From Rhodanobacter sp. C06 (lineage in GTDB: Bacteria > Pseudomonadota > Gammaproteobacteria > Xanthomonadales > Rhodanobacteraceae), in assembly GCF_002001105.1 (NCBI RefSeq), contig NZ_MUNP01000065.1:1-45404 (forward strand): a stretch of 45,404 nucleotides of DNA. The letters run 5' to 3'. Shown here one piece after another: positions 1-45,404 of the stretch. How positions within the stretch are numbered: the first letter of the stretch is position 1; every line of letters begins with the position of its first letter. The notes under the pieces were generated by a model, which had not been told where the DNA came from, ran no database searches, and saw nothing but the letters and a program-made list of their open reading frames with translations. The position numbers were made by a program, and so were the translations under genes.

Positions 1-2
1 GG

Positions 3-47
3 GTGGTGATGGCGGTGGGGTTTGGGGTGGCGACGGTGTTGGTGTGA
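3..47 (+). CDS. C-terminal tail of an unidentified, probably membrane, protein (partial)
   Basis: The first bases read as an open frame of 14 codons, almost all hydrophobic (Val, Ala, Gly, Met, Phe, Leu), ending in TGA at 45-47. This looks like the last part of a transmembrane helix of a gene that starts outside the window. The HNH-type gene follows 34 bases later on the same strand. The piece is too short to assign a family, and it could be a chance frame in G/T-rich sequence. Confidence 0.35.
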   Translation: MVMAVGFGVATVLV

Positions 48-81
48 GGGCTAGGACGTCTGATGAGGTGAGGCAACTTCA

Positions 82-525
82 ATGGAATCTGCTCCAATCG
101 AAAGGGCATCACACATGACTTCTTCGCGACCCATCAACTACGAGAAGTACTTGCACTCCGCCAAATGGCACAACATCTCGGCTGCCATGAAGAAGTACGC
201 CAACTTCACCTGTCAAAGATGCAAGAAGGTGTTTCACCCCGGGGAATTGGATGTCCACCACCTCAACTACGACAGACTTGGCAATGAGCGACCAAGCGAC
301 CTACAGGTTCTGTGTCATGCCGAGTGTCATCCAATTGCCGACGCACTCCGCGCAGAGCGAGTCAACAGTCATCGCAAGCAGAGGAACAGTGACGCGGCCA
401 GCCATACGTTTCTGTCGAAAAAATACGGTGACAACTACGCCGCGTTTGCAGACGATGGAATGTATGACGAGTTTGAGCGCTGGAGCGCAAAGAAACACTT
501 CGGGGAAACGGGCGAAGAGTGGTAG
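82..525 (+). CDS. HNH-type zinc-finger/nuclease-like protein
   Basis: 147 residues. The middle carries a CxxC pair (CQRC, near residue 44), then DVHHLNYDRLGNE, then LQVLCHAECH. That is the layout of a small HNH fold: two CxxC-like zinc pairs flanking a beta-beta-alpha core with a His-His-Asn signature. Such domains occur in phage, restriction and mobile-element nucleases, but some family members are not nucleases. The start at 82 is preceded by GAGGTGAGG at 64-72, a good Shine-Dalgarno; an internal ATG at 115 is possible. The gene is visibly richer in A/T than the rest of the window and sits next to a tRNA gene, which suggests a horizontally acquired edge. Substrate and role are unknown. Confidence 0.7.
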   Translation: MESAPIERASHMTSSRPINYEKYLHSAKWHNISAAMKKYANFTCQRCKKVFHPGELDVHHLNYDRLGNERPSDLQVLCHAECHPIADALRAERVNSHRKQRNSDAASHTFLSKKYGDNYAAFADDGMYDEFERWSAKKHFGETGEEW

Positions 526-711
526 GTCAAGCCGGCACCATCTCGCGGCACCGGTCAATTAAGTCTTAGGCAGCGAGGCCAATTGACCAACTAGGATTGT
601 TCGCCCCATCCATGGGGCTCACCCCTCCGCGCTGCGCGCTACGGGGCCAGCGCTGCGCGCTGTCCAATTTTGCTCCTGGCAAAATTGTCGAACACAGGTT
701 CAAGTCCGGGA
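526..711. other. Intergenic region with small repeats, no gene seen
   Basis: No convincing coding frame. Two features are visible: a direct repeat of GCGCTGCGCGCT (around 630-660), and a small hairpin with 9-base arms CAATTTTGC (665-673) and GCAAAATTG (679-687). A 9-base word ACTAGGATT at 590-598 also occurs at 773-781, inside the T-arm of the tRNA-Gln gene. These may be the remains of an integration junction, but nothing here proves it. Confidence 0.4.
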
Positions 712-775
712 AGTCTCCCTGCCATACGCAAAAAGCCCGCCTTGCGGCGGGCTTTTTGCGTATGGCAGGGAGACT
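712..775. repeat. 30-bp perfect inverted repeat overlapping the tRNA-Gln 3' end, with terminator core
   Basis: Positions 712-741 and 746-775 are exact reverse complements, separated by a 4-base loop (742-745). The inner part (GCCCGCC, loop, GGCGGGC, then TTTTTGCG) looks like the Rho-independent terminator of the tRNA-Gln gene, read on the minus strand. Unusually, the stem extends outward through the CCA end and acceptor stem into the T-stem of the tRNA (763-775). The 3' end of the tRNA therefore has an inverted copy a few dozen bases downstream. Confidence 0.85.
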
Positions 776-836
776 AGGATTCGAACCTAGATAAACAGAG
801 TCAGAGTCTGTTGTCCTACCGTTAGACGATCTCCCT
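763..836 (-). tRNA. tRNA-Gln (anticodon CTG)
   Basis: Read on the minus strand, the 74 bases fold as a full cloverleaf. The acceptor stem is AGGGAGA/TCTCCCT. The D-arm is GTC TAACGGTAG GAC. The anticodon arm ACAGA-CTCTGAC-TCTGT has anticodon CTG, which reads CAG (Gln). The T-arm is CTAGG-TTCGAAT-CCTAG. A discriminator G and an encoded CCA finish the gene. It lies upstream of the long hairpin at 712-775. Confidence 0.95.
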
Positions 837-890
837 AAACCCGGACGTGGCGGCGCGCTCTGACCTGGAGCGCCGCACGTCGAAGCGCGG

Positions 891-1283
891 TTAGCGCTTC
901 GAGAACTGGGTGGCGCGGCGGGCTTTGTGCAAGCCGACCTTCTTGCGCTCGACCTCGCGGGCGTCGCGGGTCACGAAGCCGGCCTTGCGCAGCGACGACT
1001 TAAGGCTTTCGTCGTACTCGATCAGCGCGCGGGCGATGCCGAGACGGATCGCGCCGGCCTGGCCGGTGATGCCGCCGCCTTCGACGGTGACCTTGATGTC
1101 GAACTTATCGGTGTTCTGGGTCAGTTCGAGCGGCTGGCGCACGATCATGCGCGAGGTCTCGCGACCGAAGAACTGGTCAAGCGTCTTGCCGTTGACTTCG
1201 ATCGCGCCGGTGCCCTTGCGCAGGAACACGCGGGCGGCGGAGGTCTTGCGGCGGCCGGTGCCGTAATTCTGCTGAATCGCCAT
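891..1283 (-). CDS. rpsI: 30S ribosomal protein S9
   Basis: 130 residues, the usual length for bacterial S9. It begins with the family's [14 protein letters not shown] segment and ends in the basic tail [11 protein letters not shown], whose last residues reach the P-site tRNA in known ribosomes. The middle has the typical [19 protein letters not shown] stretch. It is translated just after rplM on the same strand, with 9 bases between the stop of rplM and this ATG, the universal rplM-rpsI operon. No strong terminator with a T-run is seen between it and the tRNA-Gln gene. Confidence 0.98.
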
Positions 1284-1292
1284 GATGGTTCC

Positions 1293-1721
1293 TTAAACTT
1301 CCAGCGCCTGGGGCTGCTGCGCAGCATGCGGATGCTCGGCGCCGCCGTACACCTTGAGCTTGCGATACATCTCGCGGCCCAGCGCGTTCTTCGGCAGCAT
1401 GCCCTTGACGGCGATCTCGATCACGCGCTCCGGATGGGCGGCCAGCAGGTCCCTCAGACTGGTGGTCTTCAGGTTGCCGACGTAACCGGTGAAGCGGTGA
1501 TACATCTTGTCGTCCAGCTTCGCGCCGGTGACGTGTACCTTCTGCGCGTTGACCACGACGATGTAGTCGCCGGTGTCGCAATGCGGGGTGTATTCCGGCT
1601 TGTGCTTGCCGCGCAGGCGACGCGCGATTTCGGTCGACAGGCGACCGAGCGTCTTGTTCGTGGCGTCGACCACGAACCAGTCGCGCTTGACGCTTTCTGC
1701 CTTGGCGCTGAAAGTTTTCAT
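1293..1721 (-). CDS. rplM: 50S ribosomal protein L13
   Basis: 142 residues from the ATG at 1721, the same length as E. coli L13. Typical segments are [19 protein letters not shown] near the N-terminus, [16 protein letters not shown] in the middle and the [18 protein letters not shown] region near the C-terminus. The frame stays open far upstream, but that extension overlaps coq7 and shows no L13 similarity. It is the first gene of the rplM-rpsI operon; a promoter candidate lies about 65-95 bases upstream. Confidence 0.98.
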
Positions 1722-1786
1722 TTCGAGATACCCGTCTGCCGCCGGCGAGGGCGGTTGCACAATAATCGGTGAAGCAAAGGCGCGAG

Positions 1787-1816
1787 ATGATAGCGGAGCC
1801 GTCATCACTGGCGCAA
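1787..1816 (-). promoter_or_regulatory. Candidate sigma-70 promoter of rplM-rpsI
   Basis: On the minus strand TTGCGC (1811-1816) and TATCAT (1787-1792) are 18 bases apart, close to the sigma-70 consensus. A start point near 1780 would give a leader of about 60 bases before rplM. No other convincing -10 is seen between rplM and the divergent coq7. Confidence 0.5.
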
Positions 1817-1919
1817 GTCCACCGACAGGTGGCCTGTGAGCTGGCAATGATAGCATGCGGCGCCCGACGCTTGCATAGTCCCCGAACCTGCGTCGCCGCC
1901 CGTCACCGGAGGATCGCCC

Positions 1920-2561
1920 ATGAATGCCCGCACGCTCAGCCCGCTGGACCGCCTGCTGGCCGGCATCGAACGCGCACTGGAGACGGTGGCCGGCGCGCCG
2001 GAGGCGAATCGCCCCTCGCCCGCGCACGGTGTCGTCCACGCAGAACTGGACGACGCCGAGCGCCGCCACGCCGCCGGCCTGATGCGCGTGAACCACACCG
2101 GCGAGGTCTGCGCGCAGGCGCTGTATGACGGCCAGGCCGCGTTTGCGCGCCACGCGGAGAACCGCGAACACCTGCTGCACGCCGCCGCCGAGGAAACCGA
2201 CCACCTCGCCTGGTGCGGCGAGCGGCTGCAGGAACTGGACAGCCGCCCCAGCCTGCTCAACCCGCTGTGGTACGCGGGCAGCTACGCGATCGGTGCGCTG
2301 GCCGCACTGGTCGGCGACGCGGTGAGCCTGGGCTTCGTGGTGGAAACCGAGCGCCAGGTGGAAGCGCACCTGGCCGAGCATCTGGAACGACTGCCCGCGC
2401 AGGACGAACGTTCGCGCGTCGTGCTCGCGCAGATGCAGGCCGACGAGGTGCGCCACGCGCAGGCCGCGCAGGCGCGCGGCGGCATAGCCCTGCCGTTCCC
2501 GATCCCGCAACTGATGCAGGCCAGTTCGATGGTGATGAAGACGGTGGCGTATCGGGTTTGA
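1920..2561 (+). CDS. coq7: 3-demethoxyubiquinol 3-hydroxylase (COQ7 family)
   Basis: 213 residues. This di-iron monooxygenase performs a late hydroxylation of the ubiquinone ring, using molecular oxygen, at the membrane surface. The carboxylate and histidine iron ligands are visible as the repeated E...ExxH pattern: [17 protein letters not shown], then [11 protein letters not shown], then [12 protein letters not shown], then DEVRHAQAA near the C-terminus. A GGAGGA sequence 6 bases before the ATG fixes the start. The gene is divergent from rplM and convergent with the small phosphatase gene. This neighbourhood (coq7 by rplM/rpsI and speD) is familiar in xanthomonads. Confidence 0.95.
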
Positions 2562-2571
2562 AGCCCGCCGC

Positions 2572-2901
2572 TCAACCGGCAAGCAACGGACCGACCTTCC
2601 GCTCCAGCAACGCCACCAGTTCAGGCTGCATGTAGCCGTAACGATCCGGGATATCGAGGCACACCACCCGCCTGCCCTTGAGCTGGGCGCCGAACTTCCG
2701 CACCAGCCGCACCTTGTGCTGGCGCTCCATGACCACGATGAGGCCGGCCCAGTCCACCTGCGCCGCATCGAGTATCGCCTCTGCGTCAGGCGCCAAGCCG
2801 GCGGAATCCGTTTCCACGCCGGGCACGCTGGCGAACACAGCCTCCGCCGAGGGACTGCGCAGGCGATTACGACTGCAGACGAATAGAACGCGCAGCGCCA
2901 T
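2572..2901 (-). CDS. Low-molecular-weight tyrosine phosphatase-like protein (COG4551 type)
   Basis: 109 residues from the ATG at 2901; a TTG two codons earlier is a weaker alternative. The N-terminus [20 protein letters not shown] holds a CxxxxxRS phosphate-binding loop directly after the first beta strand, as in low-molecular-weight tyrosine phosphatases. The C-terminal half has [14 protein letters not shown], which matches the short COG4551 branch (about 110 residues) better than classical 150-residue LMW-PTPs. Substrate unknown. It is convergent with coq7; the terminator of speD lies directly before its start. Confidence 0.8.
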
Positions 2902-2908
2902 GGACAAG

Positions 2909-2936
2909 GAAAAGCCCGCCTTTCGGCGGGCTTTTC
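2909..2936 (-). terminator. Rho-independent terminator after speD
   Basis: The arms GAAAAGCCCGCC (2909-2920) and GGCGGGCTTTTC (2925-2936) pair perfectly around a TTTC loop. It starts two bases past the speD stop codon on the minus strand. The A/T flanks make it potentially bidirectional, but no plus-strand gene ends here. Confidence 0.85.
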
Positions 2937-2937
2937 G

Positions 2938-3723
2938 TCACATCAGGTTGCGGCCGTGGAACAGCTCCTCGATCTCCCGGCGCAGCAGCGACTCGATGCG
3001 CTGGCGTTCCTTGAACGAGAGATCGTCGGCGTGGGCCTCGAACAGGTAGGTGTCGAGGTCGAAGTCCTTGATGTGCATCTTCGTGTGGAACATGTTTTCC
3101 TGGTACACGTTGACGTCGAACATCTCGTACTTCTGGCGGATGTGCCGCGCCAGGTAGTCCTGCACCGAGTTGATCTTGTGGTCGATGAAGTGCTTCTTGC
3201 CCTTCACGTCGCGGGTGAAGCCGCGCACGCGGTAGTCGCACACCACGATGTCCGACTCGAAGCTGTCGATCAGGTAGTTCAGCGCCTTCAGCGGGGAGAT
3301 CACGCCGCAGGTGGCCACGTCGATGTCGGCGCGGAAGGTGGCGATGCCGTTGTGGGGGTGCGTCTCGGGGTAGGTGTGGACGGTGATGTGGCTCTTGTCC
3401 ATGTGCGCCACCACCGCGCCGGCGATGGAGTCGCGGCCCAGCTTCTCGACGATGGGCTCCTCGGAGATCAGGATGGTCACCGAGGCGCCCTGCGGATCGT
3501 AATCCTGGCGGGCCACGTTCAGGATGTTCGCGCCGATGATCTCGGCCACGTCGGTGAGGATCTGGGTGAGGCGATCGGCGTCGTATTGTTCGTCGATGTA
3601 TTCGATGTAGCGCTGGCGCTGCTCTTCCGACACCGCGTAGCAGATGTCGTAGATGTTGAAGCTCAGGGCCTTGGTGAGGTTGTTGAAGCCCTGCAGGCGC
3701 AGGCGCGGAAGCGGCTTGACCAC
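2938..3723 (-). CDS. speD: S-adenosylmethionine decarboxylase proenzyme
   Basis: 261 residues from GTG at 3723. The enzyme makes decarboxylated SAM, the aminopropyl donor for spermidine synthesis. The proenzyme cuts itself before a serine to form the pyruvoyl cofactor; the site is visible as [13 protein letters not shown], with Ser near residue 111. Further family segments are [14 protein letters not shown] and the C-terminal EELFHGRNL, giving the E. coli-type (class 1A) architecture and length. I prefer the GTG because GGAGAG stands 5 bases upstream and the protein then begins [10 protein letters not shown], as I remember for xanthomonads; the frame could begin 8 codons earlier at another GTG. 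Confidence 0.93.
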
Positions 3724-4154
3724 GGCGACTCTCCATGACCGGATCACGGTCAGCAGATGAGGCGGGTTAGCACCAAGGGTCCCCGCGGGAATTCGGGTGG
3801 CGGGGACCCTTGTCTCCCGCGACCCGGCGAACGGCCCGCGGCCATGGGCCGAGGGCGAAAGACTGCGAAGTATGGGGCAAAATCGGGAAAAACTGAACCT
3901 GCGTCAATTCATCCGGGTTTGCCATAATGGGGGATCGGGGAGGGTCGGGGCCGAACTCGCGGCAAGCCGGGGCGCTCGCCAAGGCCAGCCCCGAGCGCAA
4001 CGATGACCTGCCGGATGCCGCGCAAGTTTCCATCGCTTGCGTGCGTCCCGCGTGAACCCGCCGCCGGCAACGGCGTGCGACAGCCAGCTGATCGATGCAG
4101 CCCGTCGGCCCATGGAAGGCTCGCAGGGCCACCATTCAAGGGGAACCAGACACC
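3724..4154. other. speD-clp divergent intergenic region with inverted repeats
   Basis: About 430 bases without a gene, between two divergent genes. It holds a perfect 13-bp inverted repeat (3774-3786 and 3800-3812, loop of 13), and a shorter one, CGGCCC/GGGCCG, around 3833-3852. A possible -10 element CATAAT at 3923-3928 points toward clp and would give a leader of roughly 220 bases; its -35 is poor. The first repeat has no T-run, so it is more likely an operator or a structured leader of speD than a terminator. Confidence 0.5.
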
Positions 4155-4850
4155 GTGGCGCTACTCAAATACCAGCTTCAGCAGGCCTTCGAACGTTCCC
4201 AGGCGCCACTCGCCTTCGCGCCGGACCCGGCCTCGATGGAACGCTTCCTCGCGCTCTGCCATCGCCGCCGCTACCCGAGCAAGACCGCGATCATCCGCCC
4301 CGGCGACCCGGCCAACACGCTGTACTACGTCATCGACGGCTCGCTCGCGGTGTGCACCGAGGACGAGCAGGGCCGCGAGCTGATCCTCGCCTACATCAAC
4401 CGCGGCCAGTTCATCGGCGAGATGGGCTTGTTCGTGGAGCAGTCCCAGCGCGAGTCGGTGGTGCGCACGCGCACCGTGTGCGAGATGGCCGAGATCAGCT
4501 ACGAGCGCCTGTTCCAGCTGATGAAGGGCCCGTTACAGGAGGAATGCCCGAAGATCCTGTTCGCGATCGGCTCCCAGCTCACCAACCGCCTGCTGCGCAC
4601 CTCGCGCCAGGTGAGCCGGATGGCGTTCATGGACGTCACCAGCCGCATCTCGCGCACCCTGCTCGACCTGTGCGACGAGCCGGACGCGATGACCCACCCG
4701 GAAGGCACCCAGATCCGGATCTCGCGCCAGGAAGTCAGCCGCATCGTGGGCTGTTCGCGCGAGATGGTCGGCCGCGTGCTCAAGCAGCTGGAGGAGCAGG
4801 GCATGATCGACGTGTCCGGCAAGACCATCGTGGTTCGCGGCACGCGCTAG
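4155..4850 (+). CDS. clp: Clp-type CRP/FNR-family transcription regulator
   Basis: 231 residues from GTG at 4155, against about 230 for Xanthomonas Clp. The N-terminal cyclic-nucleotide-type domain includes RPGDPANTLYYVIDGSL and FIGEMGLFVEQSQRE. The C-terminal winged helix carries ISRQEVSRIVGCSREMVGRVL as recognition helix. In Xanthomonas, Clp is released from DNA by c-di-GMP and a glutamate in the segment after GEMGLF is involved; the matching Glu (E100) is present here, judged from a remembered alignment. AAGGGGA lies upstream of the GTG. An upstream ATG at 4095 in frame is possible but would add an unusual tail. Two c-di-GMP turnover genes lie directly downstream on the other strand, and the last 66 bases are copied at 8133-8198. 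Confidence 0.9.
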   Translation: MALLKYQLQQAFERSQAPLAFAPDPASMERFLALCHRRRYPSKTAIIRPGDPANTLYYVIDGSLAVCTEDEQGRELILAYINRGQFIGEMGLFVEQSQRESVVRTRTVCEMAEISYERLFQLMKGPLQEECPKILFAIGSQLTNRLLRTSRQVSRMAFMDVTSRISRTLLDLCDEPDAMTHPEGTQIRISRQEVSRIVGCSREMVGRVLKQLEEQGMIDVSGKTIVVRGTR

Positions 4851-4880
4851 GCCATCACGCCCGCCGGCGGGCGAGCCGCA

Positions 4881-7829
4881 TCACCGCTGCCTTGCCGCGC
4901 CCGCGGCGGCCGCGGGAAGGCAGGGCGACGGCTCCGGCCGGCCAAGCATGAAGCCCTGTCCGAATTCGCAGCCCATCGCCAGCAGCGACATGCGCTGCCT
5001 CGCGGTTTCGACACCTTCGGCAATCACGCTGATGCCCAGCGTGCGGGCCAGCGCGAGGATCGCCGCCACCACCGAGTCGGTGCCGGCGCCGCCGACCGCA
5101 TCCAGCTCGCGCACGAAGATCCGGTCGATCTTCAGCTTGCCCAGCGGCAGCGAGTGCAGGTAGCTCAGCGAGGAATAGCCGGTGCCGAAATCGTCCAGCG
5201 CCGTCAGCACGCCTGCGGCGCGCAGGCGCTCCAGGATGGTGCGCACCTGTTCCGGATCGTCCAGTAGCGCGCCTTCGGTCAGCTCGATCAGCAGCCGCGT
5301 GGGCGGCAAGCCGCTGCGTTCGAGCAGTTGCAGCAGCCGGCGGTCGAAATGCGCATGGCGCAGGTGCTGTGGCGAGACATTGATCGTCACGAAACCCGCA
5401 CCGGCATCCGGCCGCGCCATGCGTGCGCAGACCTCTTCGTAGAGCTGCCAGTCGATCGCCTCGAGCTGGCCGCAGTCCTGCGCGATGCGCACGAAATCGT
5501 CGGGCAGCAGCAGGCCACGCCGCGGATGGTTCCAACGCAGCAACGCCTCGTGGCCGACCACCGCGCCGTTGTCGAGCCGGAAGATCGGCTGGTAGTGCGG
5601 CACGAACTCGCCGTGCTGCAAGGCATGGTGCAGCTCGACCTCCAGCGCCAGCTCGTCCACCGCATTGCGGGCCAGCGTCTCGTCGAACATCACGTGGCGG
5701 CCGCGTCCCAGCTGCTTGGCGCGGTACAGGGCGATGTCGGCGTCGCGCAGCAGCGCGTCGGCCTGCACGTGGCGCTCGTTGCCGATCGCGATGCCCACGC
5801 TGGCGGAGGGCTGCAGCTCGCGGCCGCCGATCGACAGCGGCTGGTGCAGGGCTTGCAGCACGCCCTGCGCCATGCGCTCGGCGACGGCCGGCTCGGCGAC
5901 CGCATCCAGCAGGACCGCGAACTCGTCGCCGGCCAGCCGCGCCACCACGTCCGGTTCGTGCACGCAGGCGCGCAGGCGGCTCGCGGTCGCCTGCAGGAAG
6001 GCATCGCCGGCCAGGTGGCCGAGGCTGTCGTTGATCACCTTGAAGCGGTCCACATCCAGATAGAGCAGCGCGCAAGGCAGTGCGCCCGACGGCTGCCGCG
6101 CCAGCCGCTCGCCCAACCGCTCGCGCAGGAAGCCGCGGTTGGGCAGGCCGGTAAGCGGGTCGTGCATCACCTCGTGGCGCAATTGCCGCTGGATCTGCTC
6201 GCGCTCGGCGATCTGCTCGCGCAACTCGCGGGTGCGCGCCTCCACCCGGTGCTCCAGCTGCAGGTTGGCCTGCAGCAGGTCGGTGGCGGCACGGCGGCGG
6301 TGGATGCTGTTGGCAATCTGCAGCGCGGCGAAGCCCAGCAGTTCCTGGTCGGCCGCGCCGAAGCGCATCTCGTCGCCATAGCCCTGCACGGCGACCACGC
6401 CGATCACCGCGTCGCCCGCGCGAAGCGGCACGCCGAGCCAGCAGGCGGACGGCGTGCCGATGTGGTGGGGCACCACCTCGCCCGCTTGCGCCAAGGCGTC
6501 CAGCTCATGCCGACTGCCCAGCCACGGCCGGCCGGTGCGCAGCACGTAGGCGGTGAGACTGCGTTCCAGCGGCAGGCTGAAGGCACTCTGTACACCGGCG
6601 TCCACGTAATACGGAAAATCCAACCGCTGCCGCTGCTCGTCCAGCAGGGCGATGTAGAAATTCGAGGCGTCCAGCAGGCTGCCCACCTCCGCGTGCACGT
6701 GCTGGTAGAACGCCTTCTCGTCGAGGTCGGCGGTGGCCAGTTCGGCCAGCCGGAACAGCACCGACTGCAGGCGTTCGGCGCGCTGGCGCTCCAGCACTTC
6801 CTGCTGCAGCTCGCGGTTGGCGGCGGCGAGTTCGCGGGTGCGCCGCAGTACCCGGCGTTCCAGCTCGTCCTTGCTCTGCTTGCGCTCCAGCGCGGTGAGC
6901 ACGTGCGCGGCGACGAAGCCCAGCACCGCGCGGTCCTCGTCGGAATAGCCCACGCCTTGGCGATAGCTCTGCACCACCAGCGCACCATGCACGCGCCCTT
7001 CGCGCAGCATCGGCACGCCCAGCCAGTCCACGCTGTCCGGGCCGATCACCTGCAACGGGCCACCGATCTGGGCAGCCAGTTGCTCGGCGCTACCCATCAA
7101 TGGCTGCCCACGGGTCAGCAGATACCAGGTGAGCTGGCCGCGCCGCTCCTCCAGCGGCTCCTCGCGAGCGATGTCGGGACCTTCGGCATCCACCGAGTCG
7201 GCGTAGTACAGGAAACGCAGCGTGCCGCGCTCGGGGTCGTGCCGCACGATGTAGAAGTTCTCGGCGTACATCAGCGTGCCGACGATGGCGTGGATACCGC
7301 GCAACAGCTCGGGCATGTCGAGATCGGCACCGGCCAGGTCGGAGATCGCGAACAGGGCGCGCTGCAGGTTTTCCGAGCGTTCCAACTGGCGATGCGAGCC
7401 GTGCAGCTCGGCCAGCGCCAGCAACTGCTGCAGTTGGCGACCGGCCAGCACCAGGCAAGGTTCCAGCGCCGCGGCCAGCCGCGTGGCGACTGCCGCGTCC
7501 TCCGGCGCCAGCAACAGCACGGCGGGCACGTCCGGCGCCAGCCAGATCGCGAGTTCGCCGTCGACGGCCGTCGACGCGGCCTCCTCGTCGCGCAGCAGCG
7601 CCAGCATTCGCGCCCGCGCAGGCGCGTCGACGGGGCCGTCCGCGGCACGGCACTCGCCCCGCTCGAGCCACAGCAGGCGGGCATCGCGACAGCCCACGCA
7701 GCCACGGGCCAGTTCCACCACCAGTTCGCCCACCGCCTGCGGCGTGGACGCGCCGATCAGCCGGCCCAGCCAAGCCAGCTGGTCGGTTTCGTCCGGAATC
7801 GTGACATGCGACCTGCCGAACTGGTTCAT
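4881..7829 (-). CDS. GAF-GAF-GGDEF-EAL cyclic-di-GMP protein (copy A)
   Basis: 982 residues from the ATG at 7829. Order: a divergent N-terminal region (about 1-130), a first GAF-like domain (about 150-320), a coiled-coil segment, a second GAF-like domain (about 370-530), another coiled coil, GGDEF (AGDEF at 633-637), and EAL (EAL at 761-763). No transmembrane segment is seen, so it should be cytosolic. The EAL domain keeps EALLRW, INVSPQ, IELTEG, DDFGTGYSSL, LKIDR and IAEGVE, so c-di-GMP phosphodiesterase activity is likely. The GGDEF has Ala at the first position, which is tolerated in some active cyclases. It is a tandem paralogue of the gene at 8195-11146 and convergent with clp. The open frame upstream of 7829 lacks any matching sequence in the paralogue. 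Confidence 0.9.
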   Translation of the reverse strand: MNQFGRSHVTIPDETDQLAWLGRLIGASTPQAVGELVVELARGCVGCRDARLLWLERGECRAADGPVDAPARARMLALLRDEEAASTAVDGELAIWLAPDVPAVLLLAPEDAAVATRLAAALEPCLVLAGRQLQQLLALAELHGSHRQLERSENLQRALFAISDLAGADLDMPELLRGIHAIVGTLMYAENFYIVRHDPERGTLRFLYYADSVDAEGPDIAREEPLEERRGQLTWYLLTRGQPLMGSAEQLAAQIGGPLQVIGPDSVDWLGVPMLREGRVHGALVVQSYRQGVGYSDEDRAVLGFVAAHVLTALERKQSKDELERRVLRRTRELAAANRELQQEVLERQRAERLQSVLFRLAELATADLDEKAFYQHVHAEVGSLLDASNFYIALLDEQRQRLDFPYYVDAGVQSAFSLPLERSLTAYVLRTGRPWLGSRHELDALAQAGEVVPHHIGTPSACWLGVPLRAGDAVIGVVAVQGYGDEMRFGAADQELLGFAALQIANSIHRRRAATDLLQANLQLEHRVEARTRELREQIAEREQIQRQLRHEVMHDPLTGLPNRGFLRERLGERLARQPSGALPCALLYLDVDRFKVINDSLGHLAGDAFLQATASRLRACVHEPDVVARLAGDEFAVLLDAVAEPAVAERMAQGVLQALHQPLSIGGRELQPSASVGIAIGNERHVQADALLRDADIALYRAKQLGRGRHVMFDETLARNAVDELALEVELHHALQHGEFVPHYQPIFRLDNGAVVGHEALLRWNHPRRGLLLPDDFVRIAQDCGQLEAIDWQLYEEVCARMARPDAGAGFVTINVSPQHLRHAHFDRRLLQLLERSGLPPTRLLIELTEGALLDDPEQVRTILERLRAAGVLTALDDFGTGYSSLSYLHSLPLGKLKIDRIFVRELDAVGGAGTDSVVAAILALARTLGISVIAEGVETARQRMSLLAMGCEFGQGFMLGRPEPSPCLPAAAAGAARQR

Positions 7830-7986
7830 GGCGCCGATGGTTTCCCCCTGACCGATGGTAGCGCGCGACCGCGGCAGCGCACAGCATCCGCCCCGGGCAC
7901 TGCCTGGCCGCCAGGAATGAGGGTTTCGATCTGGATCCTCACGGGTCCGCCGGCACCACCAAGGCCGTCTCCACACAGCCTGCTGG

Positions 7987-8137
7987 CGCCTGACAGACGA
8001 CCTCCCCGACCTTCGCCCGCGCGCCTCGCAGGGATGGATAATCGCCGAGGAGGCGAAGGCGCTGGCCGGTCAAGGTGGCTCGCGCAGAAAAAGAATCTGT
8101 TGGTCGCCACCACCGCCGTGGCGCTGCACGAACAGCT
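7987..8137 (+). pseudogene. Remnant of the dinG 5' end left by tandem duplication
   Basis: Bases 7987-8137 align with 11390-11609 inside dinG: the blocks CGCCCGCGCGCCTCGCAGGG, ATCGCCGAGG, GGCGAAGGCGCTGGCCGG, then GCGCAGAA and GTGGCGCTGCA occur in the same order. Relative to dinG, 69 bases are missing between two GCCGG words (dinG 11469-11537), which removes the Walker A codons. The fragment ends at CAGCT, where it passes directly into the copy of the clp 3' end. It has no dinG start and no complete domain, so it is a dead fragment. A 54-codon frame (ATG at 8034 to the TAG at 8196-8198) runs through both remnants but is probably not a gene. Confidence 0.88.
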
Positions 8138-8198
8138 AGAGGAGCAGGGCATGATCGACGTGTCCGGCAAGACCATCGTGGTGCGCGGCACACGCTAG
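8133..8198 (+). pseudogene. Copy of the clp 3' end (66 bp)
   Basis: Bases 8133-8198 match clp 4785-4850 at 63 of 66 positions, including the TAG stop; by eye the three differences are A/G, G/T and A/G. Only the last 21 codons plus stop of clp are present. The fragment is joined in frame to the dinG remnant at the shared word CAGCT. It ends against the stop codon of the second GGDEF/EAL gene, just as real clp ends against the first. Confidence 0.93.
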
Positions 8199-11146
8199 GC
8201 GTGCCCCGGTGCGTCCTGCTGCACCGTGGCCAGGTCGACCGTGGCGCGCCGGGGCAACGGGCCCGGTCGCCCCAGCAGGAAACCCTGCCCGAACTCGCAA
8301 CCCATCGCCAGCAGCGCATCGCGCTGCGCCTCGGTCTCGATGCCCTCGGCGATCACGCCGATGCCGAGTGCGCGGGCCAGTGCGAGGACGGCCGACACCA
8401 CGGTGTCGGCACCGGCGCCACCGGCGGCGTCCAGTTCGCGCACGAACACCTGGTCGATCTTCAGCTTGCCCAGCGGCAGCGAGTGCAGGTAGCTCAACGA
8501 GGAATAGCCGGTGCCGAAATCGTCCAGCGCCGCCTGCACACCCGTGGCCCGCAGGCGCTCCAGCGTGGCACGCACCAGCACCGGGTCCTCCAGCAGCGCA
8601 CCTTCGGTCAGCTCGATCAGCAGCCGCGCGGGTGGCAGCCCGCTGCGCCCGAGCAACTGCAGCAGCCGGCGATCGAAATGCGCATGGCGCAGGTGCTGCG
8701 GCGAGACATTGATCGTCACGAAGCCCGTACCGGCGTCCGGCTGCGCCATGCGCTCGCAGGCCTGGCTGAACAGCTGCCAGTCGATCGCCTCGAGCTGGCC
8801 GCAGTCCTGCGCGACGCGCACGAAATCGCCGGGCAGCAGCAGGCCGCGTCGCGGGTGGTTCCAGCGCAGCAGGGCCTCGTGGCCGACTACGTCGCCGTTG
8901 TCGAGCCGGAAGATCGGCTGGTAGTACGGCACGAACTCGCCATGCAGCAGGGCGTGGCGCAGCTCGACCTCCAGCGCCAGTTCGTCCACCGCATTCCGGG
9001 CCAGCGTCTCGTCGAACAACTCGTAGCGCTTGCGACCGCCTTCCTTCGCGCGATACAGCGCGGTGTCGGCGTCGCGGAGCAGCTCGTCGGCGCTCAGGTA
9101 GGCGCCTCCACCGATGGCGATGCCCATGCTGCCCGAAGGCGCCAGGTCGCGACCGGCCAGCTGCATGGGTGCCTCCAGTGCGTCCAGCACGCGCCTGGCC
9201 ACCGCCGTGGCGGCGTCGGGCGAGGCCACCTCCTCCAGCAGGATGGCAAACTCGTCGCCGGACAGGCGGGCCACCACGTCCGGCTCTCGCACGCAGCTGC
9301 GCAGACGGTATGCGATCTCCTTCAGAAAGATGTCGCCGGCCAGGTGGCCCAGGCTGTCGTTGATGACCTTGAAGCGGTCCACGTCCAGGTAGAGCAGCGC
9401 GCAGCGGCGCTCCGGCTCGCGCTGCAACGTGATCAGCATGCGTTCCAGCCGGTCGCGCAGCAGGCTGCGGTTGGGCAGGCCGGTCAGCGCGTCGTGCATC
9501 ACCTCGTGCTTCAGCTGCTCCTCGACGCGCTCGCGCTCGGCGATTTCCTGGCGCAACTCCTTGGTACGTTCGGCCACGCGCTGTTCCAGCTCTGCGTAAG
9601 CGTGCTGCAGCGATACGGCGGCGCGGCGGCGGTGGATGCTGTTGGCGATCTGCAGCGCGGCGAAGCTGAGCAGCTCCCGGTCGGCCTGATCGTAGGTGAC
9701 CGACGGCGTATAACTCTGCACCGCGACCAGGCCGATCACTTCCTCGGCGACCTGCAGCGGCACGCCCAGCCAGCACACCGCCGGACGGCCGATGCGCTCC
9801 GGGTCGATCTCGCCTCGCGCGGCCAGCGCCGCCAGGTCCTCTTCCAGGGCCAGCAGCGGCCGGCCGCTGCGCAACACGTACTCGGACAGGCCACGCCCGA
9901 GCGCGCGCTCCTGCGTGCGGCGCACGCCGGCGTCCACGTAGTAAGGGAATTCCAGCTTCTGGCGGTCGGCCGAAAGCAGCGCGATGAAGAAATTCTCCGC
10001 ATTGATCAGTTCGCCCGCCACCGCATGGGTGCGCCTGTAGAACTCGTCCTTGTCGATGTCTGCGGTGGCCAGCTGGGCAAGGTGGAACAGCGCCGCCTGC
10101 AGCCGTTCGGCGCGCTGCCGCTCGAGCACTTCCTGCTGCAGGTCGAGGTTGGCCGTGGCCAGCTCCTGCGTGCGACGGCGCACGCGGTCCTCCAGTTCGT
10201 CGCGGCTCTGCTTGCGCTCCAGCGCGGTCAGCACGTGGTTGCCGACGAACTCGAGCAGCGCGCGGTCCTCCGCGGTGTAACCGATGCCCTGGCGATAACT
10301 CTGCACCACCAGGCCACCATGGACCTCTCCGTCGCGCGTCATCGGCACGCCCAGCCAGTCCAGCGCGTCGGGACCGATCGGCGCGAATTCGCCGGTGATC
10401 TGCCGGCCGATTTCCTCGATGCTTCCCATCAGCGGCTTGCCGCCACTCAGCAGGTGCCAGGTGAGCGTGTCGCGCCCGCCGTCCAGCGGATGATCGACGT
10501 TCAGCGGCGGCACATCGGTGTCCTCGGTGTCGGCGTAGTAGAGGAAGCGCATCGTGCGCCGCTGAGGGTCGCAGCGGACGATGAAGAAGTTCTCCGCATA
10601 CATCAGCGTACTGACGATGCCGTGCAGCCGGCGCAGCACCTCGGCCATCTCCAGCTCGGAGCCGGCCAGGTCGGAAATGGCGAACAGCGCGCGCTGCAGC
10701 GACTCGGAGCGCTTCAGCTGGCGGTGCGAGTCCTCCAGTTCGCACATCCGCAGCGAGCGTTCCAGCGCCTGGGCGATCAGCGGCAGGTAGGGGTGCAGGG
10801 CGGCCAGCAGCGCCCCTTGATCGGCGCCGCGATCCAGCTCCACCAGCAGCGTGGCGCGCCCCTCGGGCAGCAGGCGCAACGCCATCACGTCGCCGAACGA
10901 CACATGTGGCAGGCCGGCGCGCTCGAGCCGGCTTCGCACCATCGTCAGCGATGGCGAAGCCGGCGCCGGTGCCGGCAGTACATGCGGCCACGCAACCTGC
11001 GCGCCCGCGCAGCCCGGCTGCGCCCGCGTAAGCGCCGCCACCACGCGCGCGACGTCGCCCGGATCGACTGCCCGCACCAGTCGGGTCAGCCAGAACGCGA
11101 TCGCGCCATCTTCATGGACCGGCACGCTGGCGTGCGGGTCGTTCAT
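8195..11146 (-). CDS. GAF-GAF-GGDEF-EAL cyclic-di-GMP protein (copy B)
   Basis: 983 residues, one more than copy A, with the same domain order. It has an N-terminal region of about 140 residues unlike that of copy A, two GAF-like domains, GGDEF (SGDEF at 629-633) and EAL (from residue 757). EALLRW, INVSPQ, IELTEG, DDFGTGYSSL, LKIDQ and IAEGIE are all present, so phosphodiesterase activity is expected; cyclase activity is less certain. The strongly conserved parts are the EAL domain and the segments between the GAFs; the N-terminus has diverged most, suggesting different input signals. The gene runs divergently from dinG and its stop overlaps that of the clp 3' copy. Confidence 0.9.
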   Translation of the reverse strand: MNDPHASVPVHEDGAIAFWLTRLVRAVDPGDVARVVAALTRAQPGCAGAQVAWPHVLPAPAPASPSLTMVRSRLERAGLPHVSFGDVMALRLLPEGRATLLVELDRGADQGALLAALHPYLPLIAQALERSLRMCELEDSHRQLKRSESLQRALFAISDLAGSELEMAEVLRRLHGIVSTLMYAENFFIVRCDPQRRTMRFLYYADTEDTDVPPLNVDHPLDGGRDTLTWHLLSGGKPLMGSIEEIGRQITGEFAPIGPDALDWLGVPMTRDGEVHGGLVVQSYRQGIGYTAEDRALLEFVGNHVLTALERKQSRDELEDRVRRRTQELATANLDLQQEVLERQRAERLQAALFHLAQLATADIDKDEFYRRTHAVAGELINAENFFIALLSADRQKLEFPYYVDAGVRRTQERALGRGLSEYVLRSGRPLLALEEDLAALAARGEIDPERIGRPAVCWLGVPLQVAEEVIGLVAVQSYTPSVTYDQADRELLSFAALQIANSIHRRRAAVSLQHAYAELEQRVAERTKELRQEIAERERVEEQLKHEVMHDALTGLPNRSLLRDRLERMLITLQREPERRCALLYLDVDRFKVINDSLGHLAGDIFLKEIAYRLRSCVREPDVVARLSGDEFAILLEEVASPDAATAVARRVLDALEAPMQLAGRDLAPSGSMGIAIGGGAYLSADELLRDADTALYRAKEGGRKRYELFDETLARNAVDELALEVELRHALLHGEFVPYYQPIFRLDNGDVVGHEALLRWNHPRRGLLLPGDFVRVAQDCGQLEAIDWQLFSQACERMAQPDAGTGFVTINVSPQHLRHAHFDRRLLQLLGRSGLPPARLLIELTEGALLEDPVLVRATLERLRATGVQAALDDFGTGYSSLSYLHSLPLGKLKIDQVFVRELDAAGGAGADTVVSAVLALARALGIGVIAEGIETEAQRDALLAMGCEFGQGFLLGRPGPLPRRATVDLATVQQDAPGHA

Positions 11147-11328
11147 GTTGCCTCCGTGGGGAGCCTCGAGGGATCCCGCTTGGCCGCCGGTTCACCCACG
11201 CGAGTGGGTCGGGAAAACCAGGGGGGATGGTGGCTCACCCCATTCCCGGCTTCGGCAGCAGCCATCTGATCTTGAGCTCCCGCCGTCCCGGATGCCATGC
11301 AAGTATCGGGCCGAAAACGCATTGCCGG

Positions 11329-11334
11329 TAGAAT
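11329..11334 (+). promoter_or_regulatory. Candidate -10 element of dinG (near-leaderless)
   Basis: TAGAAT ends six bases before the dinG ATG at 11341. If this is the -10 box, transcription would start at or next to the start codon, giving a leaderless mRNA. The matching -35 is weak and no purine-rich ribosome site precedes the ATG. No LexA-type palindrome was recognised. Confidence 0.4.
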
Positions 11335-11340
11335 GCGGGC

Positions 11341-13455
11341 ATGCTCACTAACCCTACCAAGGCCGCCATCCGCGCCGCTTACTCGCGCCTGAAGGACGGT
11401 CTGCCCGGCTTCCGCCCGCGCGCCTCGCAGGGAAAGATGATCGCCGAGGTGGCGAAGGCGCTGGCCGGCGCAGGCGGCGTCGCGGCGATCGAGGCGCCCA
11501 CCGGCACCGGCAAGTCGATGGCCTACCTGATCGCCGGCCACGAGGTGGCGCGCGCGCAGAAGAAGAAGCTGCTGATCGCCACCGCCACGGTGGCGCTGCA
11601 GGAGCAGCTGGTGGAGCGCGACATCCCGCTGTACCTGCAGCTTTCCGGACACGTGGCGAAGGTGGCACTGGCCAAGGGTCGCGGCCGCTACCTGTGCCCG
11701 CGCAACCTGGCGATGGCGCGCAACAGCCTCGCCGGTTCAACACAGATGGGCCTTGCGGGCTTCGACGCCGACCTCGCGCTGTGGGCCAGGCCACCCGCCG
11801 AGCGCGACAAGCAGGCCTTGTCGAAACTCGCCCAGGCCTTCGACGCCGGCGAGTGGAACGGCGACATGGACAGCGCGCCCGAACCGGTGAGCGACCTCTT
11901 GCGCCCCATGCTCACCACCAGCGCCGGCGGCTGCACCAACCGCAAGTGCGGCCAGTTCATGATCTGCCCGTTCTTCGCCGCACGCCGCGCGGTGGATGAC
12001 GCCGACATCATCGTGGCGAACCAGGACCTGGTGCTCGCCGACCTCACCATGCCGGGCGACGGCGACGGCGGCCCCGATCCGGCATGGGGCGGCGTGATCC
12101 TGCCGCGTCCGGACGAGACGCTGTACGTGTTCGACGAGGCCCATCACATTCCCGGCAAGGCGATCGACCGCGGCGCCGCCGAGGTGCATCTCGCCAACGC
12201 GGTGCGCCAGCTGAGCCGGCTCGGCCGCCAGGTGCATGCAGCCTATTCGCTCACCGACAAGGAAAACCTCGGCAAGCTCTCGCTGGATGCCGGCGACGCC
12301 AAGTTGCAGGAACTTTCCGACGCACTGGAGGCGCTGGAAAAGGAAATCCGCCTCGGCTGGCTGCCCGATCCCGCCGAGAGCGAACCGATGTACCGCGGCT
12401 CGCTGGGTCGCCTGCCCGAGGCCTGGGTGGAACACGCGCGCCTGCTCGGCCTGCAGGCCGGCGAAGTGCAGCGCTGGCTGGCCGCGGTGCGCCGCGCCGT
12501 GGTGGAGATGACCGATGGCGGCCCCACCCAGGAAGCGTTGTCGCGCGAGCTGGGCATCGCACTGGAGCGCGTCGGCAAGCAGGCCGCCTGCTGGCAGGCC
12601 TGGTCGGTGGACGATCCCGACCAGGCGCCGCCGTTGGCGCGCTGGGTCACGCTCACCGGCGACCAGCAACTGGTCTGCCATGCCTCGGCGGTGTCCGCCG
12701 CGGGCCTGTTGCGCAACGTGCTGTGGGGCAACGCCAGCGGCGTGGTGCTGACCTCCGCCACGCTGAGCGCGGGCGGCAACTTCCGCGGCTACGCCGACGC
12801 CGTGGGCCTGCCCGACGACGCGGTGACGCTCAGCCTGCCCTCTCCGTTCGACCTCGCCGCGCAGGCGCAACTCGAAGTGCCGGCGATGGACGCGCTGCCC
12901 GACGCGCGCGAGGAGCACGCGCAAGCGATCAGCGACTGGCTGGCCGAACACCTCGACTGGGACGCCGGCAACCTAGTGCTGTTCACCTCGCGCGCCAAGC
13001 TCGACCGCGTGCTGCAGCGCCTGCCCATCGACAAGGTACGCAAGGTGCGCGCGCAGGGCTCGCTGGGCAAGACGCAGCTGATCGCCGAGCACATCACGGA
13101 CGTTGAATCGGGCCGCGGCAGCACGCTGTTCGGCCTCGCCAGCTTCGGCGAAGGCCTGGACCTGCCCGGCAAGCTGTGCGAGACCGTGGTGATCACCCAG
13201 CTGCCGTTCGCCGTGCCCACCGACCCGGTGGGCGCCACCTACGCGGAATGGCTGGAATCGCGCGGGCGCAACCCCTTCATCGAGGTAAGCATCCCCGAGG
13301 CCACCCGCCTGCTCACCCAGTACTGCGGCCGCCTGATCCGCAACGAGAGCGACAGTGGCCGCATCGTGCTGCTGGACCGGCGCGTGGTCACCAAGCGCTA
13401 CGGTGCCGGGATGCTGCGGGCGTTGCCGCCATTCCGGCGCGTGATCGAGAGATAG
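11341..13455 (+). CDS. dinG: ATP-dependent DNA helicase DinG (XPD-like, iron-sulfur)
   Basis: 704 residues. This superfamily 2 helicase with 5'-3' polarity resolves DNA-RNA hybrids and other structures during replication stress. Walker A is APTGTGKS (about 52-59), Walker B is DEAH (265-268). Four cysteines at about 119, 198, 203 and 209 (YLCPRN, then CTNRKC, then ICPFF) fit the 4Fe-4S domain between motifs Ia and II. The helicase C half includes LTSATL, GLASFGEGLDLPG, and the final QYCGRLIRNESDSGRIVLLDRR motif VI region. Length matches the family. The HutD-like gene follows after 3 bases, probably in one transcript. A dead copy of its 5' end lies at 7987-8137. Confidence 0.95.
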   Translation: MLTNPTKAAIRAAYSRLKDGLPGFRPRASQGKMIAEVAKALAGAGGVAAIEAPTGTGKSMAYLIAGHEVARAQKKKLLIATATVALQEQLVERDIPLYLQLSGHVAKVALAKGRGRYLCPRNLAMARNSLAGSTQMGLAGFDADLALWARPPAERDKQALSKLAQAFDAGEWNGDMDSAPEPVSDLLRPMLTTSAGGCTNRKCGQFMICPFFAARRAVDDADIIVANQDLVLADLTMPGDGDGGPDPAWGGVILPRPDETLYVFDEAHHIPGKAIDRGAAEVHLANAVRQLSRLGRQVHAAYSLTDKENLGKLSLDAGDAKLQELSDALEALEKEIRLGWLPDPAESEPMYRGSLGRLPEAWVEHARLLGLQAGEVQRWLAAVRRAVVEMTDGGPTQEALSRELGIALERVGKQAACWQAWSVDDPDQAPPLARWVTLTGDQQLVCHASAVSAAGLLRNVLWGNASGVVLTSATLSAGGNFRGYADAVGLPDDAVTLSLPSPFDLAAQAQLEVPAMDALPDAREEHAQAISDWLAEHLDWDAGNLVLFTSRAKLDRVLQRLPIDKVRKVRAQGSLGKTQLIAEHITDVESGRGSTLFGLASFGEGLDLPGKLCETVVITQLPFAVPTDPVGATYAEWLESRGRNPFIEVSIPEATRLLTQYCGRLIRNESDSGRIVLLDRRVVTKRYGAGMLRALPPFRRVIER

Positions 13456-13458
13456 CGC

Positions 13459-14010
13459 ATGAGCATCCTCCGCCTCGCCGATTGCCCGGCCAAGCCATGG
13501 AAGAACGGCCTGGGCCGCACCCGCGAAATGGCCATCCATCCGTCCGGCGCGGGCATGGACGATTTCCTGTGGCGGGTGAGCGTCGCCGAGGTGGAGAGCG
13601 CCGCGCCGTTCTCCGCGTTTCCGGGCATCGACCGCGTGATCGTCCTGCTGGCCGGCGACGGTTTCACGATGAAACTCGACGACGGTCGCACGCACGCACT
13701 CACCACGCTCGGTGTGCCGTTTGCGTTCCCCGGCGAAGCCGGCGTGGACGTGGCACTGGCCGGCGGCCCCTGCCGCGATTTCAACCTGATGTTGCGCCGC
13801 GGCCGAGTGCGTGGCGGCATCGAGGTGTGGCGCACGGCGGGTGCGCGGCAAGCCGATGCCGCCATCGTGCTGGTGTACTGCATGCGCGGTCACATCGACA
13901 CCGGCGACGGCGTGCTGCAGGCCGGCGACGCCTGGCGCCCCGGTTCCGGCGCGCTCGTGCTGCACGAGAACACGCTGGCGCTGGCCGTGCGCGTCGAAGC
14001 GGTTACCTGA
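13459..14010 (+). CDS. HutD/Ves family cupin-like protein
   Basis: 183 residues. It starts with LRLADCPAKPWKNGLGRTREMA and continues with DDFLWRVSVAEVESAAPFSAFPGIDR, both typical of the HutD/Ves family. That family forms a double cupin; it is linked to histidine utilisation in pseudomonads and cold induction in E. coli, with no firmly established activity. Here no hut gene is in sight. The start codon lies three bases after the dinG stop, with GAGAG inside the dinG end as ribosome site, so it is probably co-transcribed with dinG. Confidence 0.85.
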   Translation: MSILRLADCPAKPWKNGLGRTREMAIHPSGAGMDDFLWRVSVAEVESAAPFSAFPGIDRVIVLLAGDGFTMKLDDGRTHALTTLGVPFAFPGEAGVDVALAGGPCRDFNLMLRRGRVRGGIEVWRTAGARQADAAIVLVYCMRGHIDTGDGVLQAGDAWRPGSGALVLHENTLALAVRVEAVT

Positions 14011-14043
14011 CGACCGTCACTCGTGGCGCCGGCCCGGGCTGCC

Positions 14044-14049
14044 TATACT
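14044..14049 (+). promoter_or_regulatory. Candidate -10 element of the NnrU-like gene
   Basis: TATACT at 14044-14049 is a near-consensus -10 box. It would start transcription about 23 bases before the ATG at 14079. The -35 region is poor. It separates the NnrU-like gene from the dinG-hutD pair. Confidence 0.45.
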
Positions 14050-14078
14050 CCGGCAAACCGCCCCCGGAGTCGCCTGCC

Positions 14079-14657
14079 ATGCCTGTGCTGATCCTCGGTC
14101 TCGTGCTGTTTCTCGGCGTGCACTCGCTGCGCATCTTCGCCGACGGCTGGCGCAAGCGGCAGATCGCGCGGCTGGGCGAAAAGAAGTGGAAAGGCCTGTT
14201 CGCGCTGGCGTCGCTGGTCGGCTTCGTGCTGATCTGCTGGGGCTTCGGGCTGGCGCGGCATCATCCCGTGCCGCTGTACACGCCGCTGCCGTGGCTGGTG
14301 CGGTTGAATGCGCTGTTCACCCTGGTCGCCTTCGTGCTGTTCATTGCGGGGCGGGCACCGCGCAACAACATCAAGGCGCGCCTGCACCATCCGCAGCTGC
14401 TGGCGGTGAAGGTGTGGGCGTTCGGCCATCTGCTCGCCACCGGCATGCTGCACGACGTGGTGCTGTTTGGCGCCTTCCTGCTATGGGCCGTCGTGCTGTT
14501 CCTCGCCTCGCGCCGGCGCGACCGCCGCGAGGGCACGGTATACCCGCCCGGCACGGCCAAGGACACCGCCATCACCGTGGTGATCGGCGTGGTGGTCTGG
14601 GCAATCTTCGCCTTCTGGCTGCATGCACTGCTGATCGGCGTGAAGCCGGTGATGTAG
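14079..14657 (+). CDS. NnrU family integral membrane protein
   Basis: 192 residues with about five or six hydrophobic segments, beginning MPVLILGLVLFLGVHSLRIF. This N-terminal segment, the RNALFTL-like second block (here RLNALFTLVAFVLF), the APRNNIKARLHHPQLLAVKVWAFGHLL stretch and the acidic/basic tail match the NnrU family, named after a gene near nitrite/NO reductases. The family resembles a membrane isomerase/methyltransferase fold, but its function is not settled. GGAGT lies 8 bases before the ATG. No denitrification gene is nearby. Confidence 0.85.
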   Translation: MPVLILGLVLFLGVHSLRIFADGWRKRQIARLGEKKWKGLFALASLVGFVLICWGFGLARHHPVPLYTPLPWLVRLNALFTLVAFVLFIAGRAPRNNIKARLHHPQLLAVKVWAFGHLLATGMLHDVVLFGAFLLWAVVLFLASRRRDRREGTVYPPGTAKDTAITVVIGVVVWAIFAFWLHALLIGVKPVM

Positions 14658-14754
14658 CCTCGTGGCGACACGCCGCCGATGTGCCGAAAGCCACCTGCGC
14701 GGCGGCGGCGGATCGCGCTAAAGTGCTGTCACCCATCCCCCGTGAGGTCGTGCC

Positions 14755-14952
14755 ATGGCCGCCTTCCTGCTCTGGTTGTTGCTGCTGGTGTTCTGCTGGC
14801 CGCTCGCGCTGCTGGCGCTGGTGCTCTATCCGATCGTGTGGCTGCTCTGCCTGCCGCTGCGGCTGGTCGGCATCACCGTGGGCGCGGTGTTCGCCTTCCT
14901 CGGCGCACTGCTGATGTTGCCCGCCCGCGCGCTGCGTGGTCGCCCGGCCTGA
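14755..14952 (+). CDS. Small two-helix membrane protein
   Basis: 65 residues, almost all hydrophobic: about residues 3-36 form one long or two short membrane segments, and 38-56 another, with a basic tail RALRGRPA. GTGAGGT stands just upstream of the ATG as a ribosome site, and TAAAGT near 14718 could be a -10 box. No family recognised with certainty. The stop lies ten bases before the next gene's likely start, so the two are probably co-transcribed. Confidence 0.65.
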   Translation: MAAFLLWLLLLVFCWPLALLALVLYPIVWLLCLPLRLVGITVGAVFAFLGALLMLPARALRGRPA

Positions 14953-14962
14953 CCACGCGGGC

Positions 14963-15559
14963 GTGGACAAACCCCACGCCCCTTCGTGCGAACGCAACCG
15001 CGAACCCATCCTCGAGGTCCTGCGCCGGCACTTTGCCGACCGGCGGCGGGTACTTGAGATCGGCAGCGGTACCGGCCAGCACGCCGTGCATTTCGCCGCC
15101 ACCCTGACTTGGCTGGACTGGCAATGCTCGGATCGCGCGGAGAACCTGCCGGGCATCCGCGCCTGGCTGGACGAGGCAGCGTTGCCGAACACGCCCGCAC
15201 CGCTGCAACTCGACGTGGCCGGGCCGTGGCCATCCGGTCCGTTCGACGCGGTGTTCAGCGCCAACACCTTGCACATCATGGCCTGGCACGAAGTGGAGGC
15301 GCTGTTCGCGCAGCTGCCGGCCGTCGTGGCCGACGGCGCGCGGCTGGCGATCTACGGCCCGTTCAACCATGGCGGCCGCTACACCAGCGACAGCAATGCC
15401 GTGTTCGACCAGTGGCTGAAGGCGCGCGACACGCACATGGGCATCCGCGACGCCGAGGCCGTGGACGCGCTGGCCATGGCGGCGGGCTTCGCGCTGGTCG
15501 ACGACGTGGCTATGCCGGCCAACAATCGCTGCCGCGTGTGGCGCCGCGGCCGGCGCTGA
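14963..15559 (+). CDS. DUF938 family SAM-dependent methyltransferase-like protein
   Basis: 198 residues from the GTG at 14963, which makes the protein begin VDKPHAPSCERNREPIL as in the DUF938 family; a GTG nine codons earlier would overlap the preceding gene. The SAM-binding motif is VLEIGSGTGQHAVHFA (about 31-46), followed by WQCSDR and the family's FSANTLHIMAW and YGPFNHGGRYTSDSNA. The last two mark DUF938 rather than a generic methyltransferase. Substrate unknown. Confidence 0.85.
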   Translation: MDKPHAPSCERNREPILEVLRRHFADRRRVLEIGSGTGQHAVHFAATLTWLDWQCSDRAENLPGIRAWLDEAALPNTPAPLQLDVAGPWPSGPFDAVFSANTLHIMAWHEVEALFAQLPAVVADGARLAIYGPFNHGGRYTSDSNAVFDQWLKARDTHMGIRDAEAVDALAMAAGFALVDDVAMPANNRCRVWRRGRR

Positions 15560-15597
15560 ACTCTGCACACCGCCGCCGGACCGGGTACAAAGGCCGC

Positions 15598-15999
15598 ATG
15601 AAGGCGATCGACACGCTCACCCCCTGCCCCTGCGGCAATCCCGCCGGCTACGCCGCCTGCTGCGGCCCGCTGCATGACGGCAACGTGGTCGCCGCCAGCC
15701 CCGCGCAACTGATGCGCTCGCGCTACAGCGCCTATGTGCTCAAGCGCGAGGATTACCTGCTCGCCAGCTGGCATGCCGACACCCGCCCCGCCTCGCTGCG
15801 GCTGGCCGCGCAGCAGCCCGCGCCGACCTGGCTGGGACTGGACGTGCGCCGCGAGCAGTGCATCGACGATGCGCATGCGGTGGTGGAATTCGTGGCCCGC
15901 TACCGCCTCGGCGGCGGCCGGGCGCACCGCCAGCACGAGATCAGCCGCTTCGTGCGCGAAGCGGGCCGCTGGTACTACGTCGACGGCGAGCTGATGTAG
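15598..15999 (+). CDS. ychJ: YchJ family protein (UPF0225, SEC-C zinc motif)
   Basis: 133 residues. The N-terminus PCPCGNPAGYAACCGPLH is a SEC-C-like zinc motif with cysteines at about 10, 12, 21 and 22. It is followed by PAQLMRSRYSAYVLKREDYLLASWH, typical of YchJ, and an NTF2-like remainder. The biochemical role is not known. TACAAA six bases before the ATG may be a -10 box giving a leaderless transcript. The stop codon TAG is part of a dispersed GTAGGAGCGCACC repeat, so the repeat marks the gene end. Confidence 0.88.
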   Translation: MKAIDTLTPCPCGNPAGYAACCGPLHDGNVVAASPAQLMRSRYSAYVLKREDYLLASWHADTRPASLRLAAQQPAPTWLGLDVRREQCIDDAHAVVEFVARYRLGGGRAHRQHEISRFVREAGRWYYVDGELM

Positions 16000-16098
16000 G
16001 AGCGCACCCTGTGCGCGATGGCTTTTCGCTCTGATCGAAGCATCAAAGCATTCGCGCACAGAGCCTGCCCCGGACTTGATCCCGGGGTGCGCTCCTAC
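15996..16098. repeat. REP-like palindromic element (GTAGGAGCGCACC family)
   Basis: Outer arms GTAGGAGCGCACC (15996-16008) and GGTGCGCTCCTAC (16086-16098) are reverse complements. Inner arms CTGTGCGCGA (16009-16018) and TCGCGCACAG (16052-16061) are too. The middle also contains CCCCGG...CCGGGG. Elements beginning GTAGGAGCG are a common dispersed repeat type in Xanthomonadales and Pseudomonas. It lies between convergent ychJ and ligB and may act as a transcription block for both. Confidence 0.85.
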
Positions 16099-16102
16099 AG
16101 AC

Positions 16103-17818
<1,716 letters not shown>

Positions 17819-17880
17819 CTAACCGTGCCACCGCACGGCGTCGGACAGTCTCGCGCGCGCCAGCATGTAGGCGCGGGGCG

Positions 17881-18657
17881 TCAATCCGCGGCGGCGCGCG
17901 GACCGAAGCTCAGCCGGCGTTCACCGAGGAAGCGCCCTTCGGGGCCAAAGCGGCGCTCCTCGATCACGCCGCGCCCATCATGGGCGATCGCCACCACGGT
18001 GCTTGCGCGGGTGCCGTAGTCGGTGCCGCGGATGAAGGCCGCGGACAGCCAGCGCTCGCGCTCCAGCCCGATGCCGGTGTCGGGCAACTCGGCATCCGGC
18101 GCCTGCCGCTCGTCGGCGAGTGCGGCGAACAGCGGCGCGAAGTCGTCCGCGTCGCCGGTCCCGGTCCATGCGGCGAGCCGCGCCATCAGCGCACGCGTCT
18201 TCGGCCACGGCGTGTTGAAGTCGGCATTCGACAGGCCGTGCACGCCGGGCCTCACAGCCTGCGCGCGTGCCTCGGGACGGTTGCCGAGGTAGAACGCGGC
18301 GTGCGCATCGAAGGTGAGCAGGTTGAAGGGGCGATAGCTCGCCGCCGTCGCCAGCAAGGCCTGCGCATGCGCCGTGGCGTCGTCGGCACCCACGAGATAG
18401 TCGGTGGCGAGCAGGCCGCGCGAGGCGCCCAGCTGCGGATCGCGCGGGTCGCGCACGTTGGTGACCACGCAACAACGCCCGGCGTCGGTGACGCCCAGCC
18501 AAGTGCCGCCGGCTTCGAGGTCGCGGCCGCCGGTGATCGGCAAATCGTCCCAGCGCGCCAGCGGCGCACTGGGCCGTGCGTGGAGTTCGTCGCGGTTGCC
18601 GGCCAGCACGAGGCGCCAGCGCGGATGGGCCTGCCAGGCGAAGGCGATCAGGCACAT
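17881..18657 (-). CDS. NRDE (TANGO2-like) family protein
   Basis: 258 residues. It opens MCLIAFAW...LVLAGNRDELHARPS, with the family's Asn-Arg-Asp-Glu motif at about residues 21-24, followed by GGRDLEAGGTWLGVT and CCVVTNVRDP. An N-terminal Cys 2 with this pattern resembles an Ntn-hydrolase-like fold. Related eukaryotic TANGO2 proteins are linked to Golgi, lipid or heme handling, but the bacterial role is unknown. The ATG is only three bases from the stop of the upstream LysR gene, so the two form an operon. Confidence 0.85.
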   Translation of the reverse strand: MCLIAFAWQAHPRWRLVLAGNRDELHARPSAPLARWDDLPITGGRDLEAGGTWLGVTDAGRCCVVTNVRDPRDPQLGASRGLLATDYLVGADDATAHAQALLATAASYRPFNLLTFDAHAAFYLGNRPEARAQAVRPGVHGLSNADFNTPWPKTRALMARLAAWTGTGDADDFAPLFAALADERQAPDAELPDTGIGLERERWLSAAFIRGTDYGTRASTVVAIAHDGRGVIEERRFGPEGRFLGERRLSFGPRAAAD

Positions 18658-18660
18658 GGC

Positions 18661-19584
18661 TCAGGCCACCTTGCGCGTGGAGGTACGGCGTGGACGCGAT
18701 GTCGCCTTGTCGCGTGCAGCGACAGCGTCCTTGCGCAGGCATTCCTCCAACCGGGTCAACGCGGGCAAGTGGGTGGTGCGCAGCATCACCAGCGCGGTCT
18801 GGATGCGTGCGAGTCGTGCAGGCATTTCGCGGACGGAAAGCGTGCCGCGTTGCGGATAGGTCTCCAGCACCGAACGCGGCACCAGGCCCACGCCCACACC
18901 GGCCGCCGCCGCGGCGAAGATGCCGTGGTAGGAGGCGAACTCCAGCACGCGCGCCGGCACGATGCGCTGCGCGTCCAGCCACTCCACCAGCCGCCGACGA
19001 TAGATGCAGCCCTGGCTGTGGTAGACCAGCACGGTGCCGTCGGCCAGCCGCTTCGGCTCGGTCAGCATCACGCTGTCGCGCGCGCCGACCAGCACCAGTT
19101 CCTCCACGTACAACGGCACGCTGCGGAAGCGCTCGCTGTCGACCTGTTCGCCCACGATCGCCGCGTCCAGCGCGCCGCCCTGCACGTCGGCCACCAGGCC
19201 GCGCGAGGAAGCGGTGTGCAAGTTCACCCAGATCTGCGGGTGCGCGCGGTGGAACGCCGCCAGCGGATACGGCAACCGGCTCGCCGCCACGCTCTCCATC
19301 GAACCGAGCCGCAGCGCGCCGCCGGTCTCGCCGCTGCGCACGGCCACGCGGGCCTGCTCGGCCAGTTCCAGCATGCGCCGCGCGTAATCCACCAGTTCCT
19401 CGCCCGGCGCGGTGAGCCGCAGGCGCTGGCCCTCGCGATGGAACAGCTGCACGCCCAGCGAGGTTTCCAGTTGGTGGATGCGACTGGTGATGCTGGACTG
19501 GGCACGATGCAGCTTGGTCGCCGCGCGGCCGATGCCGCCGGCCGCCACCACGGCCTGGAAGGTTTCGAGCGCGCGCAGGTCCAT
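18661..19584 (-). CDS. LysR-family transcription regulator
   Basis: 307 residues from the ATG at 19584, preceded by GAGGAA; a start ten codons earlier is possible. The N-terminal winged helix reads DLRALETFQAVVAAGGIGRAATKLHRAQSSITSRIHQLE. The periplasmic-binding-like effector domain follows (about 90-290), and the C-terminal tail is basic. It is divergent from an MFS transporter across about 90 A/T-rich bases, the usual layout of a LysR regulator controlling its neighbour. It lies directly upstream of the NRDE gene on the same transcript. Confidence 0.92.
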   Translation of the reverse strand: MDLRALETFQAVVAAGGIGRAATKLHRAQSSITSRIHQLETSLGVQLFHREGQRLRLTAPGEELVDYARRMLELAEQARVAVRSGETGGALRLGSMESVAASRLPYPLAAFHRAHPQIWVNLHTASSRGLVADVQGGALDAAIVGEQVDSERFRSVPLYVEELVLVGARDSVMLTEPKRLADGTVLVYHSQGCIYRRRLVEWLDAQRIVPARVLEFASYHGIFAAAAAGVGVGLVPRSVLETYPQRGTLSVREMPARLARIQTALVMLRTTHLPALTRLEECLRKDAVAARDKATSRPRRTSTRKVA

Positions 19585-19677
19585 GTTCGATTTCCTCGAT
19601 GGCTTCATTCGCAATTATTCGCTTTATACGATGATACGCCGCGTCTAGCATGGCTGCATCCTTGCCGGAGCACGCCC
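19585..19677. promoter_or_regulatory. Divergent promoter region with candidate LysR operator
   Basis: The 93 bases between the LysR gene and the MFS gene are A/T-rich for this window. ATTCGC is repeated at 19607-19612 and 19617-19622, a period of about one helix turn, followed by TTTATACGATGAT, which holds a possible -10 for the MFS gene. LysR proteins usually bind such T-N11-A sequences; binding is inferred. Confidence 0.4.
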
Positions 19678-20901
19678 ATGCGCCCCCCTGTTCCGCTCAC
19701 CTTCGCCGGCATGACCGTGCTGGCCCTCGCGCTGGGCATCGGGCGCTTCCTGCTCACCCCGCTGTTGCCGCTGATGCAGGCCGATGCCGGCCTGAGCCTG
19801 GTCGGCGGCGGCTGGCTGGCCTCGATCAACAACATCGGCTACCTGCTGGGTGCCCTGCTGTGCACCGCACTGGCGCTGCCGCAACGCGCCAGTCTGCGCG
19901 GCGGGCTGGTGCTGGTGGCGCTGGGCACGCTGGGCATGGGCCTGGCACCCTCGCTGGCGCTGTGGCTGCTGTGCCGCTTCGTGGCCGGCGTGGCCGCCGC
20001 GATGCTGATGGTGCACGGCATCGCCTGGTGCAGCGCGCATCTGCGCGCGCACGGCCGGGTGGGCTTGGAGGCCGTGCTGTACAGCGGTCCCGGCGTCGGC
20101 ATCATCGCCAGCGGCACGCTGGTGGCCGCGCTGCACGGCGCGGAGTTGGATTCGGCGCGCTGGTGGCTGGCGTTCGGCGTGGCCAGCCTCGTGGTCACCG
20201 CGCTGATCTGGCGCACGCTGGACGCAGCCGCCGCCCCGGCCATCACGGCGGCGAGGGAGGATGGTGTGCGCGGCGCCGGCCCCACCTGGCCGCTGGTGGC
20301 GATCTACGGCCTGTTCGGTTTCGGCTACGTGATCCCCGCCACCTTCCTGCCACTGATCGCCGACGCGCAGCTGCATCTGCCCGCGCTGCGCGAATGGTTC
20401 TGGCCGCTGTACGGCGTGGCCACGGTACTGGCCACCCTGTTGCTGGGTGCGCTGCCGGCGCCGCGCAGCAACTATGCGGGGCTGGCCGGCTGCTGCCTGT
20501 CGATGCTGCTCGGCACCGCGCTGTGCCTGTACTGGCCCAGCCGCGCCGGGCTGGCGCTGGGCACCGTGCTGGAAGGCGCGGCGATCACGCCGGTGGTGAT
20601 GTTCACCATGCGCGAGGCGGCATGGCTGGCGCCGCGCGATCCCACCCGGCTGATCGGCGCGCTGACCGTGGCCTTCGGCATCGGCCAGATCGTCGGGCCG
20701 CCGGTGGCCGCCACGCTGGCCGCGCATCGCCACGACTTCGCCGCGCCGCTGGAACTGGCCGCACTGGCAGCTGTGCTGGCGCTGGCGATCGCGCTGTCGC
20801 GGCTGCGCCGCGGCGGCAAGCTCAATGCGCCGCGGCGTGCCGAAGTTGCTGATTCGTCTTGCGCACCGTCTCCACGAAGCCCGCGAACGGAATGTCGGTG
20901 A
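19678..20901 (+). CDS. MFS transporter (YbfB/YjiJ-like)
   Basis: 407 residues with about twelve membrane segments. The first reads FAGMTVLALALGIGRFLLTPLLPLM, with the GIGRF-TPLLPLM signature I associate with the YbfB/YjiJ group, usually described as putative exporters or sugar transporters. The second half resumes with YGLFGFGYVIPATFLPLI. GCCGGAG precedes the ATG. It is divergent from the LysR gene that probably controls it. Its 3' end overlaps the 3' end of the convergent glycoside hydrolase gene by about 80 bases. Substrate unknown. Confidence 0.85.
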   Translation: MRPPVPLTFAGMTVLALALGIGRFLLTPLLPLMQADAGLSLVGGGWLASINNIGYLLGALLCTALALPQRASLRGGLVLVALGTLGMGLAPSLALWLLCRFVAGVAAAMLMVHGIAWCSAHLRAHGRVGLEAVLYSGPGVGIIASGTLVAALHGAELDSARWWLAFGVASLVVTALIWRTLDAAAAPAITAAREDGVRGAGPTWPLVAIYGLFGFGYVIPATFLPLIADAQLHLPALREWFWPLYGVATVLATLLLGALPAPRSNYAGLAGCCLSMLLGTALCLYWPSRAGLALGTVLEGAAITPVVMFTMREAAWLAPRDPTRLIGALTVAFGIGQIVGPPVAATLAAHRHDFAAPLELAALAAVLALAIALSRLRRGGKLNAPRRAEVADSSCAPSPRSPRTECR

Positions 20902-22945
20902 TGCCGACCAGGCCGAAATGTCCGTTCTCGCCGTCGAGCAGCCGGCCGGTGACCGGTTCGTCGACGTATTCGAACCAGTGCGCGCCCACGATGTCCGGAT
21001 CGCTCGCCGCCGCCTGCAGGTAGCGTGCATAGGCCGGGCCACGCTGCGCTTCGTTCCACACGCTCACCACGCCCTTGCCGAACGGGCCGCAGTCGCCGGA
21101 GCCGAAGTGGAATTCGGAAATGATCACGGGTTTGTCCAGCCTGCGCATCGCCGCGGCGTCGAAGCCGTGCTGCGGCTCGTCGGCGTAGATGTTGAAACTC
21201 ACCACGTCGCAGTACCTGGCGCAGGCCGCGATGGCTTCCGGCGTGCTGACCGCGAAGCGGCTGCCGAGGTAGAGGTGGTGCGGGTCATGGCGGCGGATGG
21301 CGGCGGCGACGATGCGGAAGAATCGTTCGGCATAGCGGGTCAGCCATACGCTGTAGTCGGCGGCGATGGCGGGATGCGCCTCGCTGGGCGCGGGTGCCGG
21401 GAAGTTGGCTGCATCCAGCGCGCTCCATGACGACAGGGCGATGCCCCATGCAGCGGCCAGCTTGTCCGGCGCGCCGTACTCCTTCTTCAGTTCGGTGATG
21501 AAGGCCTGCTTCGCATCGCTGCTCGCCTCGCCGTGCAAGGTACCCACGGCCAGCGCCCAGCGGCCCTGCGGCCCGTAAGCAGCCCACGACAACTCGTTGT
21601 CGGCGAAATAGCCCAGCAGCCAGGGATCGTTGCGCACGCCTTGCGCGGCTTTCGCGGCCGCTGCGTCCGCCGCCTGTGCAAAGCGCGGATCGAAGGGGTC
21701 GGGCATGCGCCCCCACCAGTCGTAGCCGGTGGCGACGTTGCCGAACTCGCCGCGGATGTCCAGCTCGCGCGTGTACGGCAGTTGGTGCATCGCGCCCAGC
21801 GCCGGATCGCTCCAGTTGGCGATGGTGTTGAAGCCCCAGCCCTTGAGCCGCACCAGCGTGCGTGCGCGCCACGCCGTGAGCCAACCCTTGCCGTCCACCC
21901 GGTACAGGTTGGCCGCATAGAAGTCGAACCATTGCCCGTGGTCGCAGCAGCGGCCGGCGCCCGCGCCCTGCTGCGCGTTGCGGTTGTCGCCCGCGCCGTA
22001 AAACGCGGCCCAGACGCCGCCGTCCGCCGGCAGGTCGCGGAACATGGATGCGCGACCCTGCACATAGGTGCGGGTGTCGTCGGCCTTCACCGTGTTCACA
22101 CCCAGCGAAAAAAAGCCGTGGCCGTCCGGCGTGACCAGCCACCAGCGGCCATCCGCCTTCTGCGCATGGAACCATCCGGTCTTCTGCAAACGGACGTCCA
22201 TACGTCCACCGTAGCGATCTTCGCCGCTGGCCGACGCGACGGGCGGCGCCTGCTTCACGGCGGCACGCAGCGCGGCATCGTCGGCGACCTTCTCCGGCCA
22301 GTCTTCGCGCGTGGACTGGCCGTAGCGATCCACGATGCCGGCGTAGGCGTCGTGCAGCGCGGCCTCGCCCGGCAGCACATCCATCCGGCCGAACAGGATG
22401 GCTTGCGCGGCCTGCGGCGCGGGCATGGCGAGGCGCACGTCGCGCACGGCGGAAAGGTCGAGCTTTCCCTCCACCGTGGTCGCCACCAGCAGGCGCCCAC
22501 CGCCATCGTCGAACGGCCGTGTCGGCCCGGCCTGCATGCCGAAAGCCAGCGGCGAGACGGCGCGCAGCGGAACCGCCAGGGTTTGCGCGGGGCCGGCGGG
22601 CAGATCCACCACGGCATGCAGGTGCTGTTTCGCATCCGCGCCGTCGATATCGACCACCAGGGTCACCGCCCACGGCATCGCGTTCTGCACGCGCAGGCGC
22701 AACTCGCCCTGCCCCTGCCAGTTCCACGCGCCTTGCGCGGGCCTGACCACGATCTGCGGCTGCGCGCCAGGCTGGAAGGTGTAGCGCTGCTGCTTCACGC
22801 CGTCCCGTGCGGTTTCCGTGGCCGCGGCGCGCACGACGTGCTGCAGGTCGGGACGTGTCGATGCCGCCGCCAGGTCGGCCACTTCCGCCGCCATCAGGTG
22901 GCCGGCGAACAACGCCGCGACGGCGAACAGCCAGACTCGTTTCAT
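20822..22945 (-). CDS. Secreted GH50/agarase-like glycoside hydrolase
   Basis: 707 residues with a signal peptide (MKRVWLFAVAALFAGHLMAAE, cut near 20). An N-terminal beta-rich part (about 40-230) precedes a catalytic barrel. Two glutamates sit where a clan GH-A enzyme needs them: Glu 451 in GYFADNELSW (acid/base) and Glu 611 in VIISEFHFG (nucleophile). GWFHAQKADGRWWLVTPDGHGFFSLGVNT and YDWWGRMPDPFDPRF resemble GH50 beta-agarases and related enzymes. The true substrate is not certain, since annotated agarases in soil xanthomonads may act on other galactans. The MFS gene next door could import a product. Confidence 0.75.
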   Translation of the reverse strand: MKRVWLFAVAALFAGHLMAAEVADLAAASTRPDLQHVVRAAATETARDGVKQQRYTFQPGAQPQIVVRPAQGAWNWQGQGELRLRVQNAMPWAVTLVVDIDGADAKQHLHAVVDLPAGPAQTLAVPLRAVSPLAFGMQAGPTRPFDDGGGRLLVATTVEGKLDLSAVRDVRLAMPAPQAAQAILFGRMDVLPGEAALHDAYAGIVDRYGQSTREDWPEKVADDAALRAAVKQAPPVASASGEDRYGGRMDVRLQKTGWFHAQKADGRWWLVTPDGHGFFSLGVNTVKADDTRTYVQGRASMFRDLPADGGVWAAFYGAGDNRNAQQGAGAGRCCDHGQWFDFYAANLYRVDGKGWLTAWRARTLVRLKGWGFNTIANWSDPALGAMHQLPYTRELDIRGEFGNVATGYDWWGRMPDPFDPRFAQAADAAAAKAAQGVRNDPWLLGYFADNELSWAAYGPQGRWALAVGTLHGEASSDAKQAFITELKKEYGAPDKLAAAWGIALSSWSALDAANFPAPAPSEAHPAIAADYSVWLTRYAERFFRIVAAAIRRHDPHHLYLGSRFAVSTPEAIAACARYCDVVSFNIYADEPQHGFDAAAMRRLDKPVIISEFHFGSGDCGPFGKGVVSVWNEAQRGPAYARYLQAAASDPDIVGAHWFEYVDEPVTGRLLDGENGHFGLVGITDIPFAGFVETVRKTNQQLRHAAAH

Positions 22946-23002
22946 GGCACGCTCATGACGACCGGGAGGCGTCCAGTATGCCTCGCCCCGACTGAAGTGC
23001 GA

Positions 23003-24334
23003 TCAAGCCGCGCGCAGCTGCCAGCGCCGCCACAGCCAATACACCGGCGCACCGAGCGCGATGATCAGCAGGCTCATGCCCGCGTCGTGCGGCGAGGCCA
23101 CGGCGGTGGCGACGATCACGCCCAGTACCGTGACCACGAACACCAGCGGCAGCAGCGGGAACAGCGGCACGCGGTACGGCGCCGGCTCGTCCACGAACTT
23201 CCAGCGGTACCAGAACAGCGTGCCGATGCCGAACGCGTGACCCAGCCACTCGCCCACCGTGGTGTAGTCCACCAGCTGGCCGAAGTTGCCCCACAGCATC
23301 AGCACCACCGTCCACGCGCCCAGCAGCGCCAGCGCCACCTGCGGCGCGCGCGTGCGCGGGTCGATGTAGCCTACCGCGCGGAACAGCATGCCGTCCGCGC
23401 CCATGGTCTGCAGCACCCGGGCGCCGCCGGCGATGGCGATGCTGCAATAGCCGAAAGTGGAACAGGCAATGCCGACCGCCATCACCTTCGCGCCGGTTTC
23501 GCCGAACAGGCGGCGCATCAGGTCGGCCGCTGGTGCCTGGCTCGCGGCCAGCCCTGAGTGGCCCAGGCCGGTCAGGTAGGCGATGTTGGCCAGCACATAG
23601 GCCAGCACCACGCCCAGCATGCCCAGCAGCAGGGCGCGCGGCAGCGTGCGCTGCGGGTCGCGCACCTCGCCGGCGAGGTCGTTGAGGTAGTGGAAGCCTC
23701 CGTAGGTGAACAGCACCGGCAGCAAGGCACCCACGAAGGCGCCGCTGGGCACCGGATGCGCGGTATCCGCCGCCAGCACGCCGCCCAAGTGGCCGTGCGC
23801 CAGCGCCAGCCCCACCGCCACCAGCAACGCGATCGCCGCCAGCTTCAGCACCGCGAAGACGTTCTGCATCAGCGCGCCGGCGCGGATGCCGAACAGGTTC
23901 ACGCCCACGATGAACACGATCGCCGCCACACCCACCGGCTTCACCCACAGCAGCGGCAGGTCCACCGCCTTGCAGAAGTAATCGGCGAACGTGGTGGCCA
24001 CCGCTGCCACGCTGCCGGGGTAGTTGATCAGCGCCATCGTCCAGCCGAACAGGAAGGCCGGCAGCATGCCGAAGGCTTCGCGCAGGTAGAGGTAGATGCC
24101 GCCCGCCTGCGGCCGCCGCGAGCCGAGTTCCGCGTAGCACAGCACGCCGGTGAGCGTCAGCAGGCCGCCCAGCACCCACAACGCCAGCAGCGGCAGGCCC
24201 GATGACGTGCGCTCGGCCACCGTGGCCGGCGTGCGGAAGATGCCGGCGCCGATCACGCCGCCGATCACGATCATCGCGCCGTCCCACACGCCAAGGCGGC
24301 GCAGGTACGAAGGGGAGCTGTCAGTCGTCGTCAT
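23003..24334 (-). CDS. APC-family amino acid permease
   Basis: 443 residues with about twelve membrane segments. The first helix carries GAMIVIGGVIGAGIF, the APC substrate-binding signature, followed by RRPQAGGIYLYLREAFG. The start at 24334 puts MTTTDSS before LRRLGVWDG; the frame is open upstream but without similarity. The intermediate loop with FGIRAGALMQNVFAVLKL is also typical of the family. Substrate not predictable. A small membrane-anchored protein is encoded divergently. Confidence 0.9.
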   Translation of the reverse strand: MTTTDSSPSYLRRLGVWDGAMIVIGGVIGAGIFRTPATVAERTSSGLPLLALWVLGGLLTLTGVLCYAELGSRRPQAGGIYLYLREAFGMLPAFLFGWTMALINYPGSVAAVATTFADYFCKAVDLPLLWVKPVGVAAIVFIVGVNLFGIRAGALMQNVFAVLKLAAIALLVAVGLALAHGHLGGVLAADTAHPVPSGAFVGALLPVLFTYGGFHYLNDLAGEVRDPQRTLPRALLLGMLGVVLAYVLANIAYLTGLGHSGLAASQAPAADLMRRLFGETGAKVMAVGIACSTFGYCSIAIAGGARVLQTMGADGMLFRAVGYIDPRTRAPQVALALLGAWTVVLMLWGNFGQLVDYTTVGEWLGHAFGIGTLFWYRWKFVDEPAPYRVPLFPLLPLVFVVTVLGVIVATAVASPHDAGMSLLIIALGAPVYWLWRRWQLRAA

Positions 24335-24445
24335 CCGGCAACCTTGGCATGGCGGACGGGGGTTCGACCAGTCCCCGTCGACAGGGGGCTTGCCCGCCCG
24401 CAAGACCCGAGTCACGCTGCGCGCTGGGAATCCATTGGGGGCGCG

Positions 24446-24772
24446 ATGACCAGAACCACGACGCTGCTGTTCCTGCTGCTGATCGCCGCGGCGATCTGGC
24501 TGAGCTGGCGCCACTACGCGAATGCCAAGGCCTTGCTGCAGGACTGGGCCGCCGCCAACGGCTTGCGCATCCTGCATGCGAAATCCAATGCCCTCTGGCT
24601 GGCTATGCCGCTGTCGATGTGGTTCACCACCTCGAAGTACCAGATGGTCTACCGCATCTCGGCCTACGACGAAACCACCCACCGCATCCGCAACGGTTTG
24701 GTGCGGTTGGGCACGCCGATCTGGGGCTTGATGAATCCCGACGCGGTCGAGGTGTTCTGGGACGGCGACTAA
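24446..24772 (+). CDS. Small membrane-anchored protein of unknown function
   Basis: 108 residues: an N-terminal hydrophobic segment (about 5-20, LLFLLLIAAAIWLSW), then a soluble part with many aromatic residues. GGGGGCG stands before the ATG. The TAA stop overlaps the TAG stop of the convergent gene at 24769-24975. I do not recognise a family. The codon pattern (G/C at third positions) fits a real gene. Confidence 0.65.
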   Translation: MTRTTTLLFLLLIAAAIWLSWRHYANAKALLQDWAAANGLRILHAKSNALWLAMPLSMWFTTSKYQMVYRISAYDETTHRIRNGLVRLGTPIWGLMNPDAVEVFWDGD

Positions 24773-24975
24773 TGCCGTGCGCGGCGCAACACGCTCTCGA
24801 CCAGGATCGCCAGCAGACCCGCGGCGAGGACCACCGCATTCCAGCCGCCGCCCAGCTGCAGCAGCGGCAGAACCAGCCACGCCAGCAGCAGCCAGCCCAC
24901 GATGGCGAGCGCGTAGCGGCCGTCGTCGACGAACAGGCCCCAGAGTTCGGCCAGCACGGTGCGCAAGCCGTTCAT
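24769..24975 (-). CDS. Small membrane protein coupled to the COG4280-like gene
   Basis: 68 residues with two hydrophobic segments (about 22-38 and 46-60) after MNGLRTVLAELWGLFVDDGR. The ATG overlaps the TGA stop of the upstream gene (ATGA at 24972-24975), a sign of translational coupling. It may be a partner of that membrane protein. No domain name recognised. Confidence 0.72.
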   Translation of the reverse strand: MNGLRTVLAELWGLFVDDGRYALAIVGWLLLAWLVLPLLQLGGGWNAVVLAAGLLAILVESVLRRARH

Positions 24976-25736
24976 CGCGCGGACTCCTGCGCGCCGATGG
25001 ACGCAAGGCGGCGACACCACGGTACACACAGCGCGGCCATCGCGAGGAACGCGCCGGCCACGCCGGGGATGGCCCAGTCGCCGCCCGGCCAGGCGTAGCC
25101 CATGCCCTCGCCGGCCCAGTACGTGCCGAATGCGCACAGCAGCACGCCCACCACGAACTTCAGTGTGTTCTCCGGCACCCGCGCCAGCGGCCGGTGCACC
25201 ACCGCGCCCAGCACCGCCACCAGCAGCAGCGCGGCCAGCGCACCGAGGCTGGCCGGCCACAACAGCTCGACGCGGCCGGCACCGATCGCGAGCACGATGA
25301 ACACCACCTCGAGGCCTTCGAGCATGGTGCTCTTGAAGGTCACCGCGAACGCGAGCTTGTCCAGGCCGGGCCCTGCGCCACGCTGCCCGCGCAAGGCCTG
25401 CGTCTTGCGCTGGTAGATCGCTTCCTCGTCGTGCAGCGCGAGCACGCCGGCCGCGCGCAGCACCGCCTTGCGCAACCAGCGCATGCCGAACAGCAACAGC
25501 AAGGCGCCCACCACCAGTTGGAAGCCGTGCAGGGGAATGCGGGCGAGTGCGTGGCCGAGCAGCACTACCAGCAGCAGCAACAGCAGCAGGCCCGCCGCGC
25601 CGCCGGCCAGCGCGCTGCGCCAGCCGCGCGTGGCGCCCACCGCCAGCAGCACGGTCAAGGCTTCCACGCATTCCACCAGTGAGGCGAGGAACGCCGCCAG
25701 CACAGTGGCGCCGGCATGGGTCCAGTCGATCGGCAT
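24972..25736 (-). CDS. COG4280-like multi-pass membrane protein
   Basis: 254 residues from the ATG at 25736, with six or seven membrane segments. The first, ATVLAAFLASLVECVEALTVLLAVG, has the acidic VECVEAL motif; a second acidic stretch, TMLEGLEVVFIVLAIG, opens the second half. Paired helices with EGLE/VE motifs resemble the iron permease/TMEM165-type two-fold layout. COG4280 proteins are of unknown function; metal or cation transport is an attractive but unproven idea because of the intramembrane acidic residues. It is coupled to the following 68-residue gene and divergent from the ATP-grasp gene. Confidence 0.75.
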   Translation of the reverse strand: MPIDWTHAGATVLAAFLASLVECVEALTVLLAVGATRGWRSALAGGAAGLLLLLLLVVLLGHALARIPLHGFQLVVGALLLLFGMRWLRKAVLRAAGVLALHDEEAIYQRKTQALRGQRGAGPGLDKLAFAVTFKSTMLEGLEVVFIVLAIGAGRVELLWPASLGALAALLLVAVLGAVVHRPLARVPENTLKFVVGVLLCAFGTYWAGEGMGYAWPGGDWAIPGVAGAFLAMAALCVPWCRRLASIGAQESAR

Positions 25737-25964
25737 GTTGGGCTCCGTCGCGAGGCGGGTACAGGGCGCAGCATACGCCCGCGCGATTGACAGCCGCCCG
25801 CGCACGCCGAAGAATGCGCGCCATGCATCGCCTGCGCGATGCTTCCCTGTTGCGCCGGCGATCTGCGCCGCGCAGTCCGGGCCGAGGGGTGCTGCGACGG
25901 AGCGATCCGCCACGCTCGGCCCGCGATCCTCGAGACAAGGGCGCCCTCCATGCAGAGGGTTCTT

Positions 25965-26861
25965 ATGTCCATCCAGCTTGCCCTTGCCACCGACGCCGAC
26001 CATCCCGGCGTCCACCCCGACGACACGCATGCCGTCGCCACGCTCGCAGGCCTCGGCGTGCACGCCACGCCCTGCGTGTGGAACGACCCCGCCGTGGACT
26101 GGACGCGCTACGACGCCGTGCTGATCCGCACCGTGTGGGACTACTTCAAGCACTATTCGCAATTCCAGCACTGGCTGGACCGGCTCGACGCGCTGGGCGT
26201 GCCCACGATCAACGACAGCGCCCTGCTGCGCTGGAACAGCGACAAGCGCTACCTGGAACAACTGGAGGCGCTGGGCGTGCCGGTCATTCCCACCCGCTTC
26301 GTTGCCCACGCCGATTTGCGAGAGGCCCTGGCGACGCATGCGAACCGCAACGTGGTGGTCAAGCCCAGCGTCAGTGGCGGTGCGTGGCGCACGGTGCGCG
26401 GCACGGCGGGCGATGCCGCGTTCGAGCAGGCGGTGGCGGAACTGCCCTCCGGCGATTACCTGCTGCAACCGTTCGTGCGCGAGATCGTCGATGACGGCGA
26501 ATGGTCGCTGCTGTTCTTCGGCGGCGCGTTCAGCCACGCCGTCGTCAAACGTCCCGCCGCGGGCGACTACCGCGTACAGAACGAGCATGGCGGCCGCACC
26601 GGGGCCGCCGAGCCGGATGCCGCCACGCTGGCCGCGGCCAGGCACGCGCTGGCGACCTGCTCGCGGCTTGATCTGGACGAAGCGGTCTACGCGCGCGTGG
26701 ACGGGGTGGTCGCGGACGGCCGCTTCCTGCTGATGGAGCTGGAGCTGATCGAGCCCTCGCTGTTCCTCGCCGGACGGCCTGACGCCGCCGAACGCTTCGC
26801 CCGTGCCGTCGTCGCGCGACTGCAGGCACGGTGCGCCCCACGCACGCCGGAGAACGCCTGA
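25965..26861 (+). CDS. ATP-grasp family ligase-like protein
   Basis: 298 residues from ATG at 25965, with AGAGGG five bases upstream. The N-terminal third is a Rossmann-like pre-ATP-grasp domain with YDAVLIRTVWDYFKHY. KRYLEQLEALGVPVIPTRFV opens the ATP-grasp fold, NVVVKPSVSGGAWRT supplies the nucleotide-binding lysine region, and LLMELELIEPSLFL contains the metal-binding acidic residues. Related proteins form peptide-like amide bonds (RimK, glutathione synthetase, cyanophycin-type). The substrate is unknown. The next gene overlaps it by one base (TGATG), so the two are co-translated. Confidence 0.83.
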   Translation: MSIQLALATDADHPGVHPDDTHAVATLAGLGVHATPCVWNDPAVDWTRYDAVLIRTVWDYFKHYSQFQHWLDRLDALGVPTINDSALLRWNSDKRYLEQLEALGVPVIPTRFVAHADLREALATHANRNVVVKPSVSGGAWRTVRGTAGDAAFEQAVAELPSGDYLLQPFVREIVDDGEWSLLFFGGAFSHAVVKRPAAGDYRVQNEHGGRTGAAEPDAATLAAARHALATCSRLDLDEAVYARVDGVVADGRFLLMELELIEPSLFLAGRPDAAERFARAVVARLQARCAPRTPENA

Positions 26862-27211
26862 TGGAAAACCGCGCCGACGAGTGGCTGTTCTCCTACGGCA
26901 CGTTGCAAAGCGAGGCCGTGCAGCTCGCCACCTTCGGCCGCCGCCTGGCCGGCGCGCCGGACGCACTGCCCGGCTACCGTCTCGAACAACTGGCGATCCG
27001 CGACGCGCGGGTCGTCGCCACCAGCGGCGCCACGCACCACCCCATTGCGGTGCGCAGCGAGGACGCGGCGGATCGCGTGCGCGGCATGGTGTTCCGCCTC
27101 ACGCCGCAGGAACTGGCGCAGGCGGACGCCTACGAGGTGGAGGATTACCACCGCCTTGCCGTCGAACTCGCCTCCGGCCTGCGGGCGTGGATGTACGTGC
27201 GCGCGGAATGA
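26861..27211 (+). CDS. Gamma-glutamylcyclotransferase (AIG2)-like protein
   Basis: 116 residues. The start of the fold is LFSYGTLQSEAVQ, with the YGTLQ motif that binds the substrate, and the likely catalytic Glu lies in QADAYEVEDYHR. This family releases 5-oxoproline from gamma-glutamyl compounds or gamma-glutamylamines. The ATG overlaps the stop of the ATP-grasp gene, hinting that one makes and the other trims a related amide-linked molecule. Exact substrate unknown. Confidence 0.83.
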   Translation: MENRADEWLFSYGTLQSEAVQLATFGRRLAGAPDALPGYRLEQLAIRDARVVATSGATHHPIAVRSEDAADRVRGMVFRLTPQELAQADAYEVEDYHRLAVELASGLRAWMYVRAE

Positions 27212-27220
27212 GGGAACGTA

Positions 27221-27252
27221 CATGCGGCACTGGCAATCGCCAGTGCCGCATG
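27221..27252. repeat. 14-bp perfect inverted repeat between convergent genes
   Basis: CATGCGGCACTGGC (27221-27234) and GCCAGTGCCGCATG (27239-27252) pair perfectly around AATC. It sits ten bases after the stop of the cyclotransferase-like gene and ten before the convergent SnoaL-like gene ends. It lacks a clear T-run on either side, so it may be a weak terminator. Confidence 0.6.
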
Positions 27253-27261
27253 CGTTGTGTG

Positions 27262-27741
27262 CTATTGCGGATCCTTCTGCCACATGATCCGCGTGAACCT
27301 CCACTTTCCATCGGGCTGTTTCTTCATGGCGCGAAGAAAGCGCCCGTGCAGTTCCTCGGCCTGCCGCGTACCTGTCGTCCGGAAGCTCACCTCGAACCGA
27401 CCCCATTCCACTGCGGCATCGCCATCGACGGCCACATCCAGGATATGCGGTGTGTAGCTCAGCACTTTCCATCCGCCTTTCGCATATGCCTCCCGCAACG
27501 CCTGCCGACCGACGACAGGGCGATCCCCTTCGCCGAACAGCACGCCATCCTTCGTCCAAAGCGCGGCCAGCGCATCAGGATCCTGACTGAGGGTCGCGGC
27601 GACGTCTCCGCGATGCAGCTTGGCGATGCCGGCCATGTCATTGGCGTCGATGGCTTGTCCCATTGCCCTGCATCCAGATGCGATGCCGGTGAGCGCCATG
27701 CATGTCACCGCCAGAATCAGCGGCAAGCCCTTTGTGCGCAT
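27262..27741 (-). CDS. SnoaL/DUF4440-like (NTF2-fold) exported protein
   Basis: 159 residues from the ATG at 27741, preceded by AGAGGAA; a start eight codons earlier is less likely. A signal peptide with a cysteine after IASG (near residue 24) suggests export, perhaps as a lipoprotein, though the lipobox is imperfect. The rest reads like an NTF2-fold SnoaL/DUF4440 protein: DPDALAALWTKDGVLFGEGDRPVVGRQALREAY, then VDGDAAVEWGRFEVSF and the final KWRFTRIMWQKD. Ligand or activity unknown. Confidence 0.78.
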   Translation of the reverse strand: MRTKGLPLILAVTCMALTGIASGCRAMGQAIDANDMAGIAKLHRGDVAATLSQDPDALAALWTKDGVLFGEGDRPVVGRQALREAYAKGGWKVLSYTPHILDVAVDGDAAVEWGRFEVSFRTTGTRQAEELHGRFLRAMKKQPDGKWRFTRIMWQKDPQ

Positions 27742-27868
27742 ATCGCCATTCCTCTCATGAGCCAACCACGGTATCGATCAGCGTACATATGGGGCACTTC
27801 TTGCACCAGTGAACTTCCCGGGGGATCAGGCACGGCCTCCCGCGCTGACGTCGCCATTGCGCGCGCCC

Positions 27869-27874
27869 TAGAAT
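27869..27874 (+). promoter_or_regulatory. Candidate -10 element of dinB
   Basis: TAGAAT, the same word as before dinG, ends 27 bases upstream of the dinB GTG start. The -35 is not obvious and no LexA palindrome is recognised between 27742 and 27901. Confidence 0.4.
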
Positions 27875-27901
27875 TGCCGCACGTCACCGCTCGCATACCC
27901 T

Positions 27902-28981
27902 GTGCCCACACCCCGCAAGATCATCCACGTCGACATGGACGCGTTCTACGCGTCGGTGGAGCAGCGCGACGATCCTTCGTTGCGCGGCCAGCCGGTGGTG
28001 GTGGCGTGGAAGGGCGCGCGCTCGGTGGTGTGCGCGGCCAGTTACGAGGCGCGCAAGTTCGGCGTGCGCTCGGCGATGCCCGCGATCCGCGCGGAGCGGC
28101 TGTGCCCGCAGGCGATCTTCGTGCCGCCGGACTTCAGCCGCTACAAGGCGGTGTCGCGCCATGTGCGGGAGATCTTCGCGCGGCATACCGCGCTGATCGA
28201 GCCGCTGTCGCTGGACGAGGCCTACCTCGACGTCACCGCGACGGACAACGGCCTGCCCTCGGCCACCGCCACGGCCGAGGCGATTCGCGCCGCCATCCGC
28301 GCGGAAACGCAGCTAACCGCCTCCGCCGGCGTGGCGCCGAACAAGTTCCTCGCCAAGATCGCCTCGGACTTCCGCAAGCCCGACGGTCTGTTCGTGGTGC
28401 GCCCGCGCGAGGTGCTGGACTTCCTCGCGCCATTGCCGATCGGCCGCCTGCCCGGTGTGGGCAAGGTGATGGAAGGCAAGCTCGTCGCGCTGGGCGTGGC
28501 CACCGTGGGCGAGCTGCGTGCGTTCGCGGCGGCGGAACTCGAACAACGCTTCGGACGCTGGGGGCGACGCCTGCACGAACTGTCGCTGGGCATCGACGAC
28601 CACCCGGTGACGCCCGACCGCCCCACCCTGCAGGTATCCGCCGAGGACACCTTCGAGCACGACCTCACGCTGGACGAGCTGGAACCGCACATCCGCCGGC
28701 TCGCCGCCAAGGCGTGGGCCGCTCACCAGCGCGAGGCCGACGAAGGCCGCATCGCGCGCACCGTGGTGCTCAAGCTCAAGACCGCCGACTTCCACACGCT
28801 CACGCGCAGCCTCACGCCCTCGCAGCGCCCCGCCTCCGAACACGAACTGGCCGAGATCGCCTGCGCGTTGCGCGAACGGGTGGAGCGTCCCGCCGACAGC
28901 CGGTACCGCCTCGTCGGCGTGGGTCTTGCCGGCTTCGTCGATGCCGACAACTACGCGACGCAGCGCGACCTGTTCGACTGA
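27902..28981 (+). CDS. dinB: DNA polymerase IV (Y family)
   Basis: 359 residues from GTG at 27902. The catalytic carboxylates are in KIIHVDMDAFYASVE and PLSLDEAYLDVT. SAGVAPNKFLAKIASDFRKPDG and LPGVGKVMEGKL are the palm/thumb and helix-hairpin-helix parts; the little-finger domain follows. The last residues QRDLFD form a likely sliding-clamp binding motif. Length matches E. coli DinB (351). It performs translesion synthesis. A TAGAAT -10 candidate precedes it; the gene is convergent with the ABC exporter permease. Confidence 0.95.
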   Translation: MPTPRKIIHVDMDAFYASVEQRDDPSLRGQPVVVAWKGARSVVCAASYEARKFGVRSAMPAIRAERLCPQAIFVPPDFSRYKAVSRHVREIFARHTALIEPLSLDEAYLDVTATDNGLPSATATAEAIRAAIRAETQLTASAGVAPNKFLAKIASDFRKPDGLFVVRPREVLDFLAPLPIGRLPGVGKVMEGKLVALGVATVGELRAFAAAELEQRFGRWGRRLHELSLGIDDHPVTPDRPTLQVSAEDTFEHDLTLDELEPHIRRLAAKAWAAHQREADEGRIARTVVLKLKTADFHTLTRSLTPSQRPASEHELAEIACALRERVERPADSRYRLVGVGLAGFVDADNYATQRDLFD

Positions 28982-29003
28982 ACCGGTCGCGACCGTCTGC
29001 CGG

Positions 29004-30320
29004 TCAGGCGCGAATCCACCGCCACAGCTCGCCCCACGTCGGCTTCTTGCCGTACATCAGGATGCCGGTGCGGTAGATGCGCGCGGCCAGCCACACGCAG
29101 GCGAGCAGCCCGATCACCATCAGGCCCAGCGACAGCGCGAGCTGCAGCGGCGGCACCGCGGTCATCGACCAGCGCACCGGCATGGTGAAGGGCGAGAAGA
29201 GCGGGATGAAGGACATCGTGGTGCCCAGCGCGCCCGATGGGTTGTTGATCAGCCCGAACATCGACATGAAGCCGACGAGGATGCTCATGGTGACGAACAC
29301 CGCGTATTGCTGGGCGTCCTGGATGGTGTTGCACATCGCGCCGATCGCCGCGTACAGCGAGCCGTAGATCAGGAAGCCCAGCGCGAAGTAGAGCAGGAAC
29401 ACCACCAGCAGCGCCGGCGGGATGCCGGGGATGGCGAACTTGCCCGCGGCGGCGGCGCCCATGCCGAACGCGCCGGCCAGGTGCGGACCCTGGCTGCCGA
29501 GCACGAAGGCCGTGCCCACCCAGATCGCCATCTGGGTCAGCCCGGCCAGGCCCACGCCCAGCACCTTGCCCATCAGCATCTGGAACGGGGTCAGCGAGGA
29601 GGTGAGCACCTCCATGATGCGCGAGTTCTTTTCCTCGATCACCGAGGTGAGGGTGCGGCTGCCGTAGGAGATGATGGCGATGTAGAGGAGGAAGCCCATC
29701 GCGTAGGCCAGGGCGAACGAGGCGTCGCCGCTCTGCCCGGTGAGCTTGCCGTCGGTGATTTTGGCAGTGTCCATGTCGGCCGGCGCCATCGCCTTGGTCA
29801 CCAGCGCCGGGTCGACGCCGGCATGCGCCAGCCGCACGCCGGCGAGCGCCTTGGAGATGTCGCGCTGCAGCCGGCTCATGCCTTCGGGCGAGCTGACGTT
29901 GTCGCCGTAGTAGTGCAGCTTGCCGCTGGCGAGGGTCTCGGCGTCGAGCACCAGCACGCCGTCCCAGCCGTCGTGCGCCTTGTCGCTGGCGAAGCCGGCC
30001 TTGGCGATCAGGCCGTCGCGCACCGGCGCGAGGTTCGCGGCATCGGCGGGAAACAGCGTGGCCACGTAGCGCGGCGTGGCCGTCTTGCCGTCGCCGATGG
30101 TGGCGGCCTTGAGCGCGGCCGTCACCGGCTCGCCCAGCCCGCTGCCGGAGGCGTCCACCACCGCCACGCGGCTGGTGTGGTCGCCGCCGCTCATCAGCAG
30201 CGCCGGGAGCACCGCCATCGCCAGCATGAACACCGGCAGCAGGATGGTGGAGATCAGGAAGGCCTTGGTGCGCACGCGCTCCACGTACTCGCGGCGGATC
30301 ACGGCAAACGTCTTGTTCAT
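29004..30320 (-). CDS. ABC-2 type exporter permease (NatB/YhaP-like)
   Basis: 438 residues. An N-terminal helix (AFLISTILLPVFMLAMAVLPALL) is followed by a long external domain (about 45-210) and five or six C-terminal membrane segments, including EEKNSRIMEVLTSSLTPFQMLMGKVLGVG, the typical motif of this family. Its start overlaps the stop of the ATPase gene (ATGA), so the two are translationally coupled. NatB homologues export sodium or other small compounds; the substrate here is unknown. Confidence 0.9.
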   Translation of the reverse strand: MNKTFAVIRREYVERVRTKAFLISTILLPVFMLAMAVLPALLMSGGDHTSRVAVVDASGSGLGEPVTAALKAATIGDGKTATPRYVATLFPADAANLAPVRDGLIAKAGFASDKAHDGWDGVLVLDAETLASGKLHYYGDNVSSPEGMSRLQRDISKALAGVRLAHAGVDPALVTKAMAPADMDTAKITDGKLTGQSGDASFALAYAMGFLLYIAIISYGSRTLTSVIEEKNSRIMEVLTSSLTPFQMLMGKVLGVGLAGLTQMAIWVGTAFVLGSQGPHLAGAFGMGAAAAGKFAIPGIPPALLVVFLLYFALGFLIYGSLYAAIGAMCNTIQDAQQYAVFVTMSILVGFMSMFGLINNPSGALGTTMSFIPLFSPFTMPVRWSMTAVPPLQLALSLGLMVIGLLACVWLAARIYRTGILMYGKKPTWGELWRWIRA

Positions 30321-31282
30321 GCGGTGGCTCCGGCGACGGCGGCGGGCAAGGGAATGGCGTCGGGGTCGACACCGACCTTGGCGACGAAGATGGCGTGCAG
30401 CGAGGGCTCCACCACCTCGAAGCGGCGCAGGCCCACGCCGGCACCGACCAGCGCGGCCAGCAGCTGCTCGGGGTTGGCGCCCTCGGCCATCTTCAACTCT
30501 GCACTGGCACCGTAGTCGTCCACCCGCGCGACCAGGCGGGGATCGGCCAGCACGGCACTCGCGCGCTCGCGGTCGTGGCTGAAGCCCAGCGCCACGTGGC
30601 GGCCACCGAAGTCGGCCTTCACCTGCGCCACCGTGCCGTTCGCCACCAGCTTGCCGCGCGCGATGATCGCCACGTGGTCGCACATGCGCTCGGCCTGCTC
30701 CATCGCATGCGTGGAGAACAGCACGGTGCGGCCGCTGGCGGCGAGCTCCACCACGATGTCCTTCATGACCTGCGCGTTGATCGGGTCGAGGCCGGAGAAC
30801 GGCTCGTCCAGGATCATCAGCTCCGGCTCGTGCAGCAGGGCGCCGGCGAACTGCACCTTCTGCTGCATGCCCTTGGAGAGGTCCTCCACCTTCTTCTGCG
30901 CCCAACCGGCGATTTCCAGGCGCTCCAGCCACGCCTGCGCGCGCTGCCGCGCGTCGTTGCGCGCGACGCCCTTCACCTCGCCCAGGAAGATCAGGTGATC
31001 GAGCACCTTCATCTTCTTGTACAGGCCACGCTCCTCGGGCAGGTAGCCGATGCGCGCCGACAGGTCGCGGCTGTTCGCGCTGGCACCGAACAGCGCGATG
31101 CGCCCCTCGTCGGGTTCGAGGATGCTCATGATGAGACGGATCGTGGTGGACTTGCCGGCGCCGTTGGGGCCGAGCAGGCCGTAGATGCCGCCGGACGGCA
31201 CCTGCAACGACAAGCCGCTCACCGCGACATGGCCGGCGAACCGCTTGGTCACCGATTCGACGCTTACGCTGGGCGTGGACAC
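30317..31282 (-). CDS. ABC transporter ATPase (NatA-like)
   Basis: 321 residues from GTG at 31282, which has AAGGGGAA six bases upstream; a frame extension to 31372 is unlikely. Walker A GPNGAGKSTTIRL, signature LSKGMQQKVQ, Walker B LMILDEPFSGLDP and the H-loop FSTHAMEQAE are all present. The C-terminal region beyond 220 is typical of ABC-2 exporter ATPases. It forms an exporter with the overlapping permease gene. The TRIC-like gene is on the same strand, about 100 bases upstream. Confidence 0.92.
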   Translation of the reverse strand: MSTPSVSVESVTKRFAGHVAVSGLSLQVPSGGIYGLLGPNGAGKSTTIRLIMSILEPDEGRIALFGASANSRDLSARIGYLPEERGLYKKMKVLDHLIFLGEVKGVARNDARQRAQAWLERLEIAGWAQKKVEDLSKGMQQKVQFAGALLHEPELMILDEPFSGLDPINAQVMKDIVVELAASGRTVLFSTHAMEQAERMCDHVAIIARGKLVANGTVAQVKADFGGRHVALGFSHDRERASAVLADPRLVARVDDYGASAELKMAEGANPEQLLAALVGAGVGLRRFEVVEPSLHAIFVAKVGVDPDAIPLPAAVAGATA

Positions 31283-31381
31283 GTGCGATTCCCCTTCGCT
31301 GCCTGGGCCTCCCCGGCCCGAAGCGCCGCAACATAGCATGCGGATGCCGAGGGCGAGCCTGCCCTTGGTCACTCGCGCCGT

Positions 31382-32005
31382 TCAGTCGTGCTTGCCCCCG
31401 AAGCGCGGCAGGTTCCAGCCGTAGCGCAGCGAGACGAAGCGCAGCGCGAAGCACAGCGCGATCGGTAGCCAGGTCGCCCACAGCGCGGGCCAGCCGAGCC
31501 GCTCGCCGATCACCGCGAGCGCGGCGCCGACGCCGGCGGCGGAGGCATAGATTTCCTTCTGCAACACGATGGGCACGCGCGCCAGCAGCACGTCGCGCGC
31601 AAGGCCGCCGCCGACCGCGGTAACCATACCGAGCAGGATCGCCACTTCGGCGTTGTGCGTGTAGAGCAGCGCCTTGTGCGCGCCGTACACCGCGAACAGG
31701 CCCAGGCCCATCGCGTCGAACAGGCGCACCGGGTAGGTCAGCCGCTCCACCTCGCGATAGGCCACGATGGTGGCGAGCGCGGCGATCACCGCGGTGAACA
31801 GGTAGCGCCAGTCCGACAGGCCCGCGGGCGGGATCGCGCCGATGCACACGTCGCGTGCGATGCCGCCGCCGCAGGCGGTGACGAAGGCGATCACCAGGAT
31901 GCCGAACAGGTCGAGGTTGCGGCGCCGCGCCGCGATGGCTCCGCTGATCGCGAACGCGAAGGTGCCGGCCAGATCGACGAGGTTGAACAGCAGTTGCTCG
32001 TTCAT
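31382..32005 (-). CDS. TRIC/YicG-type cation channel family protein
   Basis: 207 residues with about seven membrane segments and an internal duplication: each half contains GGG-(I/L)-ARDV (ACGGGIARDVCIGAIPP, then VGGGLARDVLLARVP). This is the UPF0126/TRIC family, which in other bacteria forms trimeric potassium-permeable channels or may transport glycine. It begins MNEQLLFNLVDLAGTFAFAISGAIAARR. Function in this species is inferred from the family. Confidence 0.88.
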   Translation of the reverse strand: MNEQLLFNLVDLAGTFAFAISGAIAARRRNLDLFGILVIAFVTACGGGIARDVCIGAIPPAGLSDWRYLFTAVIAALATIVAYREVERLTYPVRLFDAMGLGLFAVYGAHKALLYTHNAEVAILLGMVTAVGGGLARDVLLARVPIVLQKEIYASAAGVGAALAVIGERLGWPALWATWLPIALCFALRFVSLRYGWNLPRFGGKHD

Positions 32006-32116
32006 GCAGCCGGCTCGGCGGGCATGCCGACGGTGCGGCGATGCCCGCCATTGAACCAGTTTTCCGGCTGGCTCGAAGTTCCGGCCGCCGCGCGCCGCAG
32101 ACTTCGGGCCCGGCGC

Positions 32117-32443
32117 TCAGCCCAGCCGGCGCGAGATCGCGAAGAACACCAGGTTGCCGAGGCCGGTGGCGCCCGCCAGCACGGCGACCATGCCGGGGGT
32201 GACCTCCTGCCAGCCGAACCACTGGATCAGGCCGAAGCCCAGCGCCACCGACAGCAGCACGATGCCCCAGCGCAGCGAGGAATGGCGGCGGCGCAACTCC
32301 TCGTCGCGCAGCACCGAGGTGACCAGTTCGGCCGAGCCGCCGGCTTCCAGCATGCGCCGGCGCGCCATCGCGTCCACGCAGACCTTGATGGCGTAGGTAA
32401 TGCAGACAAACAGTGCGACTGGGACCACTATGCCGGGATTCAT
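32117..32443 (-). CDS. Small membrane protein next to an ECF sigma factor
   Basis: 108 residues from the ATG at 32443, with GGAGGTG as ribosome site. An N-terminal membrane helix (about 5-22), a soluble stretch of basic and acidic residues with ELRRRHSSLRWG, and two C-terminal helices. It resembles the DUF6249-like proteins seen next to sigma factors in Xanthomonadaceae, but this name is tentative. It is divergent from the sigma factor gene across a palindrome. Confidence 0.7.
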   Translation of the reverse strand: MNPGIVVPVALFVCITYAIKVCVDAMARRRMLEAGGSAELVTSVLRDEELRRRHSSLRWGIVLLSVALGFGLIQWFGWQEVTPGMVAVLAGATGLGNLVFFAISRRLG

Positions 32444-32505
32444 GAGCACCTCCGTGACGGGTTGGAAATGACGGGTTTCGGGAACATGGATACCGCCCAC
32501 CGGTC

Positions 32506-32535
32506 AACGGTTGCAGTCGAAGCGTTGCAACCGTT
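32506..32535. promoter_or_regulatory. 10-bp inverted repeat upstream of the sigma factor gene
   Basis: AACGGTTGCA (32506-32515) and TGCAACCGTT (32526-32535) are perfect reverse complements with a 10-base spacer, centred about 40 bases before the sigma ATG. A GGAAC at 32481-32485 lies upstream, which resembles the -35 word of ECF promoters and could indicate self-regulation. The palindrome may be the operator of a dimeric regulator. Confidence 0.5.
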
Positions 32536-32561
32536 TCGCGCCTGCCTGTATCCCATGTGCC

Positions 32562-33137
32562 ATGGATGACGCTCACCCCTCCGACCGCGCCCTGGTCGAC
32601 ACCGTGCTGGCCAACCGGCCAGGCGCGTTCGAACGTCTCGTGCGCGAGCACCAAGGGCTGTGCTGGCACATCATCCAGCGCATGGTGCGCAACCCGGAGG
32701 ACACCCGCGAGCTGTGCCAGGACACCTTCCTGCGCGTGCACCAGTGCCTGCACCAGTACCGCGGCGAGAGCGCGCTGAAATCCTGGATCGGCCGCGTGGC
32801 CTACACCATCGCCCTGCGCCACCTGCAGCACAAGCGCATCCCGCTGGCCGACGCGCACGACGACGACGGCGCGCCGCTGGTCGAAACCGTGGCCGACGAC
32901 TTCGACCTGGAAGCCGCCTGGGCCGATGCGGAAACCGCGCAGCAGCTCCACCGCGCGATCGAGGCGCTGCCGCCGCTGCAGCGCACCGTGCTGACCCTGT
33001 ACTACCTCGAGGAAAACACCATTCCCGAGATCGCCCACATCACCGGGCTGGCCAGCGGTACCATCAAGAGCCACTTGTTCCGGTCGCGCCTGCGCCTGCG
33101 CGAGGCGCTGGAAACCCGGACGGGAGTTGCCGCATGA
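32562..33137 (+). CDS. ECF-type RNA polymerase sigma factor
   Basis: 191 residues from ATG at 32562. Region 2 reads AFERLVREHQGLCWHIIQRMVRNPEDTRELCQDTFLRVHQCLHQYRGESALKSWIGRVAYTIA and region 4 reads LPPLQRTVLTLYYLEENTIPEIAHITGLASGTIKSHLFRSRLRLREAL. No region 3 is present. A GGAAC at 32481 with a poor -10 may be its own ECF promoter. The stop overlaps the start of the next gene (ATGA), so they are coupled as sigma and candidate anti-sigma. Confidence 0.9.
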   Translation: MDDAHPSDRALVDTVLANRPGAFERLVREHQGLCWHIIQRMVRNPEDTRELCQDTFLRVHQCLHQYRGESALKSWIGRVAYTIALRHLQHKRIPLADAHDDDGAPLVETVADDFDLEAAWADAETAQQLHRAIEALPPLQRTVLTLYYLEENTIPEIAHITGLASGTIKSHLFRSRLRLREALETRTGVAA

Positions 33138-33601
33138 ACCACGATCTTCCTCCTTTCGACGACCCTGCCCGCGAGCACGAATGGCAGGCGCAGGAACGTG
33201 CGCTCGACGCCGAGCGCCACGGCCTCGACCCCGCCGCCGACGACGCCCGCGTGCGTCGCTACCGCCTGCTGGCACGCGCGCTGCGCGAACCCATGCCCGT
33301 GGCGTTGCCGGCGGATTTCGCACGGCGGATGGCCGCGCAAGTCGCCGCCGCGCCGTCCCGACGGCAGGCCGCCGGCACGCGCTTCGAATCCACGCTGGCG
33401 AGCACGCTCGTCGTCATGCTGGTGGTCGCCGGCGGCGTGGTGCTCGCGTACTACGGCAACACCTGGCTGCCCGCCTTTCGCGACCTGCTGCCGTCCCTCG
33501 GCACGCCGGCCACGGGCTGGCTGCTGGCGCTCGGCGGTTGCATCGGCGCGTCCTGGCTGCTCGGGCTGTGGCAGCGGCACACGCACGGCCCGGCTGCCTG
33601 A
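33134..33601 (+). CDS. Candidate membrane anti-sigma factor
   Basis: 155 residues. An acidic/basic N-terminal cytosolic part of about 80 residues precedes two membrane segments (about 82-102 with LVVMLVVAGGVVLAYYG and about 125-148 with WLLALGGCIGASWLLGLW). There is no zinc-binding HxxxCxxC motif of the ZAS anti-sigma class. The role is inferred from the one-base-step overlap with the ECF sigma gene and the membrane topology. No family name is recognised from the sequence itself. Confidence 0.68.
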   Translation: MNHDLPPFDDPAREHEWQAQERALDAERHGLDPAADDARVRRYRLLARALREPMPVALPADFARRMAAQVAAAPSRRQAAGTRFESTLASTLVVMLVVAGGVVLAYYGNTWLPAFRDLLPSLGTPATGWLLALGGCIGASWLLGLWQRHTHGPAA

Positions 33602-33639
33602 GCCTCCGTCGAGATACCCGCACGATACGGAACCGGACG

Positions 33640-33651
33640 ATCCGCTACGCT
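33640..33651 (+). promoter_or_regulatory. Shared upstream motif ATCCGCTACGCT, copy 1
   Basis: ATCCGCTACGCT ends 35 bases before the ATG of the first paralogue. The same word occurs 33 bases before the second and, with one change, 29 bases before the third. TACGCT could act as a -10 element. The repeat indicates that the genes were duplicated with their promoters. Confidence 0.55.
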
Positions 33652-33686
33652 TCGCCGCTTTCCCCGCCTGCGTCGGAGACCCCCCC

Positions 33687-34370
33687 ATGCACCTCGAACC
33701 GCCGAACACCCGACTGGCGTCCCTTCGGGATTTCGCCAAGCACTACCTGATGATCGTGCTCAGCATCCTCACCGCGCTGGGGCTGGAGGCGTGGATCGAG
33801 CATGCGCACCATGTCCATGCCGCCGAGGCGGCCAGCCTGCACATCCGCACCGAACTGCAGGCGAACCTGGCCGACGTGCGCACCTCGATCAAGACCAATC
33901 AAGGCCTGGTCACCCCTTTGCGGAAGCTCGACGACGCCGTCGCCAGGGACATTCGCGACGGCGTGCCCGCCGGGACGATCAACCAGTACATCCAGGCGCA
34001 CAAGGAGGACTTCCGGCTCAGCATCAACTGGCCGACGTTCGCCTCGCAATCGTGGGACGTCGCCGTGGCCAACCAGTCGGCCAGCTGGATGGATGACGCC
34101 GTGTTGCGCCGTTATTCCGTGGCCTACGCCGACCTGCGCGAAACCTCGGACTGGATCAGCCACGACGGCACCTTGCTGATCGACGCGCCAGCCGTGGAGC
34201 GGCTGCGCACGCGCATCGCCCTCGGCGCCACCGTCGACCCGCTCGACTTCGTCAATGCCGCGCGGCAGATGATCAACACCTCCGCGGAAACCCAGTCCCA
34301 CCTGCAACAACTGGAAAGCCACCTCGTCACCGCGCTCGGCAAGGACGCGGAAAGCGGGACGCACGGCTGA
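33687..34370 (+). CDS. Single-TM paralogue 1 of an unnamed family
   Basis: 227 residues. The N-terminus MHLEPPNTRLASLRDFAKHY is followed by a membrane helix (about 19-36, LMIVLSILTALGLEAWIE), then a mostly helical domain with ELQANLADVR and the conserved core SWDVAVANQSASWMDDAVLRRYSVAYADL. The layout (short cytosolic start, one helix, extracytoplasmic helical part, W...Y motif) resembles DUF6090-type proteins from other phyla, but the sequences differ and I give no name. Two relatives lie at 34466 and 36172. GGAG precedes the ATG. It follows the sigma/anti-sigma pair by about 85 bases. Confidence 0.75.
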   Translation: MHLEPPNTRLASLRDFAKHYLMIVLSILTALGLEAWIEHAHHVHAAEAASLHIRTELQANLADVRTSIKTNQGLVTPLRKLDDAVARDIRDGVPAGTINQYIQAHKEDFRLSINWPTFASQSWDVAVANQSASWMDDAVLRRYSVAYADLRETSDWISHDGTLLIDAPAVERLRTRIALGATVDPLDFVNAARQMINTSAETQSHLQQLESHLVTALGKDAESGTHG

Positions 34371-34420
34371 GCGTGCCGCGGCCCCCTCATCGCGTCGCGC
34401 ACGACGCCCCCGGCGAGGCA

Positions 34421-34432
34421 ATCCGCTACGCT
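34421..34432 (+). promoter_or_regulatory. Shared upstream motif ATCCGCTACGCT, copy 2
   Basis: Identical to the word at 33640-33651, here 33 bases before the ATG of the second paralogue. GCGTCGGAG follows in both, giving the same ribosome-site surroundings. Confidence 0.55.
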
Positions 34433-34465
34433 TCGCAGCCGATCCAACTTGCGTCGGAGCTCCCC

Positions 34466-35161
34466 ATGCACATTGAACCGCCGAACACCCGGCTGGCGAC
34501 CTACAAGGATTTCGCCAAGCACTACCTGATGATCGTGCTCAGCATCCTCACCGCGCTGGGGCTGGAGGCGTGGATCGAGCACACCCAGCACGCGCATGCC
34601 GCGGCCACAGCCACCGCGCAGATCGAGGCGGAGCTCCGCAGCAACCTGGCCGATGTCGCCGACGACGCCCGACGCGACGCCAGGCAGTTGCAAAAGCTGG
34701 ACACGATCCGCGACGCGGTGATCCGGGACCTCAAGTCGCACGCGTCCGATGACGCGGTGCGCCAGCACATCCTCGCGCTGACCAAGGTCGACTTCGACCT
34801 GCACATGCAGTTTCCCACCCTGCGCCACGAGGCCTGGGACGTGGCGGTGGCGAACCAGTCCGCCAGCTGGATCGAGCGCGCCCGCATGCAGCGCTACTCG
34901 GCGGCCTACGCCAACGAGCGCGACAGCGTCGACATGATGCGCGAGGACACCGCGATCCTGATGAACGGCACGGGCATGGTGGACACCATCGCCGACCTGG
35001 CCACCGACGAGGTGCAGCCGCGCCAGTTCCTGCACGTGATCAGCCAGATGCGCGCGATGCTGGACCAGACCACGCAGAACCTGCGGGCGCTCGAGAAGCA
35101 GCTCGGCGCCGCATTGCCACTCGCATCGCCGGACAAGACCAGAGCCGCCACCCACGCCTGA
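34466..35161 (+). CDS. Single-TM paralogue 2 of an unnamed family
   Basis: 231 residues. The first forty residues (MHIEPPNTRLATYKDFAKHY and the following helix to GLEAWIEHT) are nearly the same as in paralogue 1. The middle shares EAELRSNLADV and HEAWDVAVANQSASWIERARMQRYSAAYANERD. The C-terminal third is divergent, with ISQMRAMLDQTTQNLRALEKQL likely coiled coil. Function unknown. It has its own copy of the upstream motif and ribosome site. It is convergent with the DapB-like gene. Confidence 0.75.
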   Translation: MHIEPPNTRLATYKDFAKHYLMIVLSILTALGLEAWIEHTQHAHAAATATAQIEAELRSNLADVADDARRDARQLQKLDTIRDAVIRDLKSHASDDAVRQHILALTKVDFDLHMQFPTLRHEAWDVAVANQSASWIERARMQRYSAAYANERDSVDMMREDTAILMNGTGMVDTIADLATDEVQPRQFLHVISQMRAMLDQTTQNLRALEKQLGAALPLASPDKTRAATHA

Positions 35162-35176
35162 TCGAGGTCGGCCGGA

Positions 35177-35977
35177 TCAAAGCTCCAGCACCGCATCCAG
35201 CCCGCGGTGCAGGCCGGTCAACGTGGACACCTTGCGGATCGCCAGCAGCGCGCCGTCCACGTAGGGCTTGGCGCTGCCACCGGCGTTGTGGCGGATGGTC
35301 AGGGTCTGGTCCGGCAGGCCGAAGATGGTTTCGGCGCCGAGCACGAAACCGGGCAGACGCACCGCATGCACCTGGCTGCCGGCCAAGGTGCCGCCGCGCG
35401 CCTCGCGCAGGCCGCGGGTTTCCTCCAGCGGTACTTCCAGGCGTGGCTGGCGCACCTGGCCCATGCGCGTGGCCAGCTCGCGCACGGTGCCGCTGGGCGC
35501 GTCCGGCTTGCCGGCGTAGGCGTAATCGATGATTTCCCATTGCGGCAGGACCTTCGCCGCCATCTCACTGAACTTGATCAGCAGCACCGCAGTGAGCGCG
35601 AAGTTGCCGCAGGCGAGCACGCCACGGCCGCGCTCGCGCGCCACGGCGTCGATCTCGGCGTAGTCCGCGTCGCCGAGGCCGGAGGTGCCCACCACCACGT
35701 GGGCACCGTGTTCCAGCGCGGCGAGGATGTTCGCCCGCGCGGTGTCGGGATGGGTGTATTCGACGAACACGTCACAGGGCACGCCCAGCGCCTCGGCCGC
35801 GCTGGCGAACACCGGCGTGGTGATGGCCGCATCGCCGAGCGCATCACCCAGCGCGTGGCCGGCGTGCCGGCGTGATACCGCGGCCACCAGCTGCAAGTCC
35901 GCACTGATGGCGATGCCGCGCGCCAGTTCCGATCCGGCCCAGCCGGTGGCGCCGGCGAGACATACCTTCAACGACAT
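35177..35977 (-). CDS. DapB-like reductase lacking the catalytic HH pair
   Basis: 266 residues from ATG at 35977, preceded by GAGG. The N-terminus LKVCLAGATGWAGSELARG is a dinucleotide-binding Rossmann motif; VVVGTSGL and KPDAPSGT are DapB motifs. Genuine DapB reads HHRHKxDAPSGT at the active site; here the aligned residues are AYAGKPDAPSGT, so both histidines are replaced while the lysine stays. It is therefore either a DapB relative with another substrate or an unusual branch. No other lysine-pathway gene is near. It separates paralogues 2 and 3, pointing the other way. Confidence 0.75.
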   Translation of the reverse strand: MSLKVCLAGATGWAGSELARGIAISADLQLVAAVSRRHAGHALGDALGDAAITTPVFASAAEALGVPCDVFVEYTHPDTARANILAALEHGAHVVVGTSGLGDADYAEIDAVARERGRGVLACGNFALTAVLLIKFSEMAAKVLPQWEIIDYAYAGKPDAPSGTVRELATRMGQVRQPRLEVPLEETRGLREARGGTLAGSQVHAVRLPGFVLGAETIFGLPDQTLTIRHNAGGSAKPYVDGALLAIRKVSTLTGLHRGLDAVLEL

Positions 35978-36130
35978 GGTCACCTCGCAGATCCATGCGC
36001 CACGCCGGAACGCGGCACGGCAATCACTGATTTATCTGGAATATGGAAGCCGATGGTACCCACGCAGACACCCGGCGTCATACTCTCCACCCGCGCCCAA
36101 CGCGCGACCGGCGCAGACCGGAATCCGGTG

Positions 36131-36142
36131 ATCCACTACGCT
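36131..36142 (+). promoter_or_regulatory. Shared upstream motif, copy 3 (ATCCACTACGCT)
   Basis: Differs by one base from the words at 33640 and 34421, and lies 29 bases before the ATG of the third paralogue. It is in the divergent region between this gene and the DapB-like gene. Confidence 0.5.
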
Positions 36143-36171
36143 CGTGCGGTCCCGCCTTCGCTGGAGCGATC

Positions 36172-36864
36172 ATGCATCTCGAACCACCGCACGCCGAACT
36201 GACATCCTTCAGGGACTTCGCCAAGCATTATCTGATGATCGTGCTCAGCATCCTTACCGCGCTGGGGCTGGAGGCGTGGATCGAGCACACGCATCGCACC
36301 CACGCGGCAGCCATGGCCAGCGCGCAAATCGAGGCGGAACTGCAGACCAACCTCGCCGATATCCAGCGGATGCGCAATGCCGATGCAAAGCGCCTGGCCT
36401 TGCTGACGCAACTGGACAACTACCTCGTCCAGGCGGTGAAGGACGGCACCGGTGCCGACACGATCACGCAGCATATCGACACGCAAATGGAAGGCGATTT
36501 CTCTCTCGGACTGCAGTTGCCGAAACTGCGCCACGAAGCCTGGGACGTGGCCGTCGCCAATCAGGCGGCCGGCTGGATCGATGCTGGCAAGCTGCGTCAC
36601 TACGCCACGATCTACGCCTACCAGAGCGATTTCGAACGGCGCGTCTCGTTCAACACCAGCGTCAACCTGCAAGGCGCGAGGATGAACGACATCGACGCCG
36701 ACCTGAAGGCCGGCACCCTCCAGCCACTCGAAGTCATGCATACCGTGAATTCCATGGTCTCCTCGCTGGGCGATACGGTCATTGCATTGGATTCCATGGA
36801 ACGGGCTTTCGGGCATGAGCTGCCTGGCCTCGTCACAGCGACATCCGCCGTGCCGGCGCACTGA
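36172..36864 (+). CDS. Single-TM paralogue 3 of an unnamed family
   Basis: 230 residues. MHLEPPHAELTSFRDFAKHY, the helix with LMIVLSILTALGLEAWIEH and the core RHEAWDVAVANQAAGWIDAGKLRHYATIYAYQ identify it as the third family member. The middle of the protein is closer to paralogue 2 (SAQIEAELQTNLADI) than to paralogue 1. GGAG precedes the ATG. It ends 27 bases before a terminator shared with lpdA. Function unknown. Confidence 0.75.
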   Translation: MHLEPPHAELTSFRDFAKHYLMIVLSILTALGLEAWIEHTHRTHAAAMASAQIEAELQTNLADIQRMRNADAKRLALLTQLDNYLVQAVKDGTGADTITQHIDTQMEGDFSLGLQLPKLRHEAWDVAVANQAAGWIDAGKLRHYATIYAYQSDFERRVSFNTSVNLQGARMNDIDADLKAGTLQPLEVMHTVNSMVSSLGDTVIALDSMERAFGHELPGLVTATSAVPAH

Positions 36865-36890
36865 GCCTCGCTGTCACGGGCCATGAGCCC

Positions 36891-36924
36891 ACGAAAAAGC
36901 CCGGCCGAAGCCGGGCTTTTTCGT
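36891..36924. terminator. Bidirectional Rho-independent terminator
   Basis: Arms ACGAAAAAGCCCGGC (36891-36905) and GCCGGGCTTTTTCGT (36910-36924) pair perfectly around CGAA. A-run and T-run on either side allow termination for both the third paralogue (plus strand) and lpdA (minus strand), which converge here. Confidence 0.88.
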
Positions 36925-36944
36925 TTCGGGAAAGAGCGCGCGCC

Positions 36945-38789
36945 TTACTTTTTCTTCGGAATGTAGAGGTCGGTGATGGTGCCTTCGTAGACCTCGGCCG
37001 CCATGCCCACCGATTCGCCCAGCGTGGGATGCGGGTGCACGGTGAGCGCAATGTCCGCTGCTTCGGCGCCCATTTCCACCGCCAGTGCCAGCTCGGAGAT
37101 CAGGTCGCCGGCGTTCACGCCGACCACGGCGCCGCCCACGATGCGATGGGTGGCCTCGTCGAAAATCAGCTTGGTGAAGCCCTCGGTGCGCGCGATGCCG
37201 ATCGCGCGGCCGGAGGCCGCCCACGGGAACTTGCCCACGCCGACCTTGAGGCCCTTTTCCTTCGCCTCGCGTTCGGTGACGCCCACCCAGGCCACTTCGG
37301 GATTGGTGAACGCCACCGACGGAATCACGCGCGCGTCGAAGTGCGCCTTGTGGCCCGCCGCGACCTCGGCCGCCACGTGCGCCTCGTGCACCGCCTTGTG
37401 CGCCAGCATGGGCTGACCCACGAGATCGCCGATCGCGAAGATGTGCGGCACGTTGGTGCGCAGCTGGGTGTCGACGTTGATGAAGCCGCGCTCGGTCACC
37501 GCCACGCCGGCCTTCTCGGCGCCGATCTTGCCGCCGTTCGGTGAGCGGCCCACCGCCACCAGCACGCGGTCGAACACGGTGGTTTCGGGAACGCTCTCGC
37601 CCTCGTAGCCCACCTCGATGCCCTTCTTCGTGGCCTTGGCGGCGACCACCTTGGTCTTCAGGTGGATGCCCTTGACCTTGCTGCCCAGGCGCTTGGCCAG
37701 CGGCTTGACCAGGTCGGCGTCGGCGCCGGGGATGATCTGGTCCATGAACTCGACCACGGTCACCTCGCTGCCCAGCGCGGCATACACCGTGGCCATCTCC
37801 AGACCGATGATGCCACCGCCCACGACCAGCAGCTTGCCGGGCACGTCCTTCATTTCCAGCGCACCGGTGGAATCCATCACGCGCTCGTCGTCCCACGGGA
37901 ACATCGGCAGGCGGACCGCCTGCGAACCCGCGGCGATGATGGCCTGCTCGAAGCGGACCAGCTTCACGCCTTCGGCCGTCTGGACTTCCATCTCGTGCGG
38001 CGACACGAAGCTGCCGGTGCCGACCACGGTGCGCACCTTGCGCTGCTTGGCCATGCCGGCGAGGCCGCTGGTCAACTGGCCCACCACCTTGGTCTTGAAG
38101 CCACGCAACTTGTCGAGGTCGAGCTTGGGCTTGCCGAAACTGACACCGTGCGCGGCCATCGCCTCGGCCTCGTCGATCACCGCGGCAGCGTGCAGCAGCG
38201 CCTTGGAGGGGATGCAGCCCACGTTCAAGCACACGCCGCCCAGCGTGTCGTAGCGCTCCACCAGCACGGTGTCGAGGCCGAGGTCGGCGGCGCGGAACGC
38301 GGCGGAGTAACCACCGGGGCCGGAGCCGAGGACGACCAGCTGGCACTCGATATCGGCCTTCTTACCGGACGCCGCGGACGGCTGCGGCGCCTTTGCCCCC
38401 TCTCCCCTCTGGGGAGAGGGTTGGGGTGAGGGGGCGGGGCTTGCGGAAGCGCTCGGCGAGGCCGAACCCTCCCCCCCGGCTCCTCTTCCGGAGGGAGAGG
38501 GGAGTGGAGCGGCGGCATTCGCGGCGGATGTGGAGGCAGAAGCGGCGTCGGCGGTTTCGAGCAGCAGGATCACCGCGCCCTCGGACACCTCGTCGCCCAC
38601 CTTCACCTTGAGTTCCTTCACCGTGCCGGCAGCACTCGATGGCACTTCCATCGTGGCCTTGTCCGACTCCAGCGTGATCAGGCTTTGTTCCTTGGTCACC
38701 GTGTCGCCGGCCTTCACCAGCACCTCGATCACCGGCACGTTGTCGTGGCCGCCGATGTCGGGGACTTTCACTTCGATCGTGTTCGCCAT
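36945..38789 (-). CDS. lpdA: Dihydrolipoyl dehydrogenase with N-terminal lipoyl domain (E3)
   Basis: 614 residues. Residues 1-80 form a lipoyl domain with the lipoylated lysine in [10 protein letters not shown]; then a 60-residue Ala/Pro/Ser/Gly linker; then the FAD-dependent dehydrogenase: [18 protein letters not shown], redox cysteines in [16 protein letters not shown] site [25 protein letters not shown], and the His-Glu catalytic pair in [10 protein letters not shown]3 proteins with a lipoyl domain occur in pyruvate dehydrogenase of several proteobacteria. The linker is encoded by two degenerate copies of an intergenic repeat (38398-38432, 38468-38507). It follows aceF with about 100 bases between, in one operon. 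Confidence 0.95.
38398..38507. repeat. Two dispersed-repeat copies inside the lpdA linker
   Basis: CCCTCTCCCC (38398-38407) and GGGGAGAGGG (38411-38420) pair around TCT, followed by TTGGGGTGAGGG. A second, degenerate and oppositely oriented block spans 38468-38507 (CTCCTCTTCCGGAGGGAGAGGGGAG). This element type is normally intergenic in xanthomonads and other proteobacteria; here it is read in frame as [12 protein letters not shown] and [14 protein letters not shown]. Confidence 0.8.
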
Positions 38790-38854
38790 GGGGAATCCTT
38801 CGTCAATCTTTTCGCTCGATGGAGCGGTGCCGCGAGCACCCGCCCCTCACCCTG

Positions 38855-38878
38855 CCCTCTCCCCGGCCGGGGAGAGGG
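38855..38878. repeat. Intergenic copy of the CCCTCTCCC repeat between aceF and lpdA
   Basis: CCCTCTCCCCGG (38855-38866) and CCGGGGAGAGGG (38867-38878) form a perfect 24-base palindrome. It lies in the roughly 100-base gap between the aceF stop and the lpdA start. It could modulate readthrough between the two operon genes. Confidence 0.8.
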
Positions 38879-38890
38879 AAAAGCAGGGCG

Positions 38891-40222
38891 TCAGAGCAGC
38901 AGGCGGCGAATGTCGCCGAGCTGCCTGGCCACGAACACCGCGAAGCGGGCGGCGAGCGCGCCGTCGATCACCCGGTGGTCGTAGCTGAGCGACAGCGGCA
39001 GCATCAGGCGTGGCGCGAATTCCTTGCCGTTCCACACCGGCTTCATCGAAGCCTTGGAGACGCCGAGGATGGCCACTTCCGGCGCGTTGACGATGGGCGT
39101 GAACGCGGTGCCGCCGATACCGCCCAGCGAGCTGATCGAGAAGCAGCCGCCGGACATGTCGGCCGGGCCCAGCTTCTTGTCGCGCGCCTTCTTCGAGATC
39201 TCGCCCAGCTCGCGGGCGAGGTCGAGCAGGCCCTTCTTGTCCACGTCGCGGATCACCGGCACCACCAGGCCGTCGGGCGTGTCCACCGCGATGCCGACGT
39301 GGAAGTACTTCTTGAGGATCAGCTTCTCGCCGGTCTCGTCCAGCGAGGCGTTGAACTGCGGGTATTCCTTCAGCGCCGCCACCACCGCCTTCATCTGGAA
39401 CACCAGCGGGGTGATCTTGAGCTCCTTGTTCTCCTCGCCAAGCTTCTTGCGGAAGGCCTCCAGCTCGGTGATGTCGGCGTCCTCGTGCTGGGTGACGTGC
39501 GGGATCATCGCCCAGTTGCGCGCGAGGTTGGCGCCGGAGATCTTCTGGATGCGCGAGAGCGGCTTCTCCTCGACCGGGCCGAACTTCGCGAAGTCCACCT
39601 TCGGCCACGGCAGCAGGTTGAGCCCGCCGCCGGCCGCCACGGCGCCGCCGCTGACCGGGCGAGCGCCCGAGGCCAGCGCGTGCTTGACGTATGCGCTGAT
39701 GTCCTCGCGCACGATGCGGCCGCCGCGCGCGCTGCCCTTCACCTGATGGATGTCCACGCCCAACTCGCGCGCGAAGGCGCGCACCGCAGGGCTGGCGTAG
39801 GGTGCGTCGCCCGGCATCACGATGTTCGCGTCGAACGGCGGGCGCGCCTGCGGCGGCACGTCGCCTTCCGGCGCATGGCCCGGCTCGGCGCGACGACTCG
39901 GTGCAGGCGCTTCCGCCGCCATCGGGGCCTCCGTCCTGGCCGGCGCCGGTGCCGCTGGGGCCGGCGCGGCCGCACCGCCGTCCGCCCCCTCGATCAGCGC
40001 GATCAGCGCGCCCTCGGAGACCTCGTCGCCGACCTTGAGCTTCACTTCCTTCACGGTGCCGGCAAACGGCGCGGGGACTTCCATCGTGGCCTTGTCCGAC
40101 TCCAGCGTGACCAGGCCCTGCTCCTTCTCCACCCGGTCGCCGGGTTTGATCATCACCTCGATCACCGGCACGTTGTCGTGGCCGCCGATGTCGGGTACGC
40201 GGGCTTCTTGGATGTCGGCCAT
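38891..40222 (-). CDS. aceF: Dihydrolipoyl acetyltransferase, pyruvate dehydrogenase E2
   Basis: 443 residues. A single N-terminal lipoyl domain (Lys in [10 protein letters not shown]), an Ala/Pro-rich linker, a peripheral-subunit-binding domain (about 140-180, [32 protein letters not shown]) and the acyltransferase core with the catalytic [12 protein letters not shown] near the C-terminus. E. coli AceF has three lipoyl domains, so this one is compact. A -10 candidate TATGAT lies at 40286-40291. The neighbour on the promoter side is not aceE but a divergent ABC gene. Confidence 0.95.
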
Positions 40223-40285
40223 GGTGTCTCCTGCGAATGGCGAGGGCAGACCGCGCGGGGGGACAGGGGCGGCCGCAAGGCTTCC

Positions 40286-40291
40286 ATCATA
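40286..40291 (-). promoter_or_regulatory. Candidate -10 element of aceF-lpdA
   Basis: On the minus strand GCTATGATGG contains TATGAT at 40286-40291, giving a leader of roughly 57 bases to the aceF ATG. No good -35 at 16-18 bases is seen; an activator may be needed. Confidence 0.45.
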
Positions 40292-40340
40292 GCGAACGGG
40301 GCGCCGTCGCGGCAGCTTTCAAGGCCATCCGAGATGCATG

Positions 40341-40388
40341 CGCATACGTATGCATGCGTATGCGTCACGTGACGAAAGTCCCGTGACG
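40341..40388. promoter_or_regulatory. Palindrome cluster between aceF and the ABC ATPase gene
   Basis: CGCATACG (40341-40348) and CGTATGCG (40357-40364) are inverted around TATGCATG. It overlaps the perfect 12-base palindrome CGTCACGTGACG (40363-40374), and CGTGACGTG follows at 40382. Such dense symmetric sites in a divergent promoter region suggest one or two operators. The binding protein is not identifiable. Confidence 0.55.
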
Positions 40389-40464
40389 TGAGGCCCATGC
40401 GGTAGCCGGACCGGCTCGTCCACACTGTGCCTGTCTGCCATCGCCGCCACGGCACAAGGAAGCC

Positions 40465-41349
40465 ATGCTCCGCATCCGCCAGCTGTCCAAGACCTACGCC
40501 AACGGCGTGCGCGCATTGCGCGACATCTCGCTGGACATCCCGAACGGCATGTTCGGCCTGCTCGGCCCGAACGGCGCGGGCAAGTCCACGCTGATGCGCA
40601 CGATTGCCACGCTGCAGGAGCCGGACGAGGGCAGCATCCGGCTGGACGACATGGACCTCATGGCCGACAAGCAGGCCACCCGCCACCTGCTGGGCTACCT
40701 GCCGCAGGAATTCGGCGTGTACCCGAAGGTCTCGGCCGAGGCGATGCTGGACCACTTCGCGGTGCTGAAGGGCGTCACCGCGAAGGGCGAGCGGCGCGAG
40801 CTGGTGGAGGCGCTGCTGCGCCAGGTGAACCTGTGGGATGTGCGCAAGCGCAAGCTGGGCAGCTACTCCGGCGGCATGCGCCAGCGCTTCGGCATCGCCC
40901 AGGCGCTGATCGGCGATCCGCGCCTGGTGATCGTGGACGAGCCCACCGCGGGCCTCGACCCGGAGGAACGCAATCGTTTCCTCAACCTGCTCGCGGAGAT
41001 CGGCGAGCGCGTGGTGGTGATCCTGTCCACCCACATCGTGGAAGACGTCACCGACCTCTGCCAGCGCATGGCGATCATCGGCCAGGGCCAGCTGCTGCTG
41101 GCCGGCGAGCCGCGCGAGGCGATCCGCGCGCTGGAGGGCCGGGTCTGGCGGCGCACGATCGACAAGGCCGAACTGGACGGCTACCGCGCCCGCATGAACA
41201 TCCTCTCCACCCGCCTCGCCGGCGGCCGCACCCTGCTGCATGTGCTGGCCGACGGCTTGCCCGAGACGGGCTTCGAGCCGGTCGCCCCCGACCTGGAGGA
41301 CGTGTATTTCGGCCGCCTGCGCGCGCAGGCCACGGCGCGCGCCGCCTGA
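40465..41349 (+). CDS. ABC transporter ATPase paired with a permease-peptidase fusion
   Basis: 294 residues. Walker A GPNGAGKSTLMRT, signature YSGGMRQRF, Walker B LVIVDEPTAGLDP, and ILSTHIVEDV are present. The C-terminal extension (about 215-294) is as in ABC-2 exporters. CAAGGA lies upstream of the ATG. The permease-peptidase gene follows after 22 bases, so the two form one transport unit. Substrate unknown. Confidence 0.92.
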   Translation: MLRIRQLSKTYANGVRALRDISLDIPNGMFGLLGPNGAGKSTLMRTIATLQEPDEGSIRLDDMDLMADKQATRHLLGYLPQEFGVYPKVSAEAMLDHFAVLKGVTAKGERRELVEALLRQVNLWDVRKRKLGSYSGGMRQRFGIAQALIGDPRLVIVDEPTAGLDPEERNRFLNLLAEIGERVVVILSTHIVEDVTDLCQRMAIIGQGQLLLAGEPREAIRALEGRVWRRTIDKAELDGYRARMNILSTRLAGGRTLLHVLADGLPETGFEPVAPDLEDVYFGRLRAQATARAA

Positions 41350-41371
41350 CCGCCGACGACAGGGACGAGCG

Positions 41372-44300
41372 ATGTTTCTCGAAATCCTCCGCTTCGAGCT
41401 GCGCCAGCAACTGAAGGCGCCGCTGTTCTGGATCATCGCCTTCGTGTTCGCGGCGCTGGCCTTCGTGTTCGCCAGCACCGACGCGGTGGTGGTCGGCGGC
41501 GCCAGCGGCAACGTGCTGCGCAACGCGCCGCTGGTGATCGTGCGCCTGCTCGACAACCTCGCGCCGCTGTGCCTGCTGCTGGCAGCGGCCTTCGTGGCCG
41601 GTGCCGCACTGCGCGACTTCGACCACGGCACCGCCGAGCTGGTGTTCGCCACGCCGCTGCGCAAGCGTGCCTACCTGGGCGGACGCTTCGCGGCGGGTTA
41701 CCTGGTGATGGTGGCGATCATGCTGCTGTGCGCGCTGGGACTGGCCGCGGGCGGCAGCATGCCCTGGGTCGATGCCGCGCGGCTGGGGCCATCGAACTGG
41801 CACGGCTACGCCTGGGCGTTCGGCGTGATGGTGCTGCCGAACCTGCTGTTCATCGCCGCGGTGCTGTTCCTGCTCGCCACCGCCACGCGCTCGCTGCTGG
41901 CCACGCTGATCGGCGTGATCGCCTTCATCGTGCTGCTCTCGATCGCCAGGCTGCTGACCCAGGACGTGAACAACCACGCGCTGGCGGCGATCCTCGATCC
42001 GTTCGGCGGCCGCACGCTGCAGATCGTCACGCGCTACTGGGCGCCGGAACAGATCAACCGCCAGCTGCCACCGCTGGTCGGCCTGCTGCTGTTCAACCGG
42101 CTGCTGTGGAGCGGTGTCGCGCTGCTGCTGGCCGGTACCGCGTTCGCGCTGTTCCGCGCCGACCGCGAAGGCCTGCGGCTGCGCCGGCGCGTGCAGCGTG
42201 CCGAACCACCGCTGCTGCGGCCGGCCGCCACCGCCACCACGTTGACGCTGCCCGCGGTGCGATTGTCCGCCGACTGGCGCGCACGCCTGGTGCAGCTGTG
42301 GCGGCTGCTGGCGTTCGACACGGCCGGCGTGCTGCGCGGCGTACCGTTCCTGGTGATGCTGGTGTTCGGCCTGGTCAACCTGGCGTTCTCGCTGGCGCTG
42401 TCCGGGCGCATCTACGGCACCGCCACGTATCCGGTGACGCACGGCGTGCTGGAGCTGATCGCCGGCAGCTCGCAATGGCTGCTGTACATCATCGTGATGT
42501 TCTACGCCGGCGAGCTGGTGTGGCGCGAGCGCGCACAGCGCAGCGCCGAAGTCAGCGACGCGTTACCGCTGCCGGACTGGATCGCGCTGGCCGCCAAGCT
42601 CGGCGCGCTGCTGGCGGTGATCGTGACGTACCTGCTCGCCGGCGCCGTGTTCGGCATCGGTTGGCAGCTGGCCCACGGCTACACCCATATCGAGCCGGGG
42701 CTGTATCTCGGCACGCTGGCGTTGCAGGCGATCCCGTTCGCGCTGCTGGCGGTGCTGGCGCTGTTCCTGCAGGTGGCCACCGACAACCGCTACCTCGGCT
42801 ACCTGCTGGTCATCGTCTGGTTCGTCTGCCAGCTCGCCTTCCCCTGGCTGCACTGGGACCACAACCTCTACAACTACGCCGCGGCGCCCGACGTGCCGTA
42901 TTCGGACTTGAACGGCTTCGGCCACTTTCTCGTCGGCGCGCTGTGGTTCGACGCCTACTGGGCCTGCCTCGCGCTGGCGCTGCTGGTGCTGGCCGCGTTG
43001 CTGTGGGTGCGCGGTACCGGCCAGGGCTGGCGCGAGCGGCTGCGCGAGGCGCGTGCGCGGCTGCGTCCCGCGCTCGCGGCGGTGCTGGCCGCCGCGCTGC
43101 TCGGATTCGCGGGCCTGGGCGGTTGGATCTACTACAACGCCAACGTGCTCAACCATTACGCGAGCGGTACGACGCAGAAGCGCGAGCGCGCCGACTACGA
43201 GAAGCAGTACGCGCAATACGCCGGGCTGCCGCAGCCGCGCATCACCGCGGTGCAAGCCGACGTGGACATTTACCCGTACCGGCGCAAGCTGCACATCCGC
43301 GCGCACTACACCCTGGTCAACCGGCACGAGGTGCCGGTGACCGAGCTGCTGGTGAACTACGCCGACCACTTCGTGCCGCAGGCGCTGGCCTTCGCGCCGC
43401 ACGACACCGTGAGCTTCGACCGTCGCCTCGGCGTGGCGATCTACAAGCTGAAGACGCCGCTGGCGCCCGGCGCCTCGATGCCGTTCGACTTCGACATCGA
43501 CTATGCGCCGAAGGGTTTCACCAACGACAGCGGCGAAACCTTCCTGGTGCACAACGGCACGTTCTTCAACAGCGGCAAGCTGCCGCAACTCGGCTACCAG
43601 CCCGACAACCAGCTCACCGACCGCAACGACCGCCGCAAGTACGGACTGAAGCTCGACGTGCCGCGCATGCCGCCGCTGGGCGACGAGGCCGCACGCGCCA
43701 ACACCTATATCTCGAATGACGCCGACTGGATCAGCTTCGACACCACCGTCTCCACCGCCGCCGACCAGATCGCGCTGGCGCCCGGCACGCTGCAGAAGGA
43801 ATGGACCGCGGGTGGCCGCCGCTATTTCCACTACGCGATGCAGCAGCCGATGCTGAACTTCTACTCCTGGCTGTCCGCGCGCTATGCGGTGAAGAGCGAA
43901 GACGCGGCCGGCGTGAAGGTGTCGGTGTACTACAACCCCGCGCATGCCTGGAACGTGGGTCGCATGCTGGAGGCCGCGAAGGATTCGCTGGCGTACTACG
44001 ACAGCCACTACACGCCGTACCAGTTCAAGCAGCTGCGCATCCTGGAGTTCCCCGGCTACATGTCCTTCGCGCAGAGCTTCGCCAATACCATTCCGTTCTC
44101 CGAGAGCATCGGCTTCATCGCCGACCTGCGCGACCAGAGCAGGATCGACTACGTGTACTACGTCACCGCCCACGAAGTGGCGCACCAGTGGTGGGCGCAC
44201 CGGGTGATCGGCGCGGACATGCAGGGCTCGACCATGCTCAGCGAATCGCTGGCACAGTACAGCGCGCTGATGGTGATGAAGCACAAGTACGGCGCCGACC

Positions 44301-44956
44301 AGATGCGCAAGTTCCTGAAGTACGAGCTGGACAGGTACCTGATGGGCCGCGCCAGCGACAAGGTGGCCGAGGAGCCGCTGGCAAAGGTGGAGAACGAGCA
44401 GTACATCCACTACAACAAGGGCTCGCTGGTCTTCTACGCGCTGCAGGACTACGTGGGCGAGGACAAGCTCGATGCCGTGCTGAAGCAGTTCCTGCTCGAC
44501 CAGGGCTTCCAGCAACCGCCCTACACCACCTCGAAGGAATTCGTCGACGCGCTGTCCGCCACGCTGGGACCGAAGTGGCAGCCGTTGCTGGACGACTTCT
44601 TCTGGAAGATCACCTTGTTCGACGACCGCATGCTCGACGCCAGCGCGAAGCAGCTGCCCGACGGCAGGTACGAGGTGACGATGAAGGTGCACGCCGGCAT
44701 GATGTACGCCGACGGCAAGGGCAAGGAGACCAAGGCCGCCCCGAACATCCCGATCGCCATCGGCGTGTTCGCCGCCTCGCCCGGCGACGGCAGGGATGGC
44801 AAGCCGCTGTACCTCGAAAAGCGCCTGCTGCCCGACGGCGACAGCACGATCACCGTCACCGTGGACGGCAAGCCCGCGATCGCCGGCATCGACCCGTACA
44901 ACGAGTTGATCGACCGGGTGCCCGACGACAACCGCAAGGCGGTGACGCTGCAATAG
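41372..44956 (+). CDS. ABC-2 permease fused to an M1-type metallopeptidase domain
   Basis: 1194 residues. The first 590 or so residues hold about twelve membrane segments (MFLEILRFELRQQLKAPLFW at the start). The remainder, after a helix near residue 580 (LLGFAGLGGWIYYNANVL), is an extracytoplasmic M1-like part: an N-terminal beta region, then HEVAHQWWAH with zinc ligands His 934 and His 938 and a downstream Glu in MLSESLAQYSAL (Glu 958). The spacing from the second His to Glu is 19, against the usual 18. The aminopeptidase GxMEN motif is not seen; YMSFAQSFANTIPFSES lies in its place. Similar fusions occur in Xanthomonadaceae and Bacteroidetes and are often annotated as permease/M1 aminopeptidase. 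Confidence 0.9.
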   Translation: MFLEILRFELRQQLKAPLFWIIAFVFAALAFVFASTDAVVVGGASGNVLRNAPLVIVRLLDNLAPLCLLLAAAFVAGAALRDFDHGTAELVFATPLRKRAYLGGRFAAGYLVMVAIMLLCALGLAAGGSMPWVDAARLGPSNWHGYAWAFGVMVLPNLLFIAAVLFLLATATRSLLATLIGVIAFIVLLSIARLLTQDVNNHALAAILDPFGGRTLQIVTRYWAPEQINRQLPPLVGLLLFNRLLWSGVALLLAGTAFALFRADREGLRLRRRVQRAEPPLLRPAATATTLTLPAVRLSADWRARLVQLWRLLAFDTAGVLRGVPFLVMLVFGLVNLAFSLALSGRIYGTATYPVTHGVLELIAGSSQWLLYIIVMFYAGELVWRERAQRSAEVSDALPLPDWIALAAKLGALLAVIVTYLLAGAVFGIGWQLAHGYTHIEPGLYLGTLALQAIPFALLAVLALFLQVATDNRYLGYLLVIVWFVCQLAFPWLHWDHNLYNYAAAPDVPYSDLNGFGHFLVGALWFDAYWACLALALLVLAALLWVRGTGQGWRERLREARARLRPALAAVLAAALLGFAGLGGWIYYNANVLNHYASGTTQKRERADYEKQYAQYAGLPQPRITAVQADVDIYPYRRKLHIRAHYTLVNRHEVPVTELLVNYADHFVPQALAFAPHDTVSFDRRLGVAIYKLKTPLAPGASMPFDFDIDYAPKGFTNDSGETFLVHNGTFFNSGKLPQLGYQPDNQLTDRNDRRKYGLKLDVPRMPPLGDEAARANTYISNDADWISFDTTVSTAADQIALAPGTLQKEWTAGGRRYFHYAMQQPMLNFYSWLSARYAVKSEDAAGVKVSVYYNPAHAWNVGRMLEAAKDSLAYYDSHYTPYQFKQLRILEFPGYMSFAQSFANTIPFSESIGFIADLRDQSRIDYVYYVTAHEVAHQWWAHRVIGADMQGSTMLSESLAQYSALMVMKHKYGADQMRKFLKYELDRYLMGRASDKVAEEPLAKVENEQYIHYNKGSLVFYALQDYVGEDKLDAVLKQFLLDQGFQQPPYTTSKEFVDALSATLGPKWQPLLDDFFWKITLFDDRMLDASAKQLPDGRYEVTMKVHAGMMYADGKGKETKAAPNIPIAIGVFAASPGDGRDGKPLYLEKRLLPDGDSTITVTVDGKPAIAGIDPYNELIDRVPDDNRKAVTLQ

Positions 44957-45038
44957 GGCTGGCGACTTGAGGCGCGCGCGCCCGGATCACGAGGCAGGTC
45001 GCGATCGACAAAGCGGTTTCGAGCGTCTGTCGGCGCCC

Positions 45039-45078
45039 GGGTTACTTTTCTCTTGCGTGGCCAAGAGAAAAGTAACCC
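45039..45078. repeat. Dispersed hairpin repeat (GGGTTACTTTTCTCTTG type)
   Basis: GGGTTACTTTTCTCTTG (45039-45055) and CAAGAGAAAAGTAACCC (45062-45078) are perfect inverted arms of 17 bases with a 6-base loop. Elements of this sequence are, from memory, common in Xanthomonas, Stenotrophomonas and Rhodanobacter genomes, often after genes. Here it follows the fusion gene by about 80 bases and may act as its terminator. Confidence 0.82.
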
Positions 45079-45378
45079 AAAGAGAAGGCCACCCCGGTTG
45101 GCGATTTCCGTCCTTCCATGGACGGAAAGTTCGTGAAGCGGTGCCGGGCTTTTCGAGCAGGCTCGGGCAACCGCTCCTGCGTTGCCTCAACTCCGGCATC
45201 CATGCCGTCGCCTGCCCGCGCGAAAAGGCGAGCCCTTACATGGGCTCGCCCACTGCTCGGCCTGGTCGTCCCCGCTTCGCCGCCGCCCAGGGGCCCCGGA
45301 AAAGCAGGCGCGCGTCGTGCGCGCCAGAAGCAACAACAACAGCAACAGCAGAGCACTGCAGGCTCGCGGTTCGCCGTC

Positions 45379-45404
45379 TCCCTCCCCTGCGTGCAGGGGA
45401 GGGA
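45379..45404. repeat. CCCTCCCC-type palindrome at the window end
   Basis: TCCCTCCCCTGC (45379-45390) and GCAGGGGAGGGA (45393-45404) pair perfectly around GT. It is the same repeat type as those in and near lpdA. It may continue beyond the window. Confidence 0.7.

What the first reader, a model, noticed from the sequence alone, without database searches (positions are those of the whole stretch)
4785..11610. Molecular fossil of a tandem duplication: clp end, GGDEF/EAL gene, dinG start
Between the two GGDEF/EAL genes lies a fused fragment: 7987-8137 resembles the first part of dinG (11390-11609), and 8133-8198 is a 63/66 copy of the clp 3' end. Both source genes have CAGCTG at the breakpoint (4785-4790 and 11605-11610), and the fragment has CAGCT at the junction. 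The simplest explanation is that an ancestral clp / GGDEF-EAL / dinG stretch of about 3.4 kb was duplicated in tandem through microhomology, after which the extra dinG start decayed (69 bases between two GCCGG words are missing, taking the Walker A codons). The result is two similar proteins (982 and 983 residues) with very different N-termini, while the clp scrap stays almost unchanged.
Basis: seen in the sequence. Interest (0 to 1): 0.82.

Follow-up and report, generated by a model that had tools for sequence, protein, structure and literature searches.

The report
Tandem gene pair, one copy mosaic
A bacterium related to Rhodanobacter carries two neighbouring signalling genes joined by a leftover scrap of a duplication-like event, but the second gene is a patchwork from other lineages rather than a simple duplicate, which suggests the pair arose by taking in a relative's version of the same locus.

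Summary
The scrap is real: 7958-8137 is a decayed dinG start and 8133-8198 is 63/66 of the clp end, joined at a 9-nt word shared by both genes, in frame in both. One GGDEF/EAL gene lies between clp and dinG in 8 of 14 other genus members; the sister G082 matches clp 100%, copy 1 94%, dinG 96-97%. So the junction reading is right, but the two genes are not simply diverged duplicates. Copy 1 is the resident gene. Copy 2 is a mosaic: its EAL quarter is of the resident clade's type (yet as far from copy 1 as another species is), its GAF2-GGDEF middle is nearest Frateuria, its N-terminus and the dinG-side spacer are nearest another lineage (L005). The main break is at window ~9020, the GGDEF/EAL border (max chi2 116 and 134, 0 of 1000 permutations each). 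The first 60 nt of working dinG may also be imported. Best explanation: a relative's clp-GGDEF/EAL-dinG piece joined beside the resident one, by homology in dinG and by the short word at the other end; the displaced dinG start decayed. Main rival: in-place duplication, then overwriting. Unexplained: clp' changed far less than dinG' (2/65 against 30/170 sites, p = 0.0025).

The parts
4095..4850 (+). clp (CRP-family regulator), resident
   Evidence: Pfam cNMP_binding, HTH_Crp_2, Crp; 100% aa (rounded) to G082
4851..4880 (.). 30-nt stop-to-stop spacer clp/copy 1 with a GC-rich inverted repeat (by eye); same length in G082
4881..7829 (-). copy 1, GAF-GAF-GGDEF-EAL protein (982 aa), resident type
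   Evidence: Pfam; 94% aa to the G082 single copy; inside a 100/100 clade of 8
7958..8137 (+). dinG': decayed copy of dinG codons about 6-90, without Walker A, with a 69-nt deletion and frameshifts
8131..8139 (+). junction: dinG codons run in frame into clp codons at the shared word AGCAGCTGG (scrap: AACAGCTAG)
8133..8198 (+). clp': last 22 codons of clp including the stop, 63/66 to clp, 64/66 to G082 clp
8195..11146 (-). copy 2, GAF-GAF-GGDEF-EAL protein (983 aa), mosaic; its stop overlaps the clp' stop (CTAG)
8297..9019 (-). copy 2 EAL block, resident-clade type (95/98), NG dS 0.29-0.32 to copy 1, G082 and PCA2 (tree and dS on 8297-8986)
9020..10455 (-). copy 2 GAF2-GGDEF block, nearest Frateuria terrea/flava (tree on 9077-10246)
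10456..11146 (-). copy 2 N-terminal block, nearest L005 (100/100; the tree block was 10247-11146 and so reaches past the break)
11147..11340 (.). 194-nt copy 2/dinG spacer; its dinG-side 43 nt are 81% identical to L005; unlike the 113-nt G082 spacer
11341..11400 (+). first 60 nt of working dinG: 7 of 34 window-unique changes of dinG fall here
11341..13455 (+). dinG, working copy (704 aa)

Best explanation
The locus carries two versions of one chromosomal site in tandem: the resident clp-copy 1-dinG, and an incoming clp'-copy 2-dinG piece from a relative whose GGDEF/EAL gene was already a mosaic. Shown: the dinG'|clp' junction; the single-copy state in relatives; copy 1 is of resident type; copy 2 is mosaic. 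Inferred: the incoming piece crossed over by homology inside dinG (about nt 60 to 120 of dinG) and was joined at its other end at the 9-nt word AGCAGCTGG, a one-sided homologous, one-sided illegitimate event. The resident dinG start was cut off from its gene and decayed; working dinG now has the incoming spacer and perhaps the incoming first codons. Because the two genes were unlike from the start (64% aa today), ordinary recombination would not easily collapse the pair. Both proteins keep the motifs of c-di-GMP enzymes, so the likely effect is an extra, differently controlled c-di-GMP enzyme beside clp (inference).
For: Junction in frame at a 9-nt word. Sister G082 single copy: clp 100%, copy 1 94%, dinG 96-97%. 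copy 1 + copy 2 as sisters rejected. Mosaic break at ~9020: sites G082-like/Frateuria-like 173/349 then 161/48 with F. terrea, 189/356 then 174/40 with F. flava, 0 of 1000 permutations each; copy 1 as control 177 and 251 of 1000. Block trees conflict: EAL + Frateuria rejected p 1e-64; GAF2-GGDEF + resident clade rejected p 0.003; N-terminus + resident clade rejected p 0.002 (blocks chosen after seeing the profiles). Even the EAL block is at between-species distance from copy 1 (NG dS 0.32, against 0.085 for copy 1-G082). Spacer of L005 type. Changes clustered in dinG nt 1-60 (7 of 34 window-unique, shuffle p 0.0006; 10 of 111 window-G082 differences, p 0.03), while dinG' keeps the G082 base at 6 of those 7 sites (site list; four of the seven lie in the first 15 columns, where the scrap alignment is less sure). 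Scrap as a whole groups with window + G082 (99/98). DprA and ComEC homologues in the genome.
Against: clp' and dinG' should have decayed alike after one event, but changed sites are 2/65 and 30/170 (Fisher p 0.0025). The AU test does not exclude an older scrap (p 0.13 for both halves together, 0.47 for dinG' alone, 0.20 for clp' alone), and neither half alone has starred support for window + G082 (59/97 and 88/92). The donor was not found. dinG' shares two bases (dinG nt 23 and 43) seen only in the window's working dinG among the nine genes compared, as an in-place duplication would predict. 0 of the 7 dinG changes match L005, and start codons may simply tolerate change. AGCAGCTGG is not the longest word that clp and the dinG start share: G082 also has an 11-nt one.
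Confidence: 0.55

Rival explanations
1. In-place tandem duplication of clp'-copy 1-dinG' in the window's lineage, then overwriting of the second unit (N-terminal ~70% of the gene, spacer, perhaps the dinG start) by foreign DNA.
For: Same junction facts; dinG' and clp' together fall with window + G082 (99/98) and dinG' shares two window-only bases; the EAL block beside clp' is of resident-clade type.
Against: The EAL block is as far from copy 1 as PCA2 is, and copy 1 + copy 2 is rejected for that block (p 4e-5), so the duplication would have to predate the G082 split and be lost in G082. copy 1 + copy 2 + G082 for that block is not rejected (p 0.22).
Confidence: 0.25
2. Old duplication at the base of the resident clade, second unit lost in the other sampled members.
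For: dinG' is nearly equidistant from the nine clade dinG genes (0.20-0.23); an old scrap is not rejected (p 0.13).
Against: Several independent losses, each restoring a short spacer (107-115 nt in the seven single-copy clade members) and an intact dinG start; clp' has the stop TAG and the codon GTG shared with window, G082 and PCA2, against TGA and GTC in the six other clade members shown.
Confidence: 0.12
3. One reading: one local duplication, then drift of the two genes.
For: Junction and single-copy relatives.
Against: AU tests and mosaic structure.
Confidence: 0.05
4. Assembly chimera of two strains.
For: Draft of 82 contigs, contamination estimate 2.25%; the window is one whole contig.
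Against: The dinG start at the join is decayed, not a clean piece of a working gene, and both flanks match the same sister species at 94.0 and 93.7%.
Confidence: 0.03

Closest known systems
Homology-facilitated illegitimate recombination (HFIR)
   Same: one homologous anchor, the other end joined by a few bases (this description is partly recalled; PMC6382021, passages seen, reports it for S. pneumoniae, A. baylyi and P. stutzeri with 3-10 bp segments)
   Different: here inferred from a natural arrangement, not observed; donor not found
Transformation-generated merodiploids of Streptococcus pneumoniae (PMC3784515, abstract and passages seen)
   Same: uptake of a short donor piece gives a tandem duplication; one merodiploid held both the intact and the cassette version of the target gene
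   Different: those duplications are ~100-900 kb and use repeats already in the chromosome; here about 3.4 kb and a 9-nt word
Classic tandem-duplication join point (general knowledge)
   Same: start of the right-hand gene joined to the end of the left-hand gene between two related units
   Different: the two units are not sister copies
LchP-Clp c-di-GMP module of Lysobacter (PMC7577485, passages seen)
   Same: a GGDEF/EAL enzyme linked to the regulator Clp
   Different: the LchP fragment is PAS-GGDEF-EAL and LchP forms a complex with Clp; here GAF-GAF-GGDEF-EAL, linked by gene order only

Membership tests
Tandem-duplication join point | fragment of the right-hand gene start fused to the left-hand gene end between the two units | tested here: met
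Tandem-duplication join point | the two units are sister copies | tested here: not met
HFIR-type integration | short-word junction on one side | tested here: met
   AGCAGCTGG, 9 nt. The word is not special: in G082 clp and the first 300 nt of dinG share five 9-nt words, three of them inside one 11-nt word elsewhere
HFIR-type integration | homologous crossover on the other side | tested here: inconclusive
   changes clustered in dinG nt 1-60, none in 61-120
HFIR-type integration | donor with the incoming version | tested here: inconclusive
   not found: best DNA match 80% over 2480 of 3191 nt in 233 family genomes, with only one or two candidates scored in each genome listed; 80 loci kept of 152 in genome contigs, best 69% aa
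Bifunctional GGDEF/EAL enzymes | GGDEF and EAL domains over the Pfam cut-off in both copies | tested here: met
Bifunctional GGDEF/EAL enzymes | enzyme activity | not testable with these tools
   motifs present (EALLRW, DDFGTGY, A/SGDEF); the meaning of the motifs is recalled
Clp of Xanthomonas/Lysobacter | CRP-type domains | tested here: met
Clp of Xanthomonas/Lysobacter | c-di-GMP binding | not tested
   reported for Lysobacter Clp (PMC7577485, passages)

The most novel reading that the evidence does not exclude
A tandem gene pair that was unlike from birth: uptake of a relative's allele beside the resident one, by one homologous and one short-word join, fixed in nature. Such a pair would escape the rapid collapse of identical tandem copies and give an instant pair of diverged paralogues.
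Probability: 0.5. Interest if true: 0.6.

Novelty: new variant of a known kind. Interest (0 to 1): 0.45.

Why it matters
It turns a seemingly ordinary duplication fossil into a readable record of how a bacterium can add a second, already different gene at a locus. It also warns that a duplication-type junction does not show that the genes beside it are sister copies. The site (0, 1 or 2 GGDEF/EAL genes between clp and dinG; mosaic alleles in two lineages, the window and L005) is a place to study exchange of c-di-GMP enzymes next to a regulator that, in Lysobacter, binds c-di-GMP.

Tried and rejected
The combined scrap tree is flawed: its dinG tail was out of register by an indel (seen); one search replaces it. 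The tally of scrap changes printed does not use that tail. Whole-gene trees average over the mosaic and alone would suggest one foreign origin of copy 2; on the whole gene copy 2 + L005 is unsupported (76/43), resident clade + copy 2 is not rejected (p 0.38), and copy 2 + Frateuria is rejected (p 1e-58), which the block trees explain by the EAL part. Base composition shows no foreign block by eye. No Rfam match in 4000-14000. The promoter/terminator scan found nothing above shuffles. The clp' RNA does not fold better than shuffles on either strand (z 0.38 and 0.58), so no structural reason for its conservation was found. A clock for dinG' is unsettled: the window-G082 difference in aligned non-coding DNA is 8.6% (rough gene calls), NG dS of clp, dinG and copy 1 to G082 is 0.12-0.18 and YN00 dS 0.25-0.44; of five trial rates from 0.06 to 0.22 none gave both scrap halves p over 0.05. 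The plasmid search gave 236 records, none covering 80% of the query. Paper searches for this arrangement: searches returned none; two searches returned 3 and 2 papers, of which PMC3784515 is used above and the others were seen in the listing only.

I first meant to count copies per genome, but it scored only one or two candidates in each genome listed and cannot count copies; that count is not used. In one search the GGDEF pattern hit a different stretch in 4 of 35 rows (L007, L018, L020, L091); those are not used. Trees used 22 and 17 of the 35 GGDEF rows gathered. In one search the clp dN/dS row of G117 was skipped because of a frame problem in its extracted CDS. The recombination scan tested 6 rows for the main break and 3 rows for the second.

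Full report
WHAT IS THERE. In the window clp (4095-4850, +) is followed by copy 1 of a GAF-GAF-GGDEF-EAL gene (4881-7829, -), a scrap (7958-8198, +), copy 2 (8195-11146, -) and dinG (11341-13455, +). The scrap is a dinG start (7958-8137 against 11356-11609) fused to the clp end (8133-8198, 63/66). The dinG part scores 114 against a maximum of 35 in 500 shuffles. The genes share the word AGCAGCTGG at the break, in frame in both. The word itself is not special: in G082, clp and the first 300 nt of dinG share five 9-nt words, three of them inside one 11-nt word elsewhere. The dinG part lost 69 nt between two GCCGG words and three smaller pieces (one search shows one 73-nt gap and the 1-nt gap). 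Its 29 unique changes fall evenly on codon positions (10/12/7 of 65/65/64), as in a dead gene; clp' has 2 in 66.

RELATIVES. In the genus 15 genomes were searched, the window's own included. Of the 14 others, one (G148, 1.5 Mb) gave no hit to any of the three genes at the limits used. Eight have one GGDEF/EAL gene between clp and dinG (G082, G106, G022, G095, G069, G149, G150 of copy 1 type; G137), two have none (G117, G147; spacers of 44 and 33 nt), and three have clp and dinG apart (G127, with a GGDEF/EAL gene beside dinG; G041; G054). By equal contig lengths G106 is Rhodanobacter sp. PCA2, G022 DHB23, G149 LL2.bin48, G150 clean409 and G137 FW106_bin.11 (L005). G082 is closest: clp 100%, copy 1 94%, dinG 96-97%. 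The fused scrap was found in 1 of 233 family genomes.

COPY 1 IS RESIDENT, COPY 2 IS NOT ITS SISTER. On a careful protein tree of 22 rows copy 1 sits with G082 inside a 100/100 clade of eight; copy 2 lies outside. Holding copy 1 and copy 2 together is rejected (p-AU 2e-7), also with G082 added (1e-5).

COPY 2 IS A MOSAIC. Identity changes sharply along the gene: residues 721-960 are 81-90% identical to copy 1 and G082 but 59-70% to Frateuria flava; residues 481-640 are 85-90% to Frateuria flava and 65-69% to copy 1; the first 240 residues are nearest L005. Site-pattern scans put breaks at window ~9020 (chi2 116 and 134 with the two Frateuria references, 0 of 1000 permutations each) and ~10455 (L005 against Frateuria, chi2 59, 0 of 1000; controls G082 141 and copy 1 409 of 1000). 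Controls for the first break, with the two references: copy 1 177 and 251 of 1000, G069 351 and 447, PCA2 2 and 29, DHB23 34 and 66; the last two are low, but with much smaller chi2 (9-20) and at another place near the gene's end. L005 is itself mosaic (chi2 35 and 31, 0 of 1000). Block trees, with blocks chosen after seeing the profiles: the EAL block is in the resident clade (95/98; + Frateuria rejected p 1e-64; + L005 borderline, p 0.0501); GAF2-GGDEF is nearest Frateuria (92/97 with flava and terrea, 72/86 with all three; + resident clade rejected p 0.0026; + L005 not rejected p 0.14); the N-terminal block pairs with L005 (100/100; + Frateuria rejected p 9e-5; + resident clade rejected p 0.002). 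The EAL block of copy 2 is at NG dS 0.29-0.32 from copy 1, G082 and PCA2, while copy 1-G082 is 0.085, so even this block is not a recent copy of copy 1.

EDGES OF THE FOREIGN PART. The 194-nt spacer between copy 2 and dinG does not look like the 113-nt G082 spacer; its dinG-side 43 nt are 81% identical to L005, the only locus genome hit by the blastn search of this spacer at E <= 0.01. In working dinG 7 of 34 window-unique changes (against G082, PCA2, DHB23 and G069) are in nt 1-60 (shuffle p 0.0006), none in 61-120; of all 111 window-G082 differences 10 are in nt 1-60 (p 0.03). None of the 7 equals L005. At 6 of these 7 sites dinG' keeps the G082 base (list), though four of the seven lie where the scrap alignment is less sure. 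These facts fit a crossover inside dinG between about nt 60 and 120, the part before it being imported and dinG' being the displaced resident start (inference).

WHAT DOES NOT FIT. clp' and dinG' ended their use in one event under every simple model, yet at sites where window and G082 agree dinG' changed at 30/170 and clp' at 2/65 (Fisher p 0.0025; 0.012 if only the dinG' part next to the junction is used). Both clp' changes are at third codon positions. Either clp' was renewed later, or it is under constraint (it forms the copy 2 stop and lies in its 3' region), or it is luck. No RNA structure was found. The scrap as a whole groups with window + G082 (99/98), but each half alone is not starred (59/97 and 88/92) and an older origin is not rejected (p 0.13, 0.47, 0.20). 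dinG' also shares two bases seen only in the window's working dinG, which speaks for in-place duplication.

FUNCTION. Both proteins keep EALLRW, DDFGTGY and an A/SGDEF motif. The product-inhibition site RxxD (recalled motif) reads REPD in copy 2 and HEPD in copy 1; its Arg is missing in 7 of 8 copy 1-type proteins. So copy 2 may add a feedback-controlled enzyme (inference). Clp binds c-di-GMP in Lysobacter (PMC7577485, passages); whether this Clp does was not tested.

HOW IT PROBABLY AROSE. A relative's clp'-copy 2-dinG piece joined the chromosome by homology in dinG and at the 9-nt word at the other end (0.55). In-place duplication followed by overwriting is next (0.25). Comparable processes are described: HFIR (PMC6382021, passages) and transformation merodiploids (PMC3784515, abstract and passages). 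DprA and ComEC homologues are present, but they are widespread (the families ring in 11 and 10 of 14 control genomes).

Noticed in passing
L093 (G117) and L097 (G147): clp and dinG are adjacent with 44 and 33 nt between them; the GGDEF/EAL gene is absent there, so the site varies between 0, 1 and 2 genes within one genus.
   Followed up: partly
L005 (Rhodanobacter sp. FW106_bin.11), GGDEF/EAL gene: This single-copy gene is also mosaic, with a break near the position matching copy 2 nt 1703.
   Followed up: no
8034-8198 +: A 54-residue open frame starts in dinG' and ends in the clp tail; the join of dinG and clp codons is in frame.
   Followed up: partly
4881-7829 and relatives: The RxxD inhibition-site Arg is missing in 7 of 8 copy 1-type proteins, with different replacements (H, C, S, V), and kept in G095 and in copy 2.
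   Followed up: partly
7023-7172: Copy 1 against G082 has a local peak of 31 mismatches in 150 nt, against 3 and 10 in the two neighbouring blocks; possibly another small exchange.
   Followed up: no
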